Source of the DNA: Clostridiales bacterium
Lineage (GTDB): Bacteria > Bacillota > Limnochordia > Darwinibacteriales > B1SED10-159
Assembly (NCBI GenBank): GCA_003559095.1
Contig: PWMW01000421.1
Span: 1 to 33,570, forward strand
Reading direction: 5' to 3'
Length of the DNA stretch: 33,570 nt
How positions within the stretch are numbered: the stretch's first letter is position 1; every line of letters starts with the position of its first letter. The translations under genes were made by a program, and so were the position numbers. Under the pieces are notes generated by a model. That model was given only the letters and a program-made list of their open reading frames with translations. It ran no database searches and was not told where the DNA came from. Shown here piece after piece: positions 1-33,570 of this stretch.

Positions 1-1
1 A

Positions 2-1210
2 ATGCTGAGGGGGATGGCCGTGGACACCTTTCAACTGCGAGACGTTCACGTGATGGGTTTTGGGAGGCAGAGCAGTTCCGAAACTTTGAATGTGGTGGTA
101 GAGCAGGGGACCATTTCATACATGGGACCAGATCATCGCGACGATGTGGGGCCTGTGATCGATGGTGCTGGCAGTTTTGTTTCACCGGGGTGGATTGACC
201 TGCACGCTCACGTGTACTACGGGGCCACAGACATTGGAATCCGCCCCGATGATGTGGGCCTCAATACGGGAGTTCACTGGATTGTGGATGCGGGTTCCGC
301 TGGCGAAGCGAACTTCGCAGGTTTGGATGAGTTTGTTATTGGATCCAGCGAAGTTAACGTGCTGGCCTACATCAATATCGGTCCCATCGGCGTTACGGCG
401 GCTAATCGAGTCAGCGAATATGCTGTCTTGGACGCTGTGGATCTGGAACGCCTGTACCCGGTGGTGGAGCAGTACCGTCAGGTCATTCGCGGGATTAAGG
501 CAAGGGTGAGCGGCATAATTGTCGGTGAACGGGGTTTCGAAGTGCTGCGTCTCGGGCAGGAGGCATCCTGTGCCACGGGACTACCTTTGGTGGTGCACGT
601 GGGGGAAGCGCCGCCGGACTTGGCGGCTCTCTTTGACGCCCTCGAACCCGGAAGCATGGCAACGCACTGCTATCATGGCAAGCCCGGTAACAGTGTGTTA
701 GACCGCCAAAACCGCGATGCCATGCGGGCCGCGGCCGAACGCGGTGTGTTATTAGATGTTGGGCACGGTGAAGCCAGTTTTAGCTATGCCGCAGCGGAGC
801 TGTGTATCGGCGAAGGTCTTACTCCTTTTTCCATCAGCACAGATCTGCATGCCCGCAATGTCGGCGGTCCCGTGTGGGATCTGCCCACCACTATGTCCAA
901 GGTTCTGGCCGCAGGCCTGCCCCTTGAGGATGTTATTCGTTGTGTCACCACGAACCCTGCCAATTTTTTACAGATACCTGGTAGCAGGGAAATAATGGAA
1001 GTTGAGCCAATGCATCAGTGGACTGGTGAAGGGATGCGGGCTAACCTCACTTTGTTTTCTGTGGATGAGGTGGATGTAGACATGCCTGACAGCCGTGGAG
1101 ATGTGCGCCGTCTGCGGCGTGCCATCGTACCTCGGGGCGTGGTTGTGGACGGCCGCTATCGACGGCTGGAGCCGAAGGAACTGGCCAGCCCGTTATTCCG
1201 GGATCTTTAG
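2..1210 (+). CDS. Amidohydrolase/deacetylase family metallohydrolase
   Basis: This is a dihydroorotase-like metal-dependent hydrolase, probably cytoplasmic, that would cleave an amide or N-acyl bond. The N-terminal beta-sandwich ends in GWIDLHAHVYYG, whose HxH pair is the first metal-binding motif of the superfamily. GIKARVSG (near residue 165) holds the lysine that is usually carboxylated. LVVHVGEAPP and ATHCYHGK supply further metal histidines, and FSISTDLHARN holds the catalytic Asp. About 400 residues is normal for the EF_0837/Atu3266-like deacetylase group. The ATG at 2 opens the frame, but an ATG at 14 is also possible, and since the gene lies at the window edge the true start may be upstream. 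It leads an operon with RidA and a D-amino-acid PLP enzyme, so an N-acyl-D-amino acid is an attractive but unproven substrate. Confidence 0.85.
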   Translation: MLRGMAVDTFQLRDVHVMGFGRQSSSETLNVVVEQGTISYMGPDHRDDVGPVIDGAGSFVSPGWIDLHAHVYYGATDIGIRPDDVGLNTGVHWIVDAGSAGEANFAGLDEFVIGSSEVNVLAYINIGPIGVTAANRVSEYAVLDAVDLERLYPVVEQYRQVIRGIKARVSGIIVGERGFEVLRLGQEASCATGLPLVVHVGEAPPDLAALFDALEPGSMATHCYHGKPGNSVLDRQNRDAMRAAAERGVLLDVGHGEASFSYAAAELCIGEGLTPFSISTDLHARNVGGPVWDLPTTMSKVLAAGLPLEDVIRCVTTNPANFLQIPGSREIMEVEPMHQWTGEGMRANLTLFSVDEVDVDMPDSRGDVRRLRRAIVPRGVVVDGRYRRLEPKELASPLFRDL

Positions 1211-1326
1211 GTCGGCACTGGCCTGCCTCTGGAACGCCATAACCAATGCTGGTGAAAAGCCCATGCCGATAGGTCTGGGAGTACCGGGGAGGATAACGTT
1301 GAACCAAAAAGAATGGAGGGTATATC

Positions 1327-1683
1327 ATGAAAGAAGTGATTGGCGGAAAAGTTGCTGTACCTCTATCACCGGCTATCAAGACGGAAGAGTTTGTGTTTGT
1401 GTCGGGCCAGGTGCCCACCAAAGCTGATGGCAGCATCGAAGGCGGGATTGCAGAGCAGACAGCTGCCTGCCTGGAAAAAGTAAAGCAGCTTTTGGAAGAG
1501 GCAGGAACGTCTCTAGACAAAGTGGTGAAAACCATGGTTTTCATTACGGATGTCAATGACTTTCAGGGCATGAATGCGGTCTATGCCCGTTATTTTCCCG
1601 AAAATCCACCGGCGCGCTCGTGTGTCCGGGCGGATTTGGTGATCGATGCCAAGGTGGAGATTGAAGCTATCGCTCTGCGTTAA
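1327..1683 (+). CDS. RidA family enamine/imine deaminase
   Basis: RidA (YjgF/YER057c/UK114) proteins are small trimeric enzymes that hydrolyse reactive enamines and imines, such as 2-aminoacrylate released by PLP dehydratases, to ketoacids and ammonia. The 118 residues show the family layout: FVFVSGQVP near residue 20, a central EQTAACLEKVKQLLEEAG helix, KTMVFITDVNDF, and SCVRADLVIDAKVEIEAIA at the C-terminus. That last segment carries the conserved substrate-binding Arg and a Glu near the end. GGAGGG lies six bases before the ATG. The gene sits between an amidohydrolase and a D-serine dehydratase-like enzyme on the same strand, a setting in which RidA would detoxify the product of the second enzyme. 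Confidence 0.93.
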   Translation: MKEVIGGKVAVPLSPAIKTEEFVFVSGQVPTKADGSIEGGIAEQTAACLEKVKQLLEEAGTSLDKVVKTMVFITDVNDFQGMNAVYARYFPENPPARSCVRADLVIDAKVEIEAIALR

Positions 1684-1816
1684 TCCGTGTGGGATGCAGA
1701 TTGCCACCGCTGCAGGCTGTTATAGGTGTTATGGAGCGAGCAATGTGATTGCAGCGGACGGCGTCTCCAGTGGCCATCTAAGGCTGTGAGTTTGGAGCGG
1801 AAAAAGGATGTGAACG

Positions 1817-2947
1817 TTGATGACGGAAAGCAAAAAACCTGCCACGCTGCCGACTGCTGCGGACGTTGGCGGATGCAGTGTGCCGACACCGGCCGTGATC
1901 GTTGACTGGGCTACGGTGGAGAAGAATGTTCAGTTCATGGCCGAGCGGGCCACGCAGTTTGGCGTGCAGCTGCGGCCCCACATTAAGACGCACAAAAACC
2001 TTGAAGTGGCGCGCCTGCAGATGGATGCTGGTGCGGCCGGATTGACATGTGCCAAGGTGACAGAAGCACAGGTGTTTGTTGAAGCCGGTTTTCCCGACAT
2101 CTTCTTGGCGTATCCTGTGGTGGGAGATTACCAAATTTCGCAGCTGTTGGATATGGCCCAGCGCTGTCGGCTTTCGGTGGCCTTCGACAGTGTGCAGGGG
2201 GCCCAGCGTCTGCAGCAGGCTGCCGACGCCGCGCAAGTGACGCTGGATGTGATGATGATCGTGGACAGCGGTGGTGGCCGTGACGGTGTGGGTACCGCTG
2301 CCGAAGCACAGCGTCTGGCCTTGGCTCTGCATGAGATGCGCAGCCTGCGATTTGCTGGCATTATGACCCATGAGGGCCATGCCTATAAGACGGGCAGCAC
2401 CGAAGGTGTCCGTCAAACTGCTCGCAGCATTGGTGGTACCATTGTGCAGGTGGCTGACCATCTGCGCCGCCTGGGGATACCAGTGGAGCGGGTCAGTACG
2501 GGGGCTACGCCCACCTGCTGGTTGGAGGAACCGGTGCCGGGGATCAATGAATGGCGCCCCGGAACCTACGTATATAACGATGTCCAGGAATGGGTTTTGG
2601 GCGTACCGCGCGATCACTGTGCAGTCACGGTGGAAGCCACCATTGTGAGCCACCCGCAGCCGCAGCGCTACATCATCGATGCCGGTGCCAAGACCTTGTC
2701 CCAGGCTCAGCATCCGCATTATGGGTATGGATTTATCTTTGGTCATGAAGAGGCTCGCATTGTGGCGTTGACCGAGGAGCACGGTACTATGGAAGCACCA
2801 GCGGCCACCTTCGCCGTGGGTGAGCGGATCACCATTCTGCCCATCCACGTATGCACTACCGTCAACATGCACGATGCACTGTGGAAGCGTTGTGCCGATG
2901 GCAGCTATGAACAGCTGATCGTTCACGCCCGGGGGCGCATTGTTTGA
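1817..2947 (+). CDS. D-serine dehydratase / D-threonine aldolase-like PLP enzyme
   Basis: This is a fold-type III PLP enzyme (alanine racemase N-terminal barrel plus a D-serine dehydratase-like C-terminal domain). RPHIKTHK (residues 53-60) contains the PLP lysine, K57. GIMTHEGHAY and RVSTGATPTC follow, and the C-terminal domain has a metal-binding pair in IHVCTTVN (H344, C346). From memory, His-x-Cys is the zinc pair of eukaryote-type D-serine dehydratase, whereas D-threonine aldolase has His-x-Asp, so dehydration of D-serine or D-threonine seems more likely than aldol cleavage. Either TTG 1817 or ATG 1820 could be the start; AAAGGA at 1803-1808 suits the TTG slightly better. It is the last gene of its operon and is followed by a terminator. 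Substrate preference is inferred. Confidence 0.87.
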   Translation: MMTESKKPATLPTAADVGGCSVPTPAVIVDWATVEKNVQFMAERATQFGVQLRPHIKTHKNLEVARLQMDAGAAGLTCAKVTEAQVFVEAGFPDIFLAYPVVGDYQISQLLDMAQRCRLSVAFDSVQGAQRLQQAADAAQVTLDVMMIVDSGGGRDGVGTAAEAQRLALALHEMRSLRFAGIMTHEGHAYKTGSTEGVRQTARSIGGTIVQVADHLRRLGIPVERVSTGATPTCWLEEPVPGINEWRPGTYVYNDVQEWVLGVPRDHCAVTVEATIVSHPQPQRYIIDAGAKTLSQAQHPHYGYGFIFGHEEARIVALTEEHGTMEAPAATFAVGERITILPIHVCTTVNMHDALWKRCADGSYEQLIVHARGRIV

Positions 2948-3004
2948 GCCGCTTGGTCAGCTCAGGTCAGCCGGAGCACTGGGTAAGCGCTAAGAGGTTT
3001 GCAG

Positions 3005-3035
3005 CCAGTCTAGATCGATTCTAGGCTGGTTTTTT
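3005..3035 (+). terminator. Intrinsic terminator after the D-amino-acid operon
   Basis: A 9-bp stem (CCAGTCTAG with CTAGGCTGG, one mismatch) and a 7-base loop are followed by six T residues. It lies 58 bases past the stop of the PLP enzyme and separates this operon from the rhamnose genes. Confidence 0.85.
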
Positions 3036-3326
3036 CCGAATGGGAATCACGTCTCGCTTGTATCGGCCGCAAAATCCACGGCCAAATGGGCAAACCATAG
3101 AGGAAAAAGAGGAACGAGCTGAGAAATAGCATAAAGGTAGAAGAACGTGAATCGGATCCGCTCCGCGTGCCTAAGGGAGCCGCGCCACCACATGCAGGGC
3201 GCTGACCAGCGAACCCTGCTGTTTGCACGGACACCGATGATCGGTTCTTGGGTCTGAAGGGGCGCTGTGCCAGAGATAAAGCAAGTAATCCGAACTGGGA
3301 AATCCAAACTGGGGAAGGTGTTGTCA
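3036..3326 (+). promoter_or_regulatory. Upstream region of the rhamnose operon, with two inverted repeats
   Basis: No convincing gene is seen here; reading frames on both strands lack ribosome sites and family motifs. Two symmetric elements stand out. One is a hairpin with GCAGGG (3194-3199) and CCCTGC (3214-3219) arms plus a small inner stem. The other is a perfect 13-bp palindrome, ACCGA-TGA-TCGGT, at 3233-3245, just ahead of the first candidate start codon of the aldolase. The palindrome could be an operator of a rhamnose-responsive repressor, but no regulator gene is adjacent and no clear -35/-10 pair was found. Confidence 0.4.
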
Positions 3327-3944
3327 GTGAAACCGCAAGAATGTGTGGCCGTGTACTCCAAGCTGCTTTGGGATCGTGGGCTGACGGAGGGTACCGGCGG
3401 CAATGTCAGCATGCGAGATGGGGACAGCGTGCATATTACGCCCACCAGCATGATTAAGCATTTTCTGACGGCAGAGGATATTGTGGAACTGGCCGTTGAT
3501 GGAACAAAGATTTCCGGCAAGTATAATCCTTCGTCGGAATACAAGATGCACATTTTCCTATACCAAAACAACCCCGGCGCCAAGGTAGTGGTGCATGCAC
3601 ATCCGCCCTATGCCACAGCTGCGGCCGTGGCGGGCCGCCAGCTTCCGGTGAACATGCTGCCGGAGTCGGCGCTGCTCTTGACACCCATTACGTACATCCC
3701 TTACCAGATGCCGGGTAGTCAAGGCTTTGCTGATGCATTCATCAGCGGGATTGAACAGGGCTCCAATGTGTTTCTACTGGGGAATCATGGTGTGACAGTG
3801 ACTGGCGGGAGCATGACAGAGGCCTTTGCTCGCATCGAAACCCTGGAATTTCTCAGTCGAGTGTCTTACTTGACCGGCGCTGAACCGGGCAGCATGGAGA
3901 TCCCAGACGACCAAATCCAGGCATGGCTGGCCACTTTGAAGTGA
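3327..3944 (+). CDS. Class II aldolase (likely L-rhamnulose-1-phosphate aldolase)
   Basis: This is a zinc-dependent class II aldolase/adducin family protein. TGGNVSMRDG forms the phosphate-binding loop, SSEYKMHIFLY the serine-rich substrate loop, and VVHAHPPYA gives the HxH zinc ligands. GNHGVTVTGG supplies the third zinc histidine. I start it at GTG 3327, preceded by GGGGAAGG, because this leaves about 22 residues before TGGNVS as in the FucA/AraD family. GTG 3267, with AAGGGG before it, would add 20 residues and cannot be excluded. It precedes a rhamnose isomerase and a rhamnulokinase, so the expected job is splitting rhamnulose-1-phosphate into DHAP and lactaldehyde. Fuculose-phosphate aldolase activity is the alternative by sequence alone. 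Confidence 0.88.
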   Translation: MKPQECVAVYSKLLWDRGLTEGTGGNVSMRDGDSVHITPTSMIKHFLTAEDIVELAVDGTKISGKYNPSSEYKMHIFLYQNNPGAKVVVHAHPPYATAAAVAGRQLPVNMLPESALLLTPITYIPYQMPGSQGFADAFISGIEQGSNVFLLGNHGVTVTGGSMTEAFARIETLEFLSRVSYLTGAEPGSMEIPDDQIQAWLATLK

Positions 3945-3981
3945 CCAGATCCAGCCCAGGCTGAAGAAGGAGTTGTTAACG

Positions 3982-5118
3982 GTGAATGAGCAGCAAAACC
4001 AAATGTTGGCGAATTTTCGAGTTGAGGTTCCTTCATGGGGTTTTTCGCGGTCCGGTACCCGCTTTCATGCCTTTGCCATACCCGGTGAGGCCAGAACACT
4101 GAGCGAACGGATCGCCGATGCCGGCCTGGTGCAGCAGTTGACCGGTGCCGTCAGCGCCGTGGCCCTGCATATCCCTTGGGATGAAACCTCAGACTATCAG
4201 GCTCTGAAAGAACAGGTGGAGGAGACGGGGCTGCAAGTGGGTGCTATCAATCCCAATCTATTCCAAGAAGAGCTCTACCGCTTCGGTTCTTTGGCCAGCA
4301 GTGATCCTGCGGCGAGGGAGTTGGCTGTGTCGCACTGCTTGGAGTGTGTGGAGATCATGCGTCTGACGGAATCCAAAGGCCTGTCCATATGGCTGCCAGA
4401 CGGTTCCAATTACCCGGGGCAGATGGATTTCGCCGCTGCCTTTGGCCGCATGGTGGAAAGCCTGCAGGCTATCTACGAAGGTATGGATGACGATCAGACC
4501 ATGCTGATTGAGTACAAGTTTTTCGAACCAGCCTTTTACCACACGGTCCTGTCCGACTGGGGCACAGCTGTGCTGGCCGCCCAGGAAGTAGGACCTAACG
4601 CCAAAATCTTGGTGGATCTGGGGCATCATCCCATGGGCACCAATATTGAAGCCATTGTGGCGTTGGTTTCCAAGTTTGGCCGACTGGGCGGTTTTCACTT
4701 TAATGCGCGCAAATATGCCGATGATGATTTGACCACAGGCTCCTTGAACCCTTATGAGTTGTTCTTGATCTTTGTGGAGCTGAACAAGTTCTACGATCTT
4801 TCGCAGCAGCCCGGCGAGATCTGCCTTGTCTTGGACCAAAGCCACAATGTAAAGTGCAAAGTAGAGGCCACCGTCCAATCCGTGACGAACCTCCAGTTGA
4901 TGTATGCGAAATCGCTCTTGGTGGACTATGACAAGTTGCGGGCTGCTCAAGAAGCACAGGACGTGGTAGCCTGTGAGGAGATTCTTAAAGGAGCCTTTGA
5001 CACTGATACTCGCCCGTGGCTGCAGGAGATCAAACGACAGCAGGGGCTGCCCGAAGAACCACTGCAGTATTTCCGCACCAGCGGCCTTAAGGAGCGTCGT
5101 ATCGAAGCCAGGAGGTGA
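3982..5118 (+). CDS. rhaI: L-rhamnose isomerase, RhaI (TIM-barrel) type
   Basis: This enzyme would interconvert L-rhamnose and L-rhamnulose in the cytoplasm. The N-terminal LANFRVEVPSWGFSRSGTRF and the following HAFAIPGEARTL are typical of the Pseudomonas/Thermotoga-type isomerase, which is unrelated in length to E. coli RhaA. Metal-site regions are visible: LIEYKFFEPAF (Glu), ILVDLGHHPMGTN (Asp and His), GGFHFNARKYADDD and LVLDQSHNVK. GTG 3982 is chosen because AAGGAG at 3967-3972 sits nine bases ahead; the TTG at 3973 abuts that site and is unlikely. The gene starts 37 bases after the aldolase stop, and its own stop lies within the ribosome site region of rhaB, indicating coupled expression. 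Confidence 0.9.
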   Translation: MNEQQNQMLANFRVEVPSWGFSRSGTRFHAFAIPGEARTLSERIADAGLVQQLTGAVSAVALHIPWDETSDYQALKEQVEETGLQVGAINPNLFQEELYRFGSLASSDPAARELAVSHCLECVEIMRLTESKGLSIWLPDGSNYPGQMDFAAAFGRMVESLQAIYEGMDDDQTMLIEYKFFEPAFYHTVLSDWGTAVLAAQEVGPNAKILVDLGHHPMGTNIEAIVALVSKFGRLGGFHFNARKYADDDLTTGSLNPYELFLIFVELNKFYDLSQQPGEICLVLDQSHNVKCKVEATVQSVTNLQLMYAKSLLVDYDKLRAAQEAQDVVACEEILKGAFDTDTRPWLQEIKRQQGLPEEPLQYFRTSGLKERRIEARR

Positions 5119-5126
5119 GATGGACG

Positions 5127-6584
5127 ATGAACCGCTATCTAGCTGTGGACCTTGGCGCCTCGGGAGGTAAGGCCCTTCTTGGATGCCTGCGGGAGGACGG
5201 ACTGGAACTGGAAGAGATCCATCGTTTTTCCAATCGACCGGTGGAGATACAGGGTGTAAGTTATTGGGACATCCTGTCTCTTTACGATAACATTCTTCAG
5301 GCACTGAACAAAGCCGCGCTGGCCTACGGCGGGGTATCCGCCATCGGCATTGATAGTTGGGGTGTGGATATTGGTCTCCTGGACGGGCGCGGCCGTCTGC
5401 TAGCGAACCCGCGGCACTATCGCAACATGATCGGAACCGATACCATGGGCCGGGTCACAGACCAGCTGGGCAAGGAATGGATCTTCCAACGCTCTCCCAC
5501 CCAATTCCAGCCCTTCAACACGCTGTACCAGTTAGCCCAAATGGAGCAGGAACAGGATCCTCTGCTGCAGCAGGCCCAGACTGTACTCAACATTCCAGCC
5601 CTACTCAGTTACTTCCTCTGCGGCAGCAAGAGTGCCGAGTTTACCATGGCCACCACGACCCAAATGTACAATCCGGAAGCCAATGACTGGGACCGGGAAC
5701 TGCTCAGTAAACTTTCCTTGGATTCGTCACTGCTGCCAGCCATCGTACCGGCGGGAACCGTCATTGGCTCACTGCTGCCGTCGCTGCAGACGTCTTTGGG
5801 CATGCAGACCGACGTGATTCTGCCAGCAACCCATGATACGGGTGCTGCGGTAGCATCCATTGATCCAGGGCAGCAGGACACCATGTTCATCAGCACGGGC
5901 ACTTGGTGCTTGGCCGGCATGGTCTTGGATGAACCCCGCACAAGTTGGGATGTTGTGGAGTATAACTTTGCTAATGAAGGCTGCTGGGGCGGGAAGTATC
6001 GCCTTTTGTACAACGGTACTGGTCTCTGGCTGGTGCAGCAGCTGCTGGCACAATGGCGGGATTCGGATCCGGACCTGGATTATGGCATCCTGACGGATTT
6101 GGCCAGACGCGCTGAACCCTTCGTCAGCATTCTTGATGTCAATACACCATCGCTGCAGAAGATGGGGGATATGGAACATTCGATGCGGGCAGTAATGAAC
6201 GCTCCGGAGGAAGAAATAACCCCTGGGGTTTTGGTGCGCACGGCGTTGGAGGGAGTGGCTCTGCGCATGGCGTGGACCCGGGATGTGCTGGAGTCCATTA
6301 CAGGCTGCACCATACGCCGCGTGCATATGGTGGGGGGCGGCATCCGCAATGAGCTGCTGTGCCAGTTCGTGGCCAATGCCACGAATTTGCCCGTTGTAAC
6401 GGGTCCGGTGGAAGCCACGGCCGTTGGCAATCTGTTAGGCCAGATGGCTGCAGCCGGAGAGATTCCGTCCATGGCTGCAGGGCAGCGGTTGGTGGCAAGG
6501 TCTTTGGCCGGGCCATCCTACGAACCCCAGGACCAGCGTCTTTGGGAAGAAGCCTATGGAGCGTTTCGGACCATGATTGGTTGA
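5127..6584 (+). CDS. rhaB: Rhamnulokinase (FGGY family)
   Basis: This is a sugar kinase that phosphorylates L-rhamnulose at O-1 with ATP. It has the FGGY/ASKHA layout: an N-terminal phosphate-1 motif in YLAVDLGASGGKALLG, GIDSWGVDIGLLD, the ATTTQMYNP segment, LPATHDTGAAVAS, FISTGTWCLAG (phosphate 2 region), and VHMVGGGIRNELLCQ with its adenosine-binding glycines. The 485-residue length is normal for RhaB. ATG 5127 lies 11 bases after AGGAGG (5110-5115). The GTG at 5115 overlaps that site, so it is not the start. The gene is third in the aldolase-isomerase-kinase run, which identifies the pathway firmly. Confidence 0.94.
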   Translation: MNRYLAVDLGASGGKALLGCLREDGLELEEIHRFSNRPVEIQGVSYWDILSLYDNILQALNKAALAYGGVSAIGIDSWGVDIGLLDGRGRLLANPRHYRNMIGTDTMGRVTDQLGKEWIFQRSPTQFQPFNTLYQLAQMEQEQDPLLQQAQTVLNIPALLSYFLCGSKSAEFTMATTTQMYNPEANDWDRELLSKLSLDSSLLPAIVPAGTVIGSLLPSLQTSLGMQTDVILPATHDTGAAVASIDPGQQDTMFISTGTWCLAGMVLDEPRTSWDVVEYNFANEGCWGGKYRLLYNGTGLWLVQQLLAQWRDSDPDLDYGILTDLARRAEPFVSILDVNTPSLQKMGDMEHSMRAVMNAPEEEITPGVLVRTALEGVALRMAWTRDVLESITGCTIRRVHMVGGGIRNELLCQFVANATNLPVVTGPVEATAVGNLLGQMAAAGEIPSMAAGQRLVARSLAGPSYEPQDQRLWEEAYGAFRTMIG

Positions 6585-6668
6585 TTCATCTGTACTTGCA
6601 ACACCGCTTGAGCAGAAAAAGACTATTGCCTAGACAGCAAAAAATTTCGGAAATGGAGTGTGAAGTGG

Positions 6669-7919
6669 TTGGCGAAGGTAAATCTTGCGTATGTTGGTTG
6701 CGGAGGGATAGCTGGCACCCACGTTGAAGGGCTGCGACAGCTGTGGGAAAAAGGGTATCGGGATTTTGCAGTCATTGCCTTGTGTGATCTGGAAGAAGAG
6801 CGTGCTGAGGCCATGGCCCAGCGGTTTGCCGAGTTCACAGGCGTCAAACCCAGCGTCTACACGGATTACCAGGAAATGCTTAACAAGGAAACGGCCATCG
6901 ACGCGGTGACGATTTATACAACCCACGATAATCATCATCTCATCGCCATTGATGCCATGCAGGCCGGCAAACATGTGACAACAGAAAAACCTCTGGGGTT
7001 CTCGCTGCGGGCGGCTAAGCGGATTATGGAAGCGGCGGACGCAACGGGACAGCTGCTGCATGTAGCCGAAAACTATCGCATGGCACCGGCGGAACGCGCT
7101 GTGAGCTGGGTGATCAAGAGCGGCCGCATCGGCCAACCCAGACTTCTGAACTGGATGGACATTGGCGAACGCCAATGGTACTGGCAGTGGCGGGATCATG
7201 TGGAAATCGCCTCCGGTGGTTGGACCATTGATGGTGGAGTACACTTTTCCGATCTTTGGCAGCTTCATATCGGCGAAATCCATCGGGTAACGGCCGTTTC
7301 GAAAACCTTTGATCCGGTTCGCTACATTTCGTACAAGAATATTGAAGAGTTTGAGGCCTCCAAGGAGCAAAGACAGCCCCGCTACCGACCGACGCGGTCG
7401 CTGAAGAACATTGATGCCAGCAATCTGCGGGAACCTGTGGAAACTACGGTGGAAGATACCACGTCGGCCATCCTGGAGTTCTCCAATGGTGTAATCGGCA
7501 CTTGGGTTGTCAGCCGTTCGGCACCTGGCGGTGTGGACCGTTCTTGTGTGCTGTATGGCTCAGAGGGTGCCCTCTCATGGAATGAAGGCATTTTGACCCG
7601 AACAGGTCAGGATGGTGCTGTGGGTTGGCAGGAAATGATCGAGATGTACATGAACGCACTGTCCAGCGACGAAAAAGAACAGCTGTTTCCCATGGGCATT
7701 ACCCAGACCATGGCCATTGAAGATAAGCAGTTCATTGATGCTGTTTTGGGCCGCGGCATGTTCGAAGTGGATGCCATGACGGGCTACAAGGCCATGGCGA
7801 TTCCCATGGCGGTTTATGAGTCGGCCGCTTTGCAGAGCCCCGTTTTGGTACAGGATGTCCTGGACCTCAAAGTTGAAGCATATCAAAAGCCGCTCAATGA
7901 GCGCTTGGGAATCAAGTAG
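6669..7919 (+). CDS. Gfo/Idh/MocA family oxidoreductase
   Basis: This is an NAD(P)-dependent sugar or inositol dehydrogenase-like enzyme. The Rossmann fold opens with AYVGCGGIAGTH, and the family EKP motif appears in TTEKPLGFSLRAAKR, where the lysine is catalytic. The C-terminal alpha/beta domain contains GGWTIDGGVHFSDLW, whose His is the usual active-site residue. TTG 6669 is preferred, with GGAAATGGAG ending ten bases upstream; GTG 6660 lies too close to that site. It follows rhaB by 84 bases on the same strand and is closed by a terminator, so it is probably part of the rhamnose operon. Its substrate is unknown: it may oxidise a related deoxy sugar or glycoside. Confidence 0.87.
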   Translation: MAKVNLAYVGCGGIAGTHVEGLRQLWEKGYRDFAVIALCDLEEERAEAMAQRFAEFTGVKPSVYTDYQEMLNKETAIDAVTIYTTHDNHHLIAIDAMQAGKHVTTEKPLGFSLRAAKRIMEAADATGQLLHVAENYRMAPAERAVSWVIKSGRIGQPRLLNWMDIGERQWYWQWRDHVEIASGGWTIDGGVHFSDLWQLHIGEIHRVTAVSKTFDPVRYISYKNIEEFEASKEQRQPRYRPTRSLKNIDASNLREPVETTVEDTTSAILEFSNGVIGTWVVSRSAPGGVDRSCVLYGSEGALSWNEGILTRTGQDGAVGWQEMIEMYMNALSSDEKEQLFPMGITQTMAIEDKQFIDAVLGRGMFEVDAMTGYKAMAIPMAVYESAALQSPVLVQDVLDLKVEAYQKPLNERLGIK

Positions 7920-7951
7920 ATACTGGCTTTGGGCACTCAGTAGGATATAGA

Positions 7952-7984
7952 AAGGACGCTGTGGTTTTCAAACCCAGCGTCCTT
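7952..7984. terminator. Bidirectional hairpin terminator
   Basis: A perfect 10-bp stem, AAGGACGCTG with CAGCGTCCTT, has a short loop and lies between the convergent ends of the rhamnose operon and the minus-strand gene that stops at 8015. T-richness is modest on both sides. Confidence 0.7.
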
Positions 7985-8014
7985 CATCGTTAACGGGGCC
8001 TTCGAGCGGCCGAT

Positions 8015-8587
8015 CTATCGTCCTGGGAACGATTTCAGATGCGTTATCACGGCCAGTTTTACGCAGGCGGCCAGTGGTTGGGTCTGCAGCATTTGGGAGA
8101 CGTTGATGTCGTCACGGGGCAGCGTCAGGTAAAGAATACGTGCGGCCCGGTGTCCCTGGAGCATGAGTGGCAAGCGGCCGGCATCGCTGCGAGCGGCGAG
8201 ATGGGTCCATTGACCCACGGGAACGTTCAAAGCGGCAGCTACCATGTAATCGTCGAGACCTATTTGGTCCAAGACAGCACAAGCATCCAAGACCAGGGAG
8301 GCCAACTGCGCTGCCTTCTCTTTTAAGGCTTGGCCATGTTGACGGAGCAGCTGATCCCGCTGCACGGACTCTTGTTGGTAGCGACGCTGAAAGGGTTCTG
8401 CGACGGCACCATCGGGAACCCACTGCTGTTGGTCCCCCGTTATGCTTTCCAGAGCTCTGCCCAAGTGGAGGGCGTGCTGTCTGGCCAAATGCAGGCTGGC
8501 CAGACATCCATACACCTGCTCTTTGGTACGGTGATCTTGGATTGTTGACGGCTGCTGGGGCACTGTTTCGCGTCCAAGGGTCGTCAT
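8015..8587 (-). CDS. Uncharacterised protein (second of a coupled pair)
   Basis: I do not recognise this 190-residue protein. It is predicted soluble, with no signal peptide or membrane span. Its middle is rich in Gln, Arg, Leu and Ala and likely helical (for example RRYQQESVQRDQLLRQHG), followed by a more hydrophobic alanine/leucine-rich half ending in LKSFPGR. The ATG at 8587 overlaps the stop of the preceding gene as ATGA, a translational-coupling arrangement, so the two products are probably made in fixed ratio and may interact. Despite the frame change, this is not a frameshifted single gene, because the upstream frame ends exactly at this start. The family may be lineage-restricted. Confidence 0.68.
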   Translation of the reverse strand: MTTLGRETVPQQPSTIQDHRTKEQVYGCLASLHLARQHALHLGRALESITGDQQQWVPDGAVAEPFQRRYQQESVQRDQLLRQHGQALKEKAAQLASLVLDACAVLDQIGLDDYMVAAALNVPVGQWTHLAARSDAGRLPLMLQGHRAARILYLTLPRDDINVSQMLQTQPLAACVKLAVITHLKSFPGR

Positions 8588-9177
8588 GATGGATTCACCA
8601 CGCTTTCGGCTGTCCGGAGGTGAAGATCCAAAAGCCATGGTAGGGCCCGATCAACCGGTACGCGTTCTGTTTCTGCCACAGCTGGTTCGGCCAAGCTGCG
8701 CCGGACGCGGTGGGCTAGGCTGCACCCTTGGAATGGTCGGCAAGCAGTGGCTGCTGGGTTTTTGTTGAGTGGCTGCAAAGATGCACGGCCGAGACCGAGG
8801 ACCTTGCCCAGGCGGCTGGCATATTGCGGGTAGTGCTCGAGGGTCTGCAGACAGTCAAAAACGCAGCTACCCAAGAGAACAAGATCATGGAAGAGCAGTT
8901 CCTGTTGGCTTTCACAGTCCATAAGTGCGGGATGATTGCGGCGATACACGAATCCATTAGGATCGTCCCTTACCGACTGCTGGCTGAGTATGCAGCGGTG
9001 TGCTGTGATCCTCTTGTTCAAATCCTGGTAATGATGCAGGGTGGACCATACAGCCGTCTGTGTATGTACCAGAAACTCTAGGGCATCCTCTGCATACTGA
9101 TCCGGGGATGAGCGCTGCCTTAGGATCAGGTGATAGCGGCGAACCAAGACTGTAAGCATGTCTGTGGGAAGGATCAA
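8584..9177 (-). CDS. Uncharacterised protein (first of a coupled pair)
   Basis: I do not recognise this roughly 197-residue protein. It has an Arg-rich N-terminal half (LVRRYHLILRQRSSPDQY) and an internal hydrophobic helix, LLFHDLVLLGSCVFDCLQTL. The frame opens at ATG 9222, but the perfect AAAGGAGG at 9185-9192 stands seven bases before TTG 9177, which I take as the start. A sigma-A-like promoter lies upstream at 9262-9290. The stop overlaps the start of the second gene by four bases. The unit is divergent from the alpha-galactosidase operon and could regulate or assist it, but no DNA-binding motif was seen. Confidence 0.68.
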   Translation of the reverse strand: MILPTDMLTVLVRRYHLILRQRSSPDQYAEDALEFLVHTQTAVWSTLHHYQDLNKRITAHRCILSQQSVRDDPNGFVYRRNHPALMDCESQQELLFHDLVLLGSCVFDCLQTLEHYPQYASRLGKVLGLGRASLQPLNKNPAATACRPFQGCSLAHRVRRSLAEPAVAETERVPVDRALPWLLDLHLRTAESVVNPS

Positions 9178-9261
9178 TGAGCTGCCTCCTTTAAGATCAT
9201 CGTAGATCAATCGAACACGCATCTCCCCACAAGTTGCCCGCTTGGGATAGCGGACGATACC

Positions 9262-9290
9262 ACTATATCATTTTTCAGAAATTTTAGCAA
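9262..9290 (-). promoter_or_regulatory. Sigma-A-like promoter for the uncharacterised pair
   Basis: On the minus strand TTGCTA (9285-9290) is separated by 17 bases from TATAGT (9262-9267). An AT-rich spacer, unlike the GC-rich surroundings, supports a real promoter. It gives a leader of about 75 bases before TTG 9177. The rest of 9178-9489 holds no gene that I can support. Confidence 0.65.
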
Positions 9291-9489
9291 GCCGCTGCCT
9301 GGGAAATTTTCCGCAGGGCAAGAAACGGCAGCGTCTGCAGTGCGGGCAGGGAAAGCCAGTGCGGTGGTGAAATTATAGTTGAGAATGCCTCCTCGAAAGA
9401 GCCGCTGTTTGCAACACATCTGCTCCACGGTAACGGTGGTATGTAGAACCGGCTGCATCGGGGACGAAGTATATGAAAGGAGTAATGAT

Positions 9490-11706
9490 ATGGCGATTAC
9501 GTATGACAGTGACCAACGGATCTTTCATCTGCGGGCTGCCCACTGCAGCTATGTGTTTCAGATTCAGAAGAATCAGCAGTTGGCCCATCTGCATTGGGGG
9601 CGACCACTGCAGGAGCCTGCCGATGCCGCCTCGCTGATCACTATCGAAGGGCGTCCCTTTAGTACGCAGTTGGATCCAGAAGATCAAGGCTTTACCACAG
9701 AGTTCATGCCCCAGGAGTTTCCGGCCTTCGGCAGTGGCGATTTCCGCCAACCGGCCTTTGAAGCTGTGTGGAGTGATGGGTCCCGCGTGACAGATTTGCA
9801 GTATCAGGGGCACGAGATCCTTCCTGGTAAACCCCAACTAGGCGGCCTGCCGGCGGTGTATGTGGAATCCGCCGCCGAAGCTGATACGCTGCTGGTGCAT
9901 TTGGCTGATGAGGCCGGGCTGGCAGTTACTCTGCAGTATTCGGTCTTTGCCGAAGCCAATGTAATTACCCGTTCTGTCCTGCTGCGCAGTACAGCGCAGG
10001 AGCCCATCATTTTGGATCGGGCACTTAGTACCAGTGTCGATTTCACCGACAGTGACTTTCGCCTCCTGCAATTGTCCGGGGCATGGGGACGTGAACGAAT
10101 GGTCACTGAGCGCAGTTTGACTCAGGGACTGCAGGCTATTGAGAGTGCTCGCGGTGCCAGCAGCCACCAACAGAATCCTTTCCTGGCCCTGCAGCGGTCG
10201 GGCAGCGATGAGCATCAAGGTGAAGTGTTTGGATTCAGCTTGGTGTACAGCGGGAACTTCTTAGCTCAGGTCGAGGTGGATCCCTTCCTGCAGACCAGAG
10301 TTCAGTTGGGCATCAATCCCCGCGACTTCTCGTGGCAGTTGGATCCCGGCGAAACCCTGCAGACACCGGAGGTAGTCTTGGCATTCAGTGATCAAGGTCT
10401 GAACGGTCTCTCCCAGACCTATCACCGTCTGTACAGAACTCGTCTGGCCAGGGGCGCGTTCCGCGATGAACCGCGTCCGATTCTCATCAACAATTGGGAA
10501 GCCACGTACTTTGACTTTGACGAAGAAAAAATTCTCGCCATTGCACGGCAGGCCCAGACATTGGGCGTGGAACTGTTTGTCTTGGATGATGGTTGGTTCG
10601 GTCAGCGCGATGATGACCACACATCCCTAGGCGATTGGTTCGTAGATACAAGGAAGCTGCCCGACGGCCTGGGAGGTTTGGGCACCAAGATCAACCAACT
10701 GGGAATGAAGTTCGGTCTCTGGTTCGAACCGGAAATGATCTCGCCAGTTAGCGAGTTATACAGAAAGCACCCGGACTGGTGTATCCACATTCCGGGGAGG
10801 CGCCGCACCTTGAGCCGCAACCAGCTGACCTTGAATCTGGCACGAACCGAGGTGCAAGACTACATTATTGAGCAGATCAGCAGCGTGCTGCAGAGCGCTC
10901 CTATCGAGTATGTTAAATGGGACATGAACCGGCATATGACCGAAGTGTTCAACCCGGAACTGCCCGCATCTCGGCAGCGGGAAACGGGCCATCGCTATAT
11001 GCTCGGCCTGTACCGCGTTCTTGAAGAAATTACCAGTCGGTTCCCGCACATCCTGTTTGAAAGCTGCAGCGGAGGCGGCGGCCGTTTTGATCCGGGCATG
11101 CTCCATTATATGCCGCAGACCTGGACCAGCGACAATACCGATGCCGTGGAGAGATTGAAGATTCAATATGGAACCAGTGTTGTCTATCCCTTGAGCAGCA
11201 TGGGTGCCCATGTTTCGGCTGTTCCAAATCACCAGACAGGCCGCATCACGCCCATGGAAATACGCGGCCATGTCAGCATGTTCGGTAACTTTGGCTACGA
11301 GCTGGACTTGACGGAACTGAACGCCGCCGATCTGGAGTGCATTAAGCAGCAGATTGCGGAATACAAAGCTGTCAGACAGTTGGTACAGCAGGGAACGTTC
11401 ATCCGTCTGCTCAGTCCTTTTGCGGGGAATGAAACTGCTTGGCTGGTGGTGAGCGAAGATCAGAATGATGCCTATGTTGGCTATTATCGCGTCTTGGCCG
11501 AACCGAACCCCCGCCACTATAAGGTGAAGCTCAAGGGTCTTGATCCCCACAAACGATACCGTATCGAAGGGACGCAGTGGAGTTTAGGTGGAGACCAGCT
11601 AATGTATGCCGGGCTGAATATCTACCAAATCGCCAGAGAGATCCGGCGCCGACGGGGCGATTTCACCAGTGTGGCGCTGCGGCTGCGGGCGGAAGAGGGC
11701 CGATGA
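9490..11706 (+). CDS. Alpha-galactosidase, GH36
   Basis: This retaining glycoside hydrolase would release terminal alpha-galactose from oligosaccharides such as raffinose or melibiose. The 738 residues fit the long bacterial GH36 form, which has an N-terminal beta-sandwich, a TIM barrel and a C-terminal domain. In the barrel, FVLDDGWFGQRDDDHTSLGDW and GLWFEPEMISP are family signatures. YVKWDMNRHMTE contains the nucleophile (about D478), and the acid/base is in TWTSDNTDAVERL (about D548) after ESCSGGGGRFD. No signal peptide is present, so it acts inside the cell on imported sugars. ATG 9490 follows GAAAGGAG by seven bases; the frame upstream of it is noncoding. Its stop overlaps the next start as ATGA, placing it at the head of a three-gene operon. 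Confidence 0.95.
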   Translation: MAITYDSDQRIFHLRAAHCSYVFQIQKNQQLAHLHWGRPLQEPADAASLITIEGRPFSTQLDPEDQGFTTEFMPQEFPAFGSGDFRQPAFEAVWSDGSRVTDLQYQGHEILPGKPQLGGLPAVYVESAAEADTLLVHLADEAGLAVTLQYSVFAEANVITRSVLLRSTAQEPIILDRALSTSVDFTDSDFRLLQLSGAWGRERMVTERSLTQGLQAIESARGASSHQQNPFLALQRSGSDEHQGEVFGFSLVYSGNFLAQVEVDPFLQTRVQLGINPRDFSWQLDPGETLQTPEVVLAFSDQGLNGLSQTYHRLYRTRLARGAFRDEPRPILINNWEATYFDFDEEKILAIARQAQTLGVELFVLDDGWFGQRDDDHTSLGDWFVDTRKLPDGLGGLGTKINQLGMKFGLWFEPEMISPVSELYRKHPDWCIHIPGRRRTLSRNQLTLNLARTEVQDYIIEQISSVLQSAPIEYVKWDMNRHMTEVFNPELPASRQRETGHRYMLGLYRVLEEITSRFPHILFESCSGGGGRFDPGMLHYMPQTWTSDNTDAVERLKIQYGTSVVYPLSSMGAHVSAVPNHQTGRITPMEIRGHVSMFGNFGYELDLTELNAADLECIKQQIAEYKAVRQLVQQGTFIRLLSPFAGNETAWLVVSEDQNDAYVGYYRVLAEPNPRHYKVKLKGLDPHKRYRIEGTQWSLGGDQLMYAGLNIYQIAREIRRRRGDFTSVALRLRAEEGR

Positions 11707-12653
11707 GCAGCGCGGTACGGGCAGTATCGCCCGTCGATATCACCCTGCAGGCTCTCAGGTCCCGTGTCAAATGGCGATTTTGGCTGCTTTCGGATCTGCA
11801 GCAGTCCAATTTGGCCCAGGCCAAACGCTGTCTGCAGACGGCAGTGGAAGATTTCCGGTCTTGGCAGCTGCCCTGCCAGGGTATCTGGTACTTGGGCGAT
11901 GCCGTGGAGGGCAGCAACGTAGAGCTGGTCCAGCAGATGACAAATATGCAGTGCCACATTCTCGGTACCCTGCAGACGCCGGTGCATTATGTCATGGGCA
12001 ATCACGACTTTGATCTCTGGAAGGAGCACGGATCCGGTCCGGTGGATGAGCGAGTGCCGTTTTGGTCCATGGTGCGGCAGCAGACGGGATGGAGAACCAC
12101 GGCGGATCTTTCCCAGTTTCATTATACGGTTCAGTTTGGCCGCTGGCTGGTGGTCTTTTTGTCGGATCACGCTTCTGTCCAACATGACTGGTTTACCAGC
12201 CACGGGAAGGTGCGGGGACAGAGCCATGCCTACCCTTGGTGCAGCGAAGATTATCAGGCGGTGACCGCGGCCGCAGCAGCATGGTCTGGTCCCGTGATCT
12301 TGGCCTCCCATTACGCTCTGGCAGGCGGGAACCGCCCGGCACCATTGTTGGACCAGCTGCTGCCTCTGCCGAACAATGTGATGCTGCACTGCTATGGGCA
12401 CTCGCACATTGGTGACGCCATTTGGGGCAAAGAACATGTCCACAGGAAGATCGCAGGCGTGCACTACCACGATGTGCCACAAGTGAATGTCTCGTCCCTG
12501 GAGGACCGCCGGGGCAGTGAGGTGCGTTCGGTGCTCCTTGAACTCTATGATGATGACAGTGTTGGGGCGTATTTCCGCGATCACCGTCGGCGCACGTGGG
12601 CCGACGCCCTTATGCATGGTCCACCTTTGGATTGGGGACTGGAGAATATCTAG
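11703..12653 (+). CDS. Calcineurin-like metallophosphoesterase
   Basis: This predicted dinuclear-metal phosphoesterase of about 316 residues has the five family blocks in order: FWLLSDLQQSN (Asp of block I), IWYLGDAVEG (GD), VMGNHDFDLW (GNHD), LASHYALAG (His) and HCYGHSHIGD (GHxH). No export signal is visible, so a cytoplasmic role is expected. ATG 11703 overlaps the alpha-galactosidase stop by four bases, giving translational coupling. The reading frame extends upstream to 11577, but that part lies inside the galactosidase gene. The substrate is not evident. Being sandwiched between two glycosidases suggests a phosphorylated sugar or phosphodiester-decorated glycan, which is inference only. 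Confidence 0.88.
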   Translation: MSSAVRAVSPVDITLQALRSRVKWRFWLLSDLQQSNLAQAKRCLQTAVEDFRSWQLPCQGIWYLGDAVEGSNVELVQQMTNMQCHILGTLQTPVHYVMGNHDFDLWKEHGSGPVDERVPFWSMVRQQTGWRTTADLSQFHYTVQFGRWLVVFLSDHASVQHDWFTSHGKVRGQSHAYPWCSEDYQAVTAAAAAWSGPVILASHYALAGGNRPAPLLDQLLPLPNNVMLHCYGHSHIGDAIWGKEHVHRKIAGVHYHDVPQVNVSSLEDRRGSEVRSVLLELYDDDSVGAYFRDHRRRTWADALMHGPPLDWGLENI

Positions 12654-12666
12654 GGAGGAATGACGA

Positions 12667-15474
12667 ATGAGTTTGCAGCGAGTCGAGACGTTATGGCAGG
12701 AGCAATCATCCTATTGGGCCCAGCGCGTCTTAGCCCAGTGGCGCTATGCCCACGAACTGGGTTACGTGGAGAATGATGCGAGGATTGGGGAGGCGTTGAC
12801 AGCGTCTCTGGCCATCCTGGAAGAGGGCATGGCTGCGGACGGTGTCATCTCCGATAGTACGGCCCAACGGGCTGAGAATGTCTTGGCGAACATCAGTCCA
12901 CTGGCTAAGGGATATCGTCTGGACTGTGTGAGCCATGCCCACATCGATATGAATTGGATGTGGGGCTACCATGAGACCGTGGCCATCACCCTTGAGACGC
13001 TGCGGACAGTTCTGAACCTCATGCGGGACTACGAGACCTTTACGTTTTCGCAATCCCAGGCCTCAGTATATCGCATCGTGCAGGAACACGATCCGGATAT
13101 GTTGGACGAAATCCGCACACGGGTCAAAGAAGGGCGCTGGGAAGTGACTGCCTCTACCTGGGTCGAGACGGATAAGAACATGCCCAGCGGTGAAAGTTTG
13201 GCCCGACATATTCTTTACAGCAAGCGCTATTTAAGTGGTCTGTTGGACATCGCGCCAGACCAATTGGCTTTGGACTTTGAGCCGGATACCTTCGGTCACA
13301 GCCGCAATGTACCGGAAATTCTCAACAAAGGAGGCGTGCGCTGGTATTATCACTGCCGTGGTTATGACGATCATACCATCTATCGCTGGCAAGCACCTTC
13401 TGGAGCTTCGGTTTTGGTCTATCGCGAGCCGCTGTGGTACAACTCGTCCATTGCCTGGGACATGGGTTGTTACGTACCCGCATTCTGCAGCAGTAACGGG
13501 ATCCGGCGCATGCTGAAAGTTTATGGTGTCGGTGATCACGGCGGTGGGCCTACGCGGCGGGACTTGGAGCGCATCTTGGACATGGCTGCGTGGCCCGTAT
13601 ACCCGACTATCGGCTTCGGCACCTATGGCAGCTATTTCACATATCTGGAAGACACAGGCACGCAGTTTCCAGTGGTGGACTCGGAGCTGAATGCGGTCTT
13701 CACAGGTTGTTACACATCCCAGAGCCGGATCAAAGCAGGCAATGCCGCTGTCCAAGTCAGCCTCCACGATGCGGAAGTGTACCAGGTGATGGCTGCGCTC
13801 CAGACAGCGAAGACCTCCAAAGGTTCGGCACAGTTTCACAGACCCTGGCAAAATTTGCTGTTCAACCATTTTCACGATATCCTTCCTGGATCCGGCACGG
13901 CCGAAACCCGCGAGCACGCCATGGGTTTGTATCAGGAGGCCTTGGCTGTGACTCAGACCGAGATCCTCCGCTCTCTGCGTGCGGCTGCTGCCCAGGGGCA
14001 TGTGGATCCACCCCGAGAGTCGATGATGAACTCAACGGCAGAGGGTGCTGGTGTTGGCTACGGTGCCGCCGGCTGCGGAGTTTCCCAGACCGCCCGCGGA
14101 GCTGGAGCTACCCGTTATTTCGCCGTGTTCAACTCCACAGAATATGCCCGTCAGGAACCGGTGGAGGTGATTGTTTGGGACTGGCCCTTCGCGAACGACG
14201 AAGTCAGCTTCACACTGGCTGACGGCACGGCCGTACGCCACCACGTTGTGGACAGCGGGACCCACCAGTATTGGGGGCACACCTTTGTCAAGGTTCTAGT
14301 GGAGGCTGAGGTACCAGCCACTGGCTTTGCCATTCTCGTTCTGCAGCGTCTGGAAAGGGCCCGGCAGCCGCTGCCGCAACCCCGAGATCCTCGGGTCGCT
14401 ACTCCGCGGCAGTTGCAATTGGAGAACCAGTATCTGCGGGCTGTGTTCACAGAGCAGGGAGCCTTGGTCTCTCTGCGGGATAAGGACACCGGCCAGGAAC
14501 TGGTGGATCCACAGGCTGCAGGTGCCGTCTTCCGTTTTGTGTTGGAAGACGATGCTGAGGGTATGACCGCCTGGCGCGTCGGCTCGTACAAGCGGGTGGA
14601 GGAACTTGCTGCCGGTGGTCGTCTTGTGGATGCTGTCACCGGAGATCTGCGGCAGGCCTTGACCTTTACATGGGATGTGGGAGCCGCTTCCACCGTGACC
14701 GCTGCCGTTAGCTTGCTAGAACACAGCCGCTGCCTGCAGTATGAGGTGACCGCTGATTGGTATGAGCAAGGACGGCCGGGAGTGGGTATCCCGCAGCTGC
14801 AGTACCACTGTCCGCTGGCCTACCGTGCAGATCAGTATGCCTACGATGTTCCGTTCGGCGTGGCAAAGCGCCAGCCCCTGAACATGGATGTGCCCGCCAA
14901 TTCTTGGGCTTGGGCTCGGCGTTCGGATGGGGCCAAAGACAGCAGTATTATAATGTGGGGCCGGGGTAAGCATGGTTTTCGCGGTACGTCCGCTGGCCTG
15001 ACATTGACGCTCCTGCGCAGTTCGTACGACCCTGACCCAGCACCAGAGTTTGGCAAACACACTCTCGCCTTCGCCGTGGGTGCCCTGCCGGAGTCCGCTC
15101 CATTTCAGAGGGTGATCCGCTGGGCCAAAAACCTCAGTGTGCCCATGACGCCCCTTTCGGTGGCAGGGTGGGGAGATACTACCTCGCAGCGAGCTTGTAT
15201 CATCCATGACGTCCAGGGTCCGCTGGCGGTCTCGGCGGTAAAGTTGCCCGAAAACGCCGGCGATGCAGCGGTGATCCTCCGAGCCTATGAGACCGAGGGG
15301 ACCGGCGGAAAGGCGGCCATCAAACTGGCGGTTCCCCTCAAGGAGGCCCAGTTTGTGGACCTCAATGAAGAACCCTTGGCTGCACCTCCTGACCTGACCA
15401 TCGCTGCCGACGGTCTACTGCAGTTTTCCTGCAAGCCCCACGAAGTGATCAGCATCAGGATTGTTGGCAAATAG
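12667..15474 (+). CDS. Alpha-mannosidase, GH38
   Basis: This large zinc-dependent retaining mannosidase of 935 residues matches the bacterial GH38 form. SHAHIDMNWMWGYHET (from residue 89) provides zinc ligands H90 and probably D92 or D94 of the HAHID stretch. LDFEPDTFGHSRNVPE contains the nucleophile (about D207), and LFNHFHDILPGSGT contributes the late zinc His. The remainder comprises the helical-bundle linker and the large C-terminal beta domain. There is no signal peptide. ATG 12667 follows AGGGAGGA by seven bases and begins 13 bases after the phosphoesterase stop. Expected substrates are alpha-mannosides from N-glycans, fungal mannans or mannosylglycerate-like compounds. Confidence 0.95.
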   Translation: MSLQRVETLWQEQSSYWAQRVLAQWRYAHELGYVENDARIGEALTASLAILEEGMAADGVISDSTAQRAENVLANISPLAKGYRLDCVSHAHIDMNWMWGYHETVAITLETLRTVLNLMRDYETFTFSQSQASVYRIVQEHDPDMLDEIRTRVKEGRWEVTASTWVETDKNMPSGESLARHILYSKRYLSGLLDIAPDQLALDFEPDTFGHSRNVPEILNKGGVRWYYHCRGYDDHTIYRWQAPSGASVLVYREPLWYNSSIAWDMGCYVPAFCSSNGIRRMLKVYGVGDHGGGPTRRDLERILDMAAWPVYPTIGFGTYGSYFTYLEDTGTQFPVVDSELNAVFTGCYTSQSRIKAGNAAVQVSLHDAEVYQVMAALQTAKTSKGSAQFHRPWQNLLFNHFHDILPGSGTAETREHAMGLYQEALAVTQTEILRSLRAAAAQGHVDPPRESMMNSTAEGAGVGYGAAGCGVSQTARGAGATRYFAVFNSTEYARQEPVEVIVWDWPFANDEVSFTLADGTAVRHHVVDSGTHQYWGHTFVKVLVEAEVPATGFAILVLQRLERARQPLPQPRDPRVATPRQLQLENQYLRAVFTEQGALVSLRDKDTGQELVDPQAAGAVFRFVLEDDAEGMTAWRVGSYKRVEELAAGGRLVDAVTGDLRQALTFTWDVGAASTVTAAVSLLEHSRCLQYEVTADWYEQGRPGVGIPQLQYHCPLAYRADQYAYDVPFGVAKRQPLNMDVPANSWAWARRSDGAKDSSIIMWGRGKHGFRGTSAGLTLTLLRSSYDPDPAPEFGKHTLAFAVGALPESAPFQRVIRWAKNLSVPMTPLSVAGWGDTTSQRACIIHDVQGPLAVSAVKLPENAGDAAVILRAYETEGTGGKAAIKLAVPLKEAQFVDLNEEPLAAPPDLTIAADGLLQFSCKPHEVISIRIVGK

Positions 15475-15681
15475 CTGCAACGTGGGACCCAAAATCTTGA
15501 CACTTTGCGTCAACCTAAGTGCAAGTTCACGGAGTAACTACCACAAGTTCTGTAAGGCTAGACCGGCTAGATGGTCAATATGGCCAAAAAATAGGGGTCT
15601 TCTGAACAGGGACAGTGAATAATCAACCGAATGTGGCCGTTCCCGATAGTGCAGCCACAGCTAGCAGCGGTGCCAGAAAGC
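15475..15681 (+). other. Gene-free stretch after the mannosidase, possible mobile-element relic
   Basis: No supported gene is present. The stretch has an interrupted repeat, TTGAC-N7-GTCAA, at 15497-15513, and segments around 15560-15625 that remind me of terminal noncoding sequence of insertion elements in Bacillota. I could not identify paired ends or a target duplication, so this is only a suspicion. Confidence 0.2.
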
Positions 15682-15724
15682 AAACCCACCTCCAATCCAG
15701 CGGATCGGAGGTGGGTTTCTTTGG
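15682..15724. terminator. Strong bidirectional terminator
   Basis: A perfect 12-bp stem, AAACCCACCTCC (15682-15693) with GGAGGTGGGTTT (15707-15718), has a 13-base loop and a T-rich tail (CTTT). It lies between the convergent alpha-mannosidase operon and the gpx-ohrR operon and could end both. Confidence 0.82.
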
Positions 15725-15765
15725 GGGAAGATGCCTAATTTTAGGACGGTCTTTCTTGCAAGCGG

Positions 15766-16197
15766 CTATGGGCCGTCCTGCGCCAAAATTACATGAAGGA
15801 TCCGATAGAGCGCCATCCCGTCATCCTGTGACAGCTCGAAGGACGACGCCAATTTGGCTGGAATTTCGCTGGCCGCATCTTGCAGTGCCCAGCCTTTTTC
15901 CGTCAAATGGATATGAACCGTTCGTTCATCCGCTTGGCTGCGAATGCGTTCCACCAGATGCTGTCGTTCCATTTTCTTGAGAAGGGGTGTGAGCGTACCG
16001 GAATCTAGGTGGAGGAGCCTCCCTAACTCTTTGACCGAGGCACCGTCGTGCTCCCACAGTGCCATCAAGGTAATATATTGGGTGTAGGTGATATTTAACG
16101 GGTCCAAGAACGGTTTGTAGGCTCGTATGATCTGTCGTGATACGGCATAGAGCGGAAAACACAACTGGTTTTCTAGTTTTAACTGGTCATAGGCCAC
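15766..16197 (-). CDS. OhrR-like MarR family peroxide-sensing repressor
   Basis: This 143-residue winged-helix repressor senses organic hydroperoxide or hypochlorite by cysteine oxidation. NQLCFPLYAVSRQIIRAYKPFL near the N-terminus carries the reactive cysteine (C13, matching Cys15 of Bacillus OhrR). GRLLHLDSGTLTPLLKKME is the recognition-helix region, and ADERTVHIHLTEKG forms the wing. No second conserved cysteine is seen near the C-terminus, which suggests the one-cysteine class. The start is GTG 16197, eight bases after AAAGGAGG. It is 69 bases downstream of a glutathione peroxidase gene on the same strand, and the palindrome at the promoter of that gene matches an OhrR-type site, so it probably represses its own operon. 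Confidence 0.9.
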   Translation of the reverse strand: MAYDQLKLENQLCFPLYAVSRQIIRAYKPFLDPLNITYTQYITLMALWEHDGASVKELGRLLHLDSGTLTPLLKKMERQHLVERIRSQADERTVHIHLTEKGWALQDAASEIPAKLASSFELSQDDGMALYRILHVILAQDGP

Positions 16198-16266
16198 CGG
16201 CGAGACCTCCTTTCAAGCGTTGGCAGCACAGCTCACGGCTGTGGGTGATATCAAAGGCGAAGGAAT

Positions 16267-16806
16267 CTAGTCAGTAAGCAGCTCTTCGATGGCTGCAGCG
16301 ATTTGCTTCGGGGGCACAGTGGGCGCATAGCGGGCCACAACGTCACCGCCTGCAGTGACAAGGAACTTTGTGAAGTTCCACTTTATCTCACCGCTATCAG
16401 AGGCGTCAGGCGCAGCGGTGGCGGTTTTTTGCACCGCGCCGCTTTCGGTAAGTTCCTGATCCTGAGGAATCTGCTCTTTGAGATATTGAAACAACGGGTG
16501 CGCTTGGCTGCCGTTGACGTCAAGTTTGGCAAAGGTTTGGAATGTTGTTCCATAGTTGAGCTGGCAGAATTCCTGGATCTCCGCATCGATTTCTGGCGCT
16601 TGCGACTTGAATTGGTTGCAGGGGAAGTCCAGAACGGTAAACCCCCGGTCCTTGTACGTGCTGTGAAGTTCCTGAAGCTCTGCGTACTGCGGCGTCAAGC
16701 CACAGCGGGTAGCGGTGTTGACAATCAACGCCACCTGACCACGGTAGCGGTCTAGGGTTACATCGTTTTGGCTGGCGTCTTTCACGGTGAAATCGTGAAC
16801 ACTCAT
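16267..16806 (-). CDS. Glutathione peroxidase family (thiol) peroxidase
   Basis: This peroxidase reduces organic hydroperoxides and H2O2. NTATRCGLTPQY holds the peroxidatic residue as Cys35 rather than selenocysteine. FPCNQF (61-66) contributes Gln65, and IKWNFTKFLV (Trp143, Asn144) completes the tetrad. Cys81 in EFCQLNYGTTF lies where thioredoxin-dependent members have the resolving Cys, so thioredoxin is the likelier reductant. The 179 residues include a short Ala/Ser-rich insertion (about 120-140) not common in the family. ATG 16806 has GGAGGAAAC ahead of it. It is the first gene of an operon with an OhrR-like repressor. Confidence 0.92.
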   Translation of the reverse strand: MSVHDFTVKDASQNDVTLDRYRGQVALIVNTATRCGLTPQYAELQELHSTYKDRGFTVLDFPCNQFKSQAPEIDAEIQEFCQLNYGTTFQTFAKLDVNGSQAHPLFQYLKEQIPQDQELTESGAVQKTATAAPDASDSGEIKWNFTKFLVTAGGDVVARYAPTVPPKQIAAAIEELLTD

Positions 16807-16830
16807 GGTTGTTTCCTCCGCGCTCTCTTA

Positions 16831-16875
16831 AATTGTAAACAATTAAATTTTACGACAAAAAGGTACGTTTGTCAA
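16831..16875 (-). promoter_or_regulatory. gpx-ohrR promoter with OhrR-like operator
   Basis: On the minus strand TTGACA (16870-16875), a 17-base spacer and TAAAAT (16847-16852) form a near-perfect sigma-A promoter. A palindrome, AATTGT-AA-ACAATT (16831-16844), covers the expected transcription start. Its AT-rich TACAATT-like half-sites resemble known OhrR boxes. A repressor bound here would block initiation of both genes. Confidence 0.85.
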
Positions 16876-16883
16876 GAGGCCCA

Positions 16884-17450
16884 TCAATTATCGCCGGGCT
16901 TTATGCCGCGCAAAAGCTTCTGTAAGGCACCGCATGGCAGAATACGATAGGCTGGCCGGTACGCTTTCCGGTACGCTGCCGAGTGATGCATGGCGGGATA
17001 GTCATTTTGCTCCAGCTGCTCTGTGAGATCACGAAACTCCTGGACGGGCCAGAGGGTTAGTTGGCCAGCATCCATGAGATGGCCTACGTCCTGCCACGCT
17101 GTCTGCAGCTGCTGCTTGGTTCCGGGAGGATGCTGGGCGAAATCCATCAGAGCGGCCGCCAAGGATTCCAGTTCCATCCCGGAGTGCAGGAACGGTCGCA
17201 GATTGACGCGCCCCACAGCTCCATCCAACGAGATGGGTTCCCAAAGGGGCTCATCGCCGCCGAGCGTCGAAAGGGCCTCGCATTCCCTTCGCAAGTAGGC
17301 CAGGGCGCTATCCTGATCAGCAATGAGATGGCCGATGCCCATGTATGCTTGGTACAGCAATTTGTAGATATCCTGGATCTGCATGTGGGGTCGGGTCTGG
17401 TGGTGTGCCTTAAGGTGTTCTGCTAAGGTCTGCTGTCGTGGCTGATTCAC
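16884..17450 (-). CDS. Conserved hypothetical protein (DIYKLLYQAYMG...HLI type)
   Basis: This 188-residue soluble protein has no assigned function. The segment DIYKLLYQAYMGIGHLIAD, then WEPISLDGAVGRVNLRPFL and YPAMHHSAAYRKAYRPAYRIL, recalls a conserved hypothetical family seen in several bacterial phyla, but I cannot name a domain. Its many His, Arg and Tyr residues in conserved-looking blocks suggest an enzyme active site rather than a structural protein. GTG 17450 is the start, with AAAGGAT about nine bases upstream. It ends just upstream of the gpx promoter on the same strand and is not obviously in that operon. Confidence 0.72.
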   Translation of the reverse strand: MNQPRQQTLAEHLKAHHQTRPHMQIQDIYKLLYQAYMGIGHLIADQDSALAYLRRECEALSTLGGDEPLWEPISLDGAVGRVNLRPFLHSGMELESLAAALMDFAQHPPGTKQQLQTAWQDVGHLMDAGQLTLWPVQEFRDLTEQLEQNDYPAMHHSAAYRKAYRPAYRILPCGALQKLLRGIKPGDN

Positions 17451-17590
17451 GCGCCATCATCCTTTCAAGAGCTCATTTCCAAACGTGACTGGGGGAAGAG
17501 AGTATTGTGGACGCCGGAGTCTTCATGGAAGTTAGACGCCCTTAACGTCTTTGTCCGCAGCAGTTCCAAACGACATCAAGCAGGCCTGTT

Positions 17591-18013
17591 TCACAGACGT
17601 GTTTCCACTCCCCACCTTAACGGGCCTCCTCGGAGAAACGCCTGATAAACGGCGCTTCGCGCTCGGTCGTAAACTACGCATGCTGCTCTATGGAACAGGG
17701 CTGCAAGGATAGTGTTCGACGCTGAAAGAAGAGCCGCCCAGGGCACGCCATCTATATTAGTGGCTCCGGCTGAGATTCCTTCCTTGACCATCTCGTGGAA
17801 TTCTGCCACGGCGTGAAACGGCCTTACGCTTTCTGGATCTTGCGCAGGAACGAGCCGCCAAAAGCCAAGGGAAGCATTCGTCTCATGGCCGCAATTGGTT
17901 AAGAAGCATGCGGGGACAGGCGCCGCCCATAGTTCCTGCAAAATCTGGCAGCGAAACTGGTAATCGTTGCTTTCCCTTGGGGAATCCTGATATAATTTTG
18001 ACAAACGTGACAT
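17591..18013 (-). CDS. Hypothetical protein
   Basis: I do not recognise this 140-residue frame. It has an ATG with AAAGAGGTG six bases upstream, which is the main evidence that it is translated. A central alanine/leucine-rich stretch, PWAALLSASNTILAALFHRA, could be a buried helix. Cysteines occur at positions 22, 36 and 41 and near 112. No signal peptide is seen. Base composition resembles the neighbours. It lies alone between a conserved hypothetical gene and the divergent fructokinase gene. Confidence 0.5.
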   Translation of the reverse strand: MSRLSKLYQDSPRESNDYQFRCQILQELWAAPVPACFLTNCGHETNASLGFWRLVPAQDPESVRPFHAVAEFHEMVKEGISAGATNIDGVPWAALLSASNTILAALFHRAACVVYDRARSAVYQAFLRGGPLRWGVETRL

Positions 18014-18097
18014 GGTTCACCTCTTTGGGTGTTTCATGGCGTGCTCACCGTTATCTATGAAGCCTTTGCTCTTTGGGTCGAAAGCACTGGAACACGG

Positions 18098-18125
18098 TTG
18101 ACCAACAGTTTTGCCCAGTTATGCT
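18098..18125 (+). promoter_or_regulatory. Possible promoter for the fructokinase-invertase operon
   Basis: TTGACC (18098-18103) and TATGCT (18120-18125) are separated by 16 bases, about 50 bases ahead of the fructokinase start. Both boxes are imperfect. A second TTGACA at 18137 has a TATAAA only eight bases away, so it does not form a normal pair with it. Confidence 0.4.
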
Positions 18126-18174
18126 TAACTCCTTAGTTGACACCATTTTGTATAAATTGGGAGGGACTTTAGAT

Positions 18175-19155
18175 ATGGATGTAGTGTGTTTGGGAGAGCT
18201 TCTGATCGATTTTGTGGCTTTGGAACCAGGGCGTTTGATTCATCAAGGCCCAAAGTTCCAACCGGCGGCCGGTGGAGCACCGGCCAATGTGGCTGTGGGA
18301 GCAGCTAAGCTGGGTCTCAGCAGCGGGTTTATCGGCAAGGTCGGCAAAGACAGCTTCGGCGTCTTCCTCAAAGACACTTTGTGTCTTAACGGTGTGGATA
18401 CGCAGTATCTGATCGACGACCCTCGAACCCGAACAACCTTAGCTTTTGTAGCCATTGGTGATCATGGCGAACGGGACTTTGTTTTTTATCGCGATCCGGG
18501 CGCGGACACACAGCTTTTGGCTGAAGAGCTTGACGCTGCGTATTTCCAGCAGGCACGGGTCTTTCATTTTGGTTCCATAAGCTTGTCGCAGGAGCCCGTA
18601 CGGCAGGCTACTTTGCAGGCGCTCAATATGGCCAAACATGCCGGTGCTCTGATCAGTTATGATCCTAATTATCGGGATTCTCTGTGGCCGGATGAGGTGA
18701 CCGCGGTGGAGCAGATGCGCTTCGGCATGACCGCAGCCGACCTGGTCAAAGTCAGTGAGGAGGAACTATGTCTCATCGCGAACTGTAGTTCTTGGCCCCT
18801 GGCCGCCGAAGCACTGCTCCAGGACTTTGGCAGCATATCGTGTCTGCTTGTGTCGCGCGGGGCGCAAGGATGTACGGCATTTACCCGTGTTGGACGCATT
18901 GATGTGCCGGGGTTTGATGTGAAAGCCGTGGACACCACCGGCGCTGGCGATGCCTTTATGGCGGCGGTTTTGGCTTCGTTACTCAATAATGAGATCCCAC
19001 TGAGCCCTACCACTGCTCCGGCAGAGCTGGCAGACAGTCTTCGATTCGCCAATGCCGCCGCTGCCATGAGCACATTGTCTTCCGGCGCCATACCCAGCCT
19101 GAAGACGTTCACTGAGGTTGAGCAGTGGCTGCAGCAGCATAGTACTGCGAGCTGA
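18175..19155 (+). CDS. Fructokinase, PfkB (ribokinase) family
   Basis: This kinase phosphorylates a sugar, most likely fructose, with ATP. The N-terminus VVCLGELLIDFV and GGAPANVAVGAAKLG (sugar-binding and PfkB signature 1) are followed by signature 2, VDTTGAGDAFMAAVL, whose Asp (about D259) is the catalytic base. The 326 residues are typical of ScrK-like enzymes. ATG 18175 has GGGAGGG (18159-18165) nine bases upstream; the frame extends to 18073 but that part has no ribosome site. It is followed after 44 bases by a GH32 hydrolase. Together they would split sucrose, sucrose-6-phosphate or fructans and trap the fructose. Confidence 0.92.
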   Translation: MDVVCLGELLIDFVALEPGRLIHQGPKFQPAAGGAPANVAVGAAKLGLSSGFIGKVGKDSFGVFLKDTLCLNGVDTQYLIDDPRTRTTLAFVAIGDHGERDFVFYRDPGADTQLLAEELDAAYFQQARVFHFGSISLSQEPVRQATLQALNMAKHAGALISYDPNYRDSLWPDEVTAVEQMRFGMTAADLVKVSEEELCLIANCSSWPLAAEALLQDFGSISCLLVSRGAQGCTAFTRVGRIDVPGFDVKAVDTTGAGDAFMAAVLASLLNNEIPLSPTTAPAELADSLRFANAAAAMSTLSSGAIPSLKTFTEVEQWLQQHSTAS

Positions 19156-19199
19156 ATGCCATCAAGTTGGACAGATAGTCCTTGAGAGGAGTTAGGAAT

Positions 19200-20651
19200 T
19201 TGGAACATATGACAGAACGGTTCCGTCCCGCCTATCACTTCACGCCCGCCGCCCATTGGATGAACGACCCCAACGGGATGGTGTTTTTCGAAGGCGAGTA
19301 TCACCTGTTTTATCAGCACAATCCTGATGACATTGTCCATGGACCCATGTATTGGGGCCATGCAGTAAGCCGAGATCTAGTGCACTGGCAGCACCTGCCT
19401 ATTGGCTTAAAACCGGACCATAACGGAGTTATCTTCAGCGGCAGTGCAGTGGTGGATTGGAAGGACACCACAGGCTTCTTTCACGGTCAGCCGGGATTGG
19501 TCGCCATATTCACCCATCATCGACGTCATCCGGAGTCTGGGGCAGCAGAACAGCGCCAAAGTCTGGCCTACAGCAGCGACCGTGGTCGCACGTGGACCAT
19601 GTATGCCGGCAACCCGGTCTTAGAATCTCCCGAAGAACCGGACTTTCGCGATCCCAAGGTCTTTTGGCATGAATCAGAGCAGCGGTGGATCATGGTCTTA
19701 GCCGTGAAAAACAAAGTTTCGTTTTACAGTTCGCCGAATCTCAAAGAATGGAGCTTTCTCAGCCACTTTTCCGGAGGAAGCCAGGCAGGTGTTTGGGAAT
19801 GCCCCGACATGTTCCCGCTGCAAGTAGAGGAAACCAATGACTTCAAATGGGTTTTGGAAGTGGACATTAACCCTGGTGCTGTGGCCGGCGGGTCCGGTGG
19901 ACAGTACTTCGTGGGGAACTTTGACGGGCAGCGTTTCATTCCTGATGACCCCGCCGACAGTCCCTTGTGGTTGGATTACGGAAAAGACCATTACGCAGGG
20001 GTGTCGTGGTCCGACGTTCCGGCAGCAGACGGACGCCGCCTGTGGCTCGGCTGGATGAGCAACTGGCAGTACGCCAACCACACACCGACCAGCGGCTGGC
20101 GCAACGCCATGACCGTTCCCCGACAGCTGCAACTGCGCAGCGTTGGCGGCAGGCTTCGCCTTGTCCAAACACCAGTCCATGAGATCCAATCGCTGCGTAC
20201 GGACGAAACACGGCTGAAGTCTGTGAGCATCACGCACCAGCAGCCACTGCAGGTTGCAGCGGTAGGACAATGCCTGGATATGCAGTTGGACGTGCAGCTC
20301 CAGGGCTGCACCGAATGGGGGATACGCCTCTGTAAAGGCCAGAATGAGGAAACCCTAGTGGGCTATGACAGCAGCAAACAAGAACTGTTTGTGGACCGGA
20401 CGCACTCAGGTTTGGTGGACTTTCACCCTGAGTTTACGGGCAGACGCAGCGCGCCACTGGCCAGCAACGATGGCGAACTGTCACTGCGGATTCTTGTGGA
20501 TCGCTGTTCCGTAGAAGTGTTTGCCCAGGATGGCCTGGTCAGTATCACCGAGTTAATCTTTCCCGATGCAGCCAGTGGCGATCTCGAACTGTTTGTGAAG
20601 GACAATGCAGCGCTGCTGCACCAGATGACCATTCATACCTTGCAGGCCTGA
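19200..20651 (+). CDS. GH32 sucrose(-6-phosphate) hydrolase / beta-fructofuranosidase
   Basis: This retaining hydrolase acts on beta-fructofuranosides. The three GH32 residues are clear: the nucleophile in HWMNDPNGM (D23), the stabiliser in FRDPKVF (about D151) and the acid/base in WECPDMF (about E200). A five-bladed propeller is followed by a C-terminal beta-sandwich (LRILVDRCSVEVFAQDG). There is no signal peptide, so the substrate is imported. TTG 19200 is the preferred start because AGAGGAG (19185-19191) sits eight bases before it; ATG 19209 is the alternative. Pairing with a fructokinase points to sucrose or short fructans. No PTS or ABC transporter is adjacent. Confidence 0.93.
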   Translation: MEHMTERFRPAYHFTPAAHWMNDPNGMVFFEGEYHLFYQHNPDDIVHGPMYWGHAVSRDLVHWQHLPIGLKPDHNGVIFSGSAVVDWKDTTGFFHGQPGLVAIFTHHRRHPESGAAEQRQSLAYSSDRGRTWTMYAGNPVLESPEEPDFRDPKVFWHESEQRWIMVLAVKNKVSFYSSPNLKEWSFLSHFSGGSQAGVWECPDMFPLQVEETNDFKWVLEVDINPGAVAGGSGGQYFVGNFDGQRFIPDDPADSPLWLDYGKDHYAGVSWSDVPAADGRRLWLGWMSNWQYANHTPTSGWRNAMTVPRQLQLRSVGGRLRLVQTPVHEIQSLRTDETRLKSVSITHQQPLQVAAVGQCLDMQLDVQLQGCTEWGIRLCKGQNEETLVGYDSSKQELFVDRTHSGLVDFHPEFTGRRSAPLASNDGELSLRILVDRCSVEVFAQDGLVSITELIFPDAASGDLELFVKDNAALLHQMTIHTLQA

Positions 20652-20759
20652 TGGATGATTGGGCAGGAATACTCCTGGGAATCGAGAACGTAGTGCATAG
20701 GATCTCACTGCCATGGGGCAGCACGTATCTTTATGCAGGAAAGGAAGTGTTCGACAAAC

Positions 20760-21269
20760 ATGGATTTGCTAACCGGAATTCGAACGCGGCGTAGTGTGCG
20801 CAAGTTTACCACCAAAGTGGTGGAAGAAGAACACATCAAAGCGATTCTGGAGGCAGGTTTCTGTGCACCTTCCGCTCGGAATCTGCGGCCCCAGCGTTTT
20901 GTCGTGGTGGATAAGGAGGAGCTCTTGCATGAATTGGCAGAGTTTGCTCCCAATTACGGCCGTCTGCACGATGCAGCTGCAGCTATCGTTGTGTGCGGCG
21001 ATCGCAGTGTTCAGGAAACACAGGAGTTCTTGATCGAAGACTGCGCAGCATCGGTGCAGAATATGCTTTTGGCCATCCACGGTCTTGGACTTGGAGCCGT
21101 GTGGTGCGGTGTGCGCTTCGACAGTGATGGCGCCAAAGCTCTGCGTCAAAAGCTGGAGATGCCGAATCCGGTAATACCCATTGCCCTCATTGCTCTGGGA
21201 TATCCGGCTGAAACTCCCACGGTTCCCGAACGCTATGATGAACAGCGAGTGCACTGGAACTCCTTCTAG
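20760..21269 (+). CDS. Nitroreductase family FMN protein
   Basis: This 169-residue flavoenzyme is expected to use NAD(P)H to reduce nitroaromatics, quinones or flavins as a dimer. The start GIRTRRSVRKFTTK holds the phosphate-binding arginines of FMN, APSARNLRPQRF follows, and GLGAVWCGVRF and ALIALGYPAE form the late FMN-contact region. I place the start at ATG 20760, 12 bases after GGAAAGGAAG; the in-frame ATG at 20733 has no ribosome site. It stands alone, about 100 bases after the invertase, with a terminator-like hairpin well downstream. The substrate is unknown. Confidence 0.9.
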   Translation: MDLLTGIRTRRSVRKFTTKVVEEEHIKAILEAGFCAPSARNLRPQRFVVVDKEELLHELAEFAPNYGRLHDAAAAIVVCGDRSVQETQEFLIEDCAASVQNMLLAIHGLGLGAVWCGVRFDSDGAKALRQKLEMPNPVIPIALIALGYPAETPTVPERYDEQRVHWNSF

Positions 21270-21461
21270 GTGTCCCCGCAAAGACGTAACTGAAAAAGCT
21301 GCTTTGGCCGAGTGTAGTCACTCAAATTCCAGCTAACGGGGTGCGCGGTTGCTGTGGCGCTTTCCAGTTCCGCTTGGAAGCGGATCCTAGAAGACGACTG
21401 CCACCGGGGCCTCCGCTTGCTGGACCATATGCCCCTGACAGGCACGTAAGAGACAAATACG
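21270..21461 (+). other. Gene-free stretch downstream of the nitroreductase
   Basis: No coding sequence is supported here. A hairpin with arms CGCTTTCCA and TGGAAGCG lies near 21358-21384. The stretch between the nitroreductase stop and the terminator is nearly 200 bases long, so a small RNA or long 3-prime region is possible, but nothing diagnostic was found. Confidence 0.3.
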
Positions 21462-21496
21462 GCTCACTCATCTATGGAGATGGGTGAGCTCTTTGT
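21462..21496 (+). terminator. Intrinsic terminator before the DUF134 gene
   Basis: A 12-bp stem (21462-21473 with 21478-21489, a single T-G wobble) and a four-base loop are followed by TCTTTGTT. It separates the nitroreductase from the DUF134/oxidoreductase region. Confidence 0.75.
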
Positions 21497-21514
21497 TGCC
21501 GCGGCCGCTGGTTC

Positions 21515-21542
21515 TTGATATATACCCGAAAACGAGTATACT
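21515..21542 (+). promoter_or_regulatory. Promoter upstream of the DUF134 gene, with inverted repeat
   Basis: TTGATA (21515-21520), a 16-base spacer and TATACT (21537-21542) form a plausible sigma-A promoter. The spacer region is symmetric, with TATAC and GTATA flanking CCGAAAACGA, so a repressor may bind between the two boxes. The leader to the ATG at 21688 is about 140 bases. Confidence 0.6.
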
Positions 21543-21687
21543 GAGATTGTCAGCAGTTAACGGCTCCGTTTGCGCCTGGACACAGGTTTTCTGAGGAACC
21601 CCGGGGTTTTCCTGAAGGCAAATTGCCAGTGTTCGGGACCGGCAGCCTGCTAGAGACCATCCGGAAGATGAAGGGAAGGGATCACCG

Positions 21688-22071
21688 ATGCCACGACCAC
21701 GCAAACCGCGCCGCGTCTGCGCGCAACCTATCAGTGAGGTCTTTGGACCCCTGGGAGCGGCGGTCCGCTCCGGTGGTTCCATGATCGCTATGACGGTAGA
21801 AGAGTACGAGTGCCTGCGTCTTATGGATTTTGAGGGTCTGACACAGGAAGAGTGTGCTCAGCAGATGGATGTGGCCCGCACTACCGTGCAGCGGATTTAC
21901 GCCGATGCTCGGCGCAAGGTGGCCCAGTCCCTTGTGGAAGGCACGCCGCTGCGGATCCAAGGCGGGGACTATCGGCTGTGCAGCGACCCGAACGGCCCGG
22001 AACACTGCGGGGAGTACTGTGGTCGCCGCCGCGGGGGCTTTGGCCGGGGGCGTGGTCGTCGTGAGCATTGA
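21688..22071 (+). CDS. DUF134 family helix-turn-helix protein
   Basis: This 127-residue protein is a member of the DUF134 family of putative DNA-binding proteins. The N-terminus MPRPRKPRRVCAQP and VFGPLG are typical, and EGLTQEECAQQMDVARTTVQRIYADARRKVA is a sigma-70 region 4-like helix-turn-helix. Cysteines at the N-terminus and in CSDPNGPEHCGEYC suggest a metal or Fe-S site. The C-terminus ends in a low-complexity RGGFGRGRGRR tail that may contact nucleic acid. ATG 21688 follows AAGGGAAGGG. Family members often lie near Fe-S or redox genes, and here an Fe-S aldo/keto reductase follows, so a regulatory link is possible. Confidence 0.9.
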   Translation: MPRPRKPRRVCAQPISEVFGPLGAAVRSGGSMIAMTVEEYECLRLMDFEGLTQEECAQQMDVARTTVQRIYADARRKVAQSLVEGTPLRIQGGDYRLCSDPNGPEHCGEYCGRRRGGFGRGRGRREH

Positions 22072-22251
22072 ACTGCTATTGTGGAACCAGGGAGCCATCC
22101 CGGTCTTGAATCGCGGCCGGAAACAGCTACCGCGAATCATGGAGCAGGAATGGGTGGCGAAAAAGACGAATATAAATAGGTAGTAGCGGCGAAATGTACG
22201 TTATTCTTTTGGGATCACGTGCACAGCGACGAATCATTGGAGGTTATTCTG

Positions 22252-23283
22252 TTGAAAAAAGTTCGCTTGGGCCGAACCGGCCTGATGGTGACACAAACCG
22301 CATTCGGTGCCCTGCCAGTACAGAGAATACCTGTATCTGAGGCGGCTGCCCTGCTGCGATATGCCTTTGACCAGGGTGTTAACTTTTTTGACACCGCCCG
22401 CGGGTATTCCGATAGTGAGGAAAAATTGGGAGCGGCCTTGGCTGATGTGCGGTCGGAGGTCGTCATTGCCACGAAAAGTTTTGCCAAGAAGGAAGAGCAG
22501 CTGCTGCGGGATGTCGAAGCCAGCCTTGCCAAACTAAAGACCGACTACATAGACATTCTTCAGTTTCACAATCCAGGTTTTATCCCCAAACCCGGTGGTG
22601 CCGATGGTCTTTATGATGGCATCCGTAAATTGCAGGACCAAGGTGTGGTTCGGCACATTGGGATCACCAATCACAAGGGATCCTTGGCCGAAGAAGCAGT
22701 GGAATCAGGGCTTTACGCCACACTGCAGTTTCCCCTGTCGTATCTTTCGTCTGCCGCTGATTTTGCCTTAGTGGATCTCTGCCGCCAGCATGATGTGGGC
22801 TTCATAGCTATGAAAGCGTTATCTGGAGGACTCATCACCGATGCGGCTGCCAGCTTCGCGTATCTGCGTCAATACGACAATGTTGTGCCCATTTGGGGAA
22901 TTCAGCGGCGCCAGGAATTGGATGAGTTCTTGGCACTCGAAGTAGATCCCCCGACCCTGGATCATGGCATGCTGCAGCGCATAGCGGCTGACCGGGAGGA
23001 TCTGTCCGGTTCGTTCTGCCGTGGCTGCGGCTACTGCATGCCCTGCCCAGTGGATATTCCCATCAGCATGGCAGCCCGGATGTCCCTCCTGCTGCAGCGA
23101 GCGCCGTACCAGCAGTTCTTGTCCGAACAGTGGCAGGAGAACATGCAGCGCATCCTAGACTGCATTGACTGCGGGCAGTGCCGACGCGCCTGCCCCTACG
23201 AGCTTGATACACCGCAGTTATTGCGAGACGAGTACAACCGGTATTGGGACTTCGCTGAACAGCATGGTGTGCCCAGACCTTAA
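22252..23283 (+). CDS. Aldo/keto reductase with C-terminal 4Fe-4S domain
   Basis: The first part is an AKR barrel, with VNFFDTARGYSDSEEKLG containing the catalytic Asp and Tyr, and TKSFAKKE and LQFHNPG following. The C-terminal extension has two ferredoxin-like cysteine clusters, CRGCGYCMPCP and CIDCGQCRRACP, giving eight cysteines for one or two 4Fe-4S centres. Such fusions occur in anaerobes and may couple NAD(P)H or ferredoxin electrons to carbonyl reduction. TTG 22252 is the start, eight bases after GGAGG; the frame opens at 22219. The gene leads a run with an AEC permease (43 bases later) and a Gfo/Idh/MocA enzyme. Confidence 0.92.
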   Translation: MKKVRLGRTGLMVTQTAFGALPVQRIPVSEAAALLRYAFDQGVNFFDTARGYSDSEEKLGAALADVRSEVVIATKSFAKKEEQLLRDVEASLAKLKTDYIDILQFHNPGFIPKPGGADGLYDGIRKLQDQGVVRHIGITNHKGSLAEEAVESGLYATLQFPLSYLSSAADFALVDLCRQHDVGFIAMKALSGGLITDAAASFAYLRQYDNVVPIWGIQRRQELDEFLALEVDPPTLDHGMLQRIAADREDLSGSFCRGCGYCMPCPVDIPISMAARMSLLLQRAPYQQFLSEQWQENMQRILDCIDCGQCRRACPYELDTPQLLRDEYNRYWDFAEQHGVPRP

Positions 23284-23325
23284 CGATCCCATCCATTCAT
23301 TCCGTGAAGCGAGGTCAAGAACGTT

Positions 23326-24282
23326 ATGCAATTCTTTCTCCACATACTGTTCAACAATATCGTGCCCATTTTCGCGCTCATCGCCGTCGGGTACGGATTG
23401 GGTCGCAAGTTCGACTTGGATGTTTTCACCCTAAGTAAGCTGACCTTTTATGTTTTTGTCCCATCGTTCATTCTGGTGAGCCTGTATACCACGGAGATCC
23501 CCTGGGAAATGCTCTCGGTCATTGTGTTTGTGTTGTTCTTGATGGCGCTTAACTTTGCTATCAGCACTGTGCTCGGCCGACTGCGGGGGTACAGTACCGG
23601 TCTTTCCAGCGCCTTCAAGAACTCTGTGATGTTTTATAATTCGGGGAACATCGGCCTGCCCTTGGTAACCTTGGTGTTCGCCACAGCACCCTTTGCCACT
23701 CCGGAGATCGTCAGCTTGGTGGTTACAGCCCAAATACTGGTCCTAGTGATGCAGAACATCACCACGTATAGTTTTGGTATCTATAACGCCGGCCGGGCCA
23801 CATTGCGCTGGCAGCAGTCCCTGATTAAGGTGTTGAAGATGCCGACCATTTATGCCATTCCCGTGGCCCTGCTGTTCCAGAGCCTGCCTGTGGATATGAC
23901 ACAAACTCCCATTTGGCCGGCGCTGGAGCATGCCCGCGGAGCTTTAATCGCCATGGCCTTGTTGACCTTGGGTGTGCAGTTGTCCCGGACGAAGCTGCGG
24001 GTAACCAACGGCGAAGTCTATTTGGCTGTGGCCATGCGATTGTTAGGTGGACCCCTGCTAGCTTGGATCTTGCTGCTCGTAATGGGGTTGGAAGGTGTTT
24101 TGGCCCAAGCGCTCCTCATATCGTCAGCAGTGCCCACGTCTGTGAACAGTGCGCTCATCGCGGTGGAGATGGGCAATCACTCGGGATTTGCATCGCAGGT
24201 AGTTATGGTGTCAACGCTGCTCAGTGCCTTGACTATGACATTGGTGATCTTCAGTGCCCAGGTGTTGTTTCCGATCCTATGA
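23326..24282 (+). CDS. AEC family permease
   Basis: This 318-residue integral membrane protein has about ten hydrophobic segments in the auxin efflux carrier/malonate-type transporter pattern. NNIVPIFALIAVGYGLGRKF opens the protein, SVMFYNSGNIGLPLV is the characteristic polar break in the middle of the first bundle, and MALLTLGVQLSRT and SSAVPTSVNSALIAVEMG lie in the second repeat. Bacterial members export or import organic acids and similar anions. It lies between an aldo/keto reductase and a Gfo/Idh/MocA oxidoreductase with short gaps (43 and 17 bases), so it may move the substrate or product of one of them. Confidence 0.9.
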   Translation: MQFFLHILFNNIVPIFALIAVGYGLGRKFDLDVFTLSKLTFYVFVPSFILVSLYTTEIPWEMLSVIVFVLFLMALNFAISTVLGRLRGYSTGLSSAFKNSVMFYNSGNIGLPLVTLVFATAPFATPEIVSLVVTAQILVLVMQNITTYSFGIYNAGRATLRWQQSLIKVLKMPTIYAIPVALLFQSLPVDMTQTPIWPALEHARGALIAMALLTLGVQLSRTKLRVTNGEVYLAVAMRLLGGPLLAWILLLVMGLEGVLAQALLISSAVPTSVNSALIAVEMGNHSGFASQVVMVSTLLSALTMTLVIFSAQVLFPIL

Positions 24283-24299
24283 CGTAAAGGAAGGGTGCG

Positions 24300-25337
24300 A
24301 TGAATATGCTGCGAATGGCGATCATTGGAGCTGGGGTTTGGGGAGAGGTGCACGCTCATCTGTACCATGAGCATCCGGCGGCAAAGGTCTGCGCCGTCTG
24401 TGATCAAGACGGTGCGAAGGCTGAGCGCTTGGGAGCGCAGTTCGGTATCACGGCAGTGTATGACGACCATAGGCAAATGCTGGCCAAGGAAGACATTGAT
24501 GCAGTGGCCATCGTTACGCCCGATCATCTGCATGGACAATTGGCAGTGGATTGTGCCAATGCAGGGAAGCACATGTTGCTGGAGAAGCCTTTGGCCACAA
24601 CCCTGGCCGATGTCAGGGCCATTGCCGCTGCCGTGCGGGCTAATCAGGTCCGCTGTATGGTGGATCTGCACAACCGCTGGAGTCCCCCCTTCGCGGTCAC
24701 CAAAGATTCCGTGACGGGCGGTGAGTTAGGGCGGCCTGTCAGTGCCTATTTTCGACTGAATGACATTCAATGGGTGGCCACAGACATGCTTCCCTGGGCC
24801 AGTGAGTCCTCGATCCTTTGGTTTTTAGGACCGCATACCGTGGACACCCTGCGCTGGATGTTTGACGATGAAGTGGAGCAGGTCTACACGGTCGCTACGG
24901 CGGGTATCCTGCAGGGCAAGGGCGTCGATACCGTAGACATGTACCAGAGCATCCTGCAGTTTCGCAATGGTGGGATTGCCACGACGGAAAACGGTTGGAT
25001 TACACCGGATACCCACCCGTGCATCAATGACATCAAGTTCAATATCACTGGTACGAAGGGCATGATCAGCCTCGATCTCAGCAACAGCCAGATGATCGAA
25101 CGGTTCACTGAGGACCGCAGCGATCGTCCGGATGTCTTGGTCAAACACTTTGTCCACGGCAAACCCAAAGGTTTTGCCTACGAAAGCATTCGCCACTTTG
25201 TGGATTGCTTGGCTGCTGATGAGCCATTCTTAGTAAGTTTTGACGATGCGGCGAACACCTCCTTGGTGATCTTGGCCATGCTCGAATCAGCACAGCAGGG
25301 CCGTCCCATCAAAGTGAACTATGATCTCAATGGGTAG
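24300..25337 (+). CDS. Gfo/Idh/MocA family oxidoreductase
   Basis: This is an NAD(P)-dependent dehydrogenase of 345 residues. MAIIGAGVWGEVHAHLY is the Rossmann nucleotide-binding motif, AIVTPDHLHGQLAV and LLEKPLATTLADV follow with the EKP lysine, and the active-site His is probably in FLGPHTVDTLRWMF. It is a different subfamily from the enzyme at 6669. AAAGGAAGG precedes the ATG. It is the third gene of a run with an Fe-S aldo/keto reductase and an AEC permease, hinting at a sugar acid or polyol pathway. Confidence 0.89.
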   Translation: MNMLRMAIIGAGVWGEVHAHLYHEHPAAKVCAVCDQDGAKAERLGAQFGITAVYDDHRQMLAKEDIDAVAIVTPDHLHGQLAVDCANAGKHMLLEKPLATTLADVRAIAAAVRANQVRCMVDLHNRWSPPFAVTKDSVTGGELGRPVSAYFRLNDIQWVATDMLPWASESSILWFLGPHTVDTLRWMFDDEVEQVYTVATAGILQGKGVDTVDMYQSILQFRNGGIATTENGWITPDTHPCINDIKFNITGTKGMISLDLSNSQMIERFTEDRSDRPDVLVKHFVHGKPKGFAYESIRHFVDCLAADEPFLVSFDDAANTSLVILAMLESAQQGRPIKVNYDLNG

Positions 25338-25370
25338 GGAACGACCACCGGCATCCAGCTGGTCATCCAT

Positions 25371-25399
25371 TTGCCGAAAGGGCCAGTGTCTGTTACAAT
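25371..25399 (+). promoter_or_regulatory. Sigma-A promoter for the flavodiiron gene
   Basis: TTGCCG (25371-25376), a 17-base spacer and TACAAT (25394-25399) are seen, with a TG extension one base ahead of the -10 box. The leader is about 60 bases. This gives the flavodiiron gene its own transcript. Confidence 0.75.
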
Positions 25400-25464
25400 G
25401 GAAGTGAAACTTAATATGGTTATCTATCTGCTAACTGGACATATGGAAAGGATGTAGAAGCCGC

Positions 25465-26658
25465 ATGCAGACCAGCAAGAAATTGACAGAGAAAGTGACT
25501 TGGGTGGGGAAAGTCGATTGGGACCTCATCAAGTTCCACGGTGAAGAGTTTTCCACGGTTAAGGGCTCATCGTATAACTCGTACTTAGTCAGAGACAAGA
25601 AAACAGCCCTCATCGACACGGTGTGGGAACCCTATGACCGGGAGTTCGTCAACAATTTGAAGAAGGTGATCGATCTCCGGGAGATTGACTACATCGTCAT
25701 CAATCACGGGGAAATCGATCACAGCGGGGCCCTGCCGGAGCTGCTGCGGGAGATCCCGGGAACGCCCATTTACTGTACTAAGAATGGGGTCCGATCCCTG
25801 CAGGGGCACTATCATGAGGACTGGAATTTTCATCCTGTGAAGACAGGGGATACATTGAATCTCGGGGAAACCACGCTGACCTTCGTGGAAGCCCCGATGC
25901 TTCACTGGCCGGATACCATGTTCACTTATATGGACAGTGAGCGGATTCTTTTCAGCAACGACGCCTTTGGTCAGCATTATGCCACGGAATCGCTGTACAA
26001 CGACAAGGTGGATCAATGTGAACTGTTCGCCGAAGCGTTGAAGTACTATGCCAATATCTTGACGCCGTTCAGTCCCAGGGTCAAGAAGAAGATCGAGGAA
26101 GTGCTGGCCATGGACCTGGCTGTGGATATGATCTGCACCAGTCACGGCGTAATTTGGAAGCATGATCCACTGCAGATCGTTAATAAGTATATGGACTGGG
26201 CGGACGCTTACCAGGAGAATCAGATTACTGTGGTGTATGACACCATGTGGGAAGGAACGCGCCGCATGGCAGAAGCCATTGCTGTGGGGATCCAGGAGGC
26301 TGACGGGGATGTTACCGTGAAGCTGTTCAACGCTGGCAAAGAGGATAAGAATGATATCGTAACGGAGATCTTTCGTTCCAAGGCAGTGCTGTTCGGCTCG
26401 TCTACCGTTAACAATCGTTACCTTTCGGCCATTGGTGGATTGATGGAAATGGTCAAAGGTTTGAAGTTCCAGAAGAAGAAGGCGGCGGCCTTTGGCAGTT
26501 ACGGGTGGAGCGGGGAAAGTGTTAAGCTCCTCACGAAGGATTTGGAAGCGGCCGGTTTTGCCGTGGTGAATGAGGGCCATCGGACCCAATGGGCTCCGGA
26601 TGAAGAGGCTCTTGAGGCTTGTGCTGGCTTTGGGAGAGACTTCGCCCAGAGTGTCTAG
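25465..26658 (+). CDS. FprA-type flavodiiron protein
   Basis: This A-type flavoprotein reduces O2 to water or NO to N2O and protects anaerobes. The N-terminal metallo-beta-lactamase domain carries the full diiron ligand set: H81, E83, D85 and H86 in NHGEIDHSG, H147 in PMLHWPD, D166 in FSNDAFGQH and H227 in TSHGVIW. From about residue 253 a flavodoxin domain begins (VVYDTMWEGTRRMAEA), which binds FMN next to the diiron site of the partner subunit. At 397 residues it is the two-domain class A form with no rubredoxin or flavin reductase tail, so electrons must come from a separate rubredoxin. GAAAGGA lies 12 bases before the ATG. It is monocistronic, flanked by a promoter and a terminator. Confidence 0.96.
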   Translation: MQTSKKLTEKVTWVGKVDWDLIKFHGEEFSTVKGSSYNSYLVRDKKTALIDTVWEPYDREFVNNLKKVIDLREIDYIVINHGEIDHSGALPELLREIPGTPIYCTKNGVRSLQGHYHEDWNFHPVKTGDTLNLGETTLTFVEAPMLHWPDTMFTYMDSERILFSNDAFGQHYATESLYNDKVDQCELFAEALKYYANILTPFSPRVKKKIEEVLAMDLAVDMICTSHGVIWKHDPLQIVNKYMDWADAYQENQITVVYDTMWEGTRRMAEAIAVGIQEADGDVTVKLFNAGKEDKNDIVTEIFRSKAVLFGSSTVNNRYLSAIGGLMEMVKGLKFQKKKAAAFGSYGWSGESVKLLTKDLEAAGFAVVNEGHRTQWAPDEEALEACAGFGRDFAQSV

Positions 26659-26683
26659 TTGCGAAATATGGATTTACCATGAA

Positions 26684-26725
26684 AAACGAGCGACGCCCCA
26701 CCGTGTGAGGGACTGTCGCTCGTTT
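26684..26725. terminator. Bidirectional terminator
   Basis: An 11-bp perfect stem, AAACGAGCGAC (26684-26694) with GTCGCTCGTTT (26715-26725), has further pairing inside. It sits between the convergent flavodiiron and isomerase genes. Confidence 0.82.
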
Positions 26726-26756
26726 GGCGCGTCGTGGCAGCAGTGAGGGGCAGTGG

Positions 26757-27626
26757 TTAGTCCAACTCGATGCCAGAAAACCTGCGAAAGGCGTCCATAC
26801 TAACTTTGATACCTTCCAACTCGCCTAAGGCACTGTGGTCTTGCTCCAGAATGATGTAATCCAAAGCGGGCATCTGCGCACCCTGGTTGATGATATCCTG
26901 AATGGGCAGAATACCTGTGCCGATCTCGGTGAAGCACTGGGGATCCACGGTGGTCATGAAAGTTTCCATGGTGATATCCTGTTCGATGTCCACGAGACCA
27001 TCATACATCACCAGCGGTTGGACCGCATTTTCCGGGAAGTCCTTTTGGTGCAGGAGGATAACACGGTCCTGGTATGTGTCCATAACAGAACGGGGGTCCT
27101 GCCCGCCGCGAAATGCCCAGTACGTGTCAATTTCGAGGAATACCAGTTCGGGATCGGTGTTCTCCATGAGCAAATCGAAGACGCTTTTGCCGCCGAAGAA
27201 CTGGAACTCCTGGAAGTGATTGTGATAATAAAACTGGAGGCCGCGGGATTTGCACAGTTCGCCGACCTCGTTGAAGGCGTCCGCTAAGCGCCGCACGTGG
27301 TTCACATCGCCATAAGGGAAGAACGCCATGGAACAGCCGATTCGTGCGTTACCCAGCTCTTGGTGATAGTCCAACACTGGCCCCAAGGAATCCGACTCCC
27401 ACGGATGGACGTGGCAGCCAACGATGGTCAGGCCGAGATCATCTAAGCGGCGTTTCATCTCCTGGGCTGAGAGCCCAAACCCGACGCCGGGGTCCTCGGT
27501 GGCGTTATGATTTGCTGCTTCCAGGTACTTATAACCGGTATTGGCAACATACTCCAGGGTACCGTTGGGATCCTTTTGCAGGCTTTCCCTTACAGAGTAC
27601 AGCTGCAGACCCACTTTCAAAGCCAT
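26757..27626 (-). CDS. Sugar phosphate isomerase/epimerase family protein
   Basis: This TIM-barrel protein of the AP-endonuclease-2-like superfamily has about 289 residues. LKVGLQLYSVRESLQKDP opens the barrel, and the expected metal ligands appear in LQFYYHNHFQEF (His), FLEIDTYWAFRGGQDP (Glu/Asp), ILLHQKDFPE (His) and FTEIGTGILP (Glu). Members isomerise or epimerise sugars or inositol derivatives. I choose ATG 27626, with AGAAGGGA about ten bases upstream; the frame extends to 27659 without a ribosome site. It stands alone, convergent with the flavodiiron gene. The exact substrate is not apparent, though Gfo/Idh/MocA enzymes in the window often act with such proteins. Confidence 0.9.
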   Translation of the reverse strand: MALKVGLQLYSVRESLQKDPNGTLEYVANTGYKYLEAANHNATEDPGVGFGLSAQEMKRRLDDLGLTIVGCHVHPWESDSLGPVLDYHQELGNARIGCSMAFFPYGDVNHVRRLADAFNEVGELCKSRGLQFYYHNHFQEFQFFGGKSVFDLLMENTDPELVFLEIDTYWAFRGGQDPRSVMDTYQDRVILLHQKDFPENAVQPLVMYDGLVDIEQDITMETFMTTVDPQCFTEIGTGILPIQDIINQGAQMPALDYIILEQDHSALGELEGIKVSMDAFRRFSGIELD

Positions 27627-27926
27627 CACACAACATCCCTTCTGCGCTAAATTTGGCATTTAACCCTCTATTTCGTGTCTGGGAATGCAAATCCTTTTTC
27701 TTGACCGAGAACGGAAGTTGGGTCCATCTCCAGGCGGAGCTAAAAATGCTCCTAAAGGCTGTTATGCAAAATTGGCGTCAGCAGTACAATGAAATCGAGC
27801 CAAGAAACTGCACGCTGGTGTGACCACTGCCGGACGTACGGCAGGTGCATACACAGCCGGGTCCTTGGCGGGAAACAACGAGACGGCGATGCGGAAGCAT
27901 CAGCTGCATCCAGGAGGTGAAAGACT

Positions 27927-28037
27927 ATGTGGGACGTTAGTATCGAATACGCTTCCAAGACTCGCTACAACGAGATCTGCGCCGAACGTGACCAGATTCG
28001 CTTGGCCAGCAAGTGCCGGACGTTGAAAAAAGGCTAA
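27927..28037 (+). CDS. Small protein, 36 residues
   Basis: This frame has an ideal ribosome site: AGGAGG at 27912-27917, nine bases before the ATG. The product starts MWDVSIEYASKTRYNE and is rich in charged residues, with two cysteines at 18 and 30, and ends in a basic RTLKKG. It is probably a soluble helical peptide. It is followed 30 bases later by a second 36-codon frame with an equally good site. I do not recognise it. Coding is inferred from the ribosome sites and the shared terminator. Confidence 0.55.
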   Translation: MWDVSIEYASKTRYNEICAERDQIRLASKCRTLKKG

Positions 28038-28067
28038 GAATTGGGAACCAAGGAGGTGGACAAAACC

Positions 28068-28178
28068 GTGTGGAATGAGCATGAAAAGGGGCACGTGCGG
28101 CCCTATCATATCGGCCTGTATCAGGATACAGAACAGGAACGCACCAGCAAAGCTGGTTGGAAGGGAGTGGCTGAATAG
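28068..28178 (+). CDS. Small protein, 36 residues
   Basis: The start is GTG 28068, 11 bases after AAGGAGG at 28050-28056. The product begins MWNEHEKGHVRPYHIG and ends WKGVAE; it is hydrophilic and rich in Glu, His and Gly. It has the same length and the same Met-Trp beginning as its neighbour but little other similarity. An intrinsic terminator starts inside its last codons, which fits the end of a short dicistronic transcript. It is unrecognised, and expression is inferred. Confidence 0.5.
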   Translation: MWNEHEKGHVRPYHIGLYQDTEQERTSKAGWKGVAE

Positions 28179-28197
28179 CCTGGCTCCCTTCTTTTTT
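28161..28197 (+). terminator. Intrinsic terminator of the small-ORF transcript
   Basis: AAGGGAG (28161-28167) pairs with CTCCCTT (28184-28190), with an inner GGCT/AGCC stem, and is followed by C and six T residues. It overlaps the end of the second small ORF. Confidence 0.88.
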
Positions 28198-28242
28198 GTC
28201 TCCGGTACAATGCCAACGGCTGCTTTGGAGGCTTAATGTTGG

Positions 28243-29529
28243 CTAGGGTGCAAGACGGTGTCGGTCTCTGGGAAACAGGGATGCTTCTCGCACATTGCTG
28301 CGACCAGCCAGAAGAGCCGTCAACCGCTCAAGGCCGATGGCCAACCCGCCATGGGGCGGCATACCATAGCGAAAGCACTCCAGATAGTGTTGGAACGACT
28401 CTGGTGCTAAGCCGCGCTCGTTGATGGCCGCCTGCAGTTGCTGGTGATGGTGAATGCGCTGCCCACCCGTGGTGATCTCCTGTCCGCGGAACAACAGGTC
28501 GAAGCTGGCTGAGCCGCCATCACCTTTGGGCATGGTGTACATAGGGCGTTTGTGCAGCGGATAGTTGGTGATGAACACAAACTCACTCTGCCACTGTTCT
28601 TGGGCATAACGGCCCAGCATACGTTCGGCTTCGGGATCAAGGTCGTCGCTGAGATCCGTGCGCCCATACTCCTGGCGGAGAATGTCCAGGGCTTCGTTCA
28701 TGGTCAGATGCGGAATGGCGTCACCGATGACAGGTAGATCCAGACCCATGGCACCCACCAGGTCTGCCTGGTCTTCTTGCAGCTGGCTGAGTATGAAGCG
28801 CAGCAGCCTGGTCTCCAGGTTCATGATATCGAACTCATTCTCAATAAAGGCCATCTCCAGATCCAAACTGACATATTCGTTGAGGTGCCGCGCGGTGGCA
28901 TGGCGCTCCGCACGGTAGACATGACCCACTTCGTAGACTCGCTCAAAACCAGCTCCAACCAAGGTCTGCTTGTAAAACTGCGGACTCTGGGCCAGGAACG
29001 CTTTCCGTTCGAAATACTGCAGAGCAAATAATTCCGTGCCACCTTCTGTGCCTCCGGCCACCAACTTGGGAGTAAAGACCTGCAAAAACCCCTCCGCATC
29101 CAGGAACGTTTGAAAACCTCGAACGAGGGCGCTTTGCAGGCGAAACAGCCGCTGGTTGCTGGAATGGCGCAAACTGAGAGAGCGGTGGTTGAGCTGGGTA
29201 TCCATGCAGGCCGACAACTGGGGAGTATTGAGCTGTAGGGGCAGAGGCTCGGCTGTGTTCAATTGTTCAATGGACTCACACCAAACCTCAAAACCCCCTG
29301 GGGCCCGGGGATCTTCCACGACTCGACCACTGATGTGCACAACACTCTCTGTGGTCAGGTCCAAGTCCTTGAGGATATCATTGTCAACGACCACCTGCAC
29401 AGTACCGGTGCGGTCCCGAAGTAATATGAAGTTCACCTGACCGAGGCTGCGGATCCGCTCAACCCAACCCATGAGGTTGATCGAGGCGTCCTTCCAACGG
29501 CCGATCTCTTGTACATACACACGTGACAT
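28243..29529 (-). CDS. aspS: Archaeal-type aspartyl-tRNA synthetase (likely non-discriminating)
   Basis: This class II synthetase of 428 residues is the short archaeal-type AspRS (AspRS2), lacking the bacterial insertion domain. The N-terminal OB fold (INLMGWVERIRSLGQVNF) binds the anticodon. The catalytic core has GGTEGGTELFALQYF, AFLAQSPQFYKQ, VYRAERHATARHLNE (motif 2) and GGLAIGLERLTALL (motif 3). In the anticodon domain Pro77 (RAPGGFEVW) lies where, by memory alignment, non-discriminating enzymes have Pro and discriminating archaeal ones Lys. It may therefore charge both tRNA(Asp) and tRNA(Asn), with the Asn identity made later by GatCAB, which is not in this window. ATG 29529 follows GGGGGAG. 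A T-box leader with an Asn-type specifier lies upstream. Confidence 0.93.
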   Translation of the reverse strand: MSRVYVQEIGRWKDASINLMGWVERIRSLGQVNFILLRDRTGTVQVVVDNDILKDLDLTTESVVHISGRVVEDPRAPGGFEVWCESIEQLNTAEPLPLQLNTPQLSACMDTQLNHRSLSLRHSSNQRLFRLQSALVRGFQTFLDAEGFLQVFTPKLVAGGTEGGTELFALQYFERKAFLAQSPQFYKQTLVGAGFERVYEVGHVYRAERHATARHLNEYVSLDLEMAFIENEFDIMNLETRLLRFILSQLQEDQADLVGAMGLDLPVIGDAIPHLTMNEALDILRQEYGRTDLSDDLDPEAERMLGRYAQEQWQSEFVFITNYPLHKRPMYTMPKGDGGSASFDLLFRGQEITTGGQRIHHHQQLQAAINERGLAPESFQHYLECFRYGMPPHGGLAIGLERLTALLAGRSNVREASLFPRDRHRLAP

Positions 29530-29575
29530 GGTACTCCCCCTTTGAAGTGGTTCTTCTGCGGCTGTAACGGACGAC

Positions 29576-29606
29576 AAAAACCCCCGGCGCATAGTGCGCC
29601 AGGGGC
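29576..29606 (-). terminator. T-box terminator 2
   Basis: On the minus strand CCCCTGGCGC and GCGCCGGGGG form a stem with a five-base loop, followed by TTTTT. It lies about 47 bases ahead of the synthetase start and just after the second T-box sequence. Confidence 0.87.
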
Positions 29607-29682
29607 GAATAGATCGCGGTGCCACCCTGATTAACTCCTCTTGCTGCGGCGGTTGGTCCACGAAGGTGCGAAAAGGGTATAC

Positions 29683-29717
29683 AAAAAAGCTCTCGTCCGC
29701 CTTGGGACGAAAGCTTT
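29683..29717 (-). terminator. T-box terminator 1
   Basis: On the minus strand a 13-bp stem (29705-29717 with 29686-29698, one mismatch) is followed by a run of six T residues. Uncharged tRNA bound to the first T-box sequence would prevent this hairpin from forming. Confidence 0.85.
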
Positions 29718-29933
29718 CGTGGTGCCACCCAAATTAACCCCGTGAGGAGTTCACTCTAGCCCGGATAACGGCGGGGCCCGGCGGCCTTTTTCATGGGGCC
29801 GCAGCTTCGGGGTGTTCTTCGATCTTGGGCTCTCATCGGGCTCCCACCGTCCCCGATTCGCTGTGCAGTTACGCCAAGAACTACTCTCCCCTGCATCGCT
29901 GCTGCGTAGTGGATGTCGCTGTTAATACTGACA

Positions 29934-29963
29934 ATTAAAACACGTAGCGTGTTTGACTGTCAA
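29934..29963 (-). promoter_or_regulatory. Promoter of the T-box leader with a palindrome in the spacer
   Basis: TTGACA (29958-29963), an 18-base spacer and TTTAAT (29934-29939) form a good sigma-A promoter. A perfect inverted repeat, AAACACG-TAG-CGTGTTT (29938-29954), fills the spacer, overlapping the edge of the -10 box. This could be an additional operator above the T-box control. Confidence 0.72.
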
Positions 29964-30025
29964 GGGAGATTTGGTAATCTTTCGATGTATACATGTATTT
30001 TCGTGCCGCAGGCCCATATCAGGAC

Positions 30026-30271
30026 CGCAGAGAGTCCGCAGAGAGCCGCCGCACTGATGGAGGCCACAGCGGAAAGCCCCAGCGGAGGACATCAGCCGGG
30101 AATCAGCGCGGGTGAGGATGGCGGCGAAACATGGCGGAGCATGAGGGGCGAGTATCACGGCGGAGACCCAAGGTGGAGAATCAAGGTGAGATCCAAAGCG
30201 GGAAGTCATGGCAAAGTACCAGGGCGAAGAACCAGAGCGGAGACCCAAGGCGAAGAACCAAGGCGAAGAAC
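30026..30271. repeat. Degenerate 13-bp tandem repeat array
   Basis: About nineteen consecutive units of 13 bp (one of 12) are seen, with a consensus close to CAAGGCGGAGAAC. The last two, at 30246-30258 and 30259-30271, are identical, and divergence grows toward the 5-prime end. The period is not a multiple of three, so open frames here (for example 29913-30398 on plus) are by-products and have no ribosome site. The array lies between the T-box promoter and an exported hydrolase gene. Confidence 0.8.
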
Positions 30272-30525
30272 TACGAAAGTGATCACAGCATCGGTTGGGT
30301 TGGCAGTTCCCGGTGGTGGCGGAGCAGGCAGTGACATTTGTCATGAGGATTTTGTGCTTTGGGACACTGGCTTGTCTTTTGCAGGAACGATATGCTGAGA
30401 GAGCCAGGCCCAGCAGAGCGCAGCGGTTACACGAATGGCGTCGGGTCTGTCTGTGGAGGGAGAGGCCCTTTGGATTGGCGGACATTTGGTTTGGCTAAAG
30501 AATATCACAATAGGGGGAATTGAAC
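30272..30525 (+). other. Gene-free leader ahead of the exported hydrolase
   Basis: No coding sequence or clear promoter is supported between the repeat array and the ATG at 30526. The stretch is GC-rich until about 30480 and AT-rich in the last 40 bases, where the AGGGGGA ribosome site lies. Confidence 0.4.
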
Positions 30526-31476
30526 ATGATAGGCACTCTCGCGACGAAGGGTCTGTTGGCTGGGTTCAAGGGAATGCTGCGGAATCGAACTCTGGGTGGC
30601 AGCCTTCTCTGTTTGCTGTTGACGGGTGTCTTGGCTGCAGGAGTATACCTGCCGGACGCATCCGCTTGCTCAAGCTTTGCCGTATACGGAGAACAAACAT
30701 ATTTTGGCTCTAACTTTGATTTCGACCTTGGTACCGAGGTGCGGTTCACCCTTCAAGAAGCCGGCGGTGAAAAGCTGTTCCTTGCCAGTTTTCGTCAAGG
30801 GATGCAGTGGTTAGACGTCATGGGGTACAATACGGCGGGATTGTTTGCTACGCTGCAGATGGTTCCCCCTAAGGAGACTCAGGTTCAGGGGCAACCGACG
30901 ATGATGGTTCCACAACTCATGGCGGTGTCGCTGTTTGGTGCATCCTCCGTGGACGATGTCCTGGACTACCTGGGCAACGCTCGGCTGGTACCCGTGCCGG
31001 GGTTTTACCTTCACAGTCTCTACGCCGATACGGCCGGGCGTGCTCTTGTGGTCGAAGCCGGCGAGACGGCGAACTACGTGCAAGAGATGGACGGTAGGTA
31101 TCTGGGGATGACCAACTTTTATCATCAGGACTGGGACGAAGAAGATTTGACACCCAAGGTCGATGGTGGGATGGATCGCTATCTGATCATGCGGGATGCG
31201 CTGGGAGAGCTCAAGGAGGATGGCCAGGTCCTGGATGTGGAGGCTGTCCTGGCTGTATTGCAGTCGGTGGCGCAGGGCGCGCATACCCTGGCCTCTACCG
31301 TGGTGGATCCCGTTGCGCAGATGTTGTATTTGGTGATCGATGCCGATTACTCCCGAGTTTGGCAGGTTGACTTAGTTGAGCAGACCATCGCTGCCTGGCG
31401 GGGCTTGGATGACCAGGACGTGCGGCCGTTTCCCCGGCGGGGTGTGGCGGCCGCTGATCTCAGGCAGTGGCATTAA
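30526..31476 (+). CDS. Exported Ntn-hydrolase (linear amide C-N hydrolase / choloylglycine hydrolase-like)
   Basis: This protein of about 316 residues has a signal peptide: a basic start, then LGGSLLCLLLTGVLAAGVYL, ending PDASA before CSSFAVYG. The Cys after the cleavage site would become the N-terminal nucleophile of an Ntn-hydrolase. TYFGSNFDFD is the following family motif (equivalent to GRNFDW of bile-salt hydrolases), and LGMTNFYH and ASTVVDPVAQMLYLV fit the fold. It would cleave a linear amide such as an acyl-amino acid, peptide tail or penicillin V, outside the membrane. ATG 30526 follows AGGGGGA by seven bases; a TTG at 30520 is less likely. A weak lipobox reading (ASAC) is possible. 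It is monocistronic, with a terminator downstream. Confidence 0.84.
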   Translation: MIGTLATKGLLAGFKGMLRNRTLGGSLLCLLLTGVLAAGVYLPDASACSSFAVYGEQTYFGSNFDFDLGTEVRFTLQEAGGEKLFLASFRQGMQWLDVMGYNTAGLFATLQMVPPKETQVQGQPTMMVPQLMAVSLFGASSVDDVLDYLGNARLVPVPGFYLHSLYADTAGRALVVEAGETANYVQEMDGRYLGMTNFYHQDWDEEDLTPKVDGGMDRYLIMRDALGELKEDGQVLDVEAVLAVLQSVAQGAHTLASTVVDPVAQMLYLVIDADYSRVWQVDLVEQTIAAWRGLDDQDVRPFPRRGVAAADLRQWH

Positions 31477-31508
31477 GGCGCAGCCGTAGAATTGGGAATC
31501 GTGACATA

Positions 31509-31591
31509 CACCTGGTATATGGGAATATATTCCAGGCACCAGGTGGGTGGGAGGATTTTCCAGTTACCTGGTTTTTGGAAGAATATCCCAT
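31509..31591. repeat. Nested inverted repeats
   Basis: Three pairs are interlocked: CACCTGGT (31509-31516) with ACCAGGTG (31538-31545), the 12-bp palindrome GGAATATATTCC (31522-31533), and ATGGGAATATATTCC (31519-31533) with the imperfect partner GGAAGAATATCCCAT (31577-31591). The arms cannot all pair at once, so alternative structures are possible. Function is unknown. Confidence 0.65.
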
Positions 31592-31603
31592 CTAACGCAA
31601 TCA

Positions 31604-31648
31604 AAGACCCCTGAGTGCCTGTCTGGCGGCATTCAGGGGTCTTGTGCC
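31604..31648. terminator. Strong terminator hairpin between convergent genes
   Basis: AAGACCCCTGA (31604-31614) pairs perfectly with TCAGGGGTCTT (31633-31643), and TGCC/GGCA extends the stem inside. It lies between the exported hydrolase (plus) and the DUF302 gene (minus). Confidence 0.85.
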
Positions 31649-31701
31649 CTTAAGAACTATGCAGTTGAGGTTTCGAACCTTGGTGTCTTGGTTTGAAGGG
31701 T

Positions 31702-32184
31702 TTAGTGGATTAGGTCTGCAATGATGGCTTCAGTTTCTTCCGCCACCAAACCCATGGTTTCGGCAATGGTGCCGCCGAAAGGCTGAGCCACTTGACCAGA
31801 GTTTAAGCGGGCAATATAGACGTTGCCGTCACTTTTTTCATAGATGGACATGGTACAGGGCATCAGGGGTGACACCATGCGCTCATCATCCAGAGACAGG
31901 ATGGCCGCGGAGTGGCGTCCAGAACAAAGAGCATAGATCTTGATGTCCAAGACGTCATAACCCTGTTCGGCCAAAATTTCTTTGTAGTCGTACACGCCTA
32001 CAACCTTCCAACCAGCGGCCTCTACGTTTTCTTCAAAGCGAGCCACTGTTTCGGCGAAGTCATAGCGACTTTGGCTTTCCAGAATCATCTGCATCTCGTG
32101 GCCGCCAGCTTGAACCGGGGAGAACGTGGCCAACAGGCTTAACAGCAAAACCGTCACTACAGCGAACTTTTTCAGTGCTTTCAA
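31702..32184 (-). CDS. Exported DUF302 domain protein
   Basis: This protein of about 160 residues has a signal peptide (MKALKKFAVVTVLLLSLLATFSPVQAGG) with likely cleavage after VQA. The DUF302 domain follows: YDFAETVARFEENVEAAGWKVVGVYDYKEIL, then LDIKIYALCSGRHSAAIL and VSPLMPCTMSIYEK, whose two conserved cysteines may be important. TTG 32184 is chosen because GGAGGAG lies six bases ahead; the frame opens at 32262 but the extra residues break the signal peptide pattern. DUF302 proteins are small secreted or periplasmic proteins of unclear function, often near thiol and redox genes. Here it is followed by a terminator and preceded by a MerR regulator gene in the same direction. Confidence 0.88.
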   Translation of the reverse strand: MKALKKFAVVTVLLLSLLATFSPVQAGGHEMQMILESQSRYDFAETVARFEENVEAAGWKVVGVYDYKEILAEQGYDVLDIKIYALCSGRHSAAILSLDDERMVSPLMPCTMSIYEKSDGNVYIARLNSGQVAQPFGGTIAETMGLVAEETEAIIADLIH

Positions 32185-32279
32185 AGATATCTCCTCCACA
32201 ATATATGGTATTTTCAGCCCGCCATCGTGTGTCGTGGCGCTGCTGTAAGCAAAGAATACCATGGTGAGACGAGATGTTC

Positions 32280-32294
32280 TGTGACTTTGTCACA
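32280..32294. promoter_or_regulatory. Palindrome upstream of the DUF302 gene
   Basis: TGTGAC-TTT-GTCACA is a perfect 15-bp palindrome, 96 bases upstream of the DUF302 start. It resembles a CRP/FNR-type site, but the central spacing is one base short (TGTGA-N5-TCACA). It may be a regulator site; the -10 box of this gene is not certain. Confidence 0.5.
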
Positions 32295-32318
32295 CAGTGT
32301 TTAGGAATTTGTGGGCAA

Positions 32319-32362
32319 CGGCCACTGCGCCGGGGGATCAATTACCGGTGACGCAGTGGCCG
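32319..32362 (-). terminator. Hairpin downstream of the MerR gene
   Basis: CGGCCACTGCG and CGCAGTGGCCG (32319-32329 and 32352-32362) form an 11-bp perfect stem with a 22-base loop. There is no T-run on either side, so it may be a weak terminator or 3-prime stabiliser. Confidence 0.5.
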
Positions 32363-32374
32363 GCCCTTCGTTGG

Positions 32375-33340
32375 TTATCTGGCTGTGACAGGGGCTAACA
32401 GGGTCAGATGAAACCGGCCAACGGTGGAATCCGGGTCGGGGCTGGGAATATGCTCTTCCAAACACGGCCGCTGATCATCCAGCTGCCACTGGCTGTGCGT
32501 CTGCAAAGCCTTCGTCAAGGCCTGCCATGATTCGTAGATCTCGGGACTGCTGTCCAGGGCTGCGTAGGTACCGCCTGGAAGCAGCTTTTCTTGGAAAGGT
32601 TGGGGGATTTCTACACCCTGGGGGATAGAGATACAGGTTCCCCATCCGTACTCCATGGCACCAGGTTTGTAAGGTGTTGTGTTGTAACCGAAAATCCGAG
32701 CCGTACCCTGAAGACGATTGTCTTCGATCCACGCCCAGAGGGGATCTAACGCTTTCTCCTCGGGTTGACTGTCGAAAACCTCATGGGCCGCACTGCGCAT
32801 GGGATACATGGTGACTATACGAAAGGAACTGCCCTTGCCTTGAACCGAATGCATCACACATTCCTCCTTGGAATCTCGGGACGTCACCGCAGTCTGCAGG
32901 AGATGGACCAGGCTCTCGTCATTCGGTACCCGGCAGCTGAACGCCGAAGCATTGACTGCACCAGGCCCAGTGCTAAAGCTTGCCGTCGCGCTTTCCACCC
33001 GCCGCAGGAGCTGGTGCAGGCCTTCTATGTGCAGCTGCAGTTGCGCAGCCTCTGCGGCCAGCACGTCTAGGTGGCGGCGCAAGACCGCGGCTGTACAAGA
33101 TGGTGTAGGATCGCCCACAATGCGCTGAATATCCGCCAGCGGAATGTGGAAACGGCGCAGCAGGGCTATGAGCTGAATGCGAGTCACCATCATCTGGGTA
33201 TACCGGCGCCAGCCTGATTCGGGATCCCTTTCGCTGGTAATCAGGCCTTTGCTTTCCCAGTGCCGCAGGGTACGGCTGGTGATCTGCAATCTTTCAGTTA
33301 CAGTCTGGATGGAGACGTATTCTGCTTGAACCGTGAGCAT
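32375..33340 (-). CDS. MerR family regulator with GyrI-like effector domain
   Basis: This activator or repressor has about 321 residues. The N-terminal winged helix is typical: VSIQTVTERLQITSRTLRHWESKGLI, then SGWRRYTQMMVTRIQLIALLRRFHIPLADIQRIV, with a dimerisation helix (about 85-130, Leu/His/Gln rich). A linker is followed by a C-terminal domain with ALDPLWAWIEDNR and the AraC/GyrI-like effector-binding pattern, which binds small hydrophobic or cationic compounds, as in BmrR. ATG 33340 has AAGGAGG five to six bases upstream; the frame opens at 33379. The promoter upstream has MerR spacing and a palindrome, so it is probably autoregulated. Its direct target may also be the downstream DUF302 gene. 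Confidence 0.91.
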   Translation of the reverse strand: MLTVQAEYVSIQTVTERLQITSRTLRHWESKGLITSERDPESGWRRYTQMMVTRIQLIALLRRFHIPLADIQRIVGDPTPSCTAAVLRRHLDVLAAEAAQLQLHIEGLHQLLRRVESATASFSTGPGAVNASAFSCRVPNDESLVHLLQTAVTSRDSKEECVMHSVQGKGSSFRIVTMYPMRSAAHEVFDSQPEEKALDPLWAWIEDNRLQGTARIFGYNTTPYKPGAMEYGWGTCISIPQGVEIPQPFQEKLLPGGTYAALDSSPEIYESWQALTKALQTHSQWQLDDQRPCLEEHIPSPDPDSTVGRFHLTLLAPVTAR

Positions 33341-33381
33341 GGTTAACCTCCTTCCGCGGTTGTTATCGTCCTCTTGCACTC

Positions 33382-33412
33382 AGTATAGCAGTTGACGTCG
33401 CGTCAAGAGCAA
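33382..33412 (-). promoter_or_regulatory. MerR-type promoter with operator in a 19-bp spacer
   Basis: On the minus strand TTGCTC (33407-33412) and TATACT (33382-33387) are separated by 19 bases, longer than normal and diagnostic of MerR promoters. The spacer contains the perfect repeat TTGAC-N5-GTCAA (33392-33406). The regulator would untwist this DNA to activate its own gene. Confidence 0.82.
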
Positions 33413-33570
33413 CAGCTATTTTACCAGAAGATATGTCAGGCGGCGCATGGACCTCTGACCGGGCGCTGAGATGCCGGCATGTACTGTGGTGGGGCCGGAG
33501 ACGGGTACGGCTGCGCTGGCTTACCGCTGTCTTCTGGAGTTTACTTTCCAGAGGGGTAACGTGTTTTCCT
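33413..33570. other. Window end, no supported gene
   Basis: No gene or family motif is seen here. A hairpin, TCTGGA with TCCAGA, occurs near 33534-33553. It may be part of a leader or terminator of a neighbour outside the window. Confidence 0.3.

Follow-up and report, generated by a model that had tools for sequence, protein, structure and literature searches.

Two 36-codon frames between an isomerase gene and aspS

The window, a stretch of 33,570 nucleotides from a Clostridiales bacterium, carries two consecutive 36-codon frames on its forward strand, just as the first-pass annotation had described: ORF1 at 27927–28037, which starts with ATG and encodes MWDVSIEYASKTRYNEICAERDQIRLASKCRTLKKG (36 aa), and ORF2 at 28068–28178, which starts with GTG and encodes MWNEHEKGHVRPYHIGLYQDTEQERTSKAGWKGVAE (36 aa). 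The strong ribosome sites reported ahead of both were found as well, with AGGAGGTG (27912–27919, forward strand) preceding ORF1 and AAGGAGGTGG (28050–28059, forward strand) preceding ORF2. A terminator had also been proposed to overlap the second stop, and folding of the RNA around this point bore that out. The intrinsic terminator (28159–28197, forward strand) overlaps the final codons of ORF2 and its stop, and consists of a stem at 28159–28192 with a T-run after it (−22 kcal/mol, z −3.5, equalled by none of 200 shuffles); an equivalent hairpin covers the last codons, specifying Lys-Gly-Val-Ala, in four homologous loci. A strict terminator scan of 27600–28300 reported none, probably because the stem has a 2 nt bulge. 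Rfam returned nothing for the same interval and, at the homologous loci, a weak miRNA match well below the cut-off.

The window's own genome (G000) was compared with one genome of the same genus (G001) and a third genome of the family (G002). In G001 both frames are present in the same order and between the same two flanking genes, together with both ribosome sites and the terminator of the operon. Identity between the window and G001 is 69–71 % for ORF1 and 66–67 % for ORF2, and third codon positions are the commonest place of change in each (differences at positions 1/2/3 of 9/6/15 and 8/5/12, respectively). The first-pass annotation had looked to substitution ratios in relatives as a check on the frames: these are intact in G001, with a dN/dS of 0.14 for ORF1 (Fisher P 8e-5) and 0.24 for ORF2 (P 0.004). 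The terminator may account for part of the C-terminal conservation of ORF2, as its left arm encodes Lys-Gly-Val-Ala. Judged by these sequence comparisons, ORF1 and ORF2 are real, unannotated protein genes under purifying selection, and the idea of a dicistronic transcript for two small proteins is supported by their conservation, the ribosome sites, the terminator and the promoter described below. Both products are strongly hydrophilic (GRAVY −0.78 for ORF1 and −1.37 for ORF2) and have no hydrophobic segment, the best 15-residue mean being below zero in each. AlphaFold2 predicted a single helix for ORF1 (mean pLDDT 81), and its prediction for ORF2 was unconfident (pLDDT 55).

Upstream of ORF1 lies a divergent sugar-isomerase-like gene, which specifies a xylose-isomerase-like TIM barrel, and downstream of ORF2 is the convergent aspS, encoding an aspartate--tRNA(Asn) ligase (28243–29661, reverse strand; NCBIfam PRK05159). 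The spacing between these two genes is about 610 bases in the window and in G001, versus 178 bases in G002 (hand-counted from conserved starts), where they are adjacent with no small frames. As the isomerase–aspS pair exists in G002 without it, the ORF1–ORF2 operon is accessory, and the genes on either side are not its partners. This observation, along with the location of paralogous operons elsewhere, speaks against the suggestion that the small proteins are regulators linked to a neighbour. The ORF1 profile matches 3 of 72 genomes of the class, two of which we take, from sample names, to derive from soda-lake sediment; among 398 genomes of the phylum it finds its own genome and one weak partial match. 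Just upstream of aspS, a T-box leader (Rfam RF00230, 104 bits) occupies 29700–29905 on the reverse strand of the window, and the ligase itself is a non-discriminating enzyme by NCBIfam. Positions 3973–26658 form a dense carbohydrate-use region that contains xylose-isomerase-like, FGGY kinase, Gfo/Idh/MocA oxidoreductase, GH36, GH38, GH32 and PfkB kinase genes.

A multi-copy family of small helical proteins

ORF1 has a paralogue on contig C22 of its own genome (E-value 2.4e-6). This contig and C495 of G001 each carry a paralogous operon in which an A-type frame (MTNFGFEQALAQQH...) precedes a B-type frame that is homologous to ORF1, and the genes adjoining these operons are other than the isomerase and aspS. 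On contig C236 of G002 there are four A–B pairs in a 341-base tandem repeat (L027, 296–1534; 3.6 copies, 87 % matches), every unit of which possesses its own promoter and A–B pair; this array is a recent amplification. Both frames of the window had been said to begin with Met-Trp, a feature that extends to most ORF1 relatives (seven of eight rows, the other starting MS; six of eight if the MWQ/MWG variants are set apart) and does not extend to ORF2 of G001, which begins M-T-W. That the A and B frames constitute one family is probable only: pairwise shuffle tests between them were mixed, hhalign returned a probability of 4 %, and their kinship rests on an ungapped sequence motif and on the shared operons.

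A wide profile was assembled from the A and B frames of the paralogous operons, ORF2 and two further frames (L101 and L102). At E-values up to 0.5 it has six matches in G000, seven in G001 and 11 in G002, some of them weak, and it also finds longer relatives that were not part of its input, which in G000 and G001 adjoin an ECF riboflavin-transporter gene, are similarly placed in G002 and occur once in a further genome (G037). The E-values of ORF2, L101 and L102 with this profile are circular, as these frames were included in it. In leave-out tests with the A/B profile, four of the longer relatives scored above 1000 of 1000 shuffles, whilst L101 exceeded all but 33 and L102 all but 45 of 1000. 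For ORF2, scored with a profile from which it had been left out, 201 of 1000 shuffles did as well; its membership of the family is consequently not supported, and its kinship to ORF1 is unproven.

The members that adjoin the gene for the S-component of the ECF riboflavin transporter (L131, 1245–1962; L130, 820–1399; L129, 3878–4060) are 53–64 aa in length, with two to three in tandem in G000 and G001 and one in G002. These loci and the single frame in G037 have in common with the A and B frames the N-terminal motif A-x2-[RHY]-x3-L-x3-[AST]-x3-R, and the wider-family proteins are longer than those of the A and B types, at 39–64 aa. At their C-termini, the A-type and longer proteins have basic, aromatic or leucine-rich stretches with the potential to bind membrane. 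ORF1 and ORF2 lack these and so may be the soluble partners.

No relative of the small proteins above the cut-off was found in Pfam, NCBIfam, PHROGs or the PDB. We also considered and rejected a viral origin (two IMG/VR scans with family alignments yielded no confirmed relative) and a plasmid origin (tblastn with one distant relative gave no plasmid match). ORF1 thus belongs to an undescribed multi-copy family of 33–64 residue helical proteins in this lineage. The consulted portions of the literature on LiaR boxes and regulons, on LiaH, LiaI and PspA, and on Lia and two-component systems of Limnochordia do not describe this family, nor do they describe a LiaH-free Lia regulon of micro-proteins.

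The promoter and its inverted repeat

The promoter of the ORF1–ORF2 operon spans 27723–27790. It includes a conserved box in the −35 region, CTGTTA (27759–27764, forward strand), that is shared with the other family promoters, and a −10 hexamer, TACAAT (27785–27790, forward strand), which follows the box after 20 nt in all eight family promoters. The arrangement CYGTTA-N20-TA(C/G/T)AAT is common to eight of the eight readable family promoters from three genomes. CYGTTA at this spacing is not a standard sigma-A −35 element, and a standard promoter scan does not detect the promoter of ORF1–ORF2. The pattern CYGTTA-N20-TANAATGA matches exactly at nine places in the three genomes, of which eight belong to family operons; the ninth, on contig C186, falls inside a 422-codon frame and was discarded as a promoter. 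Conservation extends for approximately 40 bases further upstream of CYGTTA, a part unseen at C22, as that operon is cut by the contig end.

Within this upstream part is a LiaR/CesR-like 16 bp inverted repeat, TCCATCTCCAGGCGGA (27723–27738, forward strand), followed by an A-rich tract. The repeat agrees with nine of the ten fixed positions of the lineage pattern TCNGNCTNNAGNCNGA and with 11 of 14 positions of the published TCAGHCTNNAGDCTGA, and it recurs in the same column of the other family promoters and of the liaFSR promoter. We tabulated 16 sites, comprising the eight used for training the promoter model described below and eight of its 19 other listed matches (of the 11 left out, one is inside a long frame and the others are partial or weak, or have no visible −10); all have 8 to 10 of the ten fixed positions, at 45–46 bases before the −10. 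Eight of ten is reached by 1.1 % of shuffles, in a test that is partly circular as the pattern was read off the same sites.

The consulted part of PMC4447274 gives the CesR box as TCAGHCTnnAGDCTGA, and reports that LiaR of Streptococcus mutans also needs a flanking MTMA4 stretch, for a site of 25 bp as opposed to the 16 bp repeat alone, and that it does not bind its own promoter. Scored without tuning against this box, the window site has 11 of 14 (2.6 % of shuffles as good), two liaF promoters have 12 of 14 (1.0 % and 0 % of shuffles), and the other family promoters have 10 or 11 of 14 (1 to 10 % of shuffles), in the same column except for one. A score of 11 of 14 is not rare, as 20 such sites exist on the two strands of the window, and in most sites the lineage repeat differs from the published box at the third and 14th positions, where it is richer in G+C. 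Accordingly, the argument for LiaR draws on the sharing of the element and the constancy of its position, and not just on the box. A perfect palindrome, TCGGTCTCGAGACCGA, was also seen in G002 before a flavodoxin-like reductase frame (C221, 2981–3039; L089), with no recognizable −10 at the usual distance.

We then used a promoter model, R1, built from the plain sequence of the eight family promoters only, with liaF left out. In four genomes, with up to 150 candidates scored in each, and at E-values up to 10, it has at least 27 matches, which form a lower bound for the regulon, and the eight training sites rank first. The best of the 19 listed non-training matches (E-value 1.3e-5) is the promoter of an operon on contig C191 of G000, the first gene of which encodes LiaF (Pfam PF09922, 98 bits; LiaF-like_C, LiaF-TM) and the next two a HisKA_3 kinase and a receiver-GerE regulator, i.e. 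liaF-liaS-liaR. In G002 (contig C35) LiaF and the regulator were recognized by Pfam with a kinase frame between them, and the liaF promoter again matches R1 (E-value 0.26); liaFSR was not seen in G001, a genome that is 79 % complete. The best E-value in a more distant genome (G003), among the matches listed, was 0.076.

Eight listed non-training matches have E-values below 0.05. Six of these precede a frame of the same orientation by 10 to 80 bases, the frames specifying LiaF, a 46-aa protein, two family-like small proteins, a DUF2807/DUF4097 protein and an MFS-like exporter; of the remaining two, one precedes a membrane-protein-like frame by 187 bases and the other falls within a long coding frame. 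The two family-like small proteins occupy orthologous places beside Hsp20-like genes. From reading their sequence, we take neighbouring frames to be glutamate dehydrogenase, thymidylate synthase, Hsp20 and esterase genes. MFS-like exporters are targets in two genomes, with the orthologous G001 gene (Pfam MFS_1) matching more weakly. The 46-aa target, on contig C474 of G001 (L100, 5257–5397, reverse strand; E-value 1.7e-5), has a strong ribosome site, and its product combines a single hydrophobic segment with a charged, coiled-coil-like tail, a layout that recalls PspB or LiaI. No LiaR-like promoter was present in the fetched wider-family loci beside the ECF transporter gene. A search for PF04012 (PspA/LiaH) was negative in all three genomes and positive in nine of 14 control genomes.

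A putative envelope-stress regulon and its alternatives

Together, ORF1 and ORF2 form a compact operon, encoding two small cytosolic proteins, that has its own stress-type promoter and its own terminator. On promoter alignment, it has a control element in common with liaFSR, and we infer that LiaR is the protein that binds it. The explanation that we favour, with some confidence, is that ORF1 and ORF2 are micro-proteins belonging to an envelope-stress regulon under LiaR control, where they may take the place of LiaH. Envelope damage would activate LiaS–LiaR, phosphorylated LiaR would bind the repeat and induce both this operon and the paralogous ones, and the short helices would bind the membrane under stress, or stabilize it, or assist other proteins at that site. 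A membrane-protecting action is a conjecture by analogy, the role proposed being that of LiaH/PspA, which are apparently absent from these genomes.

Several features connect this arrangement with LiaIH/LiaFSR of Bacillus subtilis and CesSR/LiaSR of lactic acid bacteria, including the liaF-liaS-liaR operon, an inverted repeat of LiaR/CesR format near an A-rich tract upstream of targets, and, as in the Lia system, a DUF4097/DUF2807 protein and a small membrane protein among those targets. In the consulted parts of the B. subtilis work, LiaG carries DUF4097 (PMC9239133), and LiaRS chiefly induces liaIH, with LiaI anchoring LiaH at the membrane (PMC9239133, PMC3567932). Unlike LiaIH of that organism, no LiaH/PspA was found here in three genomes, and, unlike the Lia regulons in the consulted portions of the literature, the targets include multi-copy, soluble, helical proteins of 33–62 residues. 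Likeness to the PspA/IM30 family (LiaH, PspA, Vipp1) is a possible analogy only, in that both would be helical, soluble and linked to envelope stress; PspA/IM30 proteins have about 220 residues and no sequence relation to those described here. A bolder and doubtful version is that LiaFSR drives a LiaH/PspA-free response in which the 33–62 residue helical micro-proteins assemble on damaged membrane, partly anchored by the small single-pass membrane protein, and replace a PspA/ESCRT-III-type assembly. If true, a core envelope-stress response would have been reorganized around micro-proteins overlooked by gene finders, providing a natural test of how little protein protects a membrane. The promoter signature would make the regulon searchable in uncultured bacteria, and there would be a lead to function for a family without Pfam or NCBIfam annotation.

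LiaR systems often autoregulate, which, together with the CesR/LiaR format of the palindrome and the reach of the shared element to the liaFSR promoter in two genomes, argues against the best-surviving alternative, that another factor (a NarL-type regulator or unusual sigma factor) controls both the small genes and liaFSR, with the likeness to the LiaR box being coincidental. We consider this possible, if rather unlikely, given the non-sigma-A CYGTTA box at 20 nt spacing, a promoter that the standard scan misses and a fit to the published box that is moderate; the autoregulation argument is itself tempered by S. mutans, where LiaR is reported, in the part consulted, not to bind its own promoter. 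Much less probable is that these are type I toxin–antitoxin-like repeats or a mobile micro-cassette with no host function, as might be suggested by the patchy presence (including the absence between the same flanking genes in G002) and the array of near-identical units; the lack of a hydrophobic segment, the purifying selection at aligned places and the shared, regulated promoter all disagree with this. The first-pass annotation had raised a two-peptide system, and two short frames in one operon, with tandem amplification in G002, would suit a two-peptide or leaderless bacteriocin or a secreted peptide signal; we regard this as very improbable, as neither strongly hydrophilic 36-mer has a leader or double-glycine site and the immediate neighbours, an isomerase and a tRNA ligase, include no transporter or immunity gene. 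Least credible of all are leader peptides of an attenuator, for which translation alone would matter: the terminator does overlap the ORF2 stop, but with aspS convergent there is nothing downstream to attenuate, and the amino acid sequences of both ORF1 and ORF2 are conserved.

Follow-up and report, generated by a model that had tools for sequence, protein, structure and literature searches.

A class of T-box leaders with duplicated terminator–antiterminator elements was reportedly announced in the abstract of Vitreschak et al. 2008. The canonical transcriptional T-box (Rfam CM RF00230) and the leader described here share Stem I, a specifier, a T-box bulge and an antiterminator/terminator switch; the canonical form has one module, whereas our leader adds a second module that lacks a separate Stem III 5′ arm. 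Fully tandem T-boxes (PMC12452182, PMC9413887) resemble our leader in placing two serial terminators under the same tRNA, with an expected digital or cooperative response, but they have a separate sensor for each gate, while our leader has one sensor for both. The name “partially tandem T-boxes” was given to a class (Suddala & Zhang 2020, PMC7583486) in which, as here, one Stem I is followed by two discriminator/terminator modules; the available part of that review lists their mode of action as unknown in 2020. Because this class is already in the literature, the architecture is known in kind. In the same part of the review, Stem III is described as a portion of the discriminator that is required for its tRNA binding, with the antiterminator alone hardly binding tRNA, and the discriminator motif is given as RRRxG–Stem III–AA. 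Our leader controls an aspartate–tRNA(Asn) ligase, and two of its features, a Stem III arm shared by both modules and a proposed exchange of Stem III for an alternative helix, Stem III′, are outside the description of the class in the available part of PMC7583486. What appears to be new is this shared and exchangeable Stem III.

The double leader and its conservation

The window (the whole 33 570-nt stretch of DNA that was analyzed) carries on its minus strand, upstream of the aspartate–tRNA(Asn) ligase gene, a leader with one Stem I and two T-box/terminator modules; all leader, promoter and gene features given below are on the minus strand. The leader promoter, recognized from its sequence, has a −35 box TTGACA (29958..29963) and a −10 box TTTAAT (29934..29939), and most orthologous leaders also show TTGACA followed by TTTAAT ∼17–18 nt downstream. 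The ligase gene (28246..29529) is preceded by a Shine–Dalgarno region, AAAGGGGGAG (29534..29543), and encodes 428 aa of the non-discriminating AspRS type, scoring 560 bits with NF003483 and 435 bits with TIGR00458, both of which exceed the cut-off. Intergenic positions 30159–30271, upstream of the leader promoter, hold a degenerate 13-nt tandem repeat, GGCGAAGAACCAA (8.8 copies, 70% matches).

The original prediction of one Stem I serving two T-box/terminator modules under tRNA(Asn) was borne out, with a single RF00230 Stem I, two T-boxes and two terminators. The full RF00230 match (29905–29700; 104 bits, E = 3.8e-22, against a gathering score of 93 bits) takes in Stem I, the Stem II region, Stem III and antiterminator 1 (29700..29905) and ends at module 1. 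A permissive threshold yields a second match at 29632–29601, and because nothing but model positions 183–216, at the 3′ end, is matched again, we conclude that the window leader has one Stem I. The count of one RF00230 match per leader extends from the window to 15 further leaders of the order and to 12 other leaders tested. The specifier AAC (29814..29816; context GAA-G-AAC-A-CC), located by the cmscan alignment, fits both the tRNA-Asn of the same genome (anticodon GTT, end G-CCA) and the ligase encoded downstream, and the TGGC of both T-box 1 and T-box 2 is complementary to the GCCA end of this tRNA, which agrees with tRNA(Asn) as the ligand.

Module 1 is ordered GAGTG, AACTCC, loop, GGGGTT, AA, T-box 1. 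The single purine string GAGTG (29752..29756), identified by the RRRxG motif of PMC7583486, lies 5′ of Stem III; then come the Stem III 5′ arm and loop start common to both modules, AACTCCTC (29744..29751), the local Stem III 3′ arm GGGGTT (29736..29741) with AA at 29735–29734, T-box 1, GGGTGGCACCACG (29718..29730), and the hairpin and T-run of terminator 1 (29683..29717). Module 2, which supplies no 5′ arm for Stem III, is ordered as a second Stem III 3′ arm, GAGGAGTT (29633..29640; complementary to 29751–29744), AA at 29632–29631 and T-box 2, GGGTGGCACCGCG (29615..29627), and the hairpin and T-run of terminator 2 occupy 29576..29606. The motif GTTAAT, earlier noted before both T-boxes as a sign of module duplication, proves to combine the final bases of the Stem III 3′ arm with the conserved AA of the discriminator, and the duplicated piece comprises the Stem III 3′ arm, AA, antiterminator and terminator, to the exclusion of Stem I, the purine string and the Stem III 5′ arm. 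The two T-boxes are 103 nt apart, and the 55 nt between the first T-run and T-box 2 leave, as foreseen, no room for another Stem I. Both terminators are predicted to be strong, the orthologous leader L003 also has two good ones, and the terminator 2 hairpin leaves out the ribosome site. Judged by its sequence, the element is best explained as a partially tandem T-box riboswitch that would act on transcription, and on the same grounds its architecture of one sensor and two gates is certain.

A ligase search of 61 related genomes traced the leader to two families, both in the order of the window. Two modules are present in each of the 18 orthologous leaders of these families that are readable (the ortholog L002, whose leader is cut by a contig end, stands outside the 18), so that chance occurrence of the double module is rejected by conservation; the more distant ortholog L019, within the class, has one module. 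The T-boxes are 80 nt apart in L003 and 59–67 nt apart in the sister family, where T-run 1 and T-box 2 are separated by ∼20 nt. The conserved AA at −5,−4 before T-box 2 is present in 17 of the 18, and a second purine string was found in module 2 of none of the 18 order leaders and never in the linker. Comparison with orthologous leaders, proposed originally as a check, upholds the double module in the window’s own family: the two modules are conserved there, and each terminator of L001 and L003 looks good. It is upheld less fully in the sister family. Five sister-family leaders (L005, L006, L009, L016, and L018) have a weak or interrupted terminator 2 U-tract just upstream of the Shine–Dalgarno site, and their gate 2 may have a different mode of action. 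The first T-box of L006 and L008 is degraded: it keeps TGGC and loses the ACC of the bulge (GGGTGGCTGCAGT, GGGTGGCATTCAT), and terminator 1 retains its hairpin and T-run. Given such degraded first T-boxes and weak second U-tracts, the gates are perhaps unequal, with one dominant in some species. The genome that contains the window has about 18 RF00230 matches (L031–L048), and the window leader is the only one of them at which a second T-box turned up in a motif search.

An alternative helix, Stem III′

The window segment AACTCCTC, made up of the Stem III 5′ arm and adjoining loop, is perfectly complementary to GAGGAGTT, giving the 8-bp helix that we call Stem III′, and all 18 order leaders have this pairing between the arm preceding T-box 2 and the 5′ arm plus loop of Stem III. 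The two modules have diverged, and this pairing has been kept. When pairing partners were permuted among leaders, own partners averaged −15.0 kcal/mol as compared to −11.5 kcal/mol for swapped ones, and no permutation of 5000 was as good (P < 1/5000). A plain MAFFT alignment pairs 88.4% of the Stem III′ cells, a figure that falls to 32–46% when the partner is slid by 1–3 columns, and contains nine double-change cells, with a covariation score matched by none of 500 shuffles. Much of the covariation, by a bulge-aware count on pairs fitted to the helix, falls at loop positions of the local Stem III (e.g. G–C to C–G, U–A to C–G, and A–U to G–C); since these positions are loop in the local Stem III, the covarying pairs there are not a by-product of duplication.

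Shuffling the second arm against the Stem III 5′ arm gave a mean z of −3.86 for the leaders of the order; for 82 distinct double leaders from outside it the mean was −1.52, and two control regions gave z about 0 (P about 1e-10). A dinucleotide-shuffle test with wide arms is weak outside the order (mean z −0.8), and narrower arms give a clear signal; the triple leaders of Paenibacillus scored poorly in the automated Stem III′ test. The second arm prefers the Stem III 5′ arm to anything in its own linker in 18 of 18 order leaders and in 74 of 83 leaders.

Each of the 18 leaders is more stable, by ∼4–16 kcal/mol, in the structure that contains Stem III′ than in the one that does not, and in progressive folds Stem III′ appears once the transcript reaches 7–9 nt before T-box 2. 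Folds that include T-box 2 often pair it with T-box 1; RNAalifold, applied to the whole alignment in folds that contain no tRNA, prefers this pairing and lacks Stem III′, and applied to the sister family with T-box 2 left out, it finds Stem III′. The Rfam T-box model, built without the idea of Stem III′, aligns to module 2 in five leaders, with module 1 inserted: L006, L008, and L018 (judged by hit length) and the Clostridium leaders L127 and L164, in whose alignments the arm preceding T-box 2 is drawn as the partner of the Stem III 5′ arm.

Double and triple leaders outside the order

We searched GTDB genomes for a pattern of two T-boxes with a T-run between them and obtained at least 118 matching stretches; some of the matches listed, in other phyla, are clearly not T-boxes, and the scan therefore supplies examples, not a census. 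The matches listed include dozens of other Firmicutes leaders with double modules, some triple, among them sodium/solute symporter leaders of Negativicutes and Clostridium and neurotransmitter-type transporter leaders of Paenibacillus with three modules. The same ligase, 42–45% identical, has double leaders in Clostridium (L127, L145, and L164) with the same AAC specifier. An even sample of the phylum gave matches in 12 of 399 genomes (∼3%), as compared to 5 of 399 for a reversed control pattern. The original prediction that such duplicated modules are much rarer than full tandem T-boxes is only partly right and overstates the rarity, given the ∼3% of sampled genomes, the dozens of Firmicutes leaders and a class already in the literature. 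Both modules carry the same T-box variable base in 79 of 83 leaders, whereas permutation gave 65 on average and 73 at most.

Two further forms were observed. Transporter leaders at L061 (4429–4616), L129, L144, and L150, from Paenibacillus where named, have three T-box/terminator modules. Inspection by eye shows the arm TCTTCAC repeated before modules 2 and 3 of triple leaders, so that a single 5′ arm of Stem III could be enough for all three gates. In L057 (5231–5302) and other Negativicutes symporter leaders, the T-box itself seems to form terminator 1, pairing GGGTGGTACC with GGGTGCCACCC before the T-run; because the T-box itself pairs in this hairpin, the terminator would hide it once formed.

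A proposed tRNA relay and its rivals

We propose that the single Stem I captures tRNA-Asn and that two serial discriminator/terminator gates would read its charging state. At gate 1, the discriminator would use the local Stem III (AACUCC/GGGGUU). Once polymerase had moved past terminator 1, the new arm GAGGAGUU would invade Stem III and form Stem III′ (AACUCCUC/GAGGAGUU), looping out module 1; T-box 2 would now stand, as T-box 1 did, five nucleotides behind a Stem III, and gate 2 would test the tRNA still bound to Stem I a second time. With uncharged tRNA needed at both gates, the leader would act as a serial AND that raises the ligase only under firm Asn-tRNA shortage, and leak through the two terminators would multiply because both gates must be passed. 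A serial AND-like readout is most likely the logic of the double leader, and Stem III exchange would give it a physical route. On the evidence of pairing, covariation, and folding, we consider it probable that strand exchange in Stem III passes the tRNA, still bound by Stem I, on from the first gate to the second; the response of gate 2 to charging and the exchange with tRNA bound are putative parts of the relay that we infer. Counting against the relay, a tRNA that stabilizes antiterminator 1 and the local Stem III could slow the exchange. The RNAalifold result on the whole alignment, the folds that pair the two T-boxes, the degraded first T-boxes and weak second U-tracts, and the poor scores of the triple Paenibacillus leaders also weigh on this side.

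Gate 1 might instead be the only one to sense tRNA, module 2 being vestigial or serving as a constitutive attenuator to trim expression. This would suit the terminator 2 U-tracts that are weak or interrupted in several leaders of the sister family, and also the poor tRNA binding of an antiterminator without Stem III (reported in the available part of PMC7583486), but it sits badly with a T-box 2, AA, and arm that are conserved at least as well as those of module 1, with the covariation of Stem III′, and with the fact that the degraded T-box in L006 and L008 is T-box 1; we judge it unlikely. In another reading, to which we assign a low probability, the second arm complements Stem III only as a functionless leftover of duplication, both gates using some other contact: module 2 does carry a duplicate 3′ arm of Stem III, and such a copy matches the 5′ arm from the outset, yet Stem III′ reaches into the local Stem III loop with compensatory changes, its state is the more stable in all 18 leaders, and the pairing was maintained although the modules diverged.

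The weak U-tracts of several sister-family leaders also bear on a translational gate 2, in which, for part of the group, a hairpin just upstream of the Shine–Dalgarno site would hinder initiation rather than cause termination; the ribosome site does lie within ∼10–20 nt, but it is not part of the hairpin, and the window and L003 have a good terminator 2 hairpin with T-run, making this reading improbable. A fully tandem T-box, in which the Stem I of a second complete T-box had been overlooked, is rejected and keeps a negligible probability, there being no second Stem I, a single RF00230 match per leader, and too little room between the modules (T-run 1 to T-box 2, 55 nt in the window and ∼20 nt in the sister family).

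For the relay by Stem III exchange, a conserved alternative Stem III would provide a concrete, mutation-testable answer to how partially tandem T-boxes act, and would show how one sensor can drive several gates; if true, the relay would be a compact design for low-leak RNA switches. Extended to partially tandem T-boxes in general, the relay is somewhat more likely than not: one 5′ arm and purine string would be re-used by successive 3′ arms, the tRNA held by a single Stem I being passed from gate to gate as transcription proceeds. If this general relay is true, these leaders would carry out RNA proofreading by programmed strand exchange.
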